The notes under the pieces are model-generated. The model did not search any database. It saw only the letters and a list, made by a program, of their open reading frames with translations, and was not told the origin of the DNA. A DNA stretch of 64,000 nt, taken from NCBI RefSeq assembly GCF_004799665.1, contig NZ_CP031310.1, positions 1,480,887 through 1,544,886 of the forward strand, in the 5' to 3' direction. The translations under genes were made by a program, and so were the position numbers. The stretch comes from Halapricum salinum (GTDB lineage: Archaea; Halobacteriota; Halobacteria; Halobacteriales; Haloarculaceae). Each line of letters begins with the position of its first letter. The stretch's first letter is position 1. This document shows positions 1 through 64,000 of the stretch, piece by piece.

Positions 1-22
1 AAAGCCGGGTAGATAGAGGTGC

Positions 23-137
23 GCCAAGGTGGCAGAGTCCGGCCGAACGCAGCGGCCTGCAGTACCTGCAGACTCGCTTCGCTCGCCTGCCGATGTCGAC
101 CACTCGTTCCTCGCGGTCGACAGCCGCCCATCGCCGG
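23..137 (+). pseudogene. Broken tRNA-Cys copy with an insertion in the anticodon loop
   Basis: Bases 23-62 match the 5' part of the intact tRNA-Cys at 200-275 through the GCA anticodon and the next G. A 59-base insert (63-121) follows, then 122-137 resume the match for 16 bases (anticodon 3' stem, variable region, start of the T arm). The match then ends, so the T loop and the 3' acceptor strand are missing. The insert falls between tRNA positions 37 and 38, the usual archaeal intron site. It contains two hairpins: GCAG/CTGC around a CTCGCTTCGCTCG-type loop (68-90) and GTCGACC/GGTCGAC (95-121). Without the 3' acceptor strand the copy cannot fold as a tRNA, so I call it a pseudogene, perhaps from a duplication. 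Confidence 0.75.
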
Positions 138-199
138 CACGATCGGCGTGTCGGCCAGAACATAATCCCTATATCCTTCGGACGAGGAACTTCATACGC

Positions 200-275
200 G
201 CCAAGGTGGCAGAGTCCGGCCGAACGCAGCGGCCTGCAGAGCCGCCCATCGCCGGTTCAAATCCGGCCCTTGGCT
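200..275 (+). tRNA. tRNA-Cys (anticodon GCA)
   Basis: A full cloverleaf can be folded. The acceptor stem is GCCAAGG (200-206) with CCTTGGC (268-274) and discriminator T at 275. The anticodon stem CGGCC/GGCCG-type pairing holds the loop with GCA. The T arm has GCCGG, TTCAAAT, CCGGC. The CCA end is not encoded, as is usual in haloarchaea. There is no intron in this copy, unlike the interrupted copy just upstream. Confidence 0.93.
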
Positions 276-316
276 TGTTTTGCGAGTGACAATTCGTCGC
301 GAGCAATTGCCAAACG

Positions 317-371
317 AGGATTTGACCCTGCCGCGAGCGTTAGCGAAGCGGCTCTGGTTCAAATCCTGCCC
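317..371 (+). repeat. Inverted repeat ending in a T-arm-like sequence
   Basis: AGGATTTGACC (317-327) pairs with GGTTCAAATCCT (356-367), apart from one mismatch. Inside is a second stem, GCCGC (330-334) with GCGGC (348-352), around the loop GAGCGTTAGCGAA. The outer right arm, GGTTCAAATCC followed by CGCC, resembles a tRNA T arm and 3' end, but the T stem is imperfect and no matching 5' half is present. It may be the remnant of a tRNA or of an integration site. Confidence 0.55.
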
Positions 372-385
372 GCCATGTTTGATGT

Positions 386-1066
386 TCAGGGCGCGACGCC
401 GACAGTCAGCAGGGTCCCGTATTCGCGGTAGTGTTCGACCATGGCTTCCCGGGAGTTCCAGTCGTCGGTGGGGAACTCGCTCGCAGGTGGGATCTCGACC
501 TCGCGATCGGGGATAGCCTGCTGCTCGGCGACGTGGAAGCCAGCCTCGCGGAAGCGCTGGTGGTAGTCGTCGCGCGACCAGCGGGACATCTCGATATCGA
601 CGTACTCAGTCCATGCGGCGGTGTGGGGATTGTCGGCGTAGAAGTCGACCGCACAGTAGAACGTGCCGCCGGGTCGAAGGACGCGGAGGAGCTCCTCGAG
701 CGCGGCCATCGGATCGCTGGCGTAGTAGAACGCCTCCATCGAGAAGACGTGGTCGATGGAATCGTCCTCGAAGGGAAGGTGCTCGAAGTCACCGACCAAG
801 AATCCCACTGCGGGGTCGTCGGTGTAGCTGCGGGCGTTGCGCACCATCTCGGGGGCCCCGTCGAGACCGTAGGCGCGTGCTGCGCCGCCGGCTGCTCGCA
901 TGGCGCGCGCGGCGTAGCCGCTCCCACAGCCGAGGTCCAGAACAGTATCGTCGTCTTCGATCGGCATGCGGGCGAGTGCGTGCTTGGCGGTGTGCCAGTG
1001 GCGTTCTTCCATGCCTCTGTCGCGGCCTTCGGCTGCCCAGTCGTCGAATTCCTCGCGGACACTCAT
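386..1066 (-). CDS. Class I SAM-dependent methyltransferase
   Basis: This is a 226-residue cytosolic protein of the UbiE/Methyltransf_11 type. The SAM-binding motif I, VLDLGCGSG, lies at about residues 42-50. A motif-II-like acidic stretch (FLVGDFEHLPFEDDS) and the later LRVLRPGG loop are typical of the family. The substrate cannot be told from the sequence: family members act on quinones, lipids or small molecules. The gene stands alone, with a tandem repeat directly upstream and the tRNA-Cys region downstream. The ATG at 1066 gives a normal family N-terminus. Confidence 0.85.
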   Translation of the reverse strand: MSVREEFDDWAAEGRDRGMEERHWHTAKHALARMPIEDDDTVLDLGCGSGYAARAMRAAGGAARAYGLDGAPEMVRNARSYTDDPAVGFLVGDFEHLPFEDDSIDHVFSMEAFYYASDPMAALEELLRVLRPGGTFYCAVDFYADNPHTAAWTEYVDIEMSRWSRDDYHQRFREAGFHVAEQQAIPDREVEIPPASEFPTDDWNSREAMVEHYREYGTLLTVGVAP

Positions 1067-1100
1067 GTCTCAGTCGAGGACTGGCGGCGTGAAAACGGAT

Positions 1101-1236
1101 TCGACTACTTACTCGCCGGCTGACCTGCCGGCTCGACTACTTACTCGCCGGCTGACCTGCCGGCTCGACTACTTACTCGCCGGCTGACCTGCCGGCTCGA
1201 CTACTTACTCGCCGGCTGACCTGCCGGCTCGACTAT
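1101..1236. repeat. 32-base tandem repeat, four full copies plus a partial one
   Basis: The unit starts TCGACTACTTACTCGCCGGC and has a 32-base period (copies at 1101, 1133, 1165 and 1197, with a partial copy from 1229). The copies look identical. Each contains GCCGGC, six bases, then GCCGGC, so each transcript copy can fold into a GC-rich hairpin. The array lies between the 3' end of the small membrane-protein gene (whose stop codon falls in the partial copy) and the start of the methyltransferase gene, both on the minus strand. There are no spacers, so it is not a CRISPR array. Confidence 0.95.
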
Positions 1237-1433
1237 TGCCACATCCGAGGGGCGTACCCGAGCCACCGCACGGCCATGAAGTAGACCGTCGCGACGACGA
1301 TGGCGATCACGGCCTCGATCGCGAAGCCGACGTCTCCGAAGAGAATGTTAACGAGTCCGAGCGCGCCGAACATCAACAGGATTGCCGCGGCGTAGTGCGG
1401 GAGCGCTTCCTTGTACTGGGATCGGTCGGCCAT
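1233..1433 (-). CDS. Small two-helix membrane protein
   Basis: A protein of 66 residues from the ATG at 1433 (MADRSQYKEAL); an ATG 15 bases further upstream is also open but adds a poor N-terminus. Two hydrophobic segments, at about residues 14-32 and 36-55, are separated by a short acidic turn (FGDVGF). The C-terminus is short and aromatic (WLGYAPRMWQ). I do not recognise a named family. Its stop codon lies inside the last partial copy of the tandem repeat. Confidence 0.65.
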   Translation of the reverse strand: MADRSQYKEALPHYAAAILLMFGALGLVNILFGDVGFAIEAVIAIVVATVYFMAVRWLGYAPRMWQ

Positions 1434-1504
1434 ACCTGGGTGTGGCACGCGCTGGAGAAAAAACAGTGGTGTCTCCCTGGTCGCGAGTGCGTCGCTCGAA
1501 GTCG

Positions 1505-1534
1505 GGCTACGCGCCGGAGCCGTCGGTCTCTACG
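1505..1534 (-). pseudogene. Remnant matching the 3' end of the neighbouring glutaredoxin gene
   Basis: On the minus strand this stretch reads VVETDGSGA and a stop, close to the last codons of the glutaredoxin gene about 105 bases away (LEETYGSGAA and a stop). Most bases agree over roughly 30 positions. No longer reading frame leads into it. It is either the tail of a lost paralogue or a short local duplication. Confidence 0.35.
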
Positions 1535-1607
1535 ACCACTTTTTCCTCGTTCGCTTCGCTCACTCGCAAAAACATGGGGAAAAAGACCGCGACCGCACGC
1601 TCGTCAC

Positions 1608-1865
1608 TTAGGCTGCGCCGGAGCCGTAGGTCTCTTCGAGGTAGGCAACGATATCGTCGCTCTCGGGCATCCCGTCGACGCCGTGTTCAGTGTCGACGAG
1701 GACAGGCACGCCGGTCTGGCCCGAGATATCCTTGACTTCGGTGCGCTCGCTGTGGCTCCGGGGGACCTTGTGGGACTCGTAGTCGAGGCCGAGCTCGTCG
1801 AGTTTCTTCGTGACTTTCGCGCAGTACGGACAGCCGTCGAGTTCGTAGAGTTCGAGGGTTGGCAT
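1608..1865 (-). CDS. Glutaredoxin-like protein with a CPYC motif
   Basis: An 85-residue protein with the redox motif CPYC (Cys12 and Cys15) after the first strand (LELYELDG). The TGVPVLVD stretch carries the conserved cis-proline, and a C-terminal helix follows (SDDIVAYLEETYG). This is the complete thioredoxin-fold core of glutaredoxins and GST N-terminal domains. It probably reduces disulfides or mixed thiols in the cytosol. I chose the ATG at 1865 because it starts directly before the first strand; the longer open frame upstream lacks homology-like sequence. Confidence 0.88.
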   Translation of the reverse strand: MPTLELYELDGCPYCAKVTKKLDELGLDYESHKVPRSHSERTEVKDISGQTGVPVLVDTEHGVDGMPESDDIVAYLEETYGSGAA

Positions 1866-1935
1866 CGAACAGGGGTAGGAATCGAAGGCAAAAGAGGTCA
1901 GCGGTCGTGTGCGCGGTGAGGTCCCAGCTGGATGT

Positions 1936-3369
1936 TTACGCGAGCGTGTTGGTTCGAACGACGTAATAGACGACGAAGGCGCCTGCCATGATCCACTGTG
2001 CGATGTGCACGTCACTCGCTTCGCCCTTGGCTGCCTTGACGATCGGATAGCTGATCATCCCGGCAGCGATCCCGTTGGCGATCGAGTGTGTCAACGGCAT
2101 GATCGCGATTGTAAGGCCAGCCGGAATCGAGTGGGTGACGTCGTCCCACTGAATGTCAGTCACGTTCTGAAACATCAGTAGCGCGACGACGACGAGTGCG
2201 ACGTACGGCGCGAAGTCCGGAATCACTGCCAGCAGCGGAACGACAGGAAGCGTCAACAGGAACAGAACTGCGACGACGAGCGCCGTCATCCCAGTACGGC
2301 CACCCTCCTCGATACCCGTCGACGATTCGATGAAGGCGGTGACCGTCGAGGTGCCGAGAATACCACCGGCGGTCGTACCAACAGCGTCAGCCATGAGCGG
2401 CTTTTCCATCTCGGGGAACTCGCCGTCCTCGTCGAGGAACCCAGCAGCCTGACCGAGGCCGGTCAGCGTCCCGGCAGTGTCGAAGAAGTCGACGAAGAAG
2501 AACGTGAACACGACGAACGAGAACGTCACGATGTCGACTTGCTGGAACCCTTCGATGAACCCACCGGCGATCGGCGTAATGTCGTAGGCGGCAGCGTCGT
2601 AGGTGATCTGATCGATCCCAGGAGCGAGTCCGCCCGTCGTCTGATAGAGCGTGATCGGCTCTGGGAGTTGACCGGAGTACGGAACCACGCCGAGCGCGCT
2701 CGCGACGTAGCCACCGATAGCCGTCGCGATGATCCCGATGATGATCGAGCCTCGCATTCCGCGTGCGTACAGCGCCAGCGTCAGGAAGACACCGAGAAGC
2801 GAGACGACTGCAACTGGATCCTGAGCGAGGACCGGATTGAGCGACGTGATGTTGGTCGTGTCGGCGGCCGAGATTCGCATGAACTGCAGGCCGATGATGG
2901 CGAGGAACAACCCGATTCCTGCGCCGACGCCGTATTTGACTGGTTCAGGAAACAGATTGATGATCGTCTCTCGTAGCCCGACAGCAGTCAGAATCATAAA
3001 CAGGATTCCTTCGACGAAGACTGCTGCGAGGGCTGTCTGCCACGATATTCCGAGCGCTGGTGACAGGACGACCGTCAAAAAGAAGGCGTTCAGCCCCATT
3101 CCTGGTGCTAAGCCGATCGGTCTGTTGGCGTAGAACGCCATCACGAACATCGCGACGGCTGCCGCGAGGATAGTAATCACTGACAGCATCTGGAAGACCC
3201 GGTCCGGGGAAACGCCCTCGGGGGTGATCGCGATGGATAAGATCGACGGGTTCACCACGATGATGTAACTCATCGTCAGGAACGTGGTTGCCCCGGCGAG
3301 AATTTCTGTTTCTAAGTTCGTCCCATGCTCCTCGAAGCCAAAGTAGTCCGCGAGTGTCTCGCGTACCAT
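1936..3369 (-). CDS. NCS2-family nucleobase permease (AzgA/PbuG type)
   Basis: A 477-residue polytopic membrane protein. The N-terminus LADYFGFEEHGTNLETEILAG, followed by TTFLTMSYIIVVNP, is characteristic of AzgA/PbuG-type purine permeases. Later stretches such as FVDFFDTAGTL and ESSTGIEEGGRTG carry the acidic and polar residues conserved in transmembrane helices 8-10. It is expected to take up adenine, guanine or hypoxanthine with protons. The pyrE gene lies directly upstream on the same strand, which fits nucleotide salvage. The ATG at 3369 is chosen because sequence before it is not membrane-protein-like. Confidence 0.9.
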   Translation of the reverse strand: MVRETLADYFGFEEHGTNLETEILAGATTFLTMSYIIVVNPSILSIAITPEGVSPDRVFQMLSVITILAAAVAMFVMAFYANRPIGLAPGMGLNAFFLTVVLSPALGISWQTALAAVFVEGILFMILTAVGLRETIINLFPEPVKYGVGAGIGLFLAIIGLQFMRISAADTTNITSLNPVLAQDPVAVVSLLGVFLTLALYARGMRGSIIIGIIATAIGGYVASALGVVPYSGQLPEPITLYQTTGGLAPGIDQITYDAAAYDITPIAGGFIEGFQQVDIVTFSFVVFTFFFVDFFDTAGTLTGLGQAAGFLDEDGEFPEMEKPLMADAVGTTAGGILGTSTVTAFIESSTGIEEGGRTGMTALVVAVLFLLTLPVVPLLAVIPDFAPYVALVVVALLMFQNVTDIQWDDVTHSIPAGLTIAIMPLTHSIANGIAAGMISYPIVKAAKGEASDVHIAQWIMAGAFVVYYVVRTNTLA

Positions 3370-3512
3370 GTCTCTCGTCCGTCGTATCACAGACGCCCTT
3401 CTTAACGCTTTAGATTCCCGTAAGGCCCGATTCGACGCCCACAATATATGTTTACTGAAGGGAAATACTGCCGGGAAAATATCGGCCGAAACCGCTCACG
3501 TCTAAGGGATTC

Positions 3513-4049
3513 TCACTCGCGATCGGCCAGTAGTTGCGACGCGCTCACCAGCGATTCGAGTTCGAGGTCGTGTTCGGCGAGGTTCTCGGCCGCGCCCTCC
3601 TCGCGGTCGACGACGACGATGACGCGCTCGACGACCGCGCCCGCCTCCCGGAGCGCCTCGGCGGCGTCGACCGCACTCTGTCCCGTGGTCGCGATGTCTT
3701 CGAGGATGATGACTTCCTCACCCTCCTCCAGATTGCCCTCGATGAGGTTCGCGGTGCCGTACTCTTTCTGCTGTTTGCGCGCGATGACGTAGGGCCGGCC
3801 GGTCTCGACGCTGGTGACCGCCACGAGCGGGACCGCGCCGAGGGCGACGCCCGCGAGTGTGGTGTCGCCGCCGAGTTCGGCCAATCGCTCCGCGAAGGCC
3901 TCGGCGATCAGTTCGAGACAGTCGGGATTGGTCTCGAAGACGTACTTGTCGACGTAGTAGTCGCTCGTCCCGCCGTGGGAGAGTTCGAACTCGCCGAATT
4001 TGACGGCCTCGGCCGCACGAAGCGCGTCGATGAGTCGTTGGGTGTCCAT
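3513..4049 (-). CDS. pyrE: Orotate phosphoribosyltransferase
   Basis: A 178-residue type I phosphoribosyltransferase. The PRPP-binding loop is [14 protein letters not shown], the hallmark of the family, and the N-terminal region [16 protein letters not shown] matches orotate phosphoribosyltransferases. It joins orotate to PRPP to make OMP in pyrimidine synthesis. The start at 4049 ([10 protein letters not shown]) matches the usual family length. The gene is divergent from the Sua5/TsaC-like gene, with 91 bases between the two starts. Confidence 0.93.
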
Positions 4050-4140
4050 ATCCCCGAGTGTGCCGGCGTCGTGGTAATACCCATCGGATCGCGATCGATT
4101 TCCCCGTGGATTTTTGCTCTCGAACCCCCATCTCCGGTCG

Positions 4141-4722
4141 ATGCCGAACGTCGCCGACGCAGTCGACGCCATCCGCAACGGCGAACTGGTGATCTACCCG
4201 ACCGAGACAGTGTACGGACTCGGCGCGGACGCGCTCGACCCTGACGCCGTCGCGCGCGTCTTCGAGGCCAAGGGCCGGAGTCGGGACAAACCGATCTCGC
4301 TGGCGGTCCCGGACGTCGAAGCCGCGCTGGGCTACACCGATCCCACAGGCCTCGAACAGGAGTTTATGCACGAATTTCTGCCTGGGCCGGTGACTGTGCT
4401 GGTCGAGCGCCGCGAGACGGTGCCGGATATTCTGACCGCCGGCCGCGAACAGGTGGGCGTGCGCGTGCCCGACCACGACCTGGCGCTGTCGCTGCTTGCC
4501 GACGTCGCGCCGATCACCGCGACAAGTGCGAACGTCAGCGGCCAGCCAAGCGCGCGCCGCGTGGCCGATCTGGATTCCATCACCGATTCGGCGGCCGTGG
4601 TGCTGGACGGCGGCGAGACTGGCGGGACGGGGAGTACGGTCGTCGACGTCGAAGCTGGGGAGATCCACCGTCGGGGCGCGAACGCCGACGCGATCGAGGC
4701 GTGGCTCGACGAGCATCGCTGA
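4141..4722 (+). CDS. L-threonylcarbamoyladenylate synthase (Sua5/YciO/YrdC family)
   Basis: A 193-residue single YrdC domain. Near the N-terminus is [15 protein letters not shown] with the KxR-type segment [11 protein letters not shown], and further on [14 protein letters not shown]. These are the nucleotide and threonine-binding motifs of the family. The enzyme makes threonylcarbamoyl-AMP from threonine, bicarbonate and ATP for the t6A modification of ANN-decoding tRNAs. It lacks the C-terminal Sua5 domain, so it is closer to TsaC. The ATG at 4141 is the first codon that keeps the usual N-terminal helix. Confidence 0.92.
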
Positions 4723-4794
4723 GCCCGACGGGAATCCTGTGTCACTGCCCACTGATGTGGGTGTTTTTTGTCGACGCTCGCCGCACTGTGAGGC

Positions 4795-5166
4795 GTGCAT
4801 CGACGCTGGCTCACTGCGATCGGGGTCGGGACTGTTCTGGTAACTCTCGGGCTCGCGGCCGTTGTCCTCGTGAGTGGCGCAGTCGATCTCATCCTCTTGC
4901 TCGTGCTCGTTTTGTGGGCGCTGGGCGGGACGGGCTGGATCGCCGCCGGTGAAGACTGGGCAGTCGCCGACCTGACGTGGTATCAACTCGTCGGGGTCGG
5001 CGTCGGACTCGTCGCGGCTGGGATGAGCCTCCTCGCCGTCCAGACGCTGGCTACCGGCGGCGATCAAGTCGTCGGGGGCATGCAGGCGATGATCGCCGTC
5101 GTCCTCGCGATCCAGGCCGCCAACCACTACCGCGGCGGCAACATCACCGACGTCGTCGACGTGTAG
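4795..5166 (+). CDS. Small membrane protein with four hydrophobic segments
   Basis: A 123-residue protein starting with GTG. Hydrophobic segments lie at about residues 7-26, 29-46, 60-85 and 92-106, so four transmembrane helices are likely, with a short acidic loop (GEDWAVADLTW) in the middle. The C-terminus NITDVVDV is acidic. No enzymatic motif is visible and I do not recognise the family. The next gene lies on the other strand and ends 17 bases away. Confidence 0.6.
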   Translation: MHRRWLTAIGVGTVLVTLGLAAVVLVSGAVDLILLLVLVLWALGGTGWIAAGEDWAVADLTWYQLVGVGVGLVAAGMSLLAVQTLATGGDQVVGGMQAMIAVVLAIQAANHYRGGNITDVVDV

Positions 5167-5183
5167 TCACGCACCGGAATCGT

Positions 5184-5840
5184 CTAGCCGATCAGCGACC
5201 GCAACGACCGCGTCCGAACCCCGCATCCCTCGCGATACTCGCAGGGCTCGCACTTATCTCGGTTCTCGACCCTCGCTGGCGGCCCGTCGATCGATTCGGC
5301 AGTTCGGAGTGCCGCCCGGTACTGTGCTCGTCTCCGTGCGGAAACGTCGATCTCGCGAATCACCCCGTAGGCGGGGTACTCGACGAACGCGCGCTCGACG
5401 GTCGTCTCCCGCTCCCAGGCCAGCGCGAGCGCGGCCGCGACGACGTGGACCGACTGGGGTTCCCAGACCCCCTGTTCGGGTGGACGGCCGGCGAACACCA
5501 GCGACGGGGCCAGCGGCTGCTCCAGCACCTTGTGGGCGATCCCACGGGCGTCTTTGCCTTCGAGTCGCACGTCCCGATTCGGGGGGTCGGCCAGTTGGTC
5601 CCAGGCGTCCAGCCCCGCCCGGGCGCAGTTGAGCCGCGAGCGGAAGGTGGTCGGCGTCACCTCGATCGGGGCCGCGAGGAGGGCCGCTTCGTCGGTCAGC
5701 AGGCGCTCGTACTCGAAGGCGAGCTGGCGGCGATCGCCGACTTCTTCCGGAATGGAGTCGCCGACGTCGGGGTCGCGCCACCGGTAGTAGAGTTTGCGGG
5801 GACAGTACGCCGCGGTCGCCACGTCGCGGAAGGCGTGCAT
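5184..5840 (-). CDS. Solitary Cas4-like protein (RecB-type fold, four-cysteine cluster)
   Basis: A 218-residue protein with the Cas4/Dna2 cysteine arrangement: Cys13 in the N-terminal YCPRKLYYRW motif, and Cys197, Cys200 and Cys206 in CEPCEYREGCG near the C-terminus. These would hold a [4Fe-4S] cluster. The middle resembles the RecB nuclease core (LEGKDARGIAHKV; APSLVFAGRPPEQGVW). However, the E-x-K pair expected before the GRPP-like turn appears replaced by FAG, so nuclease activity is doubtful. No cas1, cas2 or CRISPR array is in the window. It could act in DNA repair or be an inactive relative. Confidence 0.75.
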   Translation of the reverse strand: MHAFRDVATAAYCPRKLYYRWRDPDVGDSIPEEVGDRRQLAFEYERLLTDEAALLAAPIEVTPTTFRSRLNCARAGLDAWDQLADPPNRDVRLEGKDARGIAHKVLEQPLAPSLVFAGRPPEQGVWEPQSVHVVAAALALAWERETTVERAFVEYPAYGVIREIDVSARRRAQYRAALRTAESIDGPPARVENRDKCEPCEYREGCGVRTRSLRSLIG

Positions 5841-5877
5841 ACCACCCCTGGTGGCGGAATCGCGTATAAACCTCAGC

Positions 5878-6540
5878 TCAGAACGAGACGTTGGTCTCCA
5901 TGTCGTCGGTCGCGTCCTCCAGGCCGTCTTCCTGGACGCTCGCGGTCAGGCGGATCGACAGATCGGCGTCGGTCAGGGCGTCCTCGAAGGCGGTCTGGAA
6001 GCGATGGCTCGCCCGGCGGGCACGGTTCTGTGCGGCCGCGACGTGACGGAAGTGTGTGATGGTGTCGTCGTCGGCGTCGAGTTCGGCCGCGATGGTGTCG
6101 TCGTCGGCGTCCTCGGCGAGCAGATCCCGCAGTGTCGACATGGATAACGGCGCGTCGGCGTCGTCCTCGCCACTGCTCACGGGTCGTTCCTCCCCGTTCG
6201 CTTTCGAGGACTCCCTTCGGTCGTCCTCGCTGATCAGGTGCAGGTCCATCCGCGCAGTGAAGACAGTCTCGGCGTCGAGATCCAGGTCGCGCGCCAGTGT
6301 CTCGTCGTCCTCACCCGCGTAGAACCCGCGGACGATCTCCGCCAGCGTCTCGTCGTCCAGCCCTGTCTCGAAGTCGTAGCGCTCGCGCATGTCCGCGACG
6401 ACCGCCCGCAGGCGCTCGGCGATCTCGGCCTCGTCGACCTCGCTCAGCGAGCCGTGCCCCTCCTGCTGGCGCTCGGTGACCGTCCCCTTCTCGGCGACGT
6501 CCATGAAGATATCCCGGAGTTCCTCGGTCTTCTCGTCCAT
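5878..6540 (-). CDS. Acidic helical protein, probable conditioned-medium-induced protein 4 family
   Basis: A 220-residue, very acidic, mostly helical protein without membrane segments. The N-terminus MDEKTEELRDIFMDV followed by a TVTERQQEGHGSL stretch resembles haloarchaeal proteins named conditioned-medium-induced protein 4 (recalled, not searched). Two repeated units, YAGEDDETLARDLDLDAETVFTARMDLHL at about residues 72-100 and LLAEDADDDTIAAELDADDDTITHFRHV at about 137-165, look like degenerate helix-turn-helix modules, so DNA binding is possible. The start at 6540 skips three upstream codons because MDEKTEELR is the usual N-terminus of this type. Confidence 0.65.
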   Translation of the reverse strand: MDEKTEELRDIFMDVAEKGTVTERQQEGHGSLSEVDEAEIAERLRAVVADMRERYDFETGLDDETLAEIVRGFYAGEDDETLARDLDLDAETVFTARMDLHLISEDDRRESSKANGEERPVSSGEDDADAPLSMSTLRDLLAEDADDDTIAAELDADDDTITHFRHVAAAQNRARRASHRFQTAFEDALTDADLSIRLTASVQEDGLEDATDDMETNVSF

Positions 6541-6651
6541 AGAAACCACACGTGGTCGCCTGTAGATAAAAATCTGTTTGTCGTATCAATTCAATGTACT
6601 TTCTGTCGAGTCAGGGGAACGACTATACTGTCGGCCCGTCACTTCCCGGCA

Positions 6652-8004
6652 GTGACGCACGTCGACGACGATCCGCGAGCAGCACTGGACGCGATCACCG
6701 AGTATCCGGTCTTCCTCGCGCACAACGCGAACGTCGACGCGCTCTGCCACGTCGACGAGAGCGTCGAGTCGGTTCTGAATCCGCCGGGCGAGGCCTGGCC
6801 CGAGAGTATCGATTCGCCCGAGGCACTGGCGACGGCCATCACCCAGACGATGGCCCGTGGCGACGGCGACCTGCTCGCGACAACCGCAGAGTTCGACGCC
6901 TGGCTGGCCGAGCGACTCGCCCCCGACGAACAGCGACTGGGCGGGCAGGCCGCGATCATGGCCGACCTCGTCTCGTTACTCGACGGCGACCCGATTCTGT
7001 GGACCTATCTGCTCTCGGACACCCAGCGCGCGCAGTTCACCCACCCCGAGTCGATCCGATTTCCGGTCGTCGACGGCGACTCACTGTCGTTCGTCCCGCT
7101 CTCGGAGGCCCCGACGACCGACCAGACGAAACGCAACTGGATCTTTGAGTTCTCGGCGGGCGATCGGCTGTTCGAGACGACCGCGACCGCCGACACGCGA
7201 TTCATCGCCGCGACGCGGCCGGATCGATTCAACCTCGAAACCGGGCTCGACCCCGTCGTCGAGCAACTGGGCGCGAACGTCGAGTGCGCGCTGGTCTCGG
7301 GCTACCAGAGCCTCAAACGCGTCTACGACGACGGCTCGACGTTCGACGAGCACGTCGAGCGCGGGGCCGAATTTCTGCGCGATCTCGCCGCCGAGGGTGT
7401 GACGATTCAACTTGAGTATGGGGTCACGCACAAGCGCGACCTCCGTCGGGCGCTGATCGAGCACGTCCTGCCCGAGATCGACGCCGTCGGGATGGACTCG
7501 CGGGAACTCGAACTGCTCTGTGAGGATCTTCAGTATGCGGGTGGTGGCCCGGGACCCGATATCGTCTCCCAGTACCGCACACTCAAGGATCTCCTGGCTC
7601 GGCTGGGCGTCGACTGTATCAAAGTCCACACCACGGACTACTTCCTCGCAGTGATGGACGCCGACGCCTATCTCGATCCCGAGTACGTCGCCGAGGGCTG
7701 GGCCATGGCCGCCGTCGTCGCCGCGAGCAAGGCCACTGAGGGCGTCATCGACGAACCCAGCGACCTGGAATCCGGCCTCGACGTCGACTTCTCGCCCCCC
7801 GGTGTTGCGTCGCTCTCGCAACTGGGTTCGTATCTCGGGGTCGACGATCCCGGCCCCGATCTCGTGGCGACGCACGACGGCGTCGCGGTCGCCGCTCACG
7901 CCAACCGCGTCGTCGACGACCCCGTGAGTACGGTCGGGCTGGGCGACTCGATCGCCGTCTCGAACTTCCTCCTGGAGAACGCGCTCTCTGATTCTGACTT
8001 CTGA
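6652..8004 (+). CDS. ADP-dependent glucokinase/phosphofructokinase family protein
   Basis: A protein of about 450 residues from the GTG at 6652 (VTHVDDDPRAALDAI). It has the ribokinase-fold motifs of the ADP-dependent family: HNANVDAL near the N-terminus for sugar binding and VGLGDS near the C-terminus, with the GxGD catalytic aspartate. It would phosphorylate glucose or fructose 6-phosphate with ADP as donor, the first steps of the modified Embden-Meyerhof pathway of euryarchaea. Substrate choice cannot be read from sequence. The frame is open further upstream, but that overlaps the divergent neighbour and lacks family-like sequence. Confidence 0.85.
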   Translation: MTHVDDDPRAALDAITEYPVFLAHNANVDALCHVDESVESVLNPPGEAWPESIDSPEALATAITQTMARGDGDLLATTAEFDAWLAERLAPDEQRLGGQAAIMADLVSLLDGDPILWTYLLSDTQRAQFTHPESIRFPVVDGDSLSFVPLSEAPTTDQTKRNWIFEFSAGDRLFETTATADTRFIAATRPDRFNLETGLDPVVEQLGANVECALVSGYQSLKRVYDDGSTFDEHVERGAEFLRDLAAEGVTIQLEYGVTHKRDLRRALIEHVLPEIDAVGMDSRELELLCEDLQYAGGGPGPDIVSQYRTLKDLLARLGVDCIKVHTTDYFLAVMDADAYLDPEYVAEGWAMAAVVAASKATEGVIDEPSDLESGLDVDFSPPGVASLSQLGSYLGVDDPGPDLVATHDGVAVAAHANRVVDDPVSTVGLGDSIAVSNFLLENALSDSDF

Positions 8005-8048
8005 GTTTCTGCTGTGACTGTCCTCTACGGATGTGATGGAATACTGTC

Positions 8049-8596
8049 ATTCTGGGGTGGCGCGCGCTGGCGAGACGGTATGTCGAGCCGACACTGTGCG
8101 AGGGACGACCGAGCGAGTGTAGCGAGCGACGGAGTCGGTTGGGGAGGGTGTGGCTGGCTGTGGGTGGGTGGGGCTGAAAGGGGCGACCGGGTCGGAGAGC
8201 GAGACGACGTAAGCACTGGACTGAGCAGAGCGAAGGAAGCGCGCAGCGAGAGCGAGACGTGACCATCGGGAGCGTCTCGAAAACGCGAACGGGGAACGAA
8301 GTGACCCGTGAGCGAGCAACAGCCTGCGAGCCTGTCGGGGCTTTCTGGCCGTTCCGAGCTGTGCGTGAACAGACGAGCAGACCCAGAAAGCCCCCGGTCG
8401 CTACGGTCCCGCGGCTCGCTGCGCTCCAGTAGGTGCTTGCGTCGCCGAGGTTCCCGTAGCGACCGACCCCTTTCAGTCCCACCCACAGGTATCCACGCCC
8501 TCCCCAGCCGATTCGCTCAGTCGTTTCACTCCTTCACTCATCCCTCGCACGGCAATTGCTCACCACGAGGGTTCGCCAGCGCGCGCCAGAATAGTC
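8049..8596. repeat. Large non-coding inverted-repeat block, dispersed element copy 1
   Basis: The whole 600-base gap between convergent genes (8005-8604) lacks a credible gene. Bases about 8049-8191 and 8461-8596 are imperfect reverse complements. Shared boxes are GCGCGCGCTGGCGA, GTGCGAGGGA, GGGGAGGG(T/C)GTGG, and GTGGGTGGG followed by CTGAAAGGGG. The centre holds an inner pair, GGGGCTTTCTGG (about 8337) and CCAGAAAGCCCC (about 8382), and the small hairpin ACGGG/CCCGT with loop GAACGAAGTGA (8289-8309). The same boxes recur at 31.4-31.8 kb. There is no transposase gene. Confidence 0.8.
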
Positions 8597-8604
8597 ACTT
8601 CAGA

Positions 8605-9660
8605 TCAAAGCAATCCATATGCGTCCTGCAGATCCCGGTAGAGTTGGAGGTATTGCTCCAGCACCGGGCGATGATCGAAGTCGGCCCACTCCTCGTCGAC
8701 GGTCAGGTGCTCGAAGTTTCCGGCCTCCTCGATCGCGTCGGCGATCTGCTGGGGCGTCGTCACCCGAAAACTGCGATCGTAGTTCTCGATGAGCTCGTGC
8801 GCACTCGACTCGGCCTGGTACTCGACGATCCCGACACAGCCACAGGAAAGCGCCCACAGCAGTTCGCTCGCGAAGTACTCCTCGTAGGCGGTCTGGACGA
8901 ACGCGTGGGCACCCTTGTAGATCGACAGCCGCTCCTCGCGAGAACACTCACCCACGAACTCGACGCGGTCGTCGATCCGCAACTCTTCGACCTCGTTCTC
9001 GTAGTCCTCGCGAGCGGGGCCGTCGCCGATGATTCGGGCCGACCAGTCACGATCCCGTAACTCGGCCAGGCCGAGCAGGAAACTCTTGAGGTTGGCCGTC
9101 TCGTCCAGCGGGTGGGCGAAGGCGACGTCGACGTTGTCGGCGGCCTCGACCTCCCGGACGAAGTCCATGTCGATACTCTCGGGGACGAGCTGGAGGCGCT
9201 CGGCCGGGACGCCGCGCTCGCGCAACTCGGTCCGAACCATCTCCGAGGGGGCGACGATCCGGGCGGGTTTGGCGAGCGCGCGGCCGGCCCAGCGTCCACT
9301 CGGGACGGCGTCGCCGAAGTACTCCAGCACGAGCGGTGCGCGGGCGAGCGAGCCTCCTATACTGGCGGCGGCGACCTGCGAGGCGGGCGTCGGGGCGGCG
9401 TGGACGATGTCGGGGTCGAAGCGCCACAGGGCCCACGGGAGCCGCAGCGCGAACGACGTCGGGGCGGGACCGCCCGTCACGCCGTGGTAGATCAGCTCCG
9501 AATCGGTCACGGTTTCGCGGCCGTGCTCCCAGGACTGGGCGCAGAAGATCGTGACCTCGTGGCCGCGTTCGGCCAGCAGACGAGCGATCCGCTCGATCCG
9601 CTGGACGCCCTCGCTGTCGTCGTGGTGGGTCGTCTCCATGGAGACGAACGCGACCCGCAT
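8605..9660 (-). CDS. Glycosyltransferase family 4 type protein
   Basis: A 351-residue GT-B-fold protein. The N-terminal half starts MRVAFVSMETTHHDDSEGVQRIERIARLL, with the acceptor-side Rossmann fold, and later has DPDIVHAAP. The C-terminal half has RIIGDGPAREDYENEVEEL, VEFVGECSREE and the E-x7-E-like donor-binding region FASELLWALSCGCVGIVEY. It transfers a sugar from a nucleotide-activated donor, probably to a lipid or surface glycan; substrates are unknown. The ATG at 9660 fits the fold start. It probably stands alone, with the histidine kinase gene about 100 bases upstream. Confidence 0.85.
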   Translation of the reverse strand: MRVAFVSMETTHHDDSEGVQRIERIARLLAERGHEVTIFCAQSWEHGRETVTDSELIYHGVTGGPAPTSFALRLPWALWRFDPDIVHAAPTPASQVAAASIGGSLARAPLVLEYFGDAVPSGRWAGRALAKPARIVAPSEMVRTELRERGVPAERLQLVPESIDMDFVREVEAADNVDVAFAHPLDETANLKSFLLGLAELRDRDWSARIIGDGPAREDYENEVEELRIDDRVEFVGECSREERLSIYKGAHAFVQTAYEEYFASELLWALSCGCVGIVEYQAESSAHELIENYDRSFRVTTPQQIADAIEEAGNFEHLTVDEEWADFDHRPVLEQYLQLYRDLQDAYGLL

Positions 9661-9762
9661 GCTTGCCTGCAGGGTGGCGGTCGACAAAAAGGCGGGCGAT
9701 TCGCCGCGGGTGAGTGCCGAGATCGCGTCGCCGCCCACGACGACCGACCGAACACTGCACGC

Positions 9763-11415
9763 TCAGCGCGGGTCGACGCCCCGTATTTCGAAGCGCGCCC
9801 CGCCGTCACGCCCCTCGGTGGCCGTGATCGACCAGCCGTGGGCGGCGACGATCTCCCCGACGATCGCCAGTCCGAAGCCGGTGCCGTGTGTCGCAGTCGA
9901 GTACCCGCTCTCGAAGATAGCCTCGCGGTCGTCCGGAGGGATTCCAACGCCGTCGTCCTCGACGTAGAACCCATCTTCGAGTGGGCCGACGCGGACCGTC
10001 AGCTGTTCGCCGTCGGATCGGCCGTGCTCCAGGGCGTTTAGGTAGAGATTTTCGAGCAACTGCTGGAGGCGGTCGGCGTCGGCGGCGAAGGTAGTGTCGC
10101 CGTCGATTTCGAGGGTCGCGTCGGGGACGTCGACCATCTCCCAGGCGGACTCGGCCAGCGCCGACAGACTCACTGTCGTCGCTTCGTCGATGGGTTGGCC
10201 CTGTCTGGCGAGCGCGAGGACGTCGTCGATGAGCGTCTCCATCCGAAGCAGGGCGTCCGCGACCGTGTCGAGGTTCTCGTCGTCACGGTCGTTGCGAGCG
10301 AGTTCGAGCCGGGCCATCGCCACGTTCAGTGGGTTGCGGAGGTCGTGGCTGACCATGCTGGCGAACGACTCCAGGCGCTCGTTCTGGCGTTCGAGTTCCT
10401 GGCGATACTGTTCGCGCTCGGTGACGTCACTGAGAACGATCAGCCGGCCGAGCTGGGGCTGGTCGGCGGCGAAGGGCGTCTCCGAGATCCGGTAGTAGCG
10501 GACGCTGTCGCCGTGTTCGAGGGTGAGTACGGGCTCGTCGCTGTCGGCGGCTTCGGCGACGTTCGGAAGCGTTGACCACAGCGGGTCGCCGAGACCGTCA
10601 CCGTCGCGAAGTTGCGGGAACAGCGTCTCGGTGCTGTCGTTGTACTCGCGGATACGGTCCTCGTCGTCGACGAGGATCGTCGGCTCGTCGTGGCCGCCGG
10701 TCACCTGGACCGCCTGGAACTGGTAGACGTAGACCGACAGGACGCCGACGGCGAAGACCGCGACCCCGAGCGGTTCGTAGGTGATGTCGATGAGGTAGGG
10801 CGTCGCGAACCCGACGACGTCCAACACGATCGGCAGTGCGGTCACGCCCAGCAGCGCCAGCAGCGGTCGCGTATCGTAGCTGACCTGGCGAAACCGTTCG
10901 AGTAGCATGAAGTAGCCGACGATCGAGAGCCCGTAGGCCAGTCCCATCGCCAGCCAGTGGGCCAACTGGTGGCGGATCGCCAGATGTGCAAAGGGGACCG
11001 TCGCGTAGCTCGCCTCGTAGTAGAGGCCGTGGACCGGGTTCGTGAGCTTCACGGCGACGATCAGCAAGAAGACGCCCAGCAGGACCTGCCGATAGGTTCG
11101 ATCGCGATGCAGCGTTCGGCCGGTGTAGGCCGAACAGAAGTACAGCCACGGCCCGACGGCCGCGATGCCGACGATCAGTCCCACAGTATAGAATCCCAGC
11201 GCGAGTTCGACCGTCGGCGCGAGCAGGAAGCCGACGTGCGCGCTCGCCCAGCCGCCGGTCAGCAGTAACAGTGCAAACAACCCGCGTCGCGTGTCCGGGT
11301 CTTCGATCCGGCCGACGTAACTCACACTGACGAAACAGGCGACGGCCGCGAGCGCGAAGGCTGCCACGTAAGCGACGAACACTGGCGACACTGATGCGGG
11401 CAACGAAACTGCCAC
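9763..11415 (-). CDS. Membrane-bound sensor histidine kinase with seven-helix input domain
   Basis: A protein of about 550 residues from the GTG at 11415. The first roughly 220 residues are seven hydrophobic segments (histidine-kinase N-terminal 7TM type). A PAS-like domain follows (DEPTILVDDEDRIREYNDSTE), then the HisKA helix with MVSHDLRNPLNVAMARLELA, where His is the phosphorylation site. The HATPase domain has NLYLNALEHG (N box), DDGVGIPPDD and GTGFGLAIV. It senses an unknown membrane signal. No response regulator is adjacent, which is common in haloarchaea. The upstream ATG frames extend into the divergent peptidase promoter. Confidence 0.85.
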   Translation of the reverse strand: MAVSLPASVSPVFVAYVAAFALAAVACFVSVSYVGRIEDPDTRRGLFALLLLTGGWASAHVGFLLAPTVELALGFYTVGLIVGIAAVGPWLYFCSAYTGRTLHRDRTYRQVLLGVFLLIVAVKLTNPVHGLYYEASYATVPFAHLAIRHQLAHWLAMGLAYGLSIVGYFMLLERFRQVSYDTRPLLALLGVTALPIVLDVVGFATPYLIDITYEPLGVAVFAVGVLSVYVYQFQAVQVTGGHDEPTILVDDEDRIREYNDSTETLFPQLRDGDGLGDPLWSTLPNVAEAADSDEPVLTLEHGDSVRYYRISETPFAADQPQLGRLIVLSDVTEREQYRQELERQNERLESFASMVSHDLRNPLNVAMARLELARNDRDDENLDTVADALLRMETLIDDVLALARQGQPIDEATTVSLSALAESAWEMVDVPDATLEIDGDTTFAADADRLQQLLENLYLNALEHGRSDGEQLTVRVGPLEDGFYVEDDGVGIPPDDREAIFESGYSTATHGTGFGLAIVGEIVAAHGWSITATEGRDGGARFEIRGVDPR

Positions 11416-11500
11416 ATCTCTCGATTGGCGACCCAGACGTATAAAAGAGTCACCCGACTTCGCACAACACCTATGCCGCTCTCGCCCCTCGATTCGGCGC

Positions 11501-13369
11501 ATGACCGTCGATCTCGAACGTTATCTCAACGTCCGTGCCGCCTACGGGGCCTCGATCGGCCCCGACGGTACGCTCGCCTTCCTGATGGACACGACCGGAA
11601 CCGCTCAGGTCTGGACGGTCGACGGACCCGAGACCTGGCCCCGCCAGCGAACCTTCTTCGAGGAGTCGGTCGGCTTCGCCTCGTGGTCGCCCGAGCGCCC
11701 CGAACTCGTCTTCAGCATGGACGAGGGCGGCAACGAACGCGCCCAACTGTTTCGACTCGACGCCGACTCCGGGGCGATCAACCCGCTCACGGCCAGGCCC
11801 GAGGCGAAACACCGCTGGGGCGGCTGGAGCAACGACGGCGACCGGATCGCCTTCGCCGCGAACCGCCGTGAGAGGAGCGTCTTCGACGTCTACGTCCAGG
11901 GTCGCGCGGAGTCGGGCGATGACGCCGACCTGATTCACCAGGGCGACGGCTGGCTCTCGCTGGGCGGGTGGAGCCCCGAGGACGACCGCCTGCTCGTCGT
12001 CGAATCCCACACCAGCTTCGATCAGGACCTCTACTCGCTGGATCTCGATTCGGGTGAATTGACCCATCTCACGCCGCACGAGGACGAGGTCCGTTATCAC
12101 AGCGCCAACTGGGGGCCCGACGGCGAAGCGCTGTATCTCGTCACCGACCGCGACGCCGACACGCTCTATCTGGCCCGGCTCGACCTCGAAACGCGGGATC
12201 TGGAGACCGTCGTCGAGGGCGGCGACTGGAACGTCGACGGCGTCTCGCTCGACGAGGACTCGGGCAGACTGGCCTACTCTCGCAACGTCGACGGCTACAC
12301 CGAACTCACAGTCGGAACACTCGACGGTCCGACCGACATCGATCGGCTCCCGACGCCGGATCTCCCTGGGGGGCTGGCGGGTGGGGTCTCCTGGAGCGAG
12401 GACGCCGACCGCTTCGCTGTCACCGTGACGGGTCGGGCCGAGAACACGAACGTGTACGTCGTCGAGATAGGCGAGGTTCTGAGCGAAGCGAAGAACCTCG
12501 AAGAAAGCGAGCGGGGAGCGAAGCGACCCGCGAGCACCGAATCGGGCGAGAGCGAGCGCTGGACCCGCGCTTCCACCGCCGGAATCCCCCGTGATTCCTT
12601 CGTCGAACCCGAACTGATCCACTACGAATCGTTCGACGGAATAGAGGTACCGGCCTACTTCTCGCTGCCCCACGATCCCGAACCCGGCGAGACGCCCGTC
12701 ATCGTCGACGTCCACGGCGGGCCCGAGAGCCAGCGCCGCCCTTCGTTCTCGGGACTCACGCAGTACTTCCTCTCCCGGGGGTACGCTGTCTTCGAGCCGA
12801 ACGTCCGCGGATCGACGGGTTACGGCAAGGAGTACACCCATCTCGACGACGTCCGAAAGCGGATGGACTCGGTGAAAGACCTGAAAGCCGGTGCGGACTG
12901 GCTCGCCGGGCACGAGTTCGTCGACGAAGACCGGATCGTCGTCAAGGGCGGCTCCTACGGCGGGTTCATGGTCCTCGCGGCACTCACCGAGTACCCCGAC
13001 ATGTGGGCGGCGGGCGTCGACACTGTCGGGATCGCGAACTTCGTCACGTTCCTCGAAAATACCGGCTCGTGGCGACGGAAACTCCGGGAGGCCGAGTACG
13101 GATCCCTCGAGGACGATCGGGACTTCCTCGAATCGATCAGCCCGATCAATCACGCCGACCGCATCCGCGCGCCGCTGTTCATTATCCACGGCGCGAACGA
13201 TCCGCGCGTGCCCGTGGGCGAGGCCGAACAGATCGCCGCGGCGGCCCGCGACCACGGCGTCCCCGTCGAGCTACGGATCTACGAGGACGAAGGGCACGGC
13301 CTGAGCAAGCGCGAGAACCGCATCGACGCCTACACCGACGTCGTCGCGTTCCTCGACGAACACGTCTGA
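11501..13369 (+). CDS. S9-family prolyl oligopeptidase/acylaminoacyl peptidase
   Basis: A 622-residue two-domain serine peptidase. Residues about 1-330 are WD-like blades of a beta-propeller (repeated WSPE, WSNDGDRIAFAANR-like and WGPDGEALYLVTD patterns). The C-terminal alpha/beta hydrolase has DVHGGPESQ, the nucleophile motif GGSYGGF (Ser485), HGANDPRVP (Asp567) and DEGHG (His599). It trims short peptides or acylated amino acids in the cytosol; no signal peptide is seen. Between the two domains, about 30 residues are encoded by an inserted pair of hairpins (12473-12531). The gene is divergent from the histidine kinase. Confidence 0.92.
   Translation: MTVDLERYLNVRAAYGASIGPDGTLAFLMDTTGTAQVWTVDGPETWPRQRTFFEESVGFASWSPERPELVFSMDEGGNERAQLFRLDADSGAINPLTARPEAKHRWGGWSNDGDRIAFAANRRERSVFDVYVQGRAESGDDADLIHQGDGWLSLGGWSPEDDRLLVVESHTSFDQDLYSLDLDSGELTHLTPHEDEVRYHSANWGPDGEALYLVTDRDADTLYLARLDLETRDLETVVEGGDWNVDGVSLDEDSGRLAYSRNVDGYTELTVGTLDGPTDIDRLPTPDLPGGLAGGVSWSEDADRFAVTVTGRAENTNVYVVEIGEVLSEAKNLEESERGAKRPASTESGESERWTRASTAGIPRDSFVEPELIHYESFDGIEVPAYFSLPHDPEPGETPVIVDVHGGPESQRRPSFSGLTQYFLSRGYAVFEPNVRGSTGYGKEYTHLDDVRKRMDSVKDLKAGADWLAGHEFVDEDRIVVKGGSYGGFMVLAALTEYPDMWAAGVDTVGIANFVTFLENTGSWRRKLREAEYGSLEDDRDFLESISPINHADRIRAPLFIIHGANDPRVPVGEAEQIAAAARDHGVPVELRIYEDEGHGLSKRENRIDAYTDVVAFLDEHV
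12473..12531. repeat. Two constant-loop hairpins inside the peptidase gene
   Basis: The first hairpin has stems GAGGTTCT (12473-12480) and AGAACCTC (12492-12499). The second has GCGGG (12511-12515) and CCCGC (12527-12531). Both enclose the same 11-base loop, GAGCGAAGCGA. The insert keeps the reading frame and encodes a charged linker (VLSEAKNLEESERGAKRP). It lies between propeller and hydrolase domains, where an extra linker is likely tolerated. Confidence 0.85.
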
Positions 13370-13549
13370 ATCAGACTCCAATTTCAGACCCGGAAACTGT
13401 GGCTGGGCGTCTTTTGTACACTACTTCGTACTGCCGAGTGCAATGGGTGAGGAAGTTGCCGTCCTGAACCGGAGACGCGCGTTCGTGGGGAACGCGCTGT
13501 CCGTCCAGATGAATCGTGATTCGACCACCCGAACGGAGGTACGCTGCCG

Positions 13550-15607
13550 ATGACTCTCCGTCGCGCACTGCTCGTCGTCGCCGTCGTCGCGGCCGTCGCG
13601 CTCGCCGGTTGCACCGGCGGCCCCGAGATGACGCCCACGCCGACCGACGCGTCGACGCCCGCCGGGACGACCGCGCCGACCGTCGACGCGTCAGCCAGCG
13701 AGATCCAGTCGACAGCACTCGAAAGCGCACAGAACGTCTCGCGATACGAGGCGACGGTCGACGGGACGATCGCCGTCAGCGCGAACAACGTCGAGCAGAC
13801 GATCGCCCTCCAGAACGAACTGGTGATCGACCGGCCGGCGACCGAGTACCACCGCTCGCTCGAACAGACGGTCCGCGGACAGACCACGACCGTCGATGGG
13901 TATCTCGTCGACGAGACGAACTACGCCCGGAGCCCGCAGCACGCCCGCCAGTACGGTTCCGAGTGGATCGAAACCGACGTCTCCGGGAACGCGACCCAGC
14001 TGCTCGACCGGTACGACATTCTCGCACAGTACCGCAAGGCCCTGGCCAACGCCAGCGTCGCCGTCGACGGCGCGACCACGAGCGGCGACGCGACCCTCCG
14101 CCGTCTGCAGGCCGATCTGAACACGACGTCGCTGGACACCACGTTCCAGACCGGCAACCGGACGACGTTCACCGACGCGAGCGTGACCTACTGGGTCGAC
14201 CGTGAAGGGACGATCCACCGCGTCAACGCGACGTTCGATCAGACGACCGAGACGTCACGGACGACGACCAACCGAACCATCGTCTCGACGATCGACTTCG
14301 CGTACGGTGACGCACCGATCGATCTCCCCGAGGAGGCCCGCAGTGCCGTCGACATCACTGACGACGGTGAGTCGGGTGAGGACCCTGCTGGTGGCTCGGA
14401 CGATGGCTCCGACACCGACTCGGGTGAAGGGTCCGATGGCGACGGCACCGCCGAGTCCGACGGTGACGATTCGGCGATCACCGTCCGTGGCGGCGACCTG
14501 GCGGTCGATCCCGACCGCACGTTCAAGCGCGTCGAGGCAGTCCTGGAGACGAACGTCACCGACCCCGAAGCCGTGGTCGCCCAGGGTCCGGCGAATCTGA
14601 CGCGCGGCAGGGGAGTCGACCGGCGGACGCTGTCGGATACGCTCGGTCTCGAATCCGCGTCGCTCGCGGGCACGAACGTCACGCTCGGCTCGCGAGACGT
14701 GCCGCTGTCCTGGCTCGCCGAGGGCCGTGTCGACGGCGTCGGCAACGTCTATCTGCACAGCGCGCCCGGCATGGGATCGGGAGTCACCAGGCTGTTGACT
14801 GCCCACGAGTTCGTCCACTACGTCCAGTTGCAGAACGGCCGCTTCGAGAGCGTCAACGCCGGGACTGACACGACGACAGACGGAGCTTACGCCGCGCGGG
14901 CGACGACCGAAGGCGCGGCCGTCTTCACGACGGACGCGCTGCTCGAACGCTACGTCCCCGAGGGGCCGCGCAACGTCGCCCTCTACGACGGGATCGCGGC
15001 CGCTGCTCCGAACGGGAGCCTGACCGCGTACGGCAACAGCCGATACGTCTTCGGAACGCGCTACGTCGACGCCCGGATCGACGACCCCGCTGCGATCGAA
15101 TCCGTCTATCAGCATCCGCCGACGACGAGCGAACAGGTCCTCCACGGGCTTGCGCCCGGAAGCGAACCGCCGGCCCCGCTGACAGTCACGGTCGAGACTG
15201 GGAGCGAGTACGTCCTCGCCGGCAGCGACCGCAAAGGTGAGGCCTACCTGCGGTACGCCCTCGACAACGGTGTCTCGACCGACCGTGCAGTGGCTGCAGC
15301 GGCTGGCTGGGGCAACGACACCGTCCGCTCGCTTCGGCCGGCCGACGGTGAGGGCACTACCAGCTACGTCTGGGTGCAGCGCTGGGACACCCCTGGAGAC
15401 GCCACCGAGTTCGCGACCGTCGCTCGCGACTATCTCGACAGCTACGGCACGGTCGAGAACGGAACGACCACGCTCGATGGCGTCCCCGCCAGATTCGAGA
15501 CGCTCGACGATCGGACGACTGCGCTCGTGATCGGCTCCAGGGACGTTCAGTCTGCGGTGACGCTTCGAACCGACGGCGGCGGTGTCGTCGTCGCCGAGAC
15601 GCGCTGA
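13550..15607 (+). CDS. Secreted lipoprotein with an HEFVH motif (Hvo_1808-like)
   Basis: A 685-residue protein with a signal peptide and lipobox LAGC (Cys21), so probably anchored outside the membrane by a lipid. Residues about 40-265 form a LolA-like threonine-rich domain. An acidic Asp/Ser/Gly linker (about 270-305) follows. The C-terminal half has TAHEFVHYVQ (His419, Glu420, His423), a zinc-metallopeptidase-type HExxH motif, with a possible third ligand in the ARATTEGAAVF stretch. It resembles haloarchaeal Hvo_1808-type surface proteins (recalled). Protease activity is an inference only. The start is the ATG before the charged RR and hydrophobic core. Confidence 0.78.
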   Translation: MTLRRALLVVAVVAAVALAGCTGGPEMTPTPTDASTPAGTTAPTVDASASEIQSTALESAQNVSRYEATVDGTIAVSANNVEQTIALQNELVIDRPATEYHRSLEQTVRGQTTTVDGYLVDETNYARSPQHARQYGSEWIETDVSGNATQLLDRYDILAQYRKALANASVAVDGATTSGDATLRRLQADLNTTSLDTTFQTGNRTTFTDASVTYWVDREGTIHRVNATFDQTTETSRTTTNRTIVSTIDFAYGDAPIDLPEEARSAVDITDDGESGEDPAGGSDDGSDTDSGEGSDGDGTAESDGDDSAITVRGGDLAVDPDRTFKRVEAVLETNVTDPEAVVAQGPANLTRGRGVDRRTLSDTLGLESASLAGTNVTLGSRDVPLSWLAEGRVDGVGNVYLHSAPGMGSGVTRLLTAHEFVHYVQLQNGRFESVNAGTDTTTDGAYAARATTEGAAVFTTDALLERYVPEGPRNVALYDGIAAAAPNGSLTAYGNSRYVFGTRYVDARIDDPAAIESVYQHPPTTSEQVLHGLAPGSEPPAPLTVTVETGSEYVLAGSDRKGEAYLRYALDNGVSTDRAVAAAAGWGNDTVRSLRPADGEGTTSYVWVQRWDTPGDATEFATVARDYLDSYGTVENGTTTLDGVPARFETLDDRTTALVIGSRDVQSAVTLRTDGGGVVVAETR

Positions 15608-15630
15608 TAACGGTGCCTCACGTTCGCGGC

Positions 15631-16806
15631 TCAGACCCGTTCGATCAGCGTCGCGATCCCCTGCCCGAACCCGATACACATCGTCGAGATTCCGTAGCGC
15701 CCGTCACACGCCCGGAGCTGGTAGGGGAGTTTCCCCAGGAGTGCCGCACCGGTCGCCCCGAGCGGATGGCCGTGGGCGATCGCGCCGCCCCAGACGTTGG
15801 TCCGGTCCCACTCGGCACCGGTCTCTTCGAGCCAGGCCGCCACGACCGACGCGAACGCCTCGTTGACTTCGAAGCGATCTATATCCGCGACCGTGAGATC
15901 GGTCGCTGCGAGCAGTTCCCGAGTAGCGGGAATCGGCCCCGTCAGCATCGTCACCGGATCGACGCCGACGACGTGCGTGTCGACGATTCTCGCCAGCGGG
16001 TCCCAGCCGTGTTCCTCACACGCAGCGCCTGAAGCCACCAGTAGCGCGGCCGCACCGTCGACGATCCCCGACGAATTGCCAGCGTGGAGGACGCCCTCGC
16101 CCTCGGATCGGAACGCCAGTGGCAACTCGCCCAGCGCGTCGACCGTGGTCTCCGGTCGCGGATGTCCGTCCTCCTCCACGACGACCGCCTCCCCATCGAG
16201 TCTCGTCTCGACGGGGACGATCTGTTCGTTGTAGGCACCGTCCTCGACAGCCTCGCCCCAGCGGCGCTGGGAGTCGACGGCGATCTCGTCAAGTTCCCGG
16301 CGAGAGAGGTCCCACTGCTCGGCCATCCGTTCGGCCCCTTCGCCCTGGGTCGTCAACTCTTCGACGTGCTCGAAGTAGGTGTCGGTGACGACCGATCGCT
16401 CGCCGTAACTGCTCCCGGGAGCGTCACTGCCCATCGGCACGCGCGTCATATGCTCGACGCCGCCCGCGACGAGTACGTCGGCCATCCCGCCCCGGATCTG
16501 CCCGGCCGCGAAATTCACAGCCTGCTGGCCGGAGCCGCACATCCGGTTAAGTTGCACTCCGGGGACGGAATCGCCCCACCCTGCGACCATCGGTGCGATC
16601 CGACCGACGTTCGATCCCTGTTCGTCGACTGGGGTGACACATCCCAATATTACGTCCTCGATGTCGGTGGCGCCGTCGAAGTCGTTTCGGCGTTCGAGCG
16701 CACGCAACGGCTCGGCCGCCAGATCCTGCGGGTGGGTGTCCCGGAACGAGCCACCGCGCTTGCCGAAGGGCGTCCGGACCGCGTCGACGATGTAGGCGTC
16801 GTCCAT
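15631..16806 (-). CDS. Acetyl-CoA acetyltransferase (thiolase)
   Basis: A 391-residue thiolase. The N-terminus DAYIVDAVRTPFGKRGG is typical. The nucleophilic cysteine is in NRMCGSGQQAVN, the His motif is VNEAFASV, the glycine motif is GGAIAHGHPLGATGA, and the C-terminal cysteine is in TMCIGFGQG. It cleaves 3-ketoacyl-CoA or condenses two acetyl-CoA; which direction is used is not clear. The ATG at 16806 skips ten upstream codons that do not fit the fold. The gene is convergent with the lipoprotein gene. Confidence 0.92.
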   Translation of the reverse strand: MDDAYIVDAVRTPFGKRGGSFRDTHPQDLAAEPLRALERRNDFDGATDIEDVILGCVTPVDEQGSNVGRIAPMVAGWGDSVPGVQLNRMCGSGQQAVNFAAGQIRGGMADVLVAGGVEHMTRVPMGSDAPGSSYGERSVVTDTYFEHVEELTTQGEGAERMAEQWDLSRRELDEIAVDSQRRWGEAVEDGAYNEQIVPVETRLDGEAVVVEEDGHPRPETTVDALGELPLAFRSEGEGVLHAGNSSGIVDGAAALLVASGAACEEHGWDPLARIVDTHVVGVDPVTMLTGPIPATRELLAATDLTVADIDRFEVNEAFASVVAAWLEETGAEWDRTNVWGGAIAHGHPLGATGAALLGKLPYQLRACDGRYGISTMCIGFGQGIATLIERV

Positions 16807-16987
16807 GCCGGACTGTGGATCGCCGAAGCACATCACAGTTTGGTACAGTGTAACTCACTCACTCGCGATATAGTGTCCTTCGAAGGCGAAAGTTCGACAG
16901 AGCGTCTCGAACGAGGTTCAGGGACCGAATCCTTCACAGTGGAAACGACCGTGCGGATTTAAGCCCCTGCCTGCCCCACAGTCGGGC

Positions 16988-17461
16988 ATGCCGATCGAAC
17001 CCGGTGACACCGTCACCATCGAGTACGTCGGCCGTTTCGAGGACGGTTCTATCTTCGACACCTCGCGCTACGAAGTTGCCCTCGAACACGGCCTCGACGA
17101 CGCCCAGGACGCCGGCCCCGGCGACTACCCCGCACTCTCTTTTACCGTCGGTGCGGGCGATATCATCGAGGGACTAGATAATTCCCTTGTGGGTATGAGA
17201 GATGGCGAGGAAGCGACGGTCGAGGTCACACCAGAGAGAGCATACGGCGAGCACGACCCCGATCGAGTCCGGGAGTACGATCCTGATACCTTCGAAGGAA
17301 TGGTTGGACAGGAGCCTGCAGTCGGGCTGCACGTCCACGCCCAGAACGGCTTGCACGGTGACGTGACGGCCGTCACCGAGGATAGCGTGGAGGTCGATTT
17401 CAATCACGAACTCGCGGGCAAAACACTGGTTTTCGAGATCGAAGTCGTCGATGTTCGCTGA
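16988..17461 (+). CDS. FKBP-type peptidyl-prolyl isomerase (SlyD-like)
   Basis: A 157-residue protein with the archaeal FKBP layout. The N-terminal FKBP part has VTIEYVGRFEDGSIFDTS, and an inserted-in-flap chaperone domain follows (about residues 80-130, with PERAYGEHDPDRVREYDPDTF). The C-terminal strand is VDFNHELAGKTLVFEIEVVDV, the NH-P/ELAGKTL signature of the SlyD class. It speeds proline isomerisation during folding in the cytosol. The ATG at 16988 follows a likely short leader. Confidence 0.93.
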   Translation: MPIEPGDTVTIEYVGRFEDGSIFDTSRYEVALEHGLDDAQDAGPGDYPALSFTVGAGDIIEGLDNSLVGMRDGEEATVEVTPERAYGEHDPDRVREYDPDTFEGMVGQEPAVGLHVHAQNGLHGDVTAVTEDSVEVDFNHELAGKTLVFEIEVVDVR

Positions 17462-17468
17462 CCTTCTC

Positions 17469-17554
17469 CTATAGTAGCCATTGAAAATCAATGCACACAC
17501 GATCGCACGACAACAGTGCGATCGGTGTGTAAATCGTTTCAATTGTTACTATAG
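17469..17554. repeat. 86-base palindromic element between convergent genes
   Basis: The left arm (17469-17508) begins CTATAGTAGCCATTG and ends GATCGCAC. The right arm (17516-17554) is its imperfect reverse complement and ends CAATTGTTACTATAG. The loop is GACAACA. The reverse complement of the right arm has TAGT, 11 bases, CGATTTAC, then 13 bases. The palindrome at 28963-29042 has the same plan. It could work as a two-way transcript terminator for the flanking FKBP and YbjQ genes, or be a small mobile palindrome. Confidence 0.9.
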
Positions 17555-17558
17555 TCGA

Positions 17559-17915
17559 TCAGTCGAGTCTGACTGCGGTCCCGTAGGCGATCACTTCGGA
17601 GGCTCCTTTCGTCACTTCGGACGTCTCCAGCCGGACGTTGACGACAGCGTCGGCCCCCATCTCGACGGCGTTGGCTTCCATCCGGGCGATGGCGTCGTCA
17701 CGGGCCGTCGCGAGCAGCGTCGAGTACGCTTTGAGTTCGCCGCCAGCGAGATTACGGAACCCCTGGGTGATGTCACGGCCGACGTTGCGGGCTCTGACGG
17801 TGTTGCCGCGCGCGATCCCCAGGACCTCGGTGATCTCTCGGCCGGGGACTGTCTCTGTGGTGACGGTCGCGACGAGGGTCTGTTCGGTCTCCGGGTACTG
17901 TGTCTGGGTCGACAT
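17559..17915 (-). CDS. YbjQ-family (UPF0145) protein
   Basis: A 118-residue cytosolic protein of the YbjQ/heavy-metal-binding-like family. Recognisable stretches are TTETVPGREITEVLGIARGNTVRARNVGRDI and MGADAVVNVRLETSEV. Members form oligomeric rings and have no firm biochemical role. The gene's 3' end abuts the 86-base palindrome. The ATG at 17915 is the obvious start. Confidence 0.88.
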   Translation of the reverse strand: MSTQTQYPETEQTLVATVTTETVPGREITEVLGIARGNTVRARNVGRDITQGFRNLAGGELKAYSTLLATARDDAIARMEANAVEMGADAVVNVRLETSEVTKGASEVIAYGTAVRLD

Positions 17916-17988
17916 AACGAGTAGAGAGACGCTGGCGAGCGAGATAATCTAGCAGTGAGCAGCGCACGCACGAGTCACGGCGGCGCTC

Positions 17989-19047
17989 TCAGATCACGCC
18001 GGTCACGTGGGCTGCTTCCCGCGCGGCCTCCTCGCTCATGCCGTTTCCGAGGATAGTGTAGCGATCACGGATCTCGTGGGCACTGGTCAGCGCCTCGATC
18101 ACGGTCTCGTCGTCGATCCCTAATCCCTCGGCGGTCGTCGGCGCGCCGATCCGGTCGAGGGCGTCGCGGATGTTGCGCCACATGCCGTTCTCGCCGTCCT
18201 GCAGGTACGCGGCGATGATCGAGCCGACGCCGACCTGGTGGCCGTGCAGGGCCGCGCCGGGGACGAGCCGGTCGAGCTGGTGGCTGAAGAGGTGTTCCGC
18301 GCCCGAGGCGGGTCGCGAGGAGCCGGCGATCGACATCGCCACACCAGAGGAGACCAGCGCCTTGACGACGATCCAGGCCGACTCTTCGAGGCCGGGCTTG
18401 ATCGAGTCGGCGTTCTCGACGAGCATCTCGGCGGTCATCCGCGCTAGTGCGGCGGAGTACTCCGAATACTCGACGTTCTGGAGGCGATGTGCGAGATCCC
18501 AGTCCCGGACGGCGGTGTAGTTCGAGATGATGTCCGCACAGCCCGCGGTGGTGAGCCGCCAGGGGGCGTCGGCCAGAATTTCGGTGTCGGCGACGACCGC
18601 CAGTGGCGGCTCGGCCGCGACGCTGTGGCGGGTGTCTTTCTCGGGGACCGACCCACGCCCGGAGACAATCCCGTCGTGACTCGCCGCCGTCGGCACGGAG
18701 ACGAACCCCTGGTCGCGGTGGTCGGCGGCCATCTTCGCAATGTCGATGGCCTTGCCACCACCGACGCCGACCAGGAACCCGGCTTCGGCGTCGGCGGCGG
18801 CCTCGATGACGCGTTCGACCTCGCTGAAACTGGCCTCCTCGACGACGACTGTCGCCGGGTCACGGCCAGCGTCGGCGAACAGCTCGGTGACACGCTCGCC
18901 GGCGACTTCTTTTGGTGTGGGACTCGTCACGACGAGCGGCCGGCCCGCGAGGTGGAGTTCCTCGACGGCTTCGACGGTCTGGCCGAGCACGCCGTGGCCG
19001 ACGAGGACGTTCCGCGGCAGTCGAATCCAGGTCGACTTCTGAAACAT
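17989..19047 (-). CDS. egsA: sn-Glycerol-1-phosphate dehydrogenase
   Basis: A 352-residue NAD(P)-dependent iron/zinc-alcohol-dehydrogenase-fold enzyme. The nucleotide-binding stretch GVGGGKAIDIAK and the PTAASHDGIVSGRGSV segment are characteristic of archaeal EgsA. Metal ligands are likely the Asp in TTAGCADIISNYTA and the two histidines in SGAEHLFSHQLD and ALHGHQVGVG. It reduces dihydroxyacetone phosphate to sn-glycerol-1-phosphate, which sets the stereochemistry of archaeal ether lipids. The start at 19047 (MFQKSTWIRLPRN) matches the family. Confidence 0.95.
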   Translation of the reverse strand: MFQKSTWIRLPRNVLVGHGVLGQTVEAVEELHLAGRPLVVTSPTPKEVAGERVTELFADAGRDPATVVVEEASFSEVERVIEAAADAEAGFLVGVGGGKAIDIAKMAADHRDQGFVSVPTAASHDGIVSGRGSVPEKDTRHSVAAEPPLAVVADTEILADAPWRLTTAGCADIISNYTAVRDWDLAHRLQNVEYSEYSAALARMTAEMLVENADSIKPGLEESAWIVVKALVSSGVAMSIAGSSRPASGAEHLFSHQLDRLVPGAALHGHQVGVGSIIAAYLQDGENGMWRNIRDALDRIGAPTTAEGLGIDDETVIEALTSAHEIRDRYTILGNGMSEEAAREAAHVTGVI

Positions 19048-19151
19048 GTCTGGGTATGGACTCGGCGGGAGTATAACGGTTTGCCGTCCCGATCCGGCCG
19101 CGAGCGAATCGCGCATCGTGGTCGCTCTGTTCTCGACACTGTCCTGTAATA

Positions 19152-19165
19152 TATTTTATTATAAT
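19152..19165. promoter_or_regulatory. AT-rich TATA-like block in the 19048-19373 gap
   Basis: The 326-base gap between egsA and the PAP2 gene is GC-rich apart from TATTTTATTATAAT at 19152-19165, which would be a strong TATA element on either strand. It is about 105 bases before the egsA start and about 210 before the PAP2 start, so both mRNAs would have leaders. A short open frame from an ATG at 19192 lies at the right distance for a leaderless message but has atypical codon use. Nothing else is seen in the gap. Confidence 0.45.
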
Positions 19166-19373
19166 CGTCTGCTTTCAGTTTTGGAATGGGTATGTCGAAT
19201 CTATCAGCGATCGCCGTCTCTTCGAGTTCCGGTGGGGACTGTTTCAGAGACGGAAACTCTGGTGGGCCTTTTGTGGGTTCGTCTCTCCACTGTTCGTTTA
19301 CCATGGGATCGGCGCACGTTCAGGGTGTCTTCTCGACGGTGTTCGCCGCGCCTGGCCAGGTGAGGGGGGAGCG

Positions 19374-20225
19374 ATGTCGCTGCTGTCGGTGAGCGCCGTC
19401 GTCGGCCTCGTCGTCTTCGCCGGTGTCGTGTCGACGATCCCGGTCTGTTTCGATCGTCGTTCGCTCCGGCAGGCACGTCGAACGCTCGACGAGGCGCTGT
19501 TCGATGCGGCACCGTATCTCGGTCTCGTGGCGCTGGTGTTGCTGTTTCGACGGTTCGTCCACGACGAGAGCGTCCAGCTGTCCCACGAGGTCGGCCGGAA
19601 CATCACGGACACGCTATTCGCGGTCGAGGGATTCTTCGTCGCGCACCTGCAGGCGCTCACTCCAGACGCGCTCGTCCCGGTGTTCGCGGCCTTCTACGTG
19701 TTCGGGTTCACCTACCTCCTCGTGGTTCCGGTCGTTCTCTACGCGCTCGCGTCGACGACGCGCTCGCTGAAAGAGCTGCTCGTCGCGTACGCGCTCAACG
19801 ACGTCATCGGAATGTCCCTGTACACGCTGTTCGTCGCTTACGGGCCGCGGCTCCACATCGCGAACCGCGTCGACGGCCTGTTGTACGACCTCTATCCGCA
19901 GGTCCGACAGCTGACCACGGCCGTCTCTGCCAACACCAACGTCTTTCCGTCGCTGCACACGTCGCTGTCGGTCGTCGTCCTCGTGTTCGCCTGGCGGACC
20001 CGCGAGAACCAGCCGCGCTGGTTCGCGATTGCGGCGATCTGTGCCGGCGCGATCGTCCTCTCGACGATGGTCCTCGGGATCCACTGGCTGACCGACGTCG
20101 TCGCCGGCGTCTGTCTGGCGTACGTCTGTGTCGTGCTGGCCGGCTGGATAGTCGCCGCCGTCGAGCGTCGCCGTCTGAACGGGGAGTCGGCACCCACACA
20201 CGCCTCCCAGGGCGCTGACGACTAA
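19374..20225 (+). CDS. PAP2-superfamily membrane phosphatase
   Basis: A 283-residue polytopic membrane protein with the PAP2 phosphatase motifs. The C-terminal half has FPSLHTSLSVV (motif 2, SxxHT) and GIHWLTDVVAG (motif 3, the catalytic His and Asp). The N-terminal KxxxxxxRP motif is not clear, as in the inositol-phosphorylceramide-synthase-like (PAP2_3) group. It likely removes phosphate from or transfers head groups on prenyl or lipid phosphates. It is convergent with the epimerase gene. The first ATG that leads into the hydrophobic segment is used. Confidence 0.85.
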   Translation: MSLLSVSAVVGLVVFAGVVSTIPVCFDRRSLRQARRTLDEALFDAAPYLGLVALVLLFRRFVHDESVQLSHEVGRNITDTLFAVEGFFVAHLQALTPDALVPVFAAFYVFGFTYLLVVPVVLYALASTTRSLKELLVAYALNDVIGMSLYTLFVAYGPRLHIANRVDGLLYDLYPQVRQLTTAVSANTNVFPSLHTSLSVVVLVFAWRTRENQPRWFAIAAICAGAIVLSTMVLGIHWLTDVVAGVCLAYVCVVLAGWIVAAVERRRLNGESAPTHASQGADD

Positions 20226-20232
20226 CCGTCGC

Positions 20233-21213
20233 TCACCGCAGTCGATCGAGGATGTCCGCTTCGACGTCCCGGCGCGGGCCGCGGTCGCTCCCGTCCCGAT
20301 CGCTCTCGCGATGCTCTCTGACTGTGGGTTCGAGCGCCTCGCGGTGCGGTGTCGCCTCCCAGCCCAGTGCGTGGAGCTTCTCGGTCGCCAGCAGGTGTGG
20401 CCGGTCGCGGTACAGCGGGAAGTCGTCGGGTTCGAGATCGGGGCTGAGTTCGCGCTCGCTGGCGTAGGCCTGTCGCACGTCGGTCTCGCAGGCCGCCGCG
20501 AGCAGATCGAGCAGATCGCCGAGCGGCTGGGCGTCCCTGTCGCCGACGTTGTAGGCTTCGCCTGCAGTCCCGCGCTCGGCGACGACTCGGAGCGCACTGG
20601 CGACGTCCTCGACGTAGGCGAGCTGGTGGAGCGACCCGCCGTCGCCGGGGACGACGACCGCGCCGTGGCTGTCGACGCGGGCGAGCCAGTAGTCCAGTCG
20701 TTCGGTGTAGTCGTGGGGGCCGTAGACGATCGTCGGTCGGACACTCATCGCCCGGACGCCCTCATCGGCCGCGGCGAAGACGGCACGATCACCCTCGGCC
20801 TTGCGCTTGCCGTATGTCTCGTGGGAGTCGTCGACCGCTTCGGATTCACTACAGGATTTCAGCGGCGTCTCACCCTCGCGCTTGGGGATCTCGTCCGCGG
20901 CGTAAGCTGCCCCGCTGGAGACGAAGACGTACGCCTCGCTGTCGGCGAAGATGTCCGTCGCGACCCGGACGTCGCGAGGGTGGTAGGCGACCAGGTCCAC
21001 GACGACGTCCGGCTCGACCGCCTCGGCGGCGGCCCGCAACTGCTCGTCCTCGCGCCGGTCGGCCTCGACCAGCTCGACCGCGTCGTCACCGCCGAAGGGA
21101 TTGGGGTGGTGGCCACGATTACAGAGCGTCACATCGTAGCCGTGCTCGCGGAATTCGGCGACCGTCGCCCGGCCGATGAATCGCGTCCCGCCGACGACCA
21201 ACACCGATTGCAT
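20233..21213 (-). CDS. NAD-dependent epimerase/reductase (extended SDR)
   Basis: A 326-residue Rossmann protein. The N-terminal MQSVLVVGGTRFIGRATV is the dinucleotide motif; VVDLVAYHP and the ETYGKRKAEGDRA stretch hold the YxxxK catalytic pair. FIG-type start and the LHQLAYVEDVASAL segment resemble chloroplast-type RNA-binding SDRs (CSP41-like) and sugar epimerases. The substrate is unknown. An acidic and basic C-terminal tail (DRDGSDRGPRRDVEAD) is unusual. The ATG at 21213 starts right at the motif; about 88 upstream open codons are rejected as low-complexity shadow. Confidence 0.82.
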   Translation of the reverse strand: MQSVLVVGGTRFIGRATVAEFREHGYDVTLCNRGHHPNPFGGDDAVELVEADRREDEQLRAAAEAVEPDVVVDLVAYHPRDVRVATDIFADSEAYVFVSSGAAYAADEIPKREGETPLKSCSESEAVDDSHETYGKRKAEGDRAVFAAADEGVRAMSVRPTIVYGPHDYTERLDYWLARVDSHGAVVVPGDGGSLHQLAYVEDVASALRVVAERGTAGEAYNVGDRDAQPLGDLLDLLAAACETDVRQAYASERELSPDLEPDDFPLYRDRPHLLATEKLHALGWEATPHREALEPTVREHRESDRDGSDRGPRRDVEADILDRLR

Positions 21214-21256
21214 GCCACTACGTGTGAACTGTGTGACTAAAAAACGGGTGGGGCGT

Positions 21257-22144
21257 CTAGGCGTTGCGATACTGCTCGATGGCGTCGCGATACCCCTCGC
21301 GATACGTCGGATATGCGAACTCGTAGCCCAGGCTTCGCAGTTTGTCGTTGCTGACCCGCTTGCTCGTCTGGATCCGACGCCTGCCCGCCTCCGAGAGCTC
21401 GGGGTCGTCGAGGCGCTCTTCTTTGGTCTGTTTCGGTGGCTCGGGCTCGCCGCACTCACTCGCCAGCCAGTCCGCAAAATCCCACTTGCTGACTGGTTCG
21501 TCGTCGACGACGTTGACCACCTCGCGGCGCGCCTCGTCTGCTTCCAGCAGGAAGCGCACCGCGCCGGCGGCGTCAGCCTGGTGAATCATGTTCAGATAGC
21601 CCTCCGTGACGGGTCCCTCGACGTACCGCGAGAGCCGGTAGCGCTCTGGGCCGTACAGGCCGGCGAACCGGGCGACTGTCCCGTCGGTGTCGTCGATCGG
21701 GCGCTCGGTCGCGATCGCCTCGGCCTCGGCGAGCACTTCGGTCTTCTCAGTGGTCGGTTCGATCGGTGTCCCCTCGTCGACCCACGCGCCGTCGTGGTCG
21801 CCGTAGACCCCTGTCGAGGACGTGTAGACGATCCGGTCGGGGACGGTCGACCGGGCGCAGAAGTGATCGATCGTCTCCCGGAGGCCGTCGACGTAGACCT
21901 CGCGGGCGGCCTCGGCAGCCCGACCCCCGCTGGAGGCCGCGAAGACCACCCAGTCGGAATCGGGGACGGCTTCGAGGGTCTCGGAGTCGGTCACGTCGGC
22001 CTCGACCGCTGTTGCGCCAGTCGCTTCGATGGCTTCGAGCCCCGCTTGCGAGCGGCGGACGCCGACCACGTCGTGAGCGGGCTGGAGTTGGCGGGCCAGT
22101 TCGAGGCCGATGTAGCCACATCCGAGGATGGCGACGCGGGTCAT
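21257..22144 (-). CDS. NAD-dependent epimerase-like protein (YeeZ type)
   Basis: A 295-residue protein with an N-terminal Rossmann motif GCGYIGLELARQL. Then come the mid-region VYTSSTGVYG and RFAGLYGP, typical of YeeZ-like atypical SDRs. The usual YxxxK is absent: the TEKTEVLAEAEAI region replaces it, so catalytic activity may differ from normal epimerases. Its ATG overlaps the stop of the upstream gene (22141-22144), so the two are translated from one mRNA. Confidence 0.82.
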   Translation of the reverse strand: MTRVAILGCGYIGLELARQLQPAHDVVGVRRSQAGLEAIEATGATAVEADVTDSETLEAVPDSDWVVFAASSGGRAAEAAREVYVDGLRETIDHFCARSTVPDRIVYTSSTGVYGDHDGAWVDEGTPIEPTTEKTEVLAEAEAIATERPIDDTDGTVARFAGLYGPERYRLSRYVEGPVTEGYLNMIHQADAAGAVRFLLEADEARREVVNVVDDEPVSKWDFADWLASECGEPEPPKQTKEERLDDPELSEAGRRRIQTSKRVSNDKLRSLGYEFAYPTYREGYRDAIEQYRNA

Positions 22145-22563
22145 TTCGACTCCAGCAAGTGGTGGATGCGGGCGTACTCGCCCAGCGTGATCGGGTAGCG
22201 CCCCTCGACTTTCTGCTGGATCTCCTTGGGTTCGAGGTCGCCGCCGAGTTCGGCCGCGACGCTATCGACGTCCATGACCGCGGTGGTCATTCCCATCAGG
22301 AGGATGTCCCGGGCTTCGGCGACGACCGCGTCGGCGTCGGGATACTCCGCCGAGAGCGCGAGGACGGCGGCGGCGTCCTCCAGCGTGACCTCGCCGGCGT
22401 CGCCGTTCGCGAGCGATTCGACTGTCGGTTCGTCGAGTCCGGTCTCGGCGAGAACAGCTTCGACGCCGTGGTCGTCGATCACCGTCTGCAGTACGTCCTG
22501 GTAGGCTGCCAGCAGCGCCTCGGGGTCGCGCTCGCCGGCGTCGGGGAAGCGTCCGGTCAACAT
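22141..22563 (-). CDS. Haloarchaeal helical protein (probably DUF5791)
   Basis: A 140-residue acidic, all-helical soluble protein. Two similar halves are suggested: VEAVLAETGLDEPTVESLANGDAGEVTLEDAAAVLAL and VAAELGGDLEPKEIQQKVEGRYPITLGEYARI. Both look like short helix-turn-helix folds, so nucleic-acid binding is possible. I recall similar haloarchaeal proteins as DUF5791, but this was not searched. It overlaps the YeeZ-type gene by four bases in an ATGA junction, and its start is divergent from cetZ. Confidence 0.65.
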   Translation of the reverse strand: MLTGRFPDAGERDPEALLAAYQDVLQTVIDDHGVEAVLAETGLDEPTVESLANGDAGEVTLEDAAAVLALSAEYPDADAVVAEARDILLMGMTTAVMDVDSVAAELGGDLEPKEIQQKVEGRYPITLGEYARIHHLLESK

Positions 22564-22675
22564 ACCTTCTGGTTAGGGGTGGGGGTACAAGTGGGTGGTA
22601 CTTTCCGCGGGAATTGCCGCCGCCACCCGATAAAATGTCCAAACGTTGATTACGCGGTATGCCGACCCATTGCAT

Positions 22676-23755
22676 ATGAAAGTCGTCCTGATCGGGGTTG
22701 GTCAAGCCGGCGGCAAGATCACCCAGGCCCTCGCGGAGTACGACTACGAGATGGGGTTCGACGCTGTCCAGGGGGCGCTGGCGGTAAACACCGCCGAAGC
22801 CGACTTGCAGGCTCTGGACATCGACACGCTGTTGATCGGCCGCGACCGGGTCAAAGGTCACGGCGTCGGCGGCGACAACGAACTCGGCGCACAGATCATG
22901 GAAGAGGAGGCCACCGAGGTCATGAACGAACTCGACGGCCGGATCACCTCCAAGGCCGAGGGGCTCGTAATCGTCGCCGGCCTCGGCGGCGGCACCGGGT
23001 CGGGCGGCGCGCCCATGCTCGCGCGCGAACTCAACCGGATCTACGACATTCCCGTCTACGTCCTGGGTGTGCTCCCCGGGCGCAACGAGGGATCGATCTA
23101 CCAGGCCAACGCCGGCCGCTCGCTCAAGACCGTCGTCCGCGAGGCTGACTCGACGATCCTCATCGATAACGACGCCTGGCACGCCACCGACGAGAGCGTC
23201 GAGGAGGGCTTCGACACGATCAACCAGAACATCGCCCAGCGCGTCGGCTTGTTACTGGCAGCAGGCGAGGTCATCGACGGCGTCGCCGAGAGCGTCGTCG
23301 ACTCCAGCGAGGTCATCAACACCCTCCGACCGGGTGGCATCGCCTCCATCGGGTACGCCTCCGTGGCCGCGGCCGAGGACAGCGCCGACAACGTCAACAA
23401 CATCACGAGCGCGACCCGCAACGCCCTGCTGGCCGGGACGAGCCTGCCAAACGCCGTCGATGCCGACACCGCGCTGCTGGTGATCGCTGGCGACCCCGAC
23501 CGAATCTCTCGCAAGGGCGTCGAACGCGCTCGCAGCTGGGTCGAAGACGAGACCGGCAGTCTCGAAGTCCGCGGCGGGGACTTCCCGCTGGACACGGAAC
23601 GGCTGGCGGCGCTGATCCTGCTCGGCGGCGTCGAGCGTTCACACCGGATCGACGAGTTCCTCGACCGGGCCCGGGAGGCCCACAAACAGGCGAACGAGCC
23701 CAGTCCGAACCCGAACGAGGCCTTCGACAACGAGGAACTCGACGACCTGTTCTAG
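22676..23755 (+). CDS. cetZ: CetZ-family tubulin-like GTPase
   Basis: A 359-residue protein of the CetZ branch of the FtsZ/tubulin superfamily. The N-terminus MKVVLIGVGQAGGKITQALAEYD and the tubulin signature GLGGGTGSGGAPM (GTP phosphate binding) are clear. NINNITSATR- and GDPDRISRKGVERARSW-like stretches match CetZ. These proteins form filaments at the cell envelope that control cell shape and motility. The C-terminus is acidic (FDNEELDDLF). Which CetZ paralogue it is cannot be settled here. Its stop overlaps that of the convergent small acidic gene. Confidence 0.92.
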   Translation: MKVVLIGVGQAGGKITQALAEYDYEMGFDAVQGALAVNTAEADLQALDIDTLLIGRDRVKGHGVGGDNELGAQIMEEEATEVMNELDGRITSKAEGLVIVAGLGGGTGSGGAPMLARELNRIYDIPVYVLGVLPGRNEGSIYQANAGRSLKTVVREADSTILIDNDAWHATDESVEEGFDTINQNIAQRVGLLLAAGEVIDGVAESVVDSSEVINTLRPGGIASIGYASVAAAEDSADNVNNITSATRNALLAGTSLPNAVDADTALLVIAGDPDRISRKGVERARSWVEDETGSLEVRGGDFPLDTERLAALILLGGVERSHRIDEFLDRAREAHKQANEPSPNPNEAFDNEELDDLF

Positions 23756-24135
23756 TCCTCGTCGTCTTCGAGTTCGATCTCTTCGAGCGCGGCGGCGACG
23801 TCGTCGTCGTCGGCGCTGTCTTCTTCCTCGGGGAGGTCGACGTCTTCTTCGAGGTCGTCTTCGGTGGACTCCTCGGCGTCTGACTCCAGGGAGGGACCGC
23901 TGTCCCCGGCGAGGTCAGGGTCGATCGAGGGACCGGAGGATTGGCTCAGGTCGGCGTCGGGATCGGCGACCCCGCCCGGTGGGGCGTTCCAGACGTCGTG
24001 TTCGTTGAGCACGGTGTCTCGGTGCTGGAGGAGCCAGTCGACGTAGCCGTCGAGATCGTCGAACCCGTGCTCGTCGGCCTCGCGGCGCATGTTGTCGATC
24101 ATCGCCGGGTCGAGATCCAGTGAAACGTCCGCCAT
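23752..24135 (-). CDS. Acidic protein with a ribbon-helix-helix-like N-terminus
   Basis: A 127-residue protein. The first 45 residues (VSLDLDPAMIDNMRREADEHGFDDLDGYVDWLLQHRD) resemble a ribbon-helix-helix or helical dimer domain. The remainder is an extremely acidic, probably disordered tail (Glu/Asp runs, DLEEDVDLPEEEDSADDDD). It overlaps the cetZ stop codon by three bases on the other strand. No function is known. Confidence 0.7.
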   Translation of the reverse strand: MADVSLDLDPAMIDNMRREADEHGFDDLDGYVDWLLQHRDTVLNEHDVWNAPPGGVADPDADLSQSSGPSIDPDLAGDSGPSLESDAEESTEDDLEEDVDLPEEEDSADDDDVAAALEEIELEDDED

Positions 24136-24221
24136 CGTTCCCCATTCGTCGGTCAAAGCATAAATACACCCACCCCGCCGATCGGGGTTCGGGCGTCGCG
24201 AGAATCCTGCTCCGTGGGCGC

Positions 24222-25565
24222 CTAGACGAGACTCCGACCGTCGAAGTCGGCCCGGTCGTACTCGACGTCCATCAGATCGAGGACCGTCGGCGCGATGTCG
24301 AACAGATCGGCGTCCTCGATGCGAACGTTCGGGTCGTCGACGAACAGCGTCGCGTTGTCGAAACTGTGCATCCCGTTGCGCGGGCCGACGCCGAAGACGT
24401 CGCTGCCGCCCTTGAAGCCGGCCTTGAGATCGAAGCCGTGGTTCGGAATCACGACGAGGTCTGGCGCGATGTCGTCGTGGTCTCCGCGGAACGCTTCCTC
24501 CTTGGTGACGACGCGGTCGGCCACCGCGTTTCCGTCCGGTCCTTCGAGGCGTTCGAGTTCGGCCTTGAGCTCGTCCCGGACCTCCCCGTACTCCTCCTGT
24601 GGGACGCTCCCGCGGGGTTCGCGGCCTTCGAGGTTGATGTAAAAGCGTCCGGGGATCAGCGAGTAGGCGGTGGTCTCCTCGGCGATGTCGCCTAATTCGC
24701 TGTGATCGTCGTCCTCGTAGGAGAGCCAGCCTTCCTGCTGGAGCCACTCGTTGAAGTGGACCTCGTACTCCAGGGAGGTAAAGCCGTGATCTGACGCCAC
24801 CATCATGGTCACGTCGTCTGGCAGCATCTCGCGCAACTGGCCGAGGTAGTCGTCGACCGTCCGGTAGAACTCGAAGAACTCCTCTTTGTACTCGCCGTCC
24901 TGCTCGTAGTGTTTGAACAGGAAGTGGTTGACCCGGTCGGTCGTCATGAAGACTCCGAAGAAGAGATCCCAGTCGTCTTCCTGCACGTAGTGCTTGAACG
25001 TCTCGAACCGTTTGTCCAGCGTCTCGTGGGCGTCCTCGATGAACTCGCTCTTGTCGTCGTCGTGGCCCAGTTTGGCGTTGACGTCGATCCGATAATCGTT
25101 GTTTTCGAGGTACTCCCGGAGGTCGTCGGGGTAGGCCGCCTTGTCGACACCGGGCGAGAGAAAGCCCGAAACCATCCGCTGGACGTCGCGCTGGGGCGGG
25201 AAGGTCACGGGCACGTTCAGCACTGTGGCCTTCCGGTCTTCGTCCTCGACGCGGTCCCACAGCCGGGTCGCCTGGACGTCCCGGCCCATCGGGACGTAGG
25301 TGTCGTACGATCCGACTTCGCGGTCCTGGAAACCGTAGACACCAGTCTCGCCGGGGTTGACGCCGGTCGTGAGAGAGGGCCAGCAGGCCGAGGATTCCGG
25401 TGGCACGATGCTGTCGATCGCGCCGGCGCTGCCATCCTCGGCCAGCGCGGCGAGGTTCGGAAACTCGTCGGTGTGCTCGGCGAGCAGACTGTACGGCACC
25501 CCGTCGATCCCGAAGAAGGCGACGCGGGGGCCGTCGTCGCCCTTGAGCCGATCGAATAGTCCCAT
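24222..25565 (-). CDS. Alkaline-phosphatase-fold phosphodiesterase/nucleotide pyrophosphatase-like protein
   Basis: A 447-residue cytosolic-looking enzyme. The metal-binding and nucleophile regions are visible: VAFFGIDGVPYSLL (first Asp), CWPSLTTGVNPGETGVYGF (nucleophile Thr or Ser), FGVFMTTDRVNHFLF (second-metal Asp/His) and MVASDHGFTSLEYEVHFNEWL (Asp and His of the active site). The PDLVVIPNHGFDLKAGF and MHSFDNATLF stretches fit as well. It probably hydrolyses phosphodiesters or pyrophosphates; the substrate is open. The ATG at 25565 (MGLFDRLKGDD) is the best start. Confidence 0.85.
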   Translation of the reverse strand: MGLFDRLKGDDGPRVAFFGIDGVPYSLLAEHTDEFPNLAALAEDGSAGAIDSIVPPESSACWPSLTTGVNPGETGVYGFQDREVGSYDTYVPMGRDVQATRLWDRVEDEDRKATVLNVPVTFPPQRDVQRMVSGFLSPGVDKAAYPDDLREYLENNDYRIDVNAKLGHDDDKSEFIEDAHETLDKRFETFKHYVQEDDWDLFFGVFMTTDRVNHFLFKHYEQDGEYKEEFFEFYRTVDDYLGQLREMLPDDVTMMVASDHGFTSLEYEVHFNEWLQQEGWLSYEDDDHSELGDIAEETTAYSLIPGRFYINLEGREPRGSVPQEEYGEVRDELKAELERLEGPDGNAVADRVVTKEEAFRGDHDDIAPDLVVIPNHGFDLKAGFKGGSDVFGVGPRNGMHSFDNATLFVDDPNVRIEDADLFDIAPTVLDLMDVEYDRADFDGRSLV

Positions 25566-25654
25566 ACTTCCCGATACCAGCGTCGGGCACAAGAAGCTTC
25601 TTTTCGTGAGTGCGTCCCAGAAAGCGGCAATTCTACTGATCGCGAGGAGCGTGG

Positions 25655-25783
25655 CTACGCGTCGTCGTCCGACGACTCGAAATTCTCCGGCACGACTGTG
25701 AGGTGGTCGACTCCCATCGCCTCGCGCTGTTCGGGGACGACGGTCGGGTGGTCCATGCCGGCGGAGGGGCGTCTGGTTGCCAT
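25655..25783 (-). CDS. Small protein of 42 residues
   Basis: A 42-residue reading frame with an acidic C-terminus. It has a repeated phrase: PTVVPEQREAMG then LTVVPENFESS. A TATA element lies 28-37 bases before its ATG, right for a leaderless message. The gap 25566-25887 has no other gene. I do not recognise the family; the frame could be a chance ORF, but promoter and codon use favour a real small protein. Confidence 0.45.
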   Translation of the reverse strand: MATRRPSAGMDHPTVVPEQREAMGVDHLTVVPENFESSDDDA

Positions 25784-25810
25784 TGCAGTCGAAACCAGGG
25801 CCCGAACACT

Positions 25811-25820
25811 CATATAATTA
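25811..25820 (-). promoter_or_regulatory. TATA element for the 42-residue ORF
   Basis: On the minus strand the bases read TAATTATATG, an A/T island in GC-rich DNA. It lies 28-37 bases before the ATG at 25783, the spacing used by haloarchaeal leaderless promoters. Confidence 0.5.
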
Positions 25821-25887
25821 CTCATGCGCATAATTTATGGGCAGGCGAGCGACAATGTCTCCGAGACATACGGCCGCCACGGACGCC

Positions 25888-27708
25888 CTAATTGACGGCC
25901 TTCGAGAGTTCCGCGCCCGCTTTGAACTTCACGTCGTTCGACGCTTCGGCCGCCCCGACGAGGTGGACGATTGGCGCGTCGAGCGTCGACGAGACCGTCC
26001 ACGCGGGGGCGTCACTGTCCGTTCCGGGACAGCCGCCGGTGTCGTGTTTGGCGAGCGCCTCCCGGGACTGGACGCCCCAGCACCAGACTTCCCCGCCGTC
26101 ACGACACACCGAGTAGGCACCCGCGGGGAGGTAATCGTCCTCGGGGTCGTACGCCTTGCTGAGCGTGATGTTTCCGTACTTCGTCCGGCCGGGGCGTTTT
26201 CGGAGGATTATGTCGTCGCCATCCTGATACTCGATCTCGACACTCCCGTCCTCGTTGACGGAGTGGGTCACTGGTGCGACGTGGTTCGGGCCGGCGGCGG
26301 TCAACAGCGTCGCGCTGTTCTCGTAGAGCGCGCCGTCGTCGATCTGCCAGCCGCCGACGAACAGCAGCTGGTCGTCGTGACGGATCCGCCGCACGTGAAA
26401 CAGCGCGGGCATCGGCCTGGGGCTGTCCGGCGGCGTCGCCGTGACGGGAACGACGAACACCGCCGAGACGGTCGCCTCCCCGGAGTCGGTCTCCTCGCCC
26501 CAGGAATTATTATAATCGAAGCAACACTCATCTCCCCCACTCGATTGGCCCGAGACCCGCGCCATCGGCACCGTGCGGTCGGCCTCCGGTGTCGCCCCGG
26601 TGACGACGACACCGCCCGAGGTTCCGAAGGCGGTGACGCCGCGGCGGATGTCGTTCTTGTCGATGTCGTTGGGCCGGCTGAGGTCGAAGCCGTCCTGGAG
26701 TTCGAGCGTCGGCTCGAGGAGGTTCCGGCAGGCCAGGTCCCGGTGGACGACGGCAGCGCGATCCGTCTGCGCACAACCCTCGGCGTCTCGTTCGCCCAGG
26801 AAGTACTCGAGGACGCGCTGTGGCGTCAGTTCGTCGACCAGTTCGAGGCCGCCGCCACGGACCTGGGCGTCCGGGAGCGTGACGACGAAGTGCTCACCGA
26901 TGGTCGGCTCCCCGCCGAGGTAGTCGTACAACTCCTCGGTGCCGTCGGAGATTCCGTCGCCGTCGCTGTCGAGATCGTCGCTGATGTCCTCGATATCGCC
27001 CTGGACGATGCGGCGAGCCTCTTGCATCGATCGCCGCGCGCGGTCCCACTCGCCCGCCTCCACGGCCTCGCTGGCCTCCTCGGCGAGACGTTTGCGTGCG
27101 CTGGCGTGCTCCTGGACAGAGCCACAGACATCCGAGGGACAGTCTTCGAGTGTTTCCCGGACTCGAGTCGTCCCGTCGATGAACGAGCCCAGCATTCGCG
27201 TCGCGTCGTCGCTCGACCGACGCTCGATGGTCGTGATGGTGGCGTCGGCGTAGATTAACAGTCCCCGTTCGATATCTAGCACCTCGACTAGGTCGTCGAT
27301 ACCGTCGGCGTCGGAATCCCCGTCGTTGGGGTCGGGCACCCAGATCGACCGTGGTTTGTTCGAGCGCGAGGAGTTGTAGTCCTGGGCCTTCGTGGTCGTG
27401 GTGGTACTCCATCCCTCGATGTCGATGCGTCGATCCTCGGCCCGCAGGCTCGGCGGGACGAAGCGAACGTCGACTGGGCCGCTGGCGTACGCCGTTTCGG
27501 TACCGCTGGTGTCACCGATATAGAAGCCAGCCGGCGAGGCAGTCCTGTTCTCGATGGCCTCTTCGCTGGCGCTGTCTACCAGGTCCTCGAGCGCGCTACA
27601 GCCGGCCAGGCCGCCGAGTGTGACCGTCCCCGTCGCTGCGAGAAACGCCCGCCTCGTCGCCTCGTACCCACTGCCCCGCTCGCCGTCCGTGCCCTGCGTC
27701 GTGTTCAT
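25888..27708 (-). CDS. Tat-exported lipoprotein with calcium-binding-like repeats
   Basis: A 606-residue protein. The N-terminus has a twin-arginine signal ATRRAFLAATG, then a lipobox LAGC at about residues 34-37. Two thrombospondin-type-3-like acidic loops, DPNDGDSDADGIDDLVE and DLDSDGDGISDGTEELYD, lie at about residues 125-140 and 245-262 and probably bind calcium. Between them is a charged helical stretch; the C-terminal half looks beta-rich. No enzyme family is recognised. It is flanked upstream by a very AT-rich promoter. It may be a cell-surface adhesion or scaffold protein (inference). Confidence 0.75.
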   Translation of the reverse strand: MNTTQGTDGERGSGYEATRRAFLAATGTVTLGGLAGCSALEDLVDSASEEAIENRTASPAGFYIGDTSGTETAYASGPVDVRFVPPSLRAEDRRIDIEGWSTTTTTKAQDYNSSRSNKPRSIWVPDPNDGDSDADGIDDLVEVLDIERGLLIYADATITTIERRSSDDATRMLGSFIDGTTRVRETLEDCPSDVCGSVQEHASARKRLAEEASEAVEAGEWDRARRSMQEARRIVQGDIEDISDDLDSDGDGISDGTEELYDYLGGEPTIGEHFVVTLPDAQVRGGGLELVDELTPQRVLEYFLGERDAEGCAQTDRAAVVHRDLACRNLLEPTLELQDGFDLSRPNDIDKNDIRRGVTAFGTSGGVVVTGATPEADRTVPMARVSGQSSGGDECCFDYNNSWGEETDSGEATVSAVFVVPVTATPPDSPRPMPALFHVRRIRHDDQLLFVGGWQIDDGALYENSATLLTAAGPNHVAPVTHSVNEDGSVEIEYQDGDDIILRKRPGRTKYGNITLSKAYDPEDDYLPAGAYSVCRDGGEVWCWGVQSREALAKHDTGGCPGTDSDAPAWTVSSTLDAPIVHLVGAAEASNDVKFKAGAELSKAVN

Positions 27709-27732
27709 CTCCTATAGTACAGGATTTATAAG

Positions 27733-27746
27733 TATATAAATATAAG
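27733..27746 (-). promoter_or_regulatory. AT-rich promoter of the Tat lipoprotein gene
   Basis: The bases TATATAAATATAAG (plus-strand reading) lie 25-38 before the ATG at 27708, so they fit a TATA box for transcription of the minus-strand gene. The region 27713-27765 is the most AT-rich promoter of the window. Confidence 0.6.
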
Positions 27747-27813
27747 TTAGTGAATAATCTGTCGGCTGTTCGAGTGAGTCTCGAACGCGGGAGGCGAACC
27801 GCAGCCCGCCCGC

Positions 27814-28347
27814 TCAGTTGAAGTGCTCGTCGTAGAGGTCCTGGGCGTGCTCGATGGCGTCCATCGCGGCCTGCTTGTCCTCCCAGCCCAGCGTCTCGAC
27901 TTCCTTGCCTTCCTCGAGGTTCTTGTAGGTCGCGAAGAACTCGTCGATCTCGTCGAGTTGCTGCTGTGGGATGTCTTCGAGGTCCTCGATGTGGTCGTAG
28001 CGGGGGTCCTCGGTGGGGACGGCGATGACCTTGTCGTCCTGCTCGCCGTCGTCGTCCATCTTCATCAGGGCCACGGGTCGGGCCTCGATGATACAGCCGG
28101 GGAACGTCTGGTCTTCGACCAGCACGAGGACGTCGAAGGGGTCCTCGTCGTCGTAGTAGCTCTGCGGGATGAACCCGTAGTCGCTGGGGTAGTGGACGTT
28201 GCTGTGCAGCACGCGGTCGAGCACGACTCCGGGAACGTCCTTGTCGTACTCGTACTTGTTGCGCTCGCCTTTCAGGCACTCGACGACCGCGTAGATCTCT
28301 TCGGGCGGATTAGGGCCGGTTTCCAAGTCTTCCCAGAGGTTCGTCAT
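27814..28347 (-). CDS. ppa: Inorganic pyrophosphatase (family I)
   Basis: A 177-residue soluble enzyme. The signature is YPSDYGFIPQSYYDDEDPFDVLVLVEDQ, in which the D-x-D-P-x-D-x-x-V metal site is present. PGVVLDRVLHSNVHYP and RYDHIEDLEDIPQQQLDEIDEFF match archaeal family I enzymes. It splits pyrophosphate to pull biosynthetic reactions forward. The start at 28347 (MTNLWEDLETGPNPP) fits known haloarchaeal enzymes; the longer upstream frame is rejected. Confidence 0.95.
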   Translation of the reverse strand: MTNLWEDLETGPNPPEEIYAVVECLKGERNKYEYDKDVPGVVLDRVLHSNVHYPSDYGFIPQSYYDDEDPFDVLVLVEDQTFPGCIIEARPVALMKMDDDGEQDDKVIAVPTEDPRYDHIEDLEDIPQQQLDEIDEFFATYKNLEEGKEVETLGWEDKQAAMDAIEHAQDLYDEHFN

Positions 28348-28544
28348 CACCCGTGAGTGTGAGTAGCGGCCAAAAAGTCCTTTCGACAGCAGGTCCAACG
28401 CCAACCGACGACCGAGCAGGCGACGACGTGTAACTGAATCCGATTACCATGATTACCACAGCAGGTATTAACAACGAATTCGATACGACGAATCGGACGT
28501 GGTTCGGCTTCAGTAGTGCGAATACGACCGAGATTTCGGTAGAG

Positions 28545-28562
28545 TTAACAAGCGTTAAATAG
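28545..28562 (+). promoter_or_regulatory. PadR-gene promoter with overlapping inverted repeat
   Basis: TTAAC (28545-28549), AAGC, GTTAA (28554-28558) form a palindrome overlapping the TATA-like GTTAAATAG (28554-28562). The element is 22-30 bases before the PadR ATG at 28584. The overlap suggests that a regulator, perhaps PadR itself, blocks transcription. Confidence 0.5.
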
Positions 28563-28583
28563 CGTGATGACATTTAGCTAACC

Positions 28584-28943
28584 ATGTCAGAGGCACAAAC
28601 CGTCACGGAGAATCCGGGTATCGCGCGCGAACTTACCGCGTTCCAGCAAAATATCCTCGTTATCCTCGCCGAGGAACCTCGCTACGGGCTCGCTATCAAG
28701 CGAGAACTCGAGTCGTACTACGATTCGGAGGTCAATCACGGGCGACTGTACCCCAACCTCGACGACCTCGTCGAGATGGACCTCGTCGAGAAGAGCGAAC
28801 TCGACAAGCGGACCAACCAGTACGCTCTGACTGACGAGGGTTACGAGGCCGTTCTCGACCAGCTTCACTGGGAGTTCTCGAAGATCGTCACCGACGACGA
28901 CCGCGCGAGCGATCTCCGTGACCTGATCGACGCCGTCAACTAA
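28584..28943 (+). CDS. PadR-family transcriptional regulator
   Basis: A 119-residue winged-helix protein. The FQQNILVILAEEPRYGLAIKRELESYYDSEVNHGRLYPNLDDLVEMDLV stretch is the PadR core, with the HGRLYPNL wing. The C-terminal helix (LDQLHWEFSKIV) mediates dimers. The target is unknown, and no efflux gene is next to it. An inverted repeat overlaps its own promoter, which suggests autoregulation. Confidence 0.9.
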   Translation: MSEAQTVTENPGIARELTAFQQNILVILAEEPRYGLAIKRELESYYDSEVNHGRLYPNLDDLVEMDLVEKSELDKRTNQYALTDEGYEAVLDQLHWEFSKIVTDDDRASDLRDLIDAVN

Positions 28944-28962
28944 CCACTTCGACGGCAACTGA

Positions 28963-29042
28963 TAGTGATTATTGTAGGTCTGTTCCGGATCGACCGCCCG
29001 ATTGTGGGCGGTCGTACCGGTAAATCGCTACAATAATCACTA
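28963..29042. repeat. 80-base palindromic element between convergent genes
   Basis: The left arm 28963-28999 starts TAGTGATTATTGTAG and ends GACCGCCC. The right arm 29006-29042 is its reverse complement apart from a central mismatched stretch. The loop is GATTGT. As in the palindrome at 17469-17554, the reverse complement of the right arm has TAGT, 11 bases and CGATTTAC at the same spacing. It separates the ends of the PadR and rnhA-operon genes. Confidence 0.9.
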
Positions 29043-29063
29043 AGAAGCGGCGCCACCCCCAAA

Positions 29064-29624
29064 CTACTGCAGGCGGTCACCGTCTGCTTTTTCGAGCGCG
29101 TATTCGACCGACAGCGACAGGACTTCCAGTTGCTCGTCATTCGGCCAGCCGTTTCGCGGGAGATACTCCTCGCGAAACTCCGCGAGTTCACTCTCGGTGA
29201 GGTCGCCGATCGGTTTCGCGTAGTGATTGCCCGCGAAATCAGCCAGTGCGTGGGCCGTCTCGCCGTGTGGATCGCTGTGGTCGTCCGCAACAGCCTCGGC
29301 GATCTCGCGGTTGTGTTCCTCTATGGCGTCCCAGTCGTCGCCCCCGCCCGGGCCCGACAGCGAGCGCTCGACGCCGCGGTCGACGTTCTCGATCTCACTC
29401 GGGTAGACAGTTCCCTCGTCGTCGACCCACTCCTCGGGATAGCAGACGAGCGTGTCGTCGTCTTCACGGATCCGCGCCGTGTAGCCGTACTCGGTCAGCA
29501 TCTCGTCTCGCTCGGTCCGATAGGCGGCCGCCTCTTTTCCGTCGACGGCCCGGCGCGCGAGACGGGTCAGTCGTTCGGCCTCCTCGATTACGTCGGCCGG
29601 GAGTTCACTCACCGAATCAGTCAT
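29064..29624 (-). CDS. RNase HI operon protein
   Basis: A 186-residue acidic protein that overlaps the rnhA reading frame by eight bases (29617-29624). It resembles the haloarchaeal proteins named rnhA operon protein (recalled). Residues 1-55 are helical with an EAERLTRLARRAVDGKEAAAYRTERDEML segment. YPEEWVDDEGTVYPSEIENVDRGVERSLSGPG and the later NHYAKPIGDLTESELAEFREEYLPRNGWPNDEQ are conserved-looking. No enzymatic motif is seen. Confidence 0.8.
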   Translation of the reverse strand: MTDSVSELPADVIEEAERLTRLARRAVDGKEAAAYRTERDEMLTEYGYTARIREDDDTLVCYPEEWVDDEGTVYPSEIENVDRGVERSLSGPGGGDDWDAIEEHNREIAEAVADDHSDPHGETAHALADFAGNHYAKPIGDLTESELAEFREEYLPRNGWPNDEQLEVLSLSVEYALEKADGDRLQ

Positions 29625-30210
29625 CGTCCAGTGCCTCGTTCGCCAGTTCGTCGGCGCGTTCGTTTAGCTCTCTCGGGACGTGCTCGATCGACCACGAGTC
29701 GAACTGCCGAAGGAGTTCGTGTGCCTGGACCCGACGCTCGCGCATCCCCGGGTCGTTGGCGTCCCACTCGCCGCGGATCTGCTTGACGACGAGTTCGGAG
29801 TCGCTGCGGACCTGGACTTCCTCGAAGCCGTAGTCGGCGGCGACCTCTAACGCGTGGATCAGTCCCTCGTATTCGGCGCGGTTGTTGGTCGTTTCCCCGA
29901 TAGTCTTGCCGCCTTCGCTGACGATGCCGTCGCCGGTCAGGATCACCCAGCCGACGGCCGCGGGACCGGGATTCCCTCGTGAGGCACCGTCGAAGTAGAC
30001 GTGCGCACGGCCGCCGCCCTCGCGCAGGATCGCAGCGAGGCGTTCTGGATCTTCGCCCTGCATCACGACCTTCCCCTCGTAGGCCACGGCGGTCGCTCCA
30101 GCGTGGTGCGCGCGCCAGCGCTCGTGGTCGGTATTGCCCGGTTCGATGGCCACTCCAGCGGCTTCCAGTCGCTCGCGCGCGATCGATTCGTCACATTCGA
30201 TGACCGGCAT
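29617..30210 (-). CDS. rnhA: Ribonuclease HI
   Basis: A 197-residue protein with an N-terminal extension of about 65 residues and then the RNase H fold. The DEDD residues are visible: YFDGASRGNPGPA (Asp), NNRAEYEGLIHAL (Glu), VRSDSELVVKQIRG (Asp) and NERADELANEAL (Asp). It degrades the RNA strand of RNA-DNA hybrids. It shares an mRNA with the overlapping rnhA-operon gene. The N-terminal part is probably a separate RNA- or nucleic-acid-binding module. Confidence 0.94.
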   Translation of the reverse strand: MPVIECDESIARERLEAAGVAIEPGNTDHERWRAHHAGATAVAYEGKVVMQGEDPERLAAILREGGGRAHVYFDGASRGNPGPAAVGWVILTGDGIVSEGGKTIGETTNNRAEYEGLIHALEVAADYGFEEVQVRSDSELVVKQIRGEWDANDPGMRERRVQAHELLRQFDSWSIEHVPRELNERADELANEALDDD

Positions 30211-30310
30211 TCGAACGGGAATCGCGCTTCAGGGCGCTTACACCTTCCGATATCGACGGTTGATACATCCTGTCCCTGTTCCGGGGTCACAACCCGAAAC
30301 CGGCGAAGGA

Positions 30311-30318
30311 TTTAATAC
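30311..30318 (+). promoter_or_regulatory. TATA element of the TFB gene
   Basis: TTTAATAC lies 28-35 bases before the ATG at 30346. A second AT stretch (CTATATAAG, about 30333-30341) sits too close to the start to be the TATA box of a leaderless message. Confidence 0.45.
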
Positions 30319-30345
30319 AAACAAATCTACTACTATATAAGTGCG

Positions 30346-31314
30346 ATGACACGGTCCACCCGCCAGCGGGAGCGCGAGCGTGAGTCTCAGACGGAAACCG
30401 ATCAGGAGGAGGACGAAATACACGATTGCCCAGAGTGTGGTTCCGACAATCTCGTAAAGGACGCCGACCGTGGCGAACTCATCTGTGACGACTGTGGTCT
30501 GGTCGTCGAGGAAGGCAACATCGATCCCGGACCGGAGTGGCGCGCGTTCAACCATCAGGAACGCCAGCAGAAGTCCCGCGTGGGTGCACCCACCACGCAG
30601 ACGATGCACGACAAGGGGCTGACCACGACGATCGACTGGAAGGACAAGGACGCCTACGGACGTTCGATCTCCTCGAAAAAGCGCAGTCAGATGCACCGTC
30701 TGCGCAAGTGGCAAGAGCGAATCCGGACCAAGGACGCGGGCGAGCGCAACCTCCAGTTCGCCCTCAGCGAGATCGATCGCATGGCCTCGGCGCTCGGGGT
30801 GCCACGCTCGGTCCGGGAGGTCGCGTCGGTGATCTATCGGCGGGCGCTCGACGACGACCTCATTCGCGGGCGTTCCATCGAGGGTGTGGCTACGGCCGCG
30901 CTCTACGCCGCCTGTCGAAAAGAGGGGATTCCGCGCAGTCTCGAAGAGATCTCGGACGTCTCCCGGGTCGAGCGCAAGGAGATCGGCCGTACGTACCGGT
31001 ATATCTCTCAGGAACTCGGCCTGGAGATGGAGCCGGTCGATCCCAAAAAGTACGTCCCGCGGTTCTGTTCTGAACTCCAGCTCTCCGAGGAAGTCCAGAC
31101 CAAGGCCAACGAGATCATCGAAGAGACGGCCGAGCAGGGCCTGCTCTCCGGTAAATCGCCGACTGGCTATGCGGCTGCCGCGATCTACGCCGCCTCGTTG
31201 CTCTGCAACGAGAAGAAGACCCAGCGGGAAGTCGCCGACGTCGCGCAGGTGACTGAGGTCACTATTCGGAACCGGTATCAGGAGCAGATCGAGGCGATGG
31301 GCATCCACGGCTAG
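30346..31314 (+). CDS. tfb: Transcription initiation factor IIB
   Basis: A 322-residue archaeal TFB. The N-terminal zinc ribbon is CPECGSDN...CDDCGL, the B-finger and linker follow ([18 protein letters not shown]), and then two cyclin-like repeats. The second repeat ends with a helix-turn-helix ([24 protein letters not shown]) that contacts the BRE. It recruits RNA polymerase to TBP-TATA complexes. Haloarchaea have several TFBs, so I cannot say which one this is. Confidence 0.95.
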
Positions 31315-31423
31315 AACTCGATTTTTCTATTTCGTCTTCTGCCGGGCGTTCTGGAGCGACTTCTGGGGTGGTTGTGGATGTTTCGAGTGGTGGAATAGCT
31401 GGCGGTGACAGCACTCCGAACAG

Positions 31424-31820
31424 CCAGAAAGCCCCGACTGGCTCGACTTCCGGGCCTCGCTGCGCTCCTCGTCGTTCCACTCCTGCGGTGTCGCGCGGGC
31501 GACCCGTGAGTCGCCCGCACGGCCAGAGGGACCTTCGGTCCCTCCCTGCTTGCCTCGTCCGGGTTCGTCGAGCCAGTCGCCCCTTTCGTCCCCACCCGTT
31601 TGGACTGGCCAACCGAGCCACGCGAGTGGGACTGAAAGGGGCTTTCTGGTTCTCGGAGTCGATCACTGCGGCAGTGCGTCTGACTCACTGAATCTCGCGT
31701 CAGTCGAAGCCACACCCTCCCCAGCCGATTGCGCTTCTCGCTCACTCCGTTCGCTGTGATGCTCATCCCTCGCGTGTGTTCGTCGCGTGACGGAGCACGC
31801 GACTGCACGCGCCACCGAGG
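31424..31820. repeat. Non-coding dispersed element copy 2
   Basis: The gap 31315-31893 has no credible gene. It contains the boxes of copy 1: CCAGAAAGCCCC (31424-31435), GTGGGACTGAAAGGGGC with GGCTTTCTGG (31626-31649), CACACCCTCCCCAGCCGATT (31711-31730), CTCATCCCTCGCG (31762-31774) and ACGCGCCACCGAGG (about 31807-31820). It also has two strong hairpins, GCGGGCGAC/GTCGCCCGC (about 31496-31519) and GAGGGACC/GGTCCCTC (about 31528-31546). The copy lies upstream of nreA, so the element can sit in promoter-side as well as 3' gaps. A T-rich tract just after the TFB stop may end that mRNA. Confidence 0.75.
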
Positions 31821-31893
31821 TACACGTTCTGACGCCGCACTACGAATCAAGAACGGGTTAGATTCATCACCGTCAGACCCAAACACTCACTGA

Positions 31894-33141
31894 ATGCAAC
31901 TGGACGACTTCATCGAGGACTTCCAGCGCGACGAGGCCGCCGAGAAGCGCCGCCTCGCAGAAGAGAAGTCCTACGAGATCACCGACTACCTCGATGAGGT
32001 CGAGAGAGAGTTCGAGCAGGCCGTCTCGGGCGACTCCATGTTCGGTGCCACGGCCCCCGAAATCTTCGTCGGGCGCTCCTCCTACCCCAACGTCTCGACG
32101 GGCGTCCTCTCGCCGGTGACAGACGGAAACGCTGCGGACTTCGCCACCTCCGGGCAGTGGTACCAGCAGGGCCTGGGCGTGGGCGACGTCCTCCAGCGCC
32201 GCACCGGCCTGCTCAACTCCACCAGGTCGGCGAACGTCGACGTGCGGGACGTCTGGGACGGTTTCGTGGGTGTCCAGCGAGAGGTCGCCATCGCCGACCA
32301 TCCCGTCGACGTCGAGGTGGGCCTCGACTCGGAACCGGACCTCGATCTCTCGCTTGACGACGTGGGCGCACCCACGGGCCCACGAGCAAGCGCCCGCAGT
32401 GCCGACCTCGCGGAAAATCCGCACGTTCCTCGACCTGTGAAGAAGACGCTGGAAGACGACGACTGGCAGGCCGAGGGCGCGATGAGCTATCTCTACCGTC
32501 GCGGGTTCGACGTCTACGACATCAACACCATCCTCTCGGCGGGCGCGCTCGGCCGCGGGCAGGATCGCCGTCTCGTCCCGACGCGGTGGTCGATCACGGC
32601 CGTGGACGACACCGTCGGGCAGTTCGTCCGCGGCGGGATCAGGAACGCGCCCGCGATCAACGAGACGGAAGTCCACTACAACGAGTACATGGGCAATCGC
32701 TACTGGGTAATTCTCACGCCCGGCCAGTGGGAGTTCGAACTGGTCGAGATGAAAGCCCCCGAGAGCGTCTGGAACCCCGCCGGCGAGGCCTATTACCTCG
32801 CCAGTGCTCACGAGGGCTACGAGGGCCGGACGGGCTACGTCGAGGAGACCGCCGGGGCGTACTACGCCTCCCGGCTGGGCGTTCTGGAACACCTCAAAGA
32901 CCGGGGTCGCCAGGCCAAGTGCCTCGTCCTGCGGGAAGTCACCGACGACTACTGGGCTCCAGTTGGCGTGTGGCAAGTCCGCGAGGGCGTTCGAAATGCC
33001 TTCGAGGGAGAGAATGGCGTGAGCGAGACGTTCCGGGAGGCCGTTACGCAAGTCACTGGGCAGTTGCCGATCTCGATGGGTGCGCTCCGCCGAAAGTCGG
33101 AGATGGTCGCCGGCCTGCAGGCGAAGTTGAGCGACTTTTGA
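31894..33141 (+). CDS. nreA: DNA repair protein NreA
   Basis: A 415-residue protein of the archaeal Nre family. GRSSYPNVSTGVLSPV, the ARSADLAENPHVPRPVKKTLEDDDW stretch and the MGNRYWVILTPGQWEFELVEMKAPES region fit. It ends QAKLSDF, a PCNA-interacting (PIP) motif (Q, L at +3, F at +6), a known property of Nre proteins. It works in DNA repair after alkylation or crosslink damage in haloarchaea. There is no N-terminal zinc finger, as in NreA of haloarchaea. The ATG at 31894 is preceded by the repeat element. Confidence 0.9.
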   Translation: MQLDDFIEDFQRDEAAEKRRLAEEKSYEITDYLDEVEREFEQAVSGDSMFGATAPEIFVGRSSYPNVSTGVLSPVTDGNAADFATSGQWYQQGLGVGDVLQRRTGLLNSTRSANVDVRDVWDGFVGVQREVAIADHPVDVEVGLDSEPDLDLSLDDVGAPTGPRASARSADLAENPHVPRPVKKTLEDDDWQAEGAMSYLYRRGFDVYDINTILSAGALGRGQDRRLVPTRWSITAVDDTVGQFVRGGIRNAPAINETEVHYNEYMGNRYWVILTPGQWEFELVEMKAPESVWNPAGEAYYLASAHEGYEGRTGYVEETAGAYYASRLGVLEHLKDRGRQAKCLVLREVTDDYWAPVGVWQVREGVRNAFEGENGVSETFREAVTQVTGQLPISMGALRRKSEMVAGLQAKLSDF

Positions 33142-33148
33142 GACCGCC

Positions 33149-33346
33149 ATGACTGCCACCGATCCACCGTCGGTCGTCGGACAGCTTCCGGGTGGCGTCG
33201 AACTGCTGGTCGTCGTCCTGCTGGTCGTGCTGTTGCTCAGCGTGCCCGTGGTCGTTCTCTTGATCGCGCTCAGACTCGTCGATACCGAAGATCGCGCCGA
33301 CGCGCGGTCCGAGGCGGTCGCTGACTCGGACGACCTGGACGAGTGA
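33149..33346 (+). CDS. Single-helix small membrane protein
   Basis: A 65-residue protein: about 17 polar residues, one long hydrophobic helix (LLVVVLLVVLLLSVPVVVLLIALRL) and an acidic tail (DTEDRADARSEAVADSDDLDE). It begins 8 bases after nreA, so it is probably part of the same mRNA. The function is unknown. Confidence 0.65.
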   Translation: MTATDPPSVVGQLPGGVELLVVVLLVVLLLSVPVVVLLIALRLVDTEDRADARSEAVADSDDLDE

Positions 33347-33395
33347 TAGCACGCTTGCCACAGCGTTTTTCTCGTTTCCAAGCGATATTTCTACT

Positions 33396-33905
33396 GTGAT
33401 ACACTTCCCGCCAGTTCTCCTGCAGACAGTCGACGTTCCGGAACTCGGCAGCGTCGACGTGGCCGTCGGTCTCGGGAGCGGCGCGGTCAGTACGTTCCTG
33501 ACGACACTGCTCGTCGGTGCCATTCTGGTCGCACTCGCGCCCGGCTACACCGAGCGAAAGATGGACGCGCTTCGCGAGAACGTCGTCGGGGCGTTCGTCT
33601 ACGGCCTCGTCTCGCTCGTGTTCTTCATCCTCGTCATCGTCGTCCTGCTGATCACGATCATCGGCATCCCGCTGGCGCTCTTGTTCGGCCTGTTGGTGTT
33701 CGTCGCCTGGGTCTTCGGCGCGGCCATCGCCTTCCTCGCGATCGCGGATCGACTGGTCGACCACGACGATGGCGACTGGCTCGTCCCGCTACTCGTGGCG
33801 GCGACGATCAACGGCGCGCTCACGCTCACCGGGATCGGCGGCCTCGTCTCGTTCTGCGTCGGCGCGGCGGGCTTCGGGACTGTCGTGCGAGACTACCTGG
33901 GCTGA
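33396..33905 (+). CDS. Four-helix membrane protein
   Basis: A 169-residue protein starting with GTG. The N-terminus contains VDVPELGSVDVAVGLGSGAVSTFLTTLLVGAILVALAPGYTERKMDALRE, then two long hydrophobic helices (VVGAFVYGLVSLVFFILVIVVLLITIIGIPLALLFGL) and two more. It resembles haloarchaeal membrane domains sometimes linked to bactofilin or polymer-forming proteins (recalled only). The last 13 bases overlap the 3' end of the convergent acetyltransferase gene. Confidence 0.7.
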   Translation: MIHFPPVLLQTVDVPELGSVDVAVGLGSGAVSTFLTTLLVGAILVALAPGYTERKMDALRENVVGAFVYGLVSLVFFILVIVVLLITIIGIPLALLFGLLVFVAWVFGAAIAFLAIADRLVDHDDGDWLVPLLVAATINGALTLTGIGGLVSFCVGAAGFGTVVRDYLG

Positions 33906-34372
33906 TCGTCGACTGGCCGGACGTACGTCACCTGCTTGGGCTCGTACCCTCGATCCTCGTACAGCGAGCGCGCCCCGTCGTTGTCCCACTCCGCCGAGAG
34001 CTGGACGAAATCACAGCCCTCCTCGGCGGCCAGTCGCTCGGCTCGGTCGAGCAACCGTGATCCGTAGCCTCGCCCCCGAAAGCCCGCTTTCACGTACAGA
34101 TCGGTGACCTCGGCGTCGGTGCCGTGTCTCATCGCCGGCCGCTCGCCCACTCGCACGTTCGCGAACCCGACCGCGTCGCCCGCGACTTCTGCGAGGAAGA
34201 TCGTCCGTGCGTCGGCCTCGAGCATCTCCGCGAACCCATCGACGGCCACCTCGACTGCATCGTCGGCCAGTTCGTTCAGTGATGAGTAGTCGGCCATCGA
34301 CTCGGCCAGCGGCTGCCAGCACTGTTCGGCGAGCAGGCGCGCATCGTCGGGATCGGCCTCGCGGATCTCCAT
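33893..34372 (-). CDS. GNAT-family N-acetyltransferase
   Basis: A 159-residue protein. The acetyl-CoA-binding motif is VKAGFRGRGYGSRLLDRAERLA (R/Q-x-x-G-x-G/A), preceded by strand AEVTDLYV. The C-terminal strand with SLYEDRGYEPKQV holds the typical tyrosine and bulge. The acceptor is unknown. It lies at the 3' end of a convergent pair, overlapping 13 bases with the membrane-protein gene, and its ATG is just 3' of the DUF302 stop (34374). Confidence 0.88.
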   Translation of the reverse strand: MEIREADPDDARLLAEQCWQPLAESMADYSSLNELADDAVEVAVDGFAEMLEADARTIFLAEVAGDAVGFANVRVGERPAMRHGTDAEVTDLYVKAGFRGRGYGSRLLDRAERLAAEEGCDFVQLSAEWDNDGARSLYEDRGYEPKQVTYVRPVDDQPR

Positions 34373-34373
34373 C

Positions 34374-34814
34374 TCAGAGATTCGCGTAGGCCTCCTCGAC
34401 CAACTCGCCCGTGTCGGCGATGATGTCGGCCATCGTCTCGTCGTCGGGGGCCATCCCGGTCAGGCGCGCGATCTTCATGATCGAGACGTGGTAGACCACC
34501 TGCCGGCCGGGTTCGTCCTGCCAGATCACGACGTTGCAGGGGAATAGACCGCCGATCTTCTTCTCGGAGGCGTCCAGTGCCCGGTCGGCTACCGTCGGGT
34601 TGCACGCCCCGAGCACGTAGTAGGGGTCGCGGTCGGCACCGATCTTCTCGGTGAGCATCTCGGAGGGTGAAAACTCAGTGGCGATGCCGAAGCCGGCGTC
34701 GGTGAAGACCTCGCGGACGTGCTCGATAGCCTCCTCGTGGTCCATCTCCAGGGTCGCGCGCTTCTCGCCGATGTCTTCGGGGTCGATCACGTTCGGGTCG
34801 ATTGGGAGCGTCAT
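34374..34814 (-). CDS. DUF302-domain protein
   Basis: A 146-residue protein with a DUF302 domain. The characteristic EKIGADRDPYYVLGACNPTVADRAL segment is followed by IGGLFPCNVVIWQDEPG with a cysteine. The structural family is small and of unknown function, possibly metal- or thiol-related. An upstream ATG gives a 9-residue longer form. It may be co-transcribed with the GNAT gene, whose start lies two bases beyond the stop. Confidence 0.85.
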   Translation of the reverse strand: MTLPIDPNVIDPEDIGEKRATLEMDHEEAIEHVREVFTDAGFGIATEFSPSEMLTEKIGADRDPYYVLGACNPTVADRALDASEKKIGGLFPCNVVIWQDEPGRQVVYHVSIMKIARLTGMAPDDETMADIIADTGELVEEAYANL

Positions 34815-34900
34815 ATCTGGATCGACGGGCGGCGTCGACAAAAGGGTGTGCCGCTTACGGTGTCCCGTTCGCGCCTCCGAACGCCGATGGTCGGCGTTCG

Positions 34901-35182
34901 CTATTCCGTCGGGACCGGCCCGTGGCCGATCACGTCGCGCACTTCCGATTCGAAGCTCTGGCGGCGGTCGAAGTACGTCTCGTCGATCTCGTCGAGGATC
35001 TCGCCCAGCTCGCGGGGACCGTCGGGCGTGCGGATCACGGTGTCGCCCTCGCGGCGGCGGATATCACTCTTCTCGATGCCCCACATCAGCCGCGCCGAAA
35101 CCTGGACGATCGGGACGCCCTCTACCTCGTTGCCCTCGCCGAGTTCGACCGCCGGCTCGTCCTCGCCATCGTCGTCGCTCAT
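34901..35182 (-). CDS. Small haloarchaeal protein (probably DUF5789)
   Basis: A 93-residue acidic soluble protein. The segments VELGEGNEVEGVPIVQVSARLMWGIEKSDI and TPDGPRELGEILDEIDETYFDRRQSFESEVRDVIGHGP look like a domain I recall as DUF5789 (not searched). The longer open frame upstream is rejected because it has shadow-like composition. A divergent membrane-protein gene starts about 100 bases away. Confidence 0.7.
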   Translation of the reverse strand: MSDDDGEDEPAVELGEGNEVEGVPIVQVSARLMWGIEKSDIRRREGDTVIRTPDGPRELGEILDEIDETYFDRRQSFESEVRDVIGHGPVPTE

Positions 35183-35284
35183 ACCTGCCGATTCTGGCCG
35201 CTCGCGATTAGTGCTTTCGGACTTCCCCCGTGTCTGCCGCGCGTCTGACGGGTAGTTTTGATGACGGTCGACGTACAACCCCGC

Positions 35285-36163
35285 ATGACTAGTCTGACGG
35301 ACGTCTACGAGGGGCGAACGGCCGCGAACTCCCGGCGACGGTCGCTCGGGACGGCACTGTTCGTCCTCGGCGCGTGGCTCGTCGTGGCCGGAATCGTCGT
35401 AGCGACGACCAGCCTCGCCGAGTCGCTCGGCCTCGGGATGTTCGGTTCCCGGAAAGTCGCCGGGACGCTCGCTGGTCTGGGAGTCCCGGCGGCACTGCTC
35501 GGCGCGTTCGCAGTCATGCCGGCCGGCCGGGCGACCCGAGCCGCGGCGGTCGTCGGCGCGAGCGTCGCGGTCTTCGGCGTCGCGCTGTTCTGGCACGCCT
35601 ACCCCTACGAGTGGATCGGCGCGACCGGTGCGGGCCCCGGACTGACGCTCGCGACGACGGTCGTCTACTTCCTCGGGACGATCACGACCGCGTGGTGTCT
35701 GTTCGTCGGCGTCGCGACGTTCCAGACCCGCAAGGATCCCGGCGGGAGCGCCCGGATGGAAGTCACCGAACAGGGCCGGATCCGACTCGTCGAGGAGGCC
35801 GCATCGACGCGCGGCCTCGGCGGTATCGGCTTTTTCGGGTCGGATCCTGACGGCGAGGTCGAGACTCAGACCAATCGCGATTCGTCCGCGTCCGGCCACT
35901 CCCACCGGGCCGACCAGTCCGCGGCCCGCTCACAACCGGCCAGCGACGGCGGCGCGGCGGCCGCGACGCCCGCCGCCTCGGAGTCCGACGACGACGCCTT
36001 TCTCGACGCAGTGACCGTCCGCGGGCAACCCGATCAGTACTGTGGCAACTGCGAGCACTTCAGCTACGTCCGCACCGACGAGGGAATCGCGCCCTACTGC
36101 GGGCTCGACCAGCAGTACATGGACGACATGGACGCCTGCGAGGACTGGCGCTCGAACGTCTAG
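35285..36163 (+). CDS. Membrane protein with a C-terminal cysteine cluster (DUF7139-like)
   Basis: A 292-residue protein. Four hydrophobic segments lie in the first 160 residues, followed by a long acidic, polar, probably cytosolic linker (QTNRDSSASGHSHRADQSAARS). The C-terminus has CGNCEHFSYVRTDEGIAPYCGLDQQYMDDMDACEDW, with four cysteines spaced for a metal or Fe-S site. The N-terminus TSLTDVYEGRTAANSRRRS is typical of haloarchaeal DUF7139 proteins (recalled). Its stop overlaps that of the convergent small membrane protein by four bases. Confidence 0.75.
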   Translation: MTSLTDVYEGRTAANSRRRSLGTALFVLGAWLVVAGIVVATTSLAESLGLGMFGSRKVAGTLAGLGVPAALLGAFAVMPAGRATRAAAVVGASVAVFGVALFWHAYPYEWIGATGAGPGLTLATTVVYFLGTITTAWCLFVGVATFQTRKDPGGSARMEVTEQGRIRLVEEAASTRGLGGIGFFGSDPDGEVETQTNRDSSASGHSHRADQSAARSQPASDGGAAAATPAASESDDDAFLDAVTVRGQPDQYCGNCEHFSYVRTDEGIAPYCGLDQQYMDDMDACEDWRSNV

Positions 36164-36345
36164 ACGGGGTGTTCCCCGGGGCCAACCTCCGACGTTCCGA
36201 CCAGTACCGTTCCCGCTGCGAGTATCAGGACCGCGAGCGACAGCACGAGCAATGGAATGTCGATCCCGAACAGCGGCACGACCATCGCGACGCTTCCCAG
36301 GAGCATCAACCCCGCGCCGATCTGGACGTTCGTCGATCGAGTCAT
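36160..36345 (-). CDS. Two-helix small membrane protein, paralogue of 40206-40382
   Basis: A 61-residue protein with two hydrophobic helices. It shares its N-terminus pattern (MTRSTNVQIGAGLMLLG versus MVTKSTKLGVGAVLLVV) and its C-terminus (AAGTVLVGTSE followed by PV) with the 58-residue protein at 40206. This shows a small haloarchaeal family. The role is unknown. The stop codon overlaps the convergent gene by four bases. Confidence 0.75.
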   Translation of the reverse strand: MTRSTNVQIGAGLMLLGSVAMVVPLFGIDIPLLVLSLAVLILAAGTVLVGTSEVGPGEHPV

Positions 36346-36430
36346 GGGTACTCATACCGCGCGTGTCGGGATAAAACCACTCGCCACCGAAACACGGCGT
36401 TTAAGTGGCGCAGTCGCTAGATCAGTGGAT

Positions 36431-36754
36431 ATGGAGTTTTGCGACGACTGCGGTTCGATGATGAAAACGGAGGGCGACGTCTGGGTCTGTGGTAGCTGCG
36501 GGGCCGAGAAAGCACGGAGCGAGTCGGCTGAAAAACAGGCAGTGACGACCCAAGGCCAAGAAGAGAGCGAGATCGTCGACACCTCGGAAGTCGACCCCGG
36601 CGACATGGGGCCGACGACGCGCGAGCGCTGCCCGGAGTGTGGCAACGAACGCGCCTTCTACGAGATGAAACAGATCCGCTCGGCCGACGAGTCAGAGACG
36701 CGCTTTTTCACCTGTACCGAGTGCGAGCACAAGTGGCGCGAAGACGACCACTGA
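36431..36754 (+). CDS. tfs: Transcription factor S (TFIIS C-terminal type)
   Basis: A 107-residue protein with two zinc ribbons. The N-terminal one is CDDCGSMM...CGSCGAEK, the C-terminal one is CPECGNERAFYEMKQIRSADESETRFFTCTECEHKW. The loop RSADE places the acidic pair that stimulates RNA cleavage by stalled RNA polymerase. The start at 36431 (MEFCDDCGSMM) is certain because the upstream frame is not conserved. A highly acidic linker joins the two ribbons. Confidence 0.95.
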   Translation: MEFCDDCGSMMKTEGDVWVCGSCGAEKARSESAEKQAVTTQGQEESEIVDTSEVDPGDMGPTTRERCPECGNERAFYEMKQIRSADESETRFFTCTECEHKWREDDH

Positions 36755-36782
36755 CACAGTCTCGTCTGGTTCTGACGGCGTC

Positions 36783-37511
36783 TCAGGGTCGTCGCGCGAA
36801 GGTCAGATAGCCCGTGTGCCCGACGCCTGCCGTCGAGGGTCGCGACCCGCGGTCGTCGAAGTCCATCTCCCGCTGGATCGTCTCGAACGTCTCGATGTCG
36901 GTCAATCCCACGTTACGGGCAGCCGCGACCACGTCGCGCGTCGACTCGACGAACGGCGAGTAGACCGCCAGAAAGCCGCCCCGAACCAGTAGCGTCGGCG
37001 CTCGCTCGACCACGCTTGCGGCGTCCTCGGTGTCGAGTGTCAGCACGTCGAACCCCTCGCCAGCGAGGTCGTCGAGCTGGTCGGTCAGATCGCCCGTCAG
37101 AACGTCGACGTGCTCGTCGACGTCGGCCATCGCCATGTTCTCGCGAGCGACCTCGGCGAAGTCGGGATCGCACTCGTAGGTCGTCACGTCGGCCCCGAGT
37201 CGGCCGAGGTACGCCGCAAGCACGCCAGTGCCGGTCCCGGCGTCGAGGACGCGGTCGCCCGCCGACGCGCCGGTGTGGCCGATCACGAGCCCGATATCTC
37301 GGGGCATCATCGGCGCGCCGGTGCGTTCGAAGTGCTCGAACAGGTCCGGCCCGCGCAGCGCCTGCACCCGGAACGTCTCGCCGAGATGTGACTCGACGAC
37401 GTCGCCCGCACTCGGGGCGTCGGGCACCTCGATAATTCCGAGGTCAGTTTCGAGCGTCTCGCCCGGTTCGACGAGGTACTCACGGTCCTCCCGGACCAGC
37501 AAGACGGTCAC
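36783..37511 (-). CDS. trmI: tRNA (adenine-N1)-methyltransferase TrmI
   Basis: A 242-residue SAM-dependent enzyme. The N-terminal beta domain ([23 protein letters not shown]) is followed by a Rossmann core with [26 protein letters not shown] (SAM motif I) and [12 protein letters not shown] (catalytic Asp region). Archaeal TrmI methylates A57 and A58 in the tRNA T loop. It overlaps the nac gene in an ATGA junction (37508-37511), so both share one mRNA. Confidence 0.92.
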
Positions 37512-37909
37512 TGTTCGAGCTGGCTGACTGCCGCCGCCAGGTCGCCGTCGTTGGCTTCCAGCGCCTCGCGGGCCGCGTCCTCGCTGACGCCGGCACGCTG
37601 GGCGACGATCTCGACGTCCTGGTCGTCGACCGCGCCGGCCGACTCGCCGCTGTCGTCGCTCCCGTCCTCGCTCTCGCCGCCGGAGTCGCCGCTGCCCAGC
37701 GCCCGGGATTCGGGTTCGCCGACGATCTGGTAGGTCTTCTGGCCCTGGGCTTCCATGAGCTGGACCTCGGCGTCGGTGAAGACCAGTTCCTCCTCGTCGG
37801 TCCGGATGATCACTTCTTCGGCATCGATGTCCTCCATGTCGATGCCCATCTGCTCCATCATCTGCTTCATCTTGCGCGGATTGAGTCCGCCGCCGCCTCC
37901 TCCAAACAT
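37508..37909 (-). CDS. nac: Nascent polypeptide-associated complex protein
   Basis: A 133-residue archaeal aNAC. The NAC domain has [35 protein letters not shown], with a glycine-rich start MFGGGGGGL. The C-terminal UBA domain (about residues 93-133) is [34 protein letters not shown]. An acidic linker joins them. It binds the ribosome exit tunnel. The ATG at 37909 is used because longer frames add unrelated sequence. Confidence 0.95.
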
Positions 37910-37995
37910 ATCCCGAGGTGGGCGTCCCGGGGCCAAAAGCCTACTGTCACGAGTCCGGCAAAGGCTCTTTTGATAGCCCTGGAAATCAATTAAAT

Positions 37996-39510
37996 ATGTC
38001 TGGGCCAGTAGCGACGCCCCCGGATGAGGATTCGAACGATAGCAGATACGTCGAGTCTACCGGCGACGAGCGTCGAGGGCGAGCAGTTCTTTCTCGCCGG
38101 GCGTACCTCGCCAGTGCGGGAGCGGCTGTCGCGCCAGCCGGATGTGTGGCCCTGCCGGCGACCAGCGATGGGCCGACCGTCCGCTGGAAGTTCGATTTCG
38201 CGGCCTCCGACGAAAAGCGGGAGGCCACCCGTCGAGCGCTGTACGAGTCCGGCGGCCTCCGCGAGGAGATAACGGTCGAGTTCGTCGAACCCCACATCGG
38301 GGAACTGGAACGGCAGTTCCAGTTCCAGTTCGAGGACCGTGACCCGGACTCGGACCTGTATCTCGTCCCCAGCCGCTGGCTCCGGACCAATCTCCGTGGT
38401 CTCGTCTGGCCGATCGAGGCGGTGCTGCCCGAGGAGACCCGCTCGGAGATAGCCGACGCGTACGCGCCTGCGACTCTCCAGAACGTGACCGACAGGACAG
38501 ACGGACTGGTCGGACTCCCCGTGGCCGTCGACGTGGCGACGATGCAGTACCGCCGCGATCTCGTCGAGGCCGCGGGGTACGACCCCAGCGGGTGGGCGAC
38601 GGACCCGATGACGTGGCAACGGTGGTCACAGATCACTGCCGACGTGCGCGAACAGGGCGACGTCGAGTACGGCTGTACGACCCAACTCGACGACTACGTG
38701 GGACTCGTCTGCTGTACCTTCAACGAGGCGCTCGTCTCGTGGGGCGGGGCGTACTTCGGGGGGCGAGACCACCGCGGGGAACCGATCGGACAGCGGCCGG
38801 TGACAATCGCCGACGAACCGGGCGTCGACGCCTGCCGGATGCTCCGGCGGTTTCTCCACGGGGAGACCTTCGACGGAGCGTTCGCCGACTACGCGGGCGG
38901 GATCGTGCCGACGGACGCACTGGAGTGGAACGAGGAATACTCGCGCGAACCGTTCGCCCGCGGCGAGGCGGTCATGCATCGAAACTGGCCGTACTCGCTG
39001 GATCTGACCGGTCGGGCGGAGACAGAAGTCGAGGCTGGGACCCCCACGCTCGGGACCGACCGGCTGGGCGCGATGCCGTTGCCATACGCCGTCCCGGAGT
39101 CCGAGGCTACCGTTCCCGGTCGCGGCGGGACGCCGGCAGTTCTGGGAGGGAGACGGACGGCCGTCGTCCATCCCGCGACCGACCATCCCCGCGCCGTCGC
39201 CGAAGTGCTTGCGGCGGCGGCCACGCCCGAGTTCCAGCTCGCTCTGCTCGAGATACTAGGGTGGCTCCCGCCACGACCCGAACTCTACGAGACCGACCGG
39301 GCCAGGAGTGTCGACATCCTCGGGCAGTACATGGACACCCTCCGGGTCGCCGTCGAGAACGCCGTCCCCTACCCGCGGGGTTTGGGCATCGAGTCCGAGC
39401 AGTCGGACCTGATCGCGACGGCCGTCAACGCGATCCTCCGGAGGGAAGCCGACCCCGCGGAGCGCTTGGCGACCCTGGCCGACCGGTTGCGTGCGGTGGA
39501 ATCGGGGTAG
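37996..39510 (+). CDS. Tat-exported solute-binding lipoprotein of an ABC transporter
   Basis: A 504-residue family 1 extracellular solute-binding protein. The signal has [19 protein letters not shown] (twin arginine and lipobox Cys). The lobes contain [48 protein letters not shown] (typical sugar-binder hinge) and [18 protein letters not shown]. It probably binds a sugar or oligosaccharide. No permease or ATPase gene is nearby, so partners must lie elsewhere. The start at 37996 is before a hydrophilic stretch of about 30 residues, common for Tat lipoproteins. Confidence 0.85.
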
Positions 39511-39605
39511 ACACTCCGCGGCGACGCACGTCTGCCCGTCAGAGACGGTCGACGGATCCGGTCCCGGGGTTTTCGGCGTGTTTCGGACCGAGCCCAGTCG
39601 CAGGA

Positions 39606-40091
39606 TCACTCGCCAGCGCCGTGACGGACGAACACGGCCATGCCGGTCTCGAAGGTCAGCATGTCCTCGGCCGGGAGTTCCGCACGCCCGACCCCGAGGA
39701 CGTCTCCGTCTTCGTGAACCACGGCGACCTCGTCGCCGGGACGGACGTCCGGGTCCACAGTCTGCACGAACTTCGCGAAGACGTTCTTGCCGTCGCGGAC
39801 GAACGGCTCGCTGTCGTCGCCGACCACGACTCGATAGGCCGGTTCGTCGAGTGCGTCGACGAGTCGCCGGCCGCCCTCGACGCCGAGGGTGAATCGACCG
39901 TCGGTGTTGTAGGTCACCAGTCGGCCGTCGGGGGCGTGGACCTGCCGTGGCCGCCCGGAGGTCGAGCGGGTGATTTCGAGCGCTTCGTGATCGCCGAACA
40001 GCGCCTCGCCTGCGCCCGCGCCGAACTGGTAGTCTGCGACTCGGGCGAGCATTCGGTGACCGCGGTCGGCGGGCGACGCCGCGTCTGTCAT
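39606..40091 (-). CDS. PUA-domain protein
   Basis: A 161-residue protein. The N-terminal part (ADYQFGAGAGEALFGDHEALEITRSTSGRPRQVHAPDGRLV) is found in archaeal proteins related to tRNA-guanine transglycosylase or deaminase PUA proteins. The C-terminal PUA domain is FVQTVDPDVRPGDEVAVVHEDGDVLGVGRAELPAEDML. PUA domains bind RNA, so a tRNA or rRNA role is likely, without a known target. The start at 40091 skips nine codons of a poor N-terminus. Confidence 0.82.
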   Translation of the reverse strand: MTDAASPADRGHRMLARVADYQFGAGAGEALFGDHEALEITRSTSGRPRQVHAPDGRLVTYNTDGRFTLGVEGGRRLVDALDEPAYRVVVGDDSEPFVRDGKNVFAKFVQTVDPDVRPGDEVAVVHEDGDVLGVGRAELPAEDMLTFETGMAVFVRHGAGE

Positions 40092-40205
40092 AGCTCTGTT
40101 TCGGCCGTCGCGAATCAAACGCCTTCCGATCGCCGGTCACAGACTGCCTGCTCCCGTTCGTGCCGTTTGAGGGGGTTTATATACACGCTCGCCTAAGCCG
40201 CTGAT

Positions 40206-40382
40206 ATGGTAACCAAATCGACGAAACTCGGCGTCGGCGCGGTCTTGCTGGTGGTCTGCAGTATCGCGCTCCTCGCGCTCGGGATGGTCGACCTGCCGTT
40301 GATCGCGGGTAGTATCGGCGTTCTCGGGCTGGCCGCTGGCGCGCTGCTCGTCGGGACGTCCGAGGGCGGCCAGCCGGTCTGA
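40206..40382 (+). CDS. Two-helix small membrane protein, paralogue of 36160-36345
   Basis: A 58-residue protein encoded just before the convergent NYN gene. Its start pattern (MVTKSTKLGVGAVLLVV), two hydrophobic helices and C-terminus AAGALLVGTSEGGQPV match the 61-residue protein at 36160. Codon use is strongly G/C at third positions. The function is unknown. The stop lies two bases before the end of the convergent gene at 40385. Confidence 0.75.
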   Translation: MVTKSTKLGVGAVLLVVCSIALLALGMVDLPLIAGSIGVLGLAAGALLVGTSEGGQPV

Positions 40383-40384
40383 GC

Positions 40385-40888
40385 TCAGAGCAAGAAGCGG
40401 TCCGTATCCTCGCTCAGATCGATGAAGCCGTCCGCGGCGTCGATCAGCGACTCGGCCGTCGACTCCCGGAACGAGAGTGCGTCGACCCGAACCCCTTCGT
40501 GCTGGAGGTGCGTACAGAGCCGCGCGAAGTCGCCGTCGCCGGTACAGAGCGCGATGGCGTCGACGTGGTCGGCCAGCGAGACGGCGTCGAGGCTCATCCC
40601 GACGTCCCAGTCGGCCTTCTTCGAGCCGTCGCCGAACGTCCGAATCTCCTTGATGCGCGTCTCGAAGCCGATGTCGACCAGCGCCTCGAAGAAGGTCTCT
40701 TCCTCGGGGGCGTTGGCCTTGATGACGTAGGCGATCGCCCGCGTGAGCGAGCGGCCGTCGACCGCCGCGTCGAGCAACTCCGCGTAGTCGATGTTCTGCT
40801 CGTGGAGACTGCGAGCCGTGTGATAGAGATTCTGCGAATCCGCGAGGACTGCGACCCGCTGGGTCCCGTGAGTCTCACTTCTGGTCAT
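40385..40888 (-). CDS. NYN/PIN-like nuclease domain protein (LabA/DUF88)
   Basis: A 167-residue protein of the LabA/DUF88 branch. VAVLADSQNLYHTARSLHEQN holds the first acidic residue of the PIN-like active site. The middle is KKADWDVGMSLDAV with the second Asp, and the DAIALCTGDGDFARLCTHLQHEGVRVDALSF stretch has the third Asp pair. Such proteins are probable RNA nucleases. The start at 40888 (MTRSETHGTQ) is chosen because longer frames lack domain sequence. Confidence 0.88.
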   Translation of the reverse strand: MTRSETHGTQRVAVLADSQNLYHTARSLHEQNIDYAELLDAAVDGRSLTRAIAYVIKANAPEEETFFEALVDIGFETRIKEIRTFGDGSKKADWDVGMSLDAVSLADHVDAIALCTGDGDFARLCTHLQHEGVRVDALSFRESTAESLIDAADGFIDLSEDTDRFLL

Positions 40889-41080
40889 GTCTGTGTCTGT
40901 CAGACCACGGGCATAGCACTTGTGGCTCGTCCGCACACACAACAGTAATTCATATCTGTGCAAGACTACGACGAATTCCGGCCGATAGAGTATCGACGAC
41001 GGGATCTTACTCTGGATTTCTGGGACCCAAGTGAAGAGAATCGAAATTCGAGTATTCGGGCCGTTGAGGGGGTAGAAAGC

Positions 41081-41141
41081 ACTACTACCGCAGTTGTTGT
41101 GAATATTGGCCGCACTCTCGAACTGCAACTACGGCAGTAGT
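41081..41141. repeat. Inverted repeat upstream of a small ORF
   Basis: ACTACTACCGCAGTTG (41081-41096) pairs with CAACTACGGCAGTAGT (41126-41141), 14 of 16 positions. The 29-base loop is AT-rich. It lies 50 bases before the small ORF at 41191 and 262 before the TrmB gene, in a gap (40889-41402) with no large gene. It may be an operator or a hairpin remnant. Confidence 0.6.
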
Positions 41142-41190
41142 TAAGAAATTTGACAAGTCTTAAGGGTGGTCGGCCCGAAGGTAGAATTGT

Positions 41191-41286
41191 ATGATCTACG
41201 GAACAATCATCGACACCGACGCACAGTCCGAGACGAACGACCCCCGAGACCGGGTCTGGGTCATGGCGGCCCTCAGCGCGATCTAA
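41191..41286 (+). CDS. Very small ORF of 31 residues
   Basis: Starts MIYGTIIDTDAQSE and ends VMAALSAI. Almost every third codon position is G or C, as in true genes of this genome. TCTTAA at 41158-41163 lies 28-33 bases before its ATG, right for a leaderless TATA element. No family is recognised, and a chance ORF cannot be excluded. Confidence 0.45.
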   Translation: MIYGTIIDTDAQSETNDPRDRVWVMAALSAI

Positions 41287-41402
41287 CGCAGCCCTATGCA
41301 GCGGATCGCATCGACCCACGACACTTTCTCCGTGCAGTAACCGACGCGTAGCCGAGCGGCCAGAGCGCGTACCTTGAAATGGATCCGGGCGACAGTAGAC
41401 GT

Positions 41403-42473
41403 ATGGACAGCGAACAGCTGGTCTCGGTGTTAGAGACCGGCGGGCTCTCGCGCTACCAGGCCCAGGCGTTCGTCGCGCTGCTCGAACTGGGGACGGCCTC
41501 GGCGGGCGACCTCGCCGACGCCAGCGGTGTCCCACAGCCACGGATCTACGACGTCATCCGCGACCTCGAAGCCGACGGCTACGTCGAGACCTACGAGGGC
41601 GAGACCCTCCAGGCGCGCGTCGAGGACCCCGACGCCATCGTCGGCGACATCGCAGTCCGGATCAGCGAGTTCCAGTCGGCGACCGAGGAGATCGAACGCC
41701 GCTGGACCGAACCCGAACCGACGCCCCACGAGGCGGCCATCGTCACGAAGTACGAGACTGTCCACAAGCGGGTCGTCTCGTTTCTCGAAGACGCGAACTA
41801 CTACGCCCAGCTGTCGGTAAACCCCGACCAGCTCGAGCGTCTCCGGCCGACGCTGGAGGCGGCACACGACAACGGGATCTACGTCCAGCTCGCGATTCAC
41901 TCCTACGACGAGGAGACACTGCCCGAGGCCGAGGATCTCGAAGCCGTCTGCACCGAGGCCCGGTTGCGAGAGCGGCCCGCGGCGTTCCTGGCACTGATCG
42001 ACCAGCAGCAGGTCGGCTACGCGCTCCACGTCGACTCGCCGGACGAGTACGGGATGGTCATCGACGATCGCGGCCCTTCCTACGTCTTCTCGTGGTTCTT
42101 CACGACGATGCTCTGGGAACTGTGGGAGCCACACTACGACGGCCGGCCGAGCGAGCCGCCGTTGCGGTACTTCGAGATCCGGCGTCTCATCCCCGAGATC
42201 GAACCCCTGCTCGACGCGGGGGCGACCGTCCGCGTCCGGGTCAGCGGCCAGTGGGTCGACACGCACCGGCCCTGCCAACTCGTCGGCACCGTCGAAGAGG
42301 TCGCGTACGAGGGCCAGGGTCTCGACGACGGGCCGCCCACGCTCCAGGACCTCGCGGGGATGGCCAGTCTCGTCGTCGAGACGGACGGCGGGACCTTCTC
42401 TGTCGGCGGGATCGGTACGCTCGTCGAGGACGTCGAGGCCGACCAGATCGTCGTCGAGGAGATCGATGAATAA
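41403..42473 (+). CDS. TrmB-family sugar-responsive transcription regulator
   Basis: A 356-residue protein. The N-terminal TrmB winged helix has LVSVLETGGLSRYQAQAFVALLELGTASAGDLADASGVPQPRIYDVIRDLEADGYVE. A coiled linker of about residues 75-105 follows. The C-terminal sugar-binding domain (about 106-356) has FVSFLEDANYYAQLSVNPDQL and the SWFFTTMLWELWEPHYDG stretch. It likely controls glycolysis and gluconeogenesis or sugar transport genes. The inducer is unknown. The ATG at 41403 follows a noncoding gap. Confidence 0.92.
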   Translation: MDSEQLVSVLETGGLSRYQAQAFVALLELGTASAGDLADASGVPQPRIYDVIRDLEADGYVETYEGETLQARVEDPDAIVGDIAVRISEFQSATEEIERRWTEPEPTPHEAAIVTKYETVHKRVVSFLEDANYYAQLSVNPDQLERLRPTLEAAHDNGIYVQLAIHSYDEETLPEAEDLEAVCTEARLRERPAAFLALIDQQQVGYALHVDSPDEYGMVIDDRGPSYVFSWFFTTMLWELWEPHYDGRPSEPPLRYFEIRRLIPEIEPLLDAGATVRVRVSGQWVDTHRPCQLVGTVEEVAYEGQGLDDGPPTLQDLAGMASLVVETDGGTFSVGGIGTLVEDVEADQIVVEEIDE

Positions 42474-42493
42474 GGACCCGGCGCGGTGATCGC

Positions 42494-43450
42494 TCAGGGC
42501 GTCGGCAGCGGCACTTCCTCGCCGTCGGCGTAGACCGTAGGGTCGCGGACGATGCCGTCCAGATGCAACGGTGCGTCGACGTCGCCGCCGATCGAGGCGT
42601 CGTCGCCGATGGCGAAGTGGACCGTGCCGCCGGCTTTCTCGTCGAGCAGGACCGATCCCACGAGCCGCTCGACGGCGACGTTCGTCCCGATGCCGAGTTC
42701 GGCGAGGTTGTAGGCGGCGTCGCCGACCTCCTCGGCCGCGGCCGCGACCTGCTCGGCGACGGCGTCGTCTTCGATCGACGTGACCTGGCCGTCCTCGACC
42801 TCGAACACCACCGTCTGGGATTTGTCGAGCAGGCCGTGGGGCATCATGGTCCCGTTGACGACGACCCGGCCGTCGGCGCTCATCGGGCTGACGAACACCT
42901 CACCTGCGGGCAGGTTCGAGAACGCGCCCGCCTCGTGGACGATCCCGGTGTCTTCGAGCCACTCCCGGTCGCCGGGGTCGAGCGTGATGTCCGTCCCCGA
43001 GGGCGCGGTCACGCGGATCTGTTCGGCCCCCGAGACGCCAGCCAGTATCTCGCGGCAGTGCTCGCGGATGGACTCGTAGTCGGCGTCCAGCCCCGAGACG
43101 AACACCTCCTCGGTGATCTCGGGCAAGGTCGCCGCGCGGACGCCCGCCGCCGTGGCGTTCGAGCGCGCGCGGGTGTGACTGAGGCTCTTGGTCGTCGGCG
43201 CCAGCAGGACGTCTGGTTCGGCCATGGCAGCCTCGACCGTCTTCGGCGGCTCCTCGCCGTGCTGGTCACCCGGGGGATAACAGAGGATCGTCGCGTCGTC
43301 GGTGATCTCGCAGGCGACGTCGTACAGCGCCTTGCCGATCGGCCAGCGCTCGTCGTCGGTGACGATACAGCACGACTCGCCCGACTGGAGACCCATGCAC
43401 TGCTTCAGGGCGGTCTCGGCGGGCGCACGGAGGTCGTGGTTCATGGACAT
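42494..43450 (-). CDS. M29-like aminopeptidase
   Basis: A 318-residue protein resembling leucyl aminopeptidase T (M29). VFVSGLDADYESIREHC, RVTAPSGTDITLDPGDREWLEDTGIVHEAGAFSNLPAGEVFVSP and LGIGTNVAVERLVGSVLLDEKAGGTVHFAIGDD match the family. The GEVFVSP and GTVHFAIGDD regions hold metal-binding Glu, His and Asp residues. It removes N-terminal residues from peptides. Starts at 43450 and 43444 are both possible; they differ by two residues. Confidence 0.85.
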   Translation of the reverse strand: MSMNHDLRAPAETALKQCMGLQSGESCCIVTDDERWPIGKALYDVACEITDDATILCYPPGDQHGEEPPKTVEAAMAEPDVLLAPTTKSLSHTRARSNATAAGVRAATLPEITEEVFVSGLDADYESIREHCREILAGVSGAEQIRVTAPSGTDITLDPGDREWLEDTGIVHEAGAFSNLPAGEVFVSPMSADGRVVVNGTMMPHGLLDKSQTVVFEVEDGQVTSIEDDAVAEQVAAAAEEVGDAAYNLAELGIGTNVAVERLVGSVLLDEKAGGTVHFAIGDDASIGGDVDAPLHLDGIVRDPTVYADGEEVPLPTP

Positions 43451-43526
43451 GCCTCGGGGTGGGAGGGGGTTAGGCGTTACTCTCGATCCAGAACTACTTT
43501 GTTTCGCGAATGTTGCTGGGAATACG

Positions 43527-43934
43527 ATGGAGATCTACGGTATTCCGGTCGTCGTCTTCGGGTGGGTGTGGATCGCGACGTTCTTCGGGTCGGTGTTCGC
43601 GCTCGTCTACGCCGTTTCCGCCGACGCACGAGCACGTGGCGTCGGTGGCTCGCTGTGGGCGGGGATTGCGAGTCTGCTCCTGTTTCCGGCGCTCTGGTAC
43701 TGGTGGCGACGGGGGACCTACGGAGTGCGCGAGTACGGGCCGACGACGCGTGAACGACAGGCTCGTGCGGTCGCCTTTGGGATCGGCGGTGGGTACTTTC
43801 TCGGCGCGATGGTCGCGCCGCCCGGTCCGATCACTCTGATCGTCTATTCTCTCCCGCTGGGTATCGTCGGAACTGTCGTCGCGTACGTGATTCTCGGGCG
43901 TCAGTATCCCCGTCATCCCAATCACGGCCGCTGA
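43527..43934 (+). CDS. Four-helix membrane protein
   Basis: A 135-residue protein with four hydrophobic segments (about residues 6-28, 41-57, 80-98 and 103-122). A basic WRRGTYGVREYGPTTRERQARA loop lies between helices two and three. It has no enzymatic motif and ends one base before the VapC stop. The function is unknown. Confidence 0.65.
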   Translation: MEIYGIPVVVFGWVWIATFFGSVFALVYAVSADARARGVGGSLWAGIASLLLFPALWYWWRRGTYGVREYGPTTRERQARAVAFGIGGGYFLGAMVAPPGPITLIVYSLPLGIVGTVVAYVILGRQYPRHPNHGR

Positions 43935-44363
43935 TCACGAAAACGGATCGTCGGCGGTCGTGAGCCGATCGAAGCCGTCGAATCCGTCGAAGTCGTCGTC
44001 GAAACTGTAGACGAACGCCGCGCCGGTGTGTCTGACACTCGCGACGACGATTGCGTCGGCCAGCGATAGTCGGTCGACGCGTCGGAACAGATCGAGTCCG
44101 GTCTGCCACACTGTAGTTGGCTCCCGTTGGAGGTCGAACTGGCTGCTCTGTTGCAGGCGCGACAGGAAATCCGTCGCAGTCTCGTGGCCGACGTCTCTGG
44201 TCAGCCCGTTGAGCGTCTCGACGAGGATCGGATCAGGGACGAGCAACTCGGGGAGGTCTCCTCGATCGGCGGCTCGGACGATCGAAAATGCAGTCTCGTG
44301 ACGGGAGGCGCGTCGATTTGCAGCCGCGTACAGAACGGTCGTATCGACGACGACCCGCGTCAT
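43935..44363 (-). CDS. PIN-domain toxin (VapC type)
   Basis: A 142-residue PIN protein. The acidic residues are in VVVDTTVLYAAANR (Asp7), DPILVETLNGL (Glu at about 51), LSLADAIVVASVRH (Asp at about 98) and YSFDDDFDGFDG (Asp at about 117). VapC toxins cut tRNA or rRNA and halt translation. The gene overlaps the AbrB antitoxin by four bases (ATGA), and the two form one operon with an operator-like palindrome upstream. Confidence 0.88.
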   Translation of the reverse strand: MTRVVVDTTVLYAAANRRASRHETAFSIVRAADRGDLPELLVPDPILVETLNGLTRDVGHETATDFLSRLQQSSQFDLQREPTTVWQTGLDLFRRVDRLSLADAIVVASVRHTGAAFVYSFDDDFDGFDGFDRLTTADDPFS

Positions 44364-44602
44364 TCGAGACCGAACCCATCGTGTTCCTCGACGACGTCGA
44401 CAGCTTCCTCGGACGCGCCGGGCTCGAAGTCCTCGAACGCGCTGCTGGCCGTCTGGCGGACCTCGACTTTGAGTTCCCCGTCGACGATCTGCCATTCGAT
44501 GACGTCTCCGTCCTCGATGTCGAAGCGTCGTCTGATGTGAGCGGGTATCGACACCTGGTTACCTGAAACCGTCCCCTCCCCGACCTCGTCTGGTGTGCTC
44601 AT
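44360..44602 (-). CDS. AbrB/MazE-fold antitoxin (VapB type)
   Basis: An 80-residue protein. The N-terminal swapped-hairpin AbrB domain is GEGTVSGNQVSIPAHIRRRFDIEDGDVIEWQIVDGELKVEV. The remaining acidic C-terminus (SSAFEDFEPGASEEAVDVVEEHDGF) would wrap around the toxin. It represses its own operon with VapC. The start at 44602 (MSTPDEVG) is chosen to match the domain start. Confidence 0.88.
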   Translation of the reverse strand: MSTPDEVGEGTVSGNQVSIPAHIRRRFDIEDGDVIEWQIVDGELKVEVRQTASSAFEDFEPGASEEAVDVVEEHDGFGLE

Positions 44603-44636
44603 AGACGAACGTCGGTCGTCACAACTCAAAAACGTT

Positions 44637-44652
44637 AGTGTGAATTCACACT
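44637..44652. promoter_or_regulatory. 16-base perfect palindrome, probable VapBC operator
   Basis: AGTGTGAATTCACACT at 44637-44652 is a perfect palindrome. It lies 35 bases before the antitoxin start codon, where the core promoter of a leaderless message would be. The antitoxin DNA-binding domain makes it the natural binder. It ends seven bases from the stop of the next phosphoesterase gene. Confidence 0.7.
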
Positions 44653-44658
44653 AGCTCG

Positions 44659-45150
44659 CTACCCGATGTCGTGGAACTCGACGTCGCCGGTCTCGGTGTC
44701 AAGCACGACTGCGGCGGGCTCGCCCGGCGCGGGCGGGATCGCGATGCCACCGGGATTGAGGTGGACGGTTCCGTCGCGCTCTTCGTGGACGCGCTGGTGG
44801 GTGTGGCCGCGACAGACGTAGTCGTAGCGCCCACAGTCGAGCAGGGCGTCGACGATCGGTTCGCTCGTGCCGTGATAGACCGCGAACTCGGACCCTCCGA
44901 GCGTGAGTTCGCTCATCTCGCCGAGGTAGGTGCCGAAGCCATCGATCACGTTCTGGAGGTTCCACTCGCCGTCGTTGTTGCCACGGACGGCGTAGAACTC
45001 GAAGTCCGCGTCGAAAGGGGTCGCCGAGAACGGTGCGACGAAATCGCCGCAGTGTATCACTGCGTCGACGTCCTCGTCCTCGAAGACCGCGACTGCGCGT
45101 TCGACCACGTCGCCGTTGTCGTGGGTGTCTGAGACGATGCCGACAAGCAT
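44659..45150 (-). CDS. MJ0936/YfcE-type metallophosphoesterase
   Basis: A 163-residue phosphoesterase. VGIVSDTHDNGDV holds the first metal Asp and His, AVIHCGDFVAP the second Asp, VRGNNDGEW the Asn, and YVCRGHTHQRV the distal His pair. It hydrolyses phosphate mono- or diesters, with Mn or Ni as the metal. Its start is before the TA operator. Confidence 0.9.
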   Translation of the reverse strand: MLVGIVSDTHDNGDVVERAVAVFEDEDVDAVIHCGDFVAPFSATPFDADFEFYAVRGNNDGEWNLQNVIDGFGTYLGEMSELTLGGSEFAVYHGTSEPIVDALLDCGRYDYVCRGHTHQRVHEERDGTVHLNPGGIAIPPAPGEPAAVVLDTETGDVEFHDIG

Positions 45151-45175
45151 AGGTGGGCCTTCGGCGACCAGCCCC

Positions 45176-46777
45176 TTAGACTGTCGGGAGTTCGATCACG
45201 ACGACCGTTCCGGGGTCGCCGCCCTCGATCCGAACCGTTCCCTCGTAGAGATCGACGAGCGTCGCGACGAGGTACAGTCCCATCCCCGTGCCACCGCTGC
45301 CGAACCCGCGTTCGCCCTTCCCGAAGACGCGCTCGCGGCGATCCAGGGGAATACCGGGGCCGTCGTCGGCGACGCGGACGACGACCTGGCCGTCTGTCTC
45401 GGTCACGGCGATTTCGACCTGCGACTCGTCGCCGTCGTTGTGCTGGACGGCGTTGTTCAGGACGTTTCGGAACACCGAACTCAACATCTCGTTTGCCAGG
45501 ACGACCGGCCCATCGGTGTGGTCGACCAGCGTGAACGCGGCGTCCTCGAACGCCTCGGCCGCCTTCTCGATTTCGGCTTCCAGCAGCGGGCCGATCGCGG
45601 TCGGTTCCAGCAAGGTGTCTCCGTTGGCGACCAGCGCCTCGACGATCTCGCGGGCGCTGTCGGTCAACTCGTCGATGTGGCGGCTGGTCGTCTCGATCTT
45701 CTCGACGAAGGCCTGCTGATCGCCGTCGGCCCCTTCCGCGAGCAGTGCACACCAGCCGAGCACGATCTGGATGTCGTTGCGGATGTCGTGTCTGAGCACG
45801 CGCGAGAGTAGTTCGAGTTCGGTCGCACGGTGTTCGAGTTGCGCTCTGAGCGCGATCGCGTCGATGGCAAAGCCGATGTCGCCGGCGACCTCTTCGAGGA
45901 GGTCACACTCGGCCGTGTCGAACGCCTCGCTGTCGTGGCCGAAGACGACGAGGACGCCGCCGACGTCGCCGTCTGCCACCAGCGGCACGGTGGCCACCGA
46001 TCGGTAGTCCGCGCCGGGGACGAACCCCGCGTCGGCGTCGATCGAATCGGGGGCGATCCGCTGGCGGACGCACACTCGCTCGGAATCGACCGCGTCGTGG
46101 GCCAGCGCTCCCACCGACGAGGAGTCGGATTCGAAGCAGCGACACTCCGCGGGACCGGCCCACGCGGCAGTCGTCAGCCGTCCCTCGTCAGTGGTCGCGA
46201 TCCAGGCTCCGGCGTAGGGGTCGGCCGCCGCCAGCGTCTCGACGGCGTCGGCGAACAGCGACGCGTGGCTGTCCGCCCGGAGCAACGCCTGGTTGATCTC
46301 TCTGATGACGCCCGCGACGTGTTCGAGTTCCTCGGCCCGCTGGTGGCTACGGTGGGCCGCGACAGCGTTGCGGACTCGCTGGAGCAACAGATCGTAGTGA
46401 CTGGTCCCGCCGCCCTTCTGGACGTACTCGGTGACGCCTGCGGCGATCGCCTCACTGGCCAGCTCTTCGCTCCCCCGGCCGGTGTAGAGGACGAACGGCA
46501 ATTCGGGCCACGTCTCCCGGACTCTCTCTAACAACGCCAGCCCGTCCATCTCCGGCATGGAGTAATCACTGATCACACAGTCGACGTCGTCTCTTTCGAG
46601 GTAGTCGAGCACGGCGTTTGGATCAGTTATCGAGTCGATCTCGACGTCTTCGGCGCGAGCCGTGAGGAACGCGTCGGTCGCCGAGAGAAACTCACTGTCG
46701 TCATCGACGTGCACGAGGGAGATGGGATCGGTCGACCCGCCCCCGTCCCGACCACCAGTATCTCGGGCGGTTGCCAT
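45176..46777 (-). CDS. Receiver-GAF-histidine kinase hybrid
   Basis: A 533-residue soluble protein. Residues about 19-130 are a response-regulator receiver (LVHVDDDSEF and VISDYSMPEMDGL, with the phosphorylated Asp). Residues 155-310 are a GAF domain. HisKA has LSRVLRHDIRNDIQIVLGW (His). HATPase has VFRNVLNNAVQHN, VADDGPGIPLDR and GTGMGLYLVATLVDL. It senses an unknown cytosolic signal and probably takes phosphate from another kinase. It is a common haloarchaeal design. The ATG at 46777 starts a polar extension before the receiver. Confidence 0.88.
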   Translation of the reverse strand: MATARDTGGRDGGGSTDPISLVHVDDDSEFLSATDAFLTARAEDVEIDSITDPNAVLDYLERDDVDCVISDYSMPEMDGLALLERVRETWPELPFVLYTGRGSEELASEAIAAGVTEYVQKGGGTSHYDLLLQRVRNAVAAHRSHQRAEELEHVAGVIREINQALLRADSHASLFADAVETLAAADPYAGAWIATTDEGRLTTAAWAGPAECRCFESDSSSVGALAHDAVDSERVCVRQRIAPDSIDADAGFVPGADYRSVATVPLVADGDVGGVLVVFGHDSEAFDTAECDLLEEVAGDIGFAIDAIALRAQLEHRATELELLSRVLRHDIRNDIQIVLGWCALLAEGADGDQQAFVEKIETTSRHIDELTDSAREIVEALVANGDTLLEPTAIGPLLEAEIEKAAEAFEDAAFTLVDHTDGPVVLANEMLSSVFRNVLNNAVQHNDGDESQVEIAVTETDGQVVVRVADDGPGIPLDRRERVFGKGERGFGSGGTGMGLYLVATLVDLYEGTVRIEGGDPGTVVVIELPTV

Positions 46778-46923
46778 ACGGCGGCGTCACAGGTGTGTGT
46801 TGGATCCACATGCGTAAATATCTATCTAGAATGGTAATTCGCTTTCCGGACTTCACCGACAACAATCCGGACAGTCGTCCAGATCTGCATGTACGTCGAT
46901 CTGGAAAGCCGCGAGCGAACGAC

Positions 46924-48138
46924 TCAGGCGTTCGCTTTCAGCACTTCGACCGCGACGAGTTCCTTGCCGGTCAGGGCGTTGAGGTACGCGCCACCGGCGA
47001 TCGAGACGTGATCGAATTCGTCCTCGTCGATGTCGTACAGATCCAGCGTTCGGGCAGTGTCACCGCCGCCGATCACCGAGAAACAGTCGGATTCGGCGAT
47101 CGCCGAGATGAGCTCGACTGTCCCGTCGGCGAAGCGCTCGTCCTCGAACACGCCGACTGCACCCTTCACGAAGACGGCGTCGGACTCCTCGATGTAGGGC
47201 AGGTAGTCCTCGATGGTGTCGTGACCGATGTCGAGGTAGGCGTCTTCTTTCTCCTCGATGTCCTCCAGTGCGATCTCCGCGCGGTCGCCGTCGTCGCCTT
47301 CGTAGGCGAAGTCCACAGGAAGACCAAACTCGTCGAGGCGGTTCTCGACGAGGTCTTCGAGGGTGTCCTTGGTCTCGTCCCACTGGCCGTCCAGCAGGTC
47401 CATCCCTTCGAGGTCGTGGCCGACGGGGTAGCCCTGGGCGCGTCGGAACAGTTCGCCCGGGAGGCCGCCCAGCAGGAAGTTGTCGACCTTCCCGCCGAGG
47501 TTGTTGACGACGCTGATGACGTCCTCCGATTTGTTGCCGCCACAGACCATCGTGACGGGACCGTCGAACTCCTTGTTGGCGACGGAGGTGTTGTACTCGT
47601 ACTCCCGTTCCATGACGAGACCCGCGTACGCGGGCAGCACGAGCGGGAAGCCCACGGTGGAAGCGTGAGCGCGGTGGGCCGCCGAGTAGGCGTCGTTGAC
47701 GTAGGCGTCGAAGTGGGGTGCCAGCGTCTTGACGAACTCGCTGTCGGCGTGTTCTTCGGGGTCTTTCTCGGGTAGTTCGTCGTCGGTCATCCGGGTGTTC
47801 TCCAGCAGGAGAATCTCACCCGCTTCGAGCGATTCGATGGCCGCGATGGCGTCCTCGCCGAAGGTGTCGGCGACGAACTCGACGGGTTTGCCGACGTGCT
47901 CCGCGAGGATGTCGGCGTGCTGTTGCAGCGAGACGAAGTCGTCGCGACCGGGTCGACCCTGGTGGGCCATGAGCACGACTTTGTGGTCGGCGTCGGCGAG
48001 TGCAGCGACCGTCTCGGAGTAGCGGTCGAATCGGTTGTTGTCCTGGACCTCTCCGTCCTCGACCGGCGAGTTGAGGTCGAGGCGGACGAGGACGCGCTGG
48101 CCGTCTTCGAGGTCGTCGAGCGTGTTGTATTCGGGCAT
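46924..48138 (-). CDS. pgk: Phosphoglycerate kinase
   Basis: A 404-residue enzyme. The N-terminal substrate part has VLVRLDLNSPVEDGEVQDNNRF and the MAHQGRPGR and ENTRMTDDE regions. The C-terminal nucleotide part has MVCGGNKSEDVISVVNNL and VIGGGDTARTLD. It transfers phosphate between 1,3-bisphosphoglycerate and ADP. It is adjacent to the type I gap gene on the same strand, 54 bases apart, an expected glycolytic pair. Confidence 0.95.
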   Translation of the reverse strand: MPEYNTLDDLEDGQRVLVRLDLNSPVEDGEVQDNNRFDRYSETVAALADADHKVVLMAHQGRPGRDDFVSLQQHADILAEHVGKPVEFVADTFGEDAIAAIESLEAGEILLLENTRMTDDELPEKDPEEHADSEFVKTLAPHFDAYVNDAYSAAHRAHASTVGFPLVLPAYAGLVMEREYEYNTSVANKEFDGPVTMVCGGNKSEDVISVVNNLGGKVDNFLLGGLPGELFRRAQGYPVGHDLEGMDLLDGQWDETKDTLEDLVENRLDEFGLPVDFAYEGDDGDRAEIALEDIEEKEDAYLDIGHDTIEDYLPYIEESDAVFVKGAVGVFEDERFADGTVELISAIAESDCFSVIGGGDTARTLDLYDIDEDEFDHVSIAGGAYLNALTGKELVAVEVLKANA

Positions 48139-48192
48139 AGTGGTATGGCTGGTGTCGTGGCTGGCTGAAAAAACGATACGGTGGACGCTGGC

Positions 48193-49203
48193 TTACGCGA
48201 TGTACTCGGCGAGTCGCATCATCTGGCTGGTGTAGCCCATCTCGTTGTCGTACCAGGCGAAGATCTTCGCGAGGTCGCCGCCTTCCGTGGTCGAGGTCTG
48301 GTCGAGGTCGACACAGGAGCCGTACTCCCAGCCGACGATGTCTCGCGAGACGACCTCGTCCCAGGTCGCACCCATCGAGCCTTCGAGTTCGCCGGTGGCG
48401 TACTCCTCGAAGGCGGCGTTGATCTCGTCGACGCTCGGGTTGCCGTCCAGATCGACGACGATCTCGGTGATCGAGCCGGTCGGGGTCGGGACGCGGACGG
48501 CCATCGCCTCGAACTTGCCTTTCAGTTCGGGCAGGATGTCCGTCGTCGCCGTCGACGCGCCGGTCGTCGTCGGGACGATGTTCTCGGCGGCCGCGCGGCC
48601 GCGGCGGGTCTTGGACTTGGGTCCGTCGACGATGCTCTGGGAGCCGGTGTAGGCGTGGATGGTCGTCATTTCGGCTGCCTCGACGCCGAACTCCTCCAGC
48701 AGGACGTACATCGGCAGCGAGACGCTGTTGGTCGTACAGGAGGCACCGGAGACGATGTCCTCGCCGTCGTACTCGTCCTCGTTGACGCCGAAGACGAACT
48801 GCGGCACGGGCTTGTCACCCTTCGGCGGCGCGGAGATCAGCGTCTTGTCCGCACCGGCGTCGAGGTGTGCCGACGCGTCGTCTTTCGTCCGGAAGATACC
48901 GGTCGACTCGATGGCGACGTCGACGTCCAGGTCGTCCCACGGCAGCTCCTCGGGACTCTGGATGTTGTGCAGCGACACCGCGTTGTCACCGACCTGCAGG
49001 GTGTCTCCGTCCAGGGAGACGTCGTACGGCAGATTGCCGAGGTTGCTGTCGTACTTCGCCAGATACTCCATCTGCTCGAAGTCCATGACGTCGTTGATCC
49101 CCACGATCTCGACGTCGTCGTTGTTCAGCGCCGAACGGAAGGCACAGCGGCCAATACGCCCAAAGCCGTTGATCCCGATGCGGACCGGGTCGCTTGCACT
49201 CAT
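48193..49203 (-). CDS. gap: Glyceraldehyde-3-phosphate dehydrogenase, type I (bacterial-type)
   Basis: A 336-residue enzyme. GINGFGRIGRCAFR is the NAD motif; SGASCTTNSVSLPM contains the catalytic cysteine, with His in TIHAYTGSQ. The C-terminal YDNEMGYTSQMMRL is conserved. It interconverts glyceraldehyde 3-phosphate and 1,3-bisphosphoglycerate. This bacterial-type enzyme in haloarchaea usually runs in the glycolytic direction, in contrast to archaeal type II. It is co-directional with pgk. Confidence 0.95.
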   Translation of the reverse strand: MSASDPVRIGINGFGRIGRCAFRSALNNDDVEIVGINDVMDFEQMEYLAKYDSNLGNLPYDVSLDGDTLQVGDNAVSLHNIQSPEELPWDDLDVDVAIESTGIFRTKDDASAHLDAGADKTLISAPPKGDKPVPQFVFGVNEDEYDGEDIVSGASCTTNSVSLPMYVLLEEFGVEAAEMTTIHAYTGSQSIVDGPKSKTRRGRAAAENIVPTTTGASTATTDILPELKGKFEAMAVRVPTPTGSITEIVVDLDGNPSVDEINAAFEEYATGELEGSMGATWDEVVSRDIVGWEYGSCVDLDQTSTTEGGDLAKIFAWYDNEMGYTSQMMRLAEYIA

Positions 49204-49358
49204 AGGTATATCTCCGTTTTAAATTGCTACGCTAGCGAGTAAACGCTTTTCGGTATTGTGCAGTCGCTGGGAACGCTCGCCGTCGGCTATCGCCTCCGAA
49301 GCCGACGAAATCCGTCACGAGCCGAAGGCTTTTGGGCGGGACCGCCGTATCGGGGGAC

Positions 49359-49760
49359 ATGAGACGAGACGACCGTGACGACCCGTTCGACGATTTCTTT
49401 CGGGAACTCGAACGGATGATGAACGAGATGACCAACGGCGACTTCGACATGCACGTCGAGCGCCAGGCGGCCGACGGCGGGCGCGCGCCGAGCCGTGACA
49501 TCCACCTGGATATCTACGAGGAAGACGAGGCCGTCCGGGTCGTCGCGGACATCCCCGGCGTCGAGAAGGAAGCGATCGATCTGAAGTGCGACGGCGAGGA
49601 ACTGACCATCGACGCCTCCGGTTCCGAGCGAGAGTACTTCGAGCGGGTCCGGCTGCCGGTCGCCGTCGACGAGCACTCGGCGAGTGCGACCTACAACAAC
49701 GGGATTCTGGAAGTCTCCTTCGACCGACGGGACAGTTCGGCCGACATCGATCTCTCCTGA
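49359..49760 (+). CDS. Hsp20 small heat-shock protein
   Basis: A 133-residue protein with an alpha-crystallin domain. HLDIYEEDEAVRVVADIPGVEKEAIDLKCDGEELTIDASG and the ERVRLPVAVDEHSASATYNNGILEVSF strand (A-x-x-x-N-G-I-L) identify the family. The N-terminal part is short and charged, DRDDPFDDFFRELERMMNEM. It binds unfolding proteins during stress. The ATG at 49359 matches the family start. Confidence 0.92.
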   Translation: MRRDDRDDPFDDFFRELERMMNEMTNGDFDMHVERQAADGGRAPSRDIHLDIYEEDEAVRVVADIPGVEKEAIDLKCDGEELTIDASGSEREYFERVRLPVAVDEHSASATYNNGILEVSFDRRDSSADIDLS

Positions 49761-49787
49761 TCTCCTCCCGGGACCACTCTCCGCCTG

Positions 49788-50078
49788 CTACTCCCCTTCT
49801 GCTTGCGCGCGTTCGACCTTCTCGGCGTACTTGTCCAGCTCCGCGGCCAGCTCCCGGGCCTGGCCTGCCGACAGCGTAACTCTCTCGGCGTGCGCGGGAA
49901 CTTCCGAGAGCTGGGTGTTGTCCAGTTCGAGCTGTAACTCGACGTGATCGGGATCGTTCCGCGGGGCCGTCACGTTCAGGACGGCGAAGGCCTCCTCCTC
50001 GAAGCCGTGCCCTTCGACCACTGCGTCGAGCAGGTCGAAGGTCGTGTAGGCGTTGACCCGCAGGATTCGATCGGCCAT
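49788..50078 (-). CDS. Small haloarchaeal protein (probably DUF6360)
   Basis: A 96-residue protein. ILRVNAYTTFDLLDAVVEGHGFEEEAFAVLNVTAPRNDPDHVELQLELDNTQL is a region I recall as DUF6360. It has a beta-rich N-terminal half and a helical C-terminus (SAGQARELAAELDKYAEKVERAQ). There is no membrane segment. It is convergent with the Hsp20 gene. Confidence 0.7.
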   Translation of the reverse strand: MADRILRVNAYTTFDLLDAVVEGHGFEEEAFAVLNVTAPRNDPDHVELQLELDNTQLSEVPAHAERVTLSAGQARELAAELDKYAEKVERAQAEGE

Positions 50079-50122
50079 ACCCCTCTCTTTCAGGTCGAAC
50101 GACTTAACCCACTCCACTCGGC

Positions 50123-50776
50123 TCAAGCGTCTCCACGAGCGGGCATGCGCCACAGCCGCTCGCCGGCGTACAGGAGACACCCGATTCCGGCGAGGAACGC
50201 GCAGAGTCGGAGTACCAGCGCGGACTCCTCGTCGGCCATCGAGGACACGCCGCGCCAGCGGTCGACCCAGTAGTAGTCCCCGTCATCCTCGACGATCCGC
50301 TCGCGTTCGAATGTCCCGACTGGATGGCCGTAGACCGTCACCGATCCCGTCTCGACGGCGGTGTGGACGGGTTGGGCCGTCTCGTCGAGCGGAATCGCCG
50401 CGTGTTCGACTGCCTCCATCGGGGTGAGATGCCCCAGAGAGAGCCGGGTTCCGTTCTCGGTTTGGTGCTGAGTCGGGTGATAGAATTCCCCGCGGAACGA
50501 GACGACGCGATACAAGATGTCGCTTCGAACCGAGCCGTTTACCGAGAGTCCGTCGCGCCGCAGGACCTGCGTCTCCAGCGCCGTAGCCCGAGCGTTGGTC
50601 GTGAGGACGTCGTCTGAGCCGTAGAGCGCTTGTTTCGCGGTCGCGTTGGAGCCGATCTCTTCGGTCCAGTACCTGTGGCCACTCTCGCCGCCCTGGGGAA
50701 AGAGATACACCGGATTGAGCAACAGTCCGACCCCGACCAGCCCCAGCACACCGACCACCAGCAACTCCCGTCGCAT
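50123..50776 (-). CDS. Membrane-anchored extracytoplasmic protein
   Basis: A 217-residue protein. A hydrophobic segment at about residues 5-26 (LLVVGVLGLVGVGLLLNPVYLFP) is followed by a polar, probably external domain. A second helix lies near the C-terminus (ALVLRLCAFLAGIGCLLYAGERL). N-glycosylation sequons (NGS, NGT, NAT) are frequent. It has no known family. The start at 50776 begins at MRRELL; the frame upstream adds 14 residues. Confidence 0.65.
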   Translation of the reverse strand: MRRELLVVGVLGLVGVGLLLNPVYLFPQGGESGHRYWTEEIGSNATAKQALYGSDDVLTTNARATALETQVLRRDGLSVNGSVRSDILYRVVSFRGEFYHPTQHQTENGTRLSLGHLTPMEAVEHAAIPLDETAQPVHTAVETGSVTVYGHPVGTFERERIVEDDGDYYWVDRWRGVSSMADEESALVLRLCAFLAGIGCLLYAGERLWRMPARGDA

Positions 50777-50897
50777 ACTGCCACAAACACCAGTTGTGGG
50801 TTTTATATTTTCGGTCACACTCGTGTATCTATCTGGATGTGGCCAATCCCCACACCACCGCAGGGTTTCAAATCACGCCGTCGCGAACGACTGCTCG

Positions 50898-51509
50898 ATG
50901 GTCGACAAGCGGACGGTACGCGACGGCTACGACGCGCTGGTCGATGACTACGCCGCCCAGCGAACCGACGACAGCGACGACGTCGAGGCACTGGCGTCGT
51001 TTCTCGACGACCTGCCCGATGGCAGTCGACTGCTCGACGCCGGCTGTGGACAGGGGATACCCGTGCTCGCCAGCCTCGACGGCGTGAGCGGTGTCGGCCT
51101 CGACATCTCACACGGTCAACTCGCCCGGGCCAGCGAGAACGCGCCGGCCGCGGCGCTCGCACAGGGCGACATGACACGACTGCCGTTCGCCGACGACGCG
51201 TTCGACGCCGTGACGGCGCTGTGGTCGGTGATTCACGTTCCCGAGGGCGACCACCGGACGGTCTTCGAGGAGTTTGCGCGCGTTCTCCGGCCGGGTGGTC
51301 GGCTGCTACTCGTCGAAGGGACCGACGAGTGGCGCGGGACGAACCCGGACTGGCTCGGCGGTGGCGCGGCGATGGAGTGGCACATCGCCGGTCCCGAGGC
51401 GACTCGCGAGCAGTTGCGAGCGGTCGGCTTCGAGATCCTGGTCGAACGGACGATCGGCGACTCGCTGGAAGAGGACGCGGCCTGGACGCTGTTCGAGGCC
51501 GACTGCTAG
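50898..51509 (+). CDS. SAM-dependent methyltransferase
   Basis: A 203-residue Methyltransf_11 protein. The SAM motif I is LLDAGCGQGIPVLASL at about residues 44-59, then VGLDISHGQL (motif II), GDMTRLPFADDAFDAVTALWSVIHV and RVLRPGGRLLLVEGTDEW. The substrate is unknown. The ATG at 50898 is the first start that agrees with the fold. It precedes the PfkB gene on the same strand with 42 bases between them, so the two may be co-transcribed. Confidence 0.85.
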   Translation: MVDKRTVRDGYDALVDDYAAQRTDDSDDVEALASFLDDLPDGSRLLDAGCGQGIPVLASLDGVSGVGLDISHGQLARASENAPAAALAQGDMTRLPFADDAFDAVTALWSVIHVPEGDHRTVFEEFARVLRPGGRLLLVEGTDEWRGTNPDWLGGGAAMEWHIAGPEATREQLRAVGFEILVERTIGDSLEEDAAWTLFEADC

Positions 51510-51551
51510 GCCGGACATACAACTAAGCCCCTGGATCGTGATGTGTGCGCT

Positions 51552-52502
51552 ATGGCAGATCTGGTCACTGTTGGGGACACGTCACTGCGGCTGTCGCCGG
51601 AGGGGAACGAACGTCTGGAGACCGCGACCGACGTACGGATGCGGACGACCGGGACTGCGAGCAACGTCGCCGTCGCGGCCGGGCGCATGGGGACCGACGC
51701 GCTCTGGCTGTCGAAGCTCCCGGATTCGGCGCTCGGCCGCCGCGTCCTCGCGGAGTTGCACGAACACGGGATCGAGACCGACGTCGCGTCGAGCGAGGGC
51801 GGGAGGCAGGGACTGACGTTCTACGAGTCGGCTCCCCAGCCACGCGAGACGGTCGAGATCGACGACCGGATCGAGTCGACGGCTGGCACGATGACGCCCG
51901 GCGAACTCGCGATGGACGAGGTCCAGGACGCCGCGAGCGTCTTCGCCGCCGGGAGCACGATGGCGCTGTCCTCGACGGCCGCCGAGACCGTCCAGGCGAT
52001 CCTGCGGGCCGGCGGTAGCGGGAGTGACTTCGCGGCGTTCGACCTCGACTATCGACCGTCGATGTGGTCGGCCGAGAAGGCGCGCGCGACCGTGACGAAC
52101 GTCTTCGACGCCGTCGAGGTGCTGTTCGCCTCCGAGGATGATGTCCGGGCAGTTCTCGATCGGAACGGCCAGCCCCGGGAGATGGCCCACACGATCGCCG
52201 CCGAGTGGGACTTCCACATGGTCGTCATCACCCGCAGCGAGTACGGTGCGCTGGCCTATCACGACGGCGTGATCCACGACAGTGACGCCATCGAAACCGA
52301 GGCCGTCGACGAGACGGGCCAGCACGAAGCGTTCATCGGGGCGTTTCTCGCTCGCCTGCTGGAAGGGGCCGACACCGACGACGCCCTCGACGCCGGGGTC
52401 GCGATGGCCGCGCTCACGCGGACGATTCCGGGGCCGCTGACGACCGTCGGACGCGCGGAAGTCGACGCGCTGCTCGCCGATGGCGACCAGACGACGTTCT
52501 GA
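51552..52502 (+). CDS. PfkB-family sugar kinase, likely KDG kinase
   Basis: A 316-residue ribokinase-fold protein. The N-terminus has GDTSLRLSPEG and RTTGTASNVAVAAGRMGTDALWL, which resemble 2-keto-3-deoxygluconate kinases. The motif at the C-terminus is DETGQHEAFIGAFL instead of the usual D-x-x-G-A-G-D; the catalytic Asp position holds Glu. This variation is known to me from haloarchaeal KDG kinases (recalled). It would phosphorylate KDG in the semi-phosphorylative Entner-Doudoroff pathway. The start at 51552 is used (a GTG 9 bases upstream is an alternative). Confidence 0.78.
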   Translation: MADLVTVGDTSLRLSPEGNERLETATDVRMRTTGTASNVAVAAGRMGTDALWLSKLPDSALGRRVLAELHEHGIETDVASSEGGRQGLTFYESAPQPRETVEIDDRIESTAGTMTPGELAMDEVQDAASVFAAGSTMALSSTAAETVQAILRAGGSGSDFAAFDLDYRPSMWSAEKARATVTNVFDAVEVLFASEDDVRAVLDRNGQPREMAHTIAAEWDFHMVVITRSEYGALAYHDGVIHDSDAIETEAVDETGQHEAFIGAFLARLLEGADTDDALDAGVAMAALTRTIPGPLTTVGRAEVDALLADGDQTTF

Positions 52503-52562
52503 TCTGGGGGGTGTATTTCGAGTGCCGATAGAGATTTATGATTCCCTTGCGCAGTTGTACGT

Positions 52563-53801
52563 ATGGATACGAAGCCAGCGCGTGCGTCGGTTCTGGCGCT
52601 GTTACTCATCGCGAGTGTCGCTGTCGGGGGTATCGGTACTGCGACTGCCGATACAGCGGTCAAGGTCACCGTTGTCACACAGGGTGGCAACCCTGTCAGC
52701 GGTGCGACGCTGAACGCAACCTGGGACGGTGGTTCGACGACCGCAACGACGGTAAGTAACGGTCAGACGTTCATCGACGTACCCGAAGACAAAGAAGTCG
52801 CGATTGAGGTCCAGTCCGACAGTTACGTTCGAAACGACCCGTACGTGATCGAAAACCCGGGAGATGTCGGTGACGATGGTGTCGAGATCGGGGTCTACGA
52901 GGACGCTCTGGCGACGATCACCGTCGAAAACACGCAGGGGAACGCAGTCCCGAACGCGGAGGTGACGCTCGTGAAAAACGATTTCGCCGTCATCGACGGC
53001 AAAACCGACCAGAACGGACAGATCGAATCCGACTACATCGAGGTCGGAACGGACGAACCCTACGAACTGACGGTGGAAAAGCGAGGGTATCTCAGCAATA
53101 CGACGACCCTTCAGGTACAGGGACACGTCCGTCCGACCGTGACGCTGCAGCGGGGGCAAGTCCAGGCTTCGATCACTGTCGTCGATCCGTACTTCGATCC
53201 GCCACGCCCGATCGAAAACGTGACTGTCCAGGTCGGATCGGTGGCCACGAGTCAGACGCTCTCGAACGGTGCCCAGACGTTCCAGGTTCCGGTCAACTCA
53301 GAACCGACCGTGGCGCTCTCGAAACCCGGGTACGCCTCTTCGGAAGCCGCGCTGGTCGTCGAGGAGTCGTCGGTCGATGAGACGTTCTACATCTCACGAG
53401 CGCCCAACCTGACGGTGGACCGGTCCGCGGACCAGGTCGTCGTCGGTGAGAACGTCGAACTCAACGTCACCGACGAGTACGACGACCCCGTCCCGAACGC
53501 CACCGTCACGCTCGACGGAACCGAGGTCGGAACGACGAACGTCCGGGGACTGGTCACGGTCCCCGTCGAGTCGGCCGGCGAACTGACCTACACCGTGACG
53601 GCGAAAGGCACGTCCGAATCAGTCACGGTGGTCGGTTTCGATCCGGACGCGACCGACACGCCTTCGCCGACGACCGAGCAGCCCACGACCGAGACGACTG
53701 AGGCGGATGATACTGGCTCCGCGTTCGGTCCCGGCTTCGGGGTCGTCGCCGCACTCGTTGGACTTCTCGCACTCGTGGCACTCGGCCGTCGCCGACAGTA
53801 A
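52563..53801 (+). CDS. PGF-CTERM surface protein with Ig-like/carboxypeptidase regulatory repeats
   Basis: A 412-residue exported protein. A signal peptide ends after ATADTAVKV. It is followed by at least three beta-sandwich repeats with VTVVTQGGNPVSGATLNATW, TVENTQGNAVPNAEVTLVKND and LNVTDEYDDPVPNATVTLDGTEVG. A threonine-rich linker (TPSPTTEQPTTETTEADDTG) is probably glycosylated. The end PGFGVVAALVGLLALVALGRRRQ is the PGF-CTERM tripartite sorting signal for archaeosortase A. A TTTATG element lies 23-28 bases before the ATG. Confidence 0.87.
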   Translation: MDTKPARASVLALLLIASVAVGGIGTATADTAVKVTVVTQGGNPVSGATLNATWDGGSTTATTVSNGQTFIDVPEDKEVAIEVQSDSYVRNDPYVIENPGDVGDDGVEIGVYEDALATITVENTQGNAVPNAEVTLVKNDFAVIDGKTDQNGQIESDYIEVGTDEPYELTVEKRGYLSNTTTLQVQGHVRPTVTLQRGQVQASITVVDPYFDPPRPIENVTVQVGSVATSQTLSNGAQTFQVPVNSEPTVALSKPGYASSEAALVVEESSVDETFYISRAPNLTVDRSADQVVVGENVELNVTDEYDDPVPNATVTLDGTEVGTTNVRGLVTVPVESAGELTYTVTAKGTSESVTVVGFDPDATDTPSPTTEQPTTETTEADDTGSAFGPGFGVVAALVGLLALVALGRRRQ

Positions 53802-53815
53802 GGAGACGCTATTTT

Positions 53816-54193
53816 TCACGGCGCGTCGACGCGACACTCGACAGACCAGGAAGTGTCGCTCTCTTCGACGAGCCGATCGTAGAATCGTCGCAGCCCTGCC
53901 GACTCGGTCGCTGGTAGGACGTGTAACTCGACGGTCCCGTCCCTGACTGCGACGCGGAAGACGTCGCCAGTCTCGTCGTCGCGGACGAGAAACAGCGGCA
54001 TCGGCAGGTCGAACCAGTCGCCGTAGGTGTACGACCCTCCGACCACCACCTCGACCAGCTGGGTGAGCGATTCGTCGGTGTGGTCCTCGCTGGGCGTCAG
54101 CGTGAACACCGTCTCACCCTCGTACTCGACGCCGCCGCTGTAGGGATAGCGTCGCCGTGGCCGCGCGGGGATGTCGAAGGACGGACCCGCCAT
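53816..54193 (-). CDS. Hypothetical beta-rich cytosolic protein
   Basis: A 125-residue protein without a signal or membrane segment. VFTLTPSEDHTDESLTQLVEVVVGGSYTYGDWFDLPMPLFLVRDDETGDVFRVAVRDGTVELHVLP predicts beta strands; the rest is acidic. The start at 54193 is preferred to 54202 because the TATTTAAAAA element at 54218-54227 is 25-34 bases before it. No family is recognised. Confidence 0.65.
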   Translation of the reverse strand: MAGPSFDIPARPRRRYPYSGGVEYEGETVFTLTPSEDHTDESLTQLVEVVVGGSYTYGDWFDLPMPLFLVRDDETGDVFRVAVRDGTVELHVLPATESAGLRRFYDRLVEESDTSWSVECRVDAP

Positions 54194-54237
54194 CACCCGC
54201 ATGCTACGGCGTGATCGTATTTAAAAACGCGTCCGAG

Positions 54238-54462
54238 TTAGGCCTCGTCGGCTGCCTTCTTTTCCTTGCGGTCGCGGACATTACCGACGAACTCGTCGAC
54301 GTCGACGCGCTTCTCGCCGACGGTCGCACCGACGAGTGCACCGAGACCGGCACCGGTGCTGGCTGCGTTGCGACTGATGAGCGCGCCGACGAATGCGCCG
54401 ATCGAGGCGCCGATTGCTGCGTACTTTGCACGGCTGAGTGCTCGCTTGATTCGGGAACCCAT
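54238..54462 (-). CDS. Small glycine-rich membrane protein
   Basis: A 74-residue protein. The hydrophobic, glycine- and alanine-rich stretch IGASIGAFVGALISRNAASTGAGLGALVGATVG has glycine-zipper spacing, as in small membrane or pore-like proteins. A basic N-terminus (SRIKRALSRAKY) and a charged C-terminus (EFVGNVRDRKEKKAADEA) flank it. The function is unknown. Confidence 0.65.
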   Translation of the reverse strand: MGSRIKRALSRAKYAAIGASIGAFVGALISRNAASTGAGLGALVGATVGEKRVDVDEFVGNVRDRKEKKAADEA

Positions 54463-54639
54463 AGCTTCGGGTTCGTGACGCGCGGATAAAAACCTCTTGT
54501 ACGAGAACTGCCGATCGGTCTGTCCATCCGGCCTCGCGTGGCGTCTCTGTCGGTGATGCGTGCAGTGACCTTGCTTCCGCTAACGCAACGTGCGAGTAGC
54601 AGAATGTTTTATTATCTCAACAAACTCAGTAGGGCAAGA

Positions 54640-54664
54640 TTATTATATCTAACTACAATATTGT
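54640..54664 (+). promoter_or_regulatory. cbi operon promoter with palindrome ACAATATTGT
   Basis: A TATA-like TTATTATAT (54640-54648) lies 26-34 bases before the ATG at 54674, right for a leaderless message. The perfect palindrome ACAATATTGT (54655-54664) follows it, 10-19 bases before the ATG, covering the transcription start region. A metal or cobalamin regulator would be expected to bind here. Confidence 0.55.
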
Positions 54665-54673
54665 TAAACAGAC

Positions 54674-55354
54674 ATGGCACACATTCACCTCGGCGAGGGG
54701 TCGTTTCCGTTGGTAGCATTGGTGTTCTGGACGCTGTTGGGCGTCGGTTTGATCAGCGCAGTCGTCTATCGCATCCGGAAGGGTGGCATCGAGACACACC
54801 AGATCGCGCTCGCGGGCATCGGCGCGGCCGCGAGCTTCGCGATCTTCCAGTTGAACATCCCCGTCTGGGGCGGCATTCACATGAACCTCACCGGGCTGGT
54901 GGGGATTCTCGCTGGGCCGCTGCTGGGCGCGCTCATCGCGCTGGTCGTCAACATCTTCTCGGCGGCGCTGGGCCACGGTGCGGTCGGCCTGCTCGGTGCG
55001 AACACGCTGGTCAACGCCAGCGAGGCGATCGTGGCCTACTACGCGTTCAAGACGTTGCTGGGGATGGACTGGGACGTCTTCCCGGCCAGTGCGGGCGCCG
55101 CGACGCTCGGGCTCTCCGCGGGCGCGTTCCTGATGGGTGCGATCATCGTCGTCAGCGGCGTCAACGGGAGCGCGCTGCCCCGCGGTGACCTGGCGATCGC
55201 CGTCGGCGGTCTCGTCGGACTGAACCTCGGCGTCGCCGTCGTCGAGGGGATCCTGACTGGTTTCGTCCTCCAGTTCCTGGCTTCGGTCCGACCCGACCTC
55301 GTCGGGCTCGCCGACCGCGACACCCGGGAGGGGCCGACGGGGGTGACCGCCTGA
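54674..55354 (+). CDS. cbiM: Cobalt/nickel ECF transporter, substrate-binding membrane protein CbiM/NikM
   Basis: A 226-residue polytopic membrane protein. The N-terminus is MAHIHLGEG, a variant of the MHI(P/M)DG metal-binding start: His residues near the N-terminus coordinate the ion. GGIHMNLTGLVGILAGPLLGALIALVVNIFSAALGHGAVGLLGANTLVNAS is a typical CbiM core. It captures Co or Ni for the ECF module. It overlaps cbiN (ATGA). Confidence 0.9.
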   Translation: MAHIHLGEGSFPLVALVFWTLLGVGLISAVVYRIRKGGIETHQIALAGIGAAASFAIFQLNIPVWGGIHMNLTGLVGILAGPLLGALIALVVNIFSAALGHGAVGLLGANTLVNASEAIVAYYAFKTLLGMDWDVFPASAGAATLGLSAGAFLMGAIIVVSGVNGSALPRGDLAIAVGGLVGLNLGVAVVEGILTGFVLQFLASVRPDLVGLADRDTREGPTGVTA

Positions 55355-55674
55355 TGCAGCGCTGGAAGCAGTACGGCGGCCTCTTCGGTCTCTTCGCGGC
55401 CTTCCTCGCCGCTGGGCTGTGGGGGTTCACCGCGACCGGCGGTGCGCTGCCGTGGGCGAAACGCTCGGCGAAGGCGCTCCAGCGCGGCGCCCAAGAGGGC
55501 AGCGGCCCCCTGATCGATCTCGGCCGTGGAATCGTCGTCGCCGGCCCCATCCGCAAGGGCGGCATGATGCTCGAATTCGGCGTGCTCGTCGCGCTGTTGG
55601 TCGTCCTCGGCGTCGGCCTGTACGTCTACGTCGATCGCTACGCCGGCCTCGACGACGACGAACCCGTGGCCTGA
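55354..55674 (+). CDS. cbiN: CbiN-like ECF transporter accessory protein
   Basis: A 106-residue protein with two helices (near residues 7-27 and 72-90) and a soluble segment between them. It sits in the normal position of CbiN between cbiM and cbiQ and overlaps the cbiM stop (ATGA). CbiN-type proteins help CbiM take up metal. The PDGLE-type motif of fused NikN is absent. Confidence 0.8.
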   Translation: MQRWKQYGGLFGLFAAFLAAGLWGFTATGGALPWAKRSAKALQRGAQEGSGPLIDLGRGIVVAGPIRKGGMMLEFGVLVALLVVLGVGLYVYVDRYAGLDDDEPVA

Positions 55675-55679
55675 TACCC

Positions 55680-56492
55680 GTGACGACGCTCTCGAATCAC
55701 GTCCCCGACCCGCGGTTGCTCACGGCGTTCGCCGAGCGACGGGACGGCCCGCTGCACCGCGTCAACCCCTGGACGAAGGTCGGACTCGTCGGTGCGCTCG
55801 TGCTCGCGGTCACCGTACTGCAGAGTCTCGTGTTGCTGGCCGGACTGTACGCTGCCGTGCTGGTCGTCTACGGACTCGCGGGGCTGCCCTACCGACGGCT
55901 GGCCGGGTGGTACACGCTGCCGGCATTATTCATCGTCTCGGTCGCCGGGCCGCTGGCGTTTCTCGAACCAGGGACGCCGATCCTCGGAGCACTCTCGACA
56001 CCGATCGGTGAGCTCTCGGTTACCTGGGCCGGGCTGGTGCTCTTCGGCGAACTCACGTGTCGATCACTCACGGTCGTCACGTTCACGCTGACGGCGTCGA
56101 TGACGACGAAATACACGGCCGTCGCGTACATGCTCGGGCGGTTGCTGCCCAGCCCGATCGATCAGGTCGCGTTGCTCACCTACCGGTTCACCTTCGTCAT
56201 GATCGAGACGCTGGAGGACCTGGTGAAAGCCGCGCTCTCACGCGGCGCGAACTTTTCGGAGTTCTGGTCGAACAAACGGCTGTACGCCCGGATTCTCGGG
56301 ATGACTTTGCTGACGGCGATCGAGCAGTCCGAACGGCTCGTCAAATCGATGGAAGCCCGCGGCTACGACGGCGATATCACGGTGTACGGCGACGTCTCGC
56401 GGCCACCGATCCACGAACTGTTCGTCGTCGCCGGCTCGTACGTCGCCGTGATCGGCTACGCGGCGGTCGCGGTCTACGGGGTGGGGCTGTGA
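55680..56492 (+). CDS. cbiQ: ECF transporter transmembrane protein CbiQ
   Basis: A 270-residue membrane protein starting with GTG (VTTLSNHVPDPRLL). The coupling motifs are present: VKAALSRGANFSEFWS-type and the second SMEARGYDGDI segment (A-R-G coupling helix to the ATPases). It transmits ATP hydrolysis of CbiO to CbiM. It overlaps the cbiO start by four bases (GTGA). Confidence 0.9.
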   Translation: MTTLSNHVPDPRLLTAFAERRDGPLHRVNPWTKVGLVGALVLAVTVLQSLVLLAGLYAAVLVVYGLAGLPYRRLAGWYTLPALFIVSVAGPLAFLEPGTPILGALSTPIGELSVTWAGLVLFGELTCRSLTVVTFTLTASMTTKYTAVAYMLGRLLPSPIDQVALLTYRFTFVMIETLEDLVKAALSRGANFSEFWSNKRLYARILGMTLLTAIEQSERLVKSMEARGYDGDITVYGDVSRPPIHELFVVAGSYVAVIGYAAVAVYGVGL

Positions 56493-57343
56493 GCCGAGAC
56501 GACCCGCCGCTTGTCGACCTCCAGTGTGAAGCCCACACCTATCCCGACGGGACAGTCGGTATGCACGACGTGGAGTTCTCGATCTATCCCAACGAAGTCG
56601 TCGCCCTGATCGGTGGCAACGGCGCGGGGAAGTCGACGCTGCTCGAACACCTGAACGCGACGCTCGTGCCCGACGACGGCGAACTACTCGTCGACGGTAC
56701 GCCGATCACTGAGGACAACAAAGCGCACGCCCGGAAGGAGGTTGGGTTCGTCTTCCAGGACGCAGACACGCAGCTCGTCGCGCCCACGGTCCTCGACGAC
56801 GTGCTGTTCGGCCTCCAGAACTACGGCGTCCCCGGTGACGAAGCGAGAGCGCGAGCGCGTGAGGCGCTCGCGACCGTCGACGCGAGCCACCTCGAAGACC
56901 GGATCCCTCACTATCTCAGCGGTGGCGAGAAGCGCCTCGTCGGTCTCGCCGGCGTCCTCGTGCTCGAACCGAGTGTCGTGGTACTGGACGAACCGCTCGC
57001 AGGGCTCGACCCCGAGCGCTCTCGGTTGGTCGCCGACCGAATCGCGCAGATCCACGAGGAGGGGATCAGTGTCGTCCTGTCGACGCACGACCTCGAATTC
57101 GCCGCCGAGGTCGCAGACCGTGTCTGCGTGATGGTCGATGGCAACGTCGCGGGCAGTGGCACGCCCCGGGAAGTGTTCTACGACGGCGCTCTCCTGGCGA
57201 AGGCGAACCTGCACCCGCCGGCCCCAGTCCGTGTCGCTCGCGAGGCGGGACTCGACGCGCGTGCACAGCCGGTGACGGAAGCAGACCTCGTCGCACTCCT
57301 CGAAAGACCCAATCCAGCCTCGATACCGGCGGACGGCAGTTGA
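56489..57343 (+). CDS. cbiO: ECF transporter ATP-binding protein CbiO
   Basis: A 284-residue ABC ATPase starting with GTG. Walker A is GGNGAGKST, the Q-loop is VFQDADTQL (the Q-D-x-D-x-Q typical of EcfA), the signature is LSGGEKR, Walker B is VVVLDEPLAG and the H-switch is LSTHDLEF. It drives metal uptake with CbiMNQ and closes the operon. The start overlaps the cbiQ stop in GTGA. Confidence 0.93.
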   Translation: MSRDDPPLVDLQCEAHTYPDGTVGMHDVEFSIYPNEVVALIGGNGAGKSTLLEHLNATLVPDDGELLVDGTPITEDNKAHARKEVGFVFQDADTQLVAPTVLDDVLFGLQNYGVPGDEARARAREALATVDASHLEDRIPHYLSGGEKRLVGLAGVLVLEPSVVVLDEPLAGLDPERSRLVADRIAQIHEEGISVVLSTHDLEFAAEVADRVCVMVDGNVAGSGTPREVFYDGALLAKANLHPPAPVRVAREAGLDARAQPVTEADLVALLERPNPASIPADGS

Positions 57344-57423
57344 TCGACGCGCTCATTCGACAGTCTTCTCTGATCGTCGCTTCGCCCACGCCCAGAGAAT
57401 TTTATATAGCAAAATATGCTTTA

Positions 57424-58335
57424 CTAGGCCTCGAACGCACGCACGGACTCGAACGAATCCTCACGAAGAGATCGACTCAAACTATCGATATCGATGGATT
57501 TGGCTAGTTTCTGGGGGTGTTTTCGCCGGAAGTACCCGACGATGTTTTCGACGTCGCGAGCGAGCAGTTCGTCGCTGTTCTCGTGGTCAGTCGGCACAGC
57601 TTGGGGCCAGTCGAAGATTGTGATTCCCTCGCTGTCGACGAAGACGTTGTACTCGCTGATGTCGGCGTGGACGTACCCTTCGTGGTAGGCGGTCTGGATC
57701 TCTTCGAGGATCAGGTTCAGGATTCCGACTGCCTGTCCGGGGTCGAGACCCGCCTTCGAGAGTTCGACGCCGTCCATGCGCTCCATGACGATGGCGTGGC
57801 GGTTGTGATCGATCGGCTGGGGGACGCGGACGTCCGGGTAGAGAGTTTCGAGGGCGTCGTATTCGCGTTCGGCGGCCTTGCGAGCGGTGTACTGCCAGGA
57901 GACGTGCTCGCGGTCGGCGGTGTATTCGCGTTCTTTCATCACTTCCCGGAAGTTGGTGTAGCCCTCGCGGTGGTACTTCAGCGCGAGCGGGCGATAGGAC
58001 TGCACTTCGTAGACGTCGCTCTCCTTGCCGACGCCCAGGGGTGCGCCCACGCCGCTGATCGTCTCGCGCTCGGCGAAGGTGTGCAACGCGAGCGCGTCGT
58101 ACCCCTCGAAGGTCAGGGTGTAGCCCTCGTACTGGATGGTCTTGCGTTCGATCAGCTCGCGATCCATGCAGCGATCGAGCCGATAGGTGACATCTTCGTC
58201 TGTGAGTCCCGAGAACTCGGGTACCTTCTCGCGCTGGACCCACTCCGAGAAGCGCATCCCTTGCTCGATCCCCGAGAGCAGATGGAAATCCTCGGGTTCG
58301 AGCTCCGCTATCACTGGAGCGACGTTCTGGACCAT
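57424..58335 (-). CDS. rio2: RIO2-type atypical serine kinase
   Basis: A 303-residue protein. An N-terminal winged helix (about residues 1-85) is typical of Rio2. The kinase has LGVGKESDVYEVQS (flexible loop), LALKYHREGYTNFR (ATP Lys), HADISEYNVFVD (catalytic HxD) and IFDWPQAVPTDH (metal DFG-like). It works in small-subunit ribosome maturation. The start at 58335 (MVQNVAPVIAELEPEDF) fits. The long upstream frame of 115 codons is a shadow. Confidence 0.92.
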   Translation of the reverse strand: MVQNVAPVIAELEPEDFHLLSGIEQGMRFSEWVQREKVPEFSGLTDEDVTYRLDRCMDRELIERKTIQYEGYTLTFEGYDALALHTFAERETISGVGAPLGVGKESDVYEVQSYRPLALKYHREGYTNFREVMKEREYTADREHVSWQYTARKAAEREYDALETLYPDVRVPQPIDHNRHAIVMERMDGVELSKAGLDPGQAVGILNLILEEIQTAYHEGYVHADISEYNVFVDSEGITIFDWPQAVPTDHENSDELLARDVENIVGYFRRKHPQKLAKSIDIDSLSRSLREDSFESVRAFEA

Positions 58336-58496
58336 ACAGCGCTGTTCTCGCTTGACGGCCAAAAGCCCCGCGTGTGGAGTGATGAATGATATAGTGCGAT
58401 ATAGAATTGGTGAGCGGGCACCTGGAACTCGCAAGTCACAATCTTCACGGAAGCGCACCGCTCGAGCGTGGTTTCTCGGAATACGGCCGCAAAGAA

Positions 58497-59030
58497 TCAG
58501 GAGATCGGCGGCAATCGTTCGTCGAGCGTCCCGCTCGTTTCGAGGTCGGCGAGCGCTCGCTCGACCAGCTCTCGGAAGACGTACGCGCCCTGATCGCCGT
58601 TCTCGTAGCAGTCCTGTGGTTCGAGACTCCCGGCCGCAGCGGTGAAGTCCTCGCGGTGGGTCGCACCGAGGCGCGAGCACAGCGAGAGCAGTTCCGCCCG
58701 GACCAGCCCCTGCATGGCGTGCAGGCGCCTCTCGGCGTCGCTCGCGTCGAAGGCGTAGGCTCGGACAGTCGCCCGGTAGAACTTCCGGGTCCCGCCGTTG
58801 ACGTCCTCTCGGCGGGCGACCTCGAGCATGCCGGCGTCTTCGAGGACGCCGACGTGGTGACGGACGGAGGTTTCGGCTAACTCGAATCCGCGCTCGTCCA
58901 GCAGCTCGTTCAACTGCGTGATCGAGCGGTCGCCCTCGGCCAGTTCGTCGAGGATCACCGCGCGGATCTCGCTGCCCAGCAGCTGGGCTGTCTCGGGGTC
59001 GATCGTGTAGACCGCAGTCCGATCGCTCAT
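58497..59030 (-). CDS. ArsR-like winged-helix regulator
   Basis: A 177-residue protein. VYTIDPETAQLLGSEIRAVILDELAEGDRSITQLNELLDERGFELAETSVRHHVGVLEDAGMLEVARRE is an ArsR-like winged helix with recognition helix SVRHHVGVLE. A cysteine pair appears at the C-terminal helix (LLSLCSRLGAT and PQDCYENGDQ). The upstream gene overlaps it by four bases (ATGA), so they form an operon of two regulators. Confidence 0.82.
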   Translation of the reverse strand: MSDRTAVYTIDPETAQLLGSEIRAVILDELAEGDRSITQLNELLDERGFELAETSVRHHVGVLEDAGMLEVARREDVNGGTRKFYRATVRAYAFDASDAERRLHAMQGLVRAELLSLCSRLGATHREDFTAAAGSLEPQDCYENGDQGAYVFRELVERALADLETSGTLDERLPPIS

Positions 59031-59263
59031 CGTTCGATTCGGACCGGGATCCACCACACGCGGCTGCGGCCCCCGACTTTCTTGCTCGTCACGTCAGTCT
59101 TCTCGGCTAGCTCTGTGAGCTTGTTCAATGCCGTCCGGCGCGAGCAGCCGACCTCCTCGGCGATCTCGCTGGCGGTCAGCGGCTCGGCGTAGTCGTCGCG
59201 GTTCTCGAAGACTTTGGTCACGTCGGCCATCGTGTACTCGACGTCGCGTCCTGGCGCTCCCAT
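59027..59263 (-). CDS. Small winged-helix DNA-binding protein
   Basis: A 78-residue protein. A HTH lies at ADVTKVFENRDDYAEPLTASEIAEEVGCSRRTALNKLTELAEKTDVTSKKVGGRSRVWWIPV. The last residues (VWWIP) form the wing. It is likely an autoregulated transcription factor, because a 13-base palindrome lies directly upstream. The longer start at 59263 is kept because the N-terminal RDVEYTMADV is part of the domain in similar proteins. Confidence 0.8.
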   Translation of the reverse strand: MGAPGRDVEYTMADVTKVFENRDDYAEPLTASEIAEEVGCSRRTALNKLTELAEKTDVTSKKVGGRSRVWWIPVRIER

Positions 59264-59264
59264 A

Positions 59265-59296
59265 GTGAACTGTTCACACAGCCGGACGTATTATTT
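59265..59296 (-). promoter_or_regulatory. Leaderless promoter with 13-base palindromic operator
   Basis: The palindrome GTGAAC-T-GTTCAC (59265-59277) lies 2-14 bases before the HTH start codon. The TATA element TATTATTT (59289-59296, plus-strand reading) is 26-33 bases before it. So the palindrome would cover the transcription start. The divergent hydantoinase gene starts at 59364 and may share this control. Confidence 0.65.
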
Positions 59297-59363
59297 CTTA
59301 CGTAGGAACGAGGATCCGACCCGGACCGAGGGGATTTAGCCGGTGGCCCCGGACAGTTCGGCA

Positions 59364-61364
59364 ATGACAACGGTGTGGCTCGGGGTCGACGTCGGCGGCA
59401 CCTTCACTGACGTCGCGCTGGTCGTCGACGGCCAGTTGACGACCGCGAAAGTACCGACGACCGACGACCAGAGCGAGGGGGTCCTCGACGGCATCGAGGT
59501 TGCCTGCGACCGCGCCGGGATCGTCCCTGGCGACGTGGATCGCTTCCGCCACGGAACGACCGTCGCGGTCAACGCGCTGCTGGAAGGCGACGGCGCCGAG
59601 ACGGCGCTCGTCACGACCGATGGGTTCGCAGACGTACTCGAGATCGCCAGACAGGACCGGCCCGCACTCTACGATCTCTCGGTGACGAAACCCGACCCAC
59701 TCGTCCCGCGCGAGCGACGATACACTGTCGATGAGCGTGCGACCCCTGACGGGGTCGAGACGCCCGTCGGTCCCGAGGCCGTTCGCGAACTCGCAGGCGG
59801 TATCGACGCCGAGAGCGTCGCAGTCAGTCTGCTGCATGCCTATGCCCATCCCGAAAACGAACAGCGAGTGGCGGAGATCCTGCGCGAGGAACTCGAGTGC
59901 CCGGTGTCGGCCTCCCACGAGGTGCTGGCGACGGTGCGCGAGTACGAGCGGACTGCCACCACGGTCGCGGAGGCGTTCGTCACACCCGTCGTCGACGCCT
60001 ACCTCGATCGACTGGTGCGTCGGGCGAGCGCGGCCGGTTTGCCCGAACCGCGCGTGATGCAGGGCAACGGCGGCATCGCCGACGTCGACGTCGTTCGCGA
60101 GCACGCTGCGACGACGGTGATGTCCGGGCCTGCCGCGGGGGTCGTCGGGGCGTCGATGCTCGGGGGCGACGGCGCGGGACTGGTGACCTTCGACATGGGC
60201 GGCACGTCGAGTGACGTGAGCCTCGTCCGCAACGGCGAGGCCGTCCAGACCACCGAGGCCGACGTCGGTGGCTATCCGGTCCGAGTCCCGATGGTCGACG
60301 TCCACACCGTCGGTGCCGGCGGCGGCTCGATCGCCTGGGTCGACGAGGGCGGAGCATTGCGGGTCGGACCACGCTCTGCGGGTGCCGATCCCGGCCCGGC
60401 CTGCTACGGCCACGGCGGCACCGAACCGACTGTGACGGACGCGAACCTCTTGCTTGGCTATCTCGGGCCCGACACCGTCCTCGGAGAGGATCTCGAACTT
60501 GCGGTCGAACCCGCTCGCGCGGCGCTGGACGAACTGGCCGACGAAGCGGGACTGGCCGACGCTCGCGTGGCCGCCGAGGGCGTCTACCGGGTCGCCAACG
60601 CCGCGATGACCCGGGCGATCAGGACGGTGACGGTCGAACGCGGTCACGACCCGCGCGCGTTCGCGCTCGTGGCGTTCGGTGGCGCCGGCCCGATGCACGC
60701 CGCCGCGCTGGCCGAGCGGCTGGGGATCGAACGCGTACTCGTCCCGCGGGCCAGCGGCGTCCGTTCGGCCGTCGGCCTGCTCGCGGCCGACGAGGTCCAC
60801 GACGCCGTCCGAACTCACCGGACGCCACTCTCCGAGGCCGATGTCGAGCGGATCGAGTCGATCTACGCCGACCTCGCCGAGCAGGTGCTCGTCGAGAGCG
60901 CCGACTCCGAGGCAGCGACGGTCGACCGCTCGGCGGCCTGTCGCTACGCCGGCCAGCGGTTCGAACTCGACGTCGAGGTCCCCGATCCGTTCGATCCTGC
61001 CGTCGTGACCGACCGCTTCCAGGCCGTGCACGAGCGCGAGCACGGCTACCATCTCGACGACGAACAGGTCGAACTCGTCACGCTGCGGGCCACGGCGACG
61101 ACGCCTGGTGACCCGCCGCCGGTCGGCCACGACGGGGATGGCGATTCGCAACTGGAGACACGCGAGGCAGTCTTCGACGGTGAACTGCGAGAGACGGCGA
61201 TCCACGATCCTGCGCGTCTCAGCGTCGACCAGCAAATCGACGGACCAGCCGTTTTCGAGGGCGGCGAGAGCACGGTCCTCGTCCCCCCGGACTGGACGGC
61301 CACCGTCGACGACCGCGGGACGTTGCGCCTGGAGGCCGCCGACGCCGAGGGAGGTGAGCAATGA
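59364..61364 (+). CDS. Hydantoinase/oxoprolinase family protein, A subunit
   Basis: A 666-residue protein of the HyuA type. The ATP-binding N-terminus is WLGVDVGGTFTDVALV, followed by HGTTVAVNALLEGDG and VMQGNGGIADV. The Hydantoinase_A core has FDMGGTSSDVSLV, DVHTVGAGGGSIAWVD and SAGADPGPACYG. It hydrolyses 5-oxoproline, hydantoins or related lactams with ATP together with the B subunit. The start at 59364 is used because upstream codons fall between the palindrome and the gene. Confidence 0.9.
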   Translation: MTTVWLGVDVGGTFTDVALVVDGQLTTAKVPTTDDQSEGVLDGIEVACDRAGIVPGDVDRFRHGTTVAVNALLEGDGAETALVTTDGFADVLEIARQDRPALYDLSVTKPDPLVPRERRYTVDERATPDGVETPVGPEAVRELAGGIDAESVAVSLLHAYAHPENEQRVAEILREELECPVSASHEVLATVREYERTATTVAEAFVTPVVDAYLDRLVRRASAAGLPEPRVMQGNGGIADVDVVREHAATTVMSGPAAGVVGASMLGGDGAGLVTFDMGGTSSDVSLVRNGEAVQTTEADVGGYPVRVPMVDVHTVGAGGGSIAWVDEGGALRVGPRSAGADPGPACYGHGGTEPTVTDANLLLGYLGPDTVLGEDLELAVEPARAALDELADEAGLADARVAAEGVYRVANAAMTRAIRTVTVERGHDPRAFALVAFGGAGPMHAAALAERLGIERVLVPRASGVRSAVGLLAADEVHDAVRTHRTPLSEADVERIESIYADLAEQVLVESADSEAATVDRSAACRYAGQRFELDVEVPDPFDPAVVTDRFQAVHEREHGYHLDDEQVELVTLRATATTPGDPPPVGHDGDGDSQLETREAVFDGELRETAIHDPARLSVDQQIDGPAVFEGGESTVLVPPDWTATVDDRGTLRLEAADAEGGEQ

Positions 61365-62911
61365 CCGATCTCGACGCGGTCGAACTGGAGATTCTCAGGA
61401 ACCAACTGGAGAGCGTCGCCGAGGAGATGGGCGAAGTGCTGATTCGCGGCGCGTACTCGCCGAACATCACCGAGCGCCGTGACTGCTCGACGGCGCTGTT
61501 CGACGCAGAGGGGCGGATGGTCGCCCAGGCCGAACATATCCCGGTCCACCTCGGCGCGATGCCCGACGCCGTCGAAGTCGTGCTCGAACGCGACCCGAAG
61601 CCGGGCGACGTCTTCGCGCTCAACGACCCCTTCCAGGGTGGGACCCACCTGCCGGACATCACCCTCGTCTCGCCAATCACTCCAGCTGAGGAGGAGATTG
61701 TGGGCTACGCCGTCTCTCGCGCCCACCACGCCGACGTCGGTGGCATGACGCCCGGGAGTATGCCTGCCGGTGCGCGCGAGATCACCCAGGAGGGGCTCCG
61801 TCTGCCCCCGGTCCGACTCGTTTCGGAGGGGTCGGTCGTCGACGATGCCATGTCGATATTGCTGGCGAACGTCCGCGCGCCGGCCGAGCGCCGAGCGGAT
61901 CTGCAGGCACAGTTGGCTGCCAACGAGCGCGGGGCCGAGCGCGTCGGTGAGTTGCTCGAAACCCACGGTGACCGGCTGCTGGCGGCGTTCGACGCCGTGA
62001 TCGACTACTCTCGCGAGCGCGTCGAGCGCGAACTCCGGGAGCTCCCGGACGGCACCTACCGCGCCAGCGACGTGCTGGAGGGCGACGGCGTGATCGATTC
62101 GGACGTCCCGATCGAGGTCACGGTCGAGATCGACGGCGCCGAACTGGACGTGGACTTCGTGGGGACGGCCCCGCAGGTCGAGGGCAACGTCAACGCACCG
62201 ATAGCGGTCGCGAAGAGCGCGGTCTACTACGTCCTTCGGTGTGTGACCGATCCCGACGTGCCGCCGAATCACGGCTGCTACGAGCCGGTGACGGTTCGCG
62301 CACCCGAGGGGTCGCTACTGAACCCGGATCCGCCCGCCGCAGTGGTCGGGGGCAACGTCGAGACGAGCCAGCGAGTCACCGACGTCGTCTTCGCGGCGCT
62401 GGCCGAAGCTGTTCCCGAGCGCGTCCCCGCGGGCGGGCAGGGGACGATGAACAACCTCGTAATCGGCACAGATGCGTTCGCCTACTACGAGACCATCGGC
62501 GGCGGCGCGGGTGCGCGCCCTGACGGCGACGGGCTCTCGGGGGTCCAGGTCGGGATGACCAACACCCTGAACACACCGGTCGAGACCCTGGAGGGGGCCT
62601 ATCCGCTGCGAGTGCAGACCTACGCCATCCGCGAGGGCAGCGGCGGCGCGGGCCGCCATCGCGGCGGGAACGGACTCGTCCGGGAACTCAGGACCGAGGC
62701 CGACGCGACGGTCTCGCTGTTGACCGAGCGGCGTCGCCACGCACCGAAGGGACTGGCCAGTGGCGAGGACGGACAGCCGGGCCGTAATCTGATCGACGGC
62801 GAGGTCGTCGGCGCGAAGACCACCCGGGAAGTTCCTGCCGGGACGGTCGTCAGGATCGAGACGCCCGGCGGTGGCGGGCACGGACCGCCTCAAGACAACC
62901 TTCAGGATTGA
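61361..62911 (+). CDS. Hydantoinase/oxoprolinase family protein, B subunit
   Basis: A 516-residue HyuB-type protein. VELEILRNQLESVAEEMGEVLIRGAYSPNITERRDCSTALFDAEGRMVAQAEHIPVHLGAMPDAV and the FALNDPFQGGTHLPDITLV stretch are the family core. It forms the enzyme with the A subunit, overlapping by four bases (ATGA). A perfect Shine-Dalgarno GGAGGTGA lies at 61350-61357, three bases before the ATG, which is unusual in a mostly leaderless genome and supports translation inside an operon. Confidence 0.9.
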   Translation: MTDLDAVELEILRNQLESVAEEMGEVLIRGAYSPNITERRDCSTALFDAEGRMVAQAEHIPVHLGAMPDAVEVVLERDPKPGDVFALNDPFQGGTHLPDITLVSPITPAEEEIVGYAVSRAHHADVGGMTPGSMPAGAREITQEGLRLPPVRLVSEGSVVDDAMSILLANVRAPAERRADLQAQLAANERGAERVGELLETHGDRLLAAFDAVIDYSRERVERELRELPDGTYRASDVLEGDGVIDSDVPIEVTVEIDGAELDVDFVGTAPQVEGNVNAPIAVAKSAVYYVLRCVTDPDVPPNHGCYEPVTVRAPEGSLLNPDPPAAVVGGNVETSQRVTDVVFAALAEAVPERVPAGGQGTMNNLVIGTDAFAYYETIGGGAGARPDGDGLSGVQVGMTNTLNTPVETLEGAYPLRVQTYAIREGSGGAGRHRGGNGLVRELRTEADATVSLLTERRRHAPKGLASGEDGQPGRNLIDGEVVGAKTTREVPAGTVVRIETPGGGGHGPPQDNLQD

Positions 62912-62955
62912 TCCGATGGAAAACCCTCAAATCGGGGGCCGCCGAAGCCCCGAAA

Positions 62956-63888
62956 GTGAATCGCAATCGCATCGTCGTCCTGGTGGTCGCGGCGGTCTGT
63001 GTCGCCGGCCTCGCGCTGGCGGCTGCGACGGTCTCGACGCCCTCTGCGGAGGATCGGTCCGGCGACGGGACTGGGTTCGGTCCGGAGACTCCTGACGATT
63101 CCGAGGACGGCCAGCTGACGGGTTCGAAGGGTGGTGGCGACCTACCCGAAATCTTCCTGTACGCGGGGGCAGTGATCTTTACTATCACGGCCTTGACGGC
63201 TCTGTATTTCCTCGCGAAGGCGCTCAACGTACGGACCGTCGTCGTGGTCGTCGTCGCGTTCGCTCTCATCCTCCTCGTCGGGATGCTCGTGCTCTCGGCG
63301 GTGCTGGATCTGTCGGCGTTCGTCGGGGATGGCAGACCCGAAGTGACACCCACACCGACGCCCGTAGACGGCGGCGGTGGTGACGGCAACGGGCGGGTCC
63401 CGACCGAGTCACCGACCCAGAACACCGACGTTCCGATCGTCTTGCTCGGGGCCTTCGGCGTCGTCGCCTTGGCGCTCGTCGCGGCGATCTATCGGTTCTC
63501 CGGGACTGATACCGACGTCGCCGTCTCGACACCTGCCGAAGAAGCCGAGTCCGAGACTGGCGATGTCCAGGCCGTCGGCGAGGCTGCGGGCCGCGCAGCC
63601 GACAAGCTCGAGGGAGACTCCGAGACGGTCGAGAACGCGATCTATCGGGCCTGGCGTGAGATGACCGCTGCACTGGAGGTCGAGAATCCGCGAACGACCA
63701 CGCCCGAGGAGTTCGCCGATGTCGCCATCGACGCCGGGATGGTTCCCGACGACGTCCGGGAACTCACCTGGCTGTTCGAGGAGGTACGCTACGGTGACGC
63801 GGGAGTGACCGACGAGCGCGAACAGCGAGCTAGCGAGGCGCTGCGCCGTATCCAGGAGACCTACGCCGGAGGTGACGACGATGTCTGA
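62956..63888 (+). CDS. DUF4129-domain membrane protein
   Basis: About 310 residues from the GTG at 62956 (VNRNRIVVLVVAAV). A signal-like helix is at the N-terminus, then acidic linkers and transmembrane helices at about residues 66-87, 93-118 and 159-177. The C-terminal soluble domain VENAIYRAWREMTAALEVENPRTTTPEEFADVAIDAGMVPDDVRELTWLFEEVRYGDAGVTDEREQRASEALRRI is a DUF4129 domain. In haloarchaea such genes precede DUF58 and transglutaminase genes. A TTG at 62908 that overlaps the hydantoinase stop is an alternative start. Confidence 0.75.
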   Translation: MNRNRIVVLVVAAVCVAGLALAAATVSTPSAEDRSGDGTGFGPETPDDSEDGQLTGSKGGGDLPEIFLYAGAVIFTITALTALYFLAKALNVRTVVVVVVAFALILLVGMLVLSAVLDLSAFVGDGRPEVTPTPTPVDGGGGDGNGRVPTESPTQNTDVPIVLLGAFGVVALALVAAIYRFSGTDTDVAVSTPAEEAESETGDVQAVGEAAGRAADKLEGDSETVENAIYRAWREMTAALEVENPRTTTPEEFADVAIDAGMVPDDVRELTWLFEEVRYGDAGVTDEREQRASEALRRIQETYAGGDDDV

Positions 63889-64000
63889 TGGTGAGATGAC
63901 CGACCGACAGAGCGACGACGGACCGGCCGACGCCGCCGGCAAGGCACGCGTCCCGCTGCCGGACGAACAGCGGGACCGGACGCTTTCCAGTGCCGCGCTC
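63881..64000 (+). CDS. Start of next gene, incomplete at the window end
   Basis: An ATG at 63881 overlaps the DUF4129-gene stop by eight bases. A perfect Shine-Dalgarno GGAGGTGA lies at 63868-63875, five bases before the ATG. The first 40 residues are hydrophilic and acidic (SDGEMTDRQSDDGPADAAGK) with no membrane segment. From synteny in haloarchaea I expect a membrane protein or DUF58-type gene, but the visible part cannot show this. Confidence 0.6.
   Translation, partial: MSDGEMTDRQSDDGPADAAGKARVPLPDEQRDRTLSSAAL

Follow-up and report, generated by a model that had tools for sequence, protein, structure and literature searches.

Analysis of a 64,000-nucleotide stretch of Halapricum salinum DNA (the window) revealed that an intergenic block is built from two modules, ARM and D2, which form a dispersed family spread between genes across many Halobacteria genomes. 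The best reading of ARM and D2 is a family of strand-specifically folded, RNA-like elements that are partly retained in place. We assign a probability of roughly one half to the full form of this reading, in which the block combines two non-coding modules, each folding on one strand only, the fold would act within RNA and copies would spread in trans.

Architecture of the block and of the second gap

Gene calls made with our own codon-usage script, independently of the annotation, showed that the gap 8005-8604 lies between a forward-strand gene ending at 8004 and a reverse-strand gene ending at 8605. Because the flanking genes end at these positions, the gap is non-coding, which bears out the sequence-only reading of 8049-8596. 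A 548-nt query gave 67 matches in its own genome (G000, a single contig of 3.45 Mb), the best non-self match having an E-value of 4e-63, and the 529-nt strand of the block folded with a z-score of -12 against shuffled sequences. The similarity is thus not due to chance, and the possibility that just two copies exist, raised earlier as the case against a family, does not hold. A repeat search found inverted arms at 8058-8168 and 8478-8588 (111 nt, 72% complementary, 309 nt apart). Arms of about 140 bases had been proposed; their inversion is confirmed and their length corrected to about 95-111 nt.

Home-made covariance models R1 and R2, whose E-values are rough, gave the order ARM(+) D2(+) D2(-) ARM(-) for 8059-8587 and a content of D2(-), a D2 remnant and ARM(-) for the gap near 31 kb (Table 1). 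The boxes said to recur in 31315-31893 are present at both sites, the second at 31.3-31.9 kb. The copy proposed at 31.4-31.8 kb is related to the block but is not a full copy, as it holds one D2(-), the remnant and one ARM. R1 also scored 27.9 bits at 10252-10348, within a gene, and this was taken as a chance match. A check for target-site duplication found no direct repeats at least 14 nt long between 7900 and 8700.

The basic unit is an ARM of about 107 nt, often solo, plus a separate D2 of about 100 nt, rather than the 548-bp inverted block. The inverted look of the block comes from convergent ARM pairs, and solo ARMs lack an inverted partner. The sequence-only reading had suggested large non-autonomous elements or structured non-coding RNAs. 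A family with strand-specific covarying structure was indeed found across the genome and the class, but the 548-bp block is not its basic unit.

Small near-perfect hairpins of the GGGCGACCCGTGAGTCGCCC and GAGGGACCTTCGGTCCCTC types, resembling nested mini-repeats, lie at the tips of several units (window 31490-31545; also L030, L034, L036 and L038). A tandem array with a 63-bp period at G000:C1:1131321-1131586 (L050) matches the inner, purine-rich portion of the element.

Table 1. ARM and D2 features in the window (window coordinates).
Feature	Start	End	Strand	Evidence and remarks
ARM unit, left copy	8059	8153	+	R1, 83.3 bits, E 1.1e-18; P1 encloses P2, then P3, then G-rich box B2
P1 (CGCGC / GTGCG) around hairpin P2	8061	8100	+	Alignment A1
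P2 in left ARM				Tandem G.A step within stem (GGC-GA-GAC / GTC-GA-GCC); alignment A1
P3 hairpin	8104	8136	+	Base GAC-GA ... GA-GTC; 2-bp steps alternating with tandem G.A steps
Box B2 GGTTGGGGAGGGTGTGG	8137	8153	+	Conserved; unpaired in model
D2 module, left copy (GGGTGGGGCTGAAAGGGGC ... stem ... GGGGCTTTCTGG)	8165	8348	+	Interior enlarged; R2 match 8165-8276, 41.9 bits; far box 8337-8348 read from sequence
Central hairpin GGGGCTTTCTGG / CCAGAAAGCCCC	8337	8394		Formed by inner ends of both D2 modules
D2 module, right copy	8386	8485	-	R2, 112 bits, E 2.4e-24
ARM unit, right copy	8493	8587	-	R1, 86.2 bits, E 2e-19; convergent to left ARM
D2 module, 31-kb gap	31427	31598	-	R2, 65.6 bits
D2 remnant (GGGACTGAAAGGGGCTTTCTGG, stem lost), 31-kb gap	31623	31646	+	R2, 22.9 bits
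ARM unit, single, 31-kb gap	31710	31813	-	R1, 72.5 bits, E 4.7e-16

Covariation and strand specificity of the folds

The ARM was defined from fourteen large copies and from 120 box-B2 loci, most of the latter in named haloarchaeal genomes. Eleven records from bacteria, in which the box matched alone, were left out (L110, L111, L123, L125, L142, L144, L147, L152, L162, L173 and L178). A single arm proved to be an independent unit, mostly solo in Natrinema and relatives. This unit of about 107 nt has three helices and reads GGCGCGYGC, hairpin P2, a spacer, RYGCG, AGGGAYGA, hairpin P3, GARTC and box GGYTGGGGAGGGYGTGG, where RYGCG pairs back onto the first word to form P1. Box patterns found 132 ARMs, of which 123 were parsed, and alignment A1 comprises 46 of these, selected by length. 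The T and B1 search patterns overlap with P1 and with the P3 base on its 5' side; constancy in these regions therefore partly reflects how the ARMs were picked. P2, the bulk of P3 and the P3 3' side lie outside the patterns.

Among the 46 ARMs, from the own and other genomes, 93.8% of pair cells were paired against 73.7% in shuffled alignments, and slid control versions of the fold reached 17-43%. Double-sided changes occurred in 226 cells (63.6 expected) and at 22 of 28 pairs. On the T-to-B2 strand G-U outnumbers A-C 104 to 8, and hence one ARM strand is folded; a double-stranded palindrome cannot explain this excess, since a G-T pair on one strand reads as A-C on the opposite one. In P3, 2-bp helices alternate with tandem G.A steps that are kept in 34-46 of the 46 ARMs (G.A at columns 63/89 in 46/46, at 64/88 in 43, and at 67/85 and 68/84 in 38). 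Non-seed ARMs, of which 63 of 89 loci were parsed, gave the same picture, with 93.6% paired against 80.5% shuffled, and 136 G-U against 16 A-C.

Template-switch correction of palindromes is a generally known process that keeps hairpins perfect without selection, and it would maintain pairing while the letters vary freely. As a neutral account of the ARM it is very unlikely, for it predicts no G-U excess over A-C (104:8 and 136:16 were found) and leaves the conserved tandem G.A mismatches and unpaired boxes unexplained.

Some ARMs carry an extra conserved domain within P3, GCGCGGGACC-NNN-GGTCCCGCG followed by CGAACGGG...CCCGTGAG (L086, L139, G059:C1:2274827 and G211:C1:290381). Another insert splits box B1 (GCGAGG|TCTTCG...GGAAGACGC...GCGTCTTCC|GGATGAGCG) in the minus-strand ARM of L133 and at G059:C1:2297939 and G059:C1:3376086.

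In the D2 module, GGGTGGGACTGAAAGGGGC is followed by a stem of 11 bp whose interior is structured, and then by GGGGCTTTC. Alignment A2 includes 30 of the 37 D2 units of suitable length (54 found), seven with a different interior being left out. Covariation in D2 is as strong as in the ARM: pairing was 93.0% against 66.2% shuffled and 34-44% in slid controls, and 19 of 22 pairs showed double-sided changes. Stem pairing was 94.4% within one copy and 48% between copies. The outer ten pairs gave a G-U to A-C ratio of 18:9, a weaker contrast than in the ARM.

Distribution, placement and retention

The own genome has 33 ARM matches (R1, E<=0.1). Three genomes from one genus of family f7 have 24, 42 and 46 (E<=0.01), and three further f7 genomes have 36, 74 and 87 (E<=1e-6), 87 being the highest count. 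With strict filters, and scoring no more than 16 (ARM) or 15 (D2) candidates per genome, the ARM was found in at least 149 of 242 sampled genomes of the class (48 of 74 genera) and D2 in at least 205 (64 of 74 genera). Under the same filters the ARM is absent from 93 of the 242 genomes, which counts against our best explanation. Pieces of the block are carried by haloarchaeal plasmids (23 records matched), and a search of phage records with the block gave no match. Carriage by viruses was also considered; six IMG/VR contigs with box B2 scored merely 19-26 bits by R1 and were read as chance matches.

Placement was analysed in a three-genome set of 112 ARM matches, 89 of which were used as loci for placement and retention and 100 for pair orientation and doublet scores. 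Its 71 solo ARMs occupy 27 convergent, 14 tandem sense, 17 tandem antisense and 13 divergent gaps, compared with 5 convergent, 24 tandem and 22 divergent among 51 background gaps. These counts indicate that ARMs avoid promoter gaps and are otherwise free in orientation to genes. No promoter of their own was detected: A+T upstream of the ARM is flat and TATA-like words show no peak. Proteins beside 132 ARMs formed no cluster larger than two and gave no recurring partner gene, and regional strand runs were within chance for replication direction (p 0.49-0.87).

Transcription terminators, bidirectional or 3'-end, or mRNA 3'-end stabilisers sitting after genes would account for the enrichment in convergent gaps (27/71 solos, compared with 5/51 background gaps), for the same-strand upstream gene of 74 of 100 ARMs in other genomes, many of which start 4-100 nt past the stop, and for T at 32% directly after the tail hairpin in Natrinema-type genomes. 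Such a role is nevertheless unlikely. A weak sense bias in an earlier mixed set (33:24) was gone in the three genomes, where tandem gaps hold 14 sense and 17 antisense ARMs, which gives no support to a simple function as 3'-UTR or terminator, and 13 of the 71 solos lie in divergent gaps.

ARM pairs less than 800 bp apart in four genomes were convergent in 21 cases, and never divergent or tandem. Doublets outscore singles in two of the four genomes, G000 (p 0.01) and G211 (p 0.02), and do not do so in G040 or G059. Haladaptatus loci L069 and L134 show the opposite of the layout seen in the window genome: their two ARM-D2 units point outwards.

Across three related genomes, 22 element pairs had both flanks matching at 76-90% identity. 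Eleven matches were in opposite orientation and involve two-ARM loci; one of these looks solo, but its partner ARM is a match of just 37 bits. In the four groups examined, the intergenic DNA around retained ARMs aligns poorly, and P2 letter identity is 0.59 in retained pairs (n=8) against 0.62 in random between-genome pairs. Retained ARMs in orthologous gaps nonetheless have 91.1% of cells paired (19 usable). In 9 usable retained pairs, 26 cells had changed on both sides and 16 on one side and were still paired; 22 changed cells were broken, and maintenance is therefore imperfect. The own-genome element at 955226-955590 has no counterpart in the matching gap of G004, where the convergent stops are about 6 bp apart; no clear duplication is visible at this one element-free site. 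Hence presence differs between relatives and some units are kept with compensation. A link to synteny breakpoints was also considered. Of 11 elements and 12 control gaps, 7 and 6 were informative; a same-genus relative has the flanks side by side for 1-2 of the 7 elements, by our reading, and for 4 of the 6 control gaps, numbers too small to support such a link.

A purely selfish non-autonomous mobile element, whose fold would be recognised as ssDNA (or RNA) by a mobilising enzyme and have no host role, is a real possibility at less than even odds. Copy number varies within the own genus (33 ARMs against 0 in G002 and 1 in G005, with D2 in neither, under strict filters), the 955226-955590 element is missing from G004, orientation to genes in tandem gaps is random and inverted doublets occur. 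In genome G256 (C7), four D2 matches score 119.2 bits and a fifth 119.1; these are possibly recent near-identical copies and hint at recent copying. Neutral relics, however, would not stay 91% paired after the surrounding DNA has become unalignable, no neighbour protein family recurs beside the 132 ARMs, and the Y1 transposase (PF01797), present in 165 of 242 class genomes, was not found in G000 (33 ARM matches) or in G040 (24). ARM covariation is equally expected from ssDNA hairpins, which counts against the RNA reading, and an ssDNA-based mobile element stays a strong rival because promoter and gene-orientation signals are absent.

We nevertheless favour RNA as the acting strand on account of the G-U tolerance and the long retention. 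In the RNA reading, transcripts crossing these gaps would carry ARM and D2 units, and selection would see the folded RNA, with its P1/P2 hairpin, tandem-G.A hairpin P3, G-rich box and D2 stem. The fold would be used in situ, in the RNA itself, through protein binding or through protection or processing of the transcript. Copies would reach new gaps by trans-acting machinery, and some would then stay in place long-term with compensatory change.

Known repeat systems and biological meaning

Enterobacterial ERIC and pneumococcal BOX are multi-copy modular intergenic repeats with hairpins; their sequences and hosts differ from those of ARM/D2. With Rfam structured RNA classes the family shares covarying helices, conserved unpaired boxes and G-U tolerance, and differs from them in having tens of ARM copies per genome and no gene-context rule. 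Rfam gave no match to the elements at the gathering threshold in the window or at E<=1 in five loci. Solo ARMs lack the terminal inverted repeats that a MITE, as a DDE transposon derivative, carries on one element.

Bacterial REPINs/BIMEs with RAYT, compared by features in the accessible part of PMC3116915, are likewise dispersed extragenic units that occur as singles and inverted doublets, as in the close ARM pairs (21/21 convergent). A REPIN system would also have doublets better conserved than singles; here doublets score higher in two of the four genomes and not in the other two. Unlike REPINs (20-60 bp), the ARM is about 107 nt long with three covarying helices and free P2 letters, and the own genome and G040 bear ARMs without a Y1/RAYT gene. 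The accessible text of PMC3119063 describes PATEs, SMRs and MITEs of Haloquadratum as transposase-free mobile repeats, some with near-terminal palindromes, and relates PATEs to IS605-type elements. ARM/D2 resembles these as transposase-free repeats of a haloarchaeon; unlike PATEs, no IS605 link was found for it, and its strand-specific covariation is absent from the PATE description in that text.

Searches of the main texts of published papers for the box letters, haloarchaeal repeats, structured RNAs and REPINs did not find the family, and the accessible parts of PMC3404096, PMC12306157, PMC3733652, PMC4060949 and PMC2864571 contain nothing on ARM/D2. A halite-community sRNA study lists 22 conserved Halobacteria intergenic ncRNAs, with no function given in the part available (PMC7002113). 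ARM/D2 appears to be a structured repeat family that has so far gone undescribed.

A bolder and rather unlikely proposal casts ARM and D2 as domains of a SINE-like repeat borne by RNA in archaea: an enzyme supplied in trans would copy a structured RNA back into intergenic DNA, the repeat would spread through Halobacteria, and the surviving copies would provide RNA-protein docking sites. Haloarchaeal cells contain molar potassium, and in them box B2, with its four G-rich tracts, could be a G-quadruplex marking the RNA.

The family, present in at least 149 (ARM) and 205 (D2) of 242 haloarchaeal genomes, is strongly covarying and lies outside Rfam. Should it be transcribed, a genetically tractable group of archaea would have a new, large class of RNA; if it is mobile, it would represent a dispersal system without the enzyme expected from its nearest bacterial analogue.

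Follow-up and report, generated by a model that had tools for sequence, protein, structure and literature searches.

The window, by which we mean the whole 64,000-nucleotide stretch analysed here, covers positions 1,480,887-1,544,886 of a 3.45-Mb single-contig genome. It holds two palindromes of 80 bp each, hereafter type B and type A, and our gene calls agree with an earlier note on this DNA that both lie between convergent genes (Table 1). Folding gave both palindromes a 15-bp outer stem, a 7x7 unpaired internal loop and an inner stem, and the folds were far stronger than those of shuffled sequences (z = -7 to -9). Thus the two long palindromes with one spacing plan described previously do exist, and the series of TAGT, 11 bases and CGATTTAC is read on the minus strand of both window copies. 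Other details have to be adjusted. The span 17469-17554 contains a real palindrome, but its outermost bases are flanking sequence. Moreover, CGATTTAC is not a stem sequence: the internal loop has CGATTTA on one of its sides, so that conservation is highest in an unpaired segment, and pairing is confined to the outer and inner stems.

Table 1. Positions in the window of the two palindromes, their flanking duplications and the neighbouring genes
Feature	Position	Strand	Remark
FKBP-type prolyl isomerase	16988..17461	+	B copy; convergent gene on the left
Left TA of 2-bp target duplication	17470..17471	.	B copy; CTA ... TAG
Type B palindromic MITE, 80 bp	17472..17551	-	TAGTAACAATTGAAA CGATTTA CACAC...; five further host-genome copies
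CGATTTA side of 7x7 internal loop	17530..17536	-	B copy; sub-terminal transposase-end motif
Right TA of 2-bp target duplication	17552..17553	.	B copy
YbjQ_1 family	17559..17915	-	B copy; convergent gene on the right
PadR-like regulator	28584..28943	+	A copy; convergent gene on the left
TGA, one copy of 3-bp TNA target duplication	28960..28962	.	A copy
Type A palindromic MITE, 80 bp	28963..29042	-	TAGTGATTATTGTAG CGATTTA CCGG...
CGATTTA side of internal loop	29021..29027	-	A copy
AGA, second TNA duplication copy	29043..29045	.	A copy; one base decayed
DUF7108 protein	29064..29624	-	A copy; convergent gene on the right

Copies, covariation and genomic positions

Data from pattern and covariance-model searches, from which the host copy counts derive, showed that the palindromes belong to a large family. 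The pattern TAGT-11-CGATTTAC had 30 exact and 7 one-mismatch matches in the host genome, against 3 for the reversed control, in accordance with the earlier view that the plan is not due to chance. A covariance model built from 22 A copies, with strands merged and B copies set apart by hand, yielded the additional genomic matches that the note had sought from such a model, namely about 46 A-like loci. BLAST located 6 type B copies, the window copy included, and the host total of both types is about 52 copies. The length of 80 bp is almost always preserved. The same repeat was located in other genomes of Halobacteriales, e.g. Haloarcula and Halapricum; 28 of 59 haloarchaeal genomes of the order had matches, some of them dozens, and one genome (G030) had 121 pattern matches. 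Phage records and viral contigs gave no match to the palindromes.

Several variants and local accumulations were also seen. The PXQN01 contigs (MAG QH_10_67_22; many of loci L089-L168) carry very many A copies, and several A sequence versions each recur in identical form 15-22 times in the sample, the mark of a recent burst. At 1501-1540 of L005 (G000:206500) lies a minimal palindrome of 40 bp, which has the A outer stem around a 6-nt loop and TCA/TCA flanks. An element of ~110 bp, starting at about 1504 of L215 (G014), has A-type terminal repeats and a TGA duplication; its interior differs from A and is palindromic only in part. At about 1480-1580 of L066 (G021), two palindromes are apparently adjacent, with one TCA common to both at the junction.

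The observation that intervening bases differ while stems stay paired holds for the host copies and across genomes. Pairing holds for 91% of cells in the alignment of host copies, both-sided changes occur at 15 pairs, and cells changed on both sides number 72, compared with 12 that changed on one side. In a set of 20 copies, nearly all of them from separate genomes, 93.7% of cells are paired and covariation is seen at 20 pairs, with far lower values for slid and shuffled controls; kinship among copies inflates such covariation counts. Covariation extends to the inner stem (columns 23-37 paired with 44-58). Because G-U intermediates are scarce in the host copies and the two ends are matched to one transposase, the paired divergence looks like the product of a DNA-level process and not of RNA.

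Positions of 35 host copies, called with our codon-based gene caller, were nearly all intergenic, comprising 17 convergent, about 11 tandem and 6 divergent gaps. Convergent gaps are enriched relative to the window, a small baseline in which they account for 15 of 70 gaps (p about 3e-4), but half of the host copies occupy other places, some of them gaps between divergent genes. For about ten copies, the stop codon of a neighbouring gene is the duplicated TGA or TCA itself. We infer that the accumulation at stop codons and in convergent gaps reflects survival of harmless insertions.

The earlier note had offered a terminator family as one explanation; we take this to mean a family of RNA hairpins that would act as bidirectional terminators or 3′-end stabilisers between convergent genes. 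Strong hairpins, covarying stems and the enrichment above would all suit such RNAs, but the half of copies outside convergent gaps would not, nor would the absence of the hairpin from the same gene pair in eight relatives (see below). Oligo-T runs follow the hairpin in 3 of 58 flanks, both-sided changes greatly outnumber one-sided G-U changes, target duplications are unexpected for terminators, and an Rfam search with six loci returned chance-level matches only, none above the gathering score. The marks of archaeal terminator hairpins, namely location at gene 3′-ends, conservation at orthologous sites and a U-rich tail, do not characterise this family, and we consider the terminator explanation very unlikely. 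In the annotation of haloarchaeal genomes, these repeats could be taken for small RNAs or for conserved terminators.

Target duplications, nesting and empty sites

Identical 3-bp TNA flanks were found in 115 of 128 sampled type A copies (TGA 57, TCA 56, TTA 2), and the left and right flanks covary (TGA with TGA, TCA with TCA), as in a true duplication. Among host A copies, 21 of 29 have identical TNA flanks and the others are mostly one base off; the window A copy has TGA/AGA. Type B copies are flanked by TA repeats on both sides. One B copy has inserted into an A copy and duplicated a TA there, and in silico removal of the nested copy together with one TA restored the A sequence. In addition, the convergent PadR/DUF7108 pair that encloses the window A copy is present in 8 relatives in which the palindrome is absent. 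The empty gaps span 38-76 bp between aligned parts, the intergenic DNA being too diverged for a base-exact site.

Multiplicity, target duplications, nested insertion and species-specific presence all agree with the other explanation of the earlier note, a mobile palindrome. The elements are short and transposase-free with terminal inverted repeats (80 bp, 15-bp repeats), they duplicate their targets (TNA for A; TA for B, including the nested copy), and the plan and profile of their ends are common to IS630 elements of other haloarchaea. The palindromes are MITEs; the previously unexplained pair can now be assigned to a defined family of elements, for which the transposase family is identified.

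IS630 elements and the match of ends

IS630 elements were gathered from DDE_3 searches (8 and 146 genomes) and from a protein search (293 genomes), and their limits were set by terminal repeats and duplications, leaving the sub-terminal motif unused. Elements of a TNA group are 1.04-1.15 kb long, with TNA duplications and ends TAGTG, TACGG or TAGGG, and those of a TA group are about 1055 bp long, with TA duplications and B-like ends, TAGTA. The same two groups were obtained when ends were chosen blind to the duplication. Among multi-copy elements of five genomes, identical 3-bp TNA flanks in 17 of 20 copies confirmed the limits; their sites are mostly different, with flanks in common for two copy pairs. 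The partner transposases scored 199 and 264 bits on the NCBIfam IS630 equivalog (cut-off 100) and were found with DDE_3, as expected of IS630. The TA clade also has the TA target and 2-bp duplication of this family, from which the TNA clade departs.

The sub-terminal motif occurs in these elements as well. TNA-clade ends have TTTRC at positions 19-23 in 25 of 30 cases and TTRC at positions 20-23 in 30 of 30, where the left end of the palindromes has TTAC, and the clade carries TTTRCC at the same spacing as the palindromes. The A left end scored 16.2 bits on the TNA-clade profile vs -11.8 on the TA-clade profile, and the A right end matched the TNA profile weakly (5.3 bits). The B ends scored 11.6 and 9.7 bits on the TA-clade profile vs 5.6 and -9.9 on the TNA-clade profile. 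The best profile for each end agrees with its own duplication, A with TNA and B with TA. Since, judged by sequence, the two palindrome types match two IS630 clades in both end sequence and duplication type, the shared spacing plan is thus transposase end architecture. On the transposase tree, the duplication classes separate in 2 label changes vs 8.5 for shuffles, with L332, which has a TA duplication and a long branch, placed inside the TNA clade. Its long branches limit what this tree can say on the number of TNA origins.

One candidate parent was rejected. Locus L273 was first favoured as the autonomous element for its IS630 gene between matching ends and its TGA duplication. The same genome (G002) has three near-identical copies elsewhere, in unrelated flanking sequence, which showed the L273 element to be a different IS630 element with ends GAGTGGTC/GACCACTC, lying at 1353-2545 within the apex loop of an A palindrome.

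Proposed mobilisation and known systems

According to our model, the palindromes are very probably non-autonomous MITEs in which the left and right ends of an IS630-family element are fused back to back. An IS630 (DDE_3, Tc1/mariner-related) transposase supplied in trans would bind each end at the 15-bp terminal repeat and at the sub-terminal NNNTTTRCC-like motif, seen as the 'loop', and would then excise the element and insert it elsewhere. Type A would be moved by a clade whose transposases cut CTNAG targets with a stagger of 3 bp, which gives the TNA duplication, and type B by one whose transposases cut at CTAG with the usual stagger of 2 bp, which gives TA. We only infer mobilisation by these transposases, because DDE_3 and protein searches found no IS630 transposase in the host genome. 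This absence counts against the model. So do the failure to find an autonomous element with exactly the 15-bp A ends among the genomes searched (no long element with exact A ends among the fetched loci), the weak profile match of the A right end, and the TA-duplicating L332 inside the TNA clade. Covariation of the inner stem, of which no counterpart was found in the autonomous elements looked at, is likewise not predicted by end-binding alone. In a more specific version, which we hold tentatively and rate a little short of evenly balanced as a whole, a haloarchaeal clade of IS630/Tc1-mariner transposases would have changed its stagger from 2-bp TA to 3-bp TNA and given rise to a snap-back MITE, now widespread, in which the complete 80-bp hairpin, with the inner stem missing from autonomous elements, is maintained at the DNA level, either by a folding requirement for transposition or by copying of one arm onto the other.

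Other transposon families were also considered. The IS1031-like group of the IS5 family makes 3-bp TNA duplications, and an origin as MITEs of such a transposon was our first hypothesis. However, a TIR scan of DDE_Tnp_1 loci in eight genomes gave no such ends, which were found on IS630 elements instead; despite the fitting duplication type, an IS5 origin now seems extremely improbable. A hairpin with a conserved unpaired motif also recalls IS200/IS605-type or REP-like elements moved by a Y1 (RAYT) transposase, for which hairpin and mismatch would form the recognition signal, and the related haloarchaeal PATEs are common in Haloquadratum (PMC3119063). IS605-type elements and PATEs are without duplications and without terminal inverted repeats (PMC3119063), whereas the palindromes have both, and the covarying TNA flanks contradict such a mechanism, so we give it hardly any credence.

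The IS630 MITE model places the palindromes beside several known systems. According to published accounts, TA is both the insertion site and the duplicated sequence of IS630/Tc1/mariner elements (PMC2170065). Like ISY100 of this group, the partner elements have a DDE_3 transposase, N-terminal HTH domains, a length of about 1.1 kb and inverted ends, and the TA clade and type B retain the TA duplication; the duplication of the TNA clade and of type A differs from it in being 3 bp long (TNA within CTNAG). ERIC and other bacterial palindromic MITEs are similarly short, intergenic, high-copy, imperfect and transposase-free palindromes (PMC10969869), but the present elements are 80 bp long and archaeal, type A has a 3-bp TNA duplication, and the partner transposase family is identified. 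The SMRs and PATEs of Haloquadratum are also short transposase-free haloarchaeal repeats, and SMR HqIRS41 likewise has 80 bp, a comparison by length alone and not by sequence (PMC3119063). SMRs and PATEs were reported without target duplications, and SMR ends match no known transposon (PMC3119063); the palindromes differ on both counts. MITEs and IS630 elements are already known, and our literature search found neither a TNA-duplicating IS630 group nor such 80-bp repeats; because ISfinder and most subscription papers lay outside this search, their novelty is provisional. Eukaryotic Tourist/Harbinger MITEs are short and hairpin-forming with a 3-bp TNA-type duplication, like type A, but their mover is the Harbinger (IS5-like) transposase and not an IS630-type one.

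The TNA group offers a testable exception to the TA-duplication rule of IS630/Tc1/mariner elements, and the occurrence of related TA and TNA groups in one host lineage means that stagger-setting residues can be mapped. Many TNA-clade transposases (L280-L290, L292) are split over two overlapping frames, through programmed frameshifting or decay. In addition, a second IS630 sub-group (L303, L307, L308, L330) has ends TACT... and TNA duplications.
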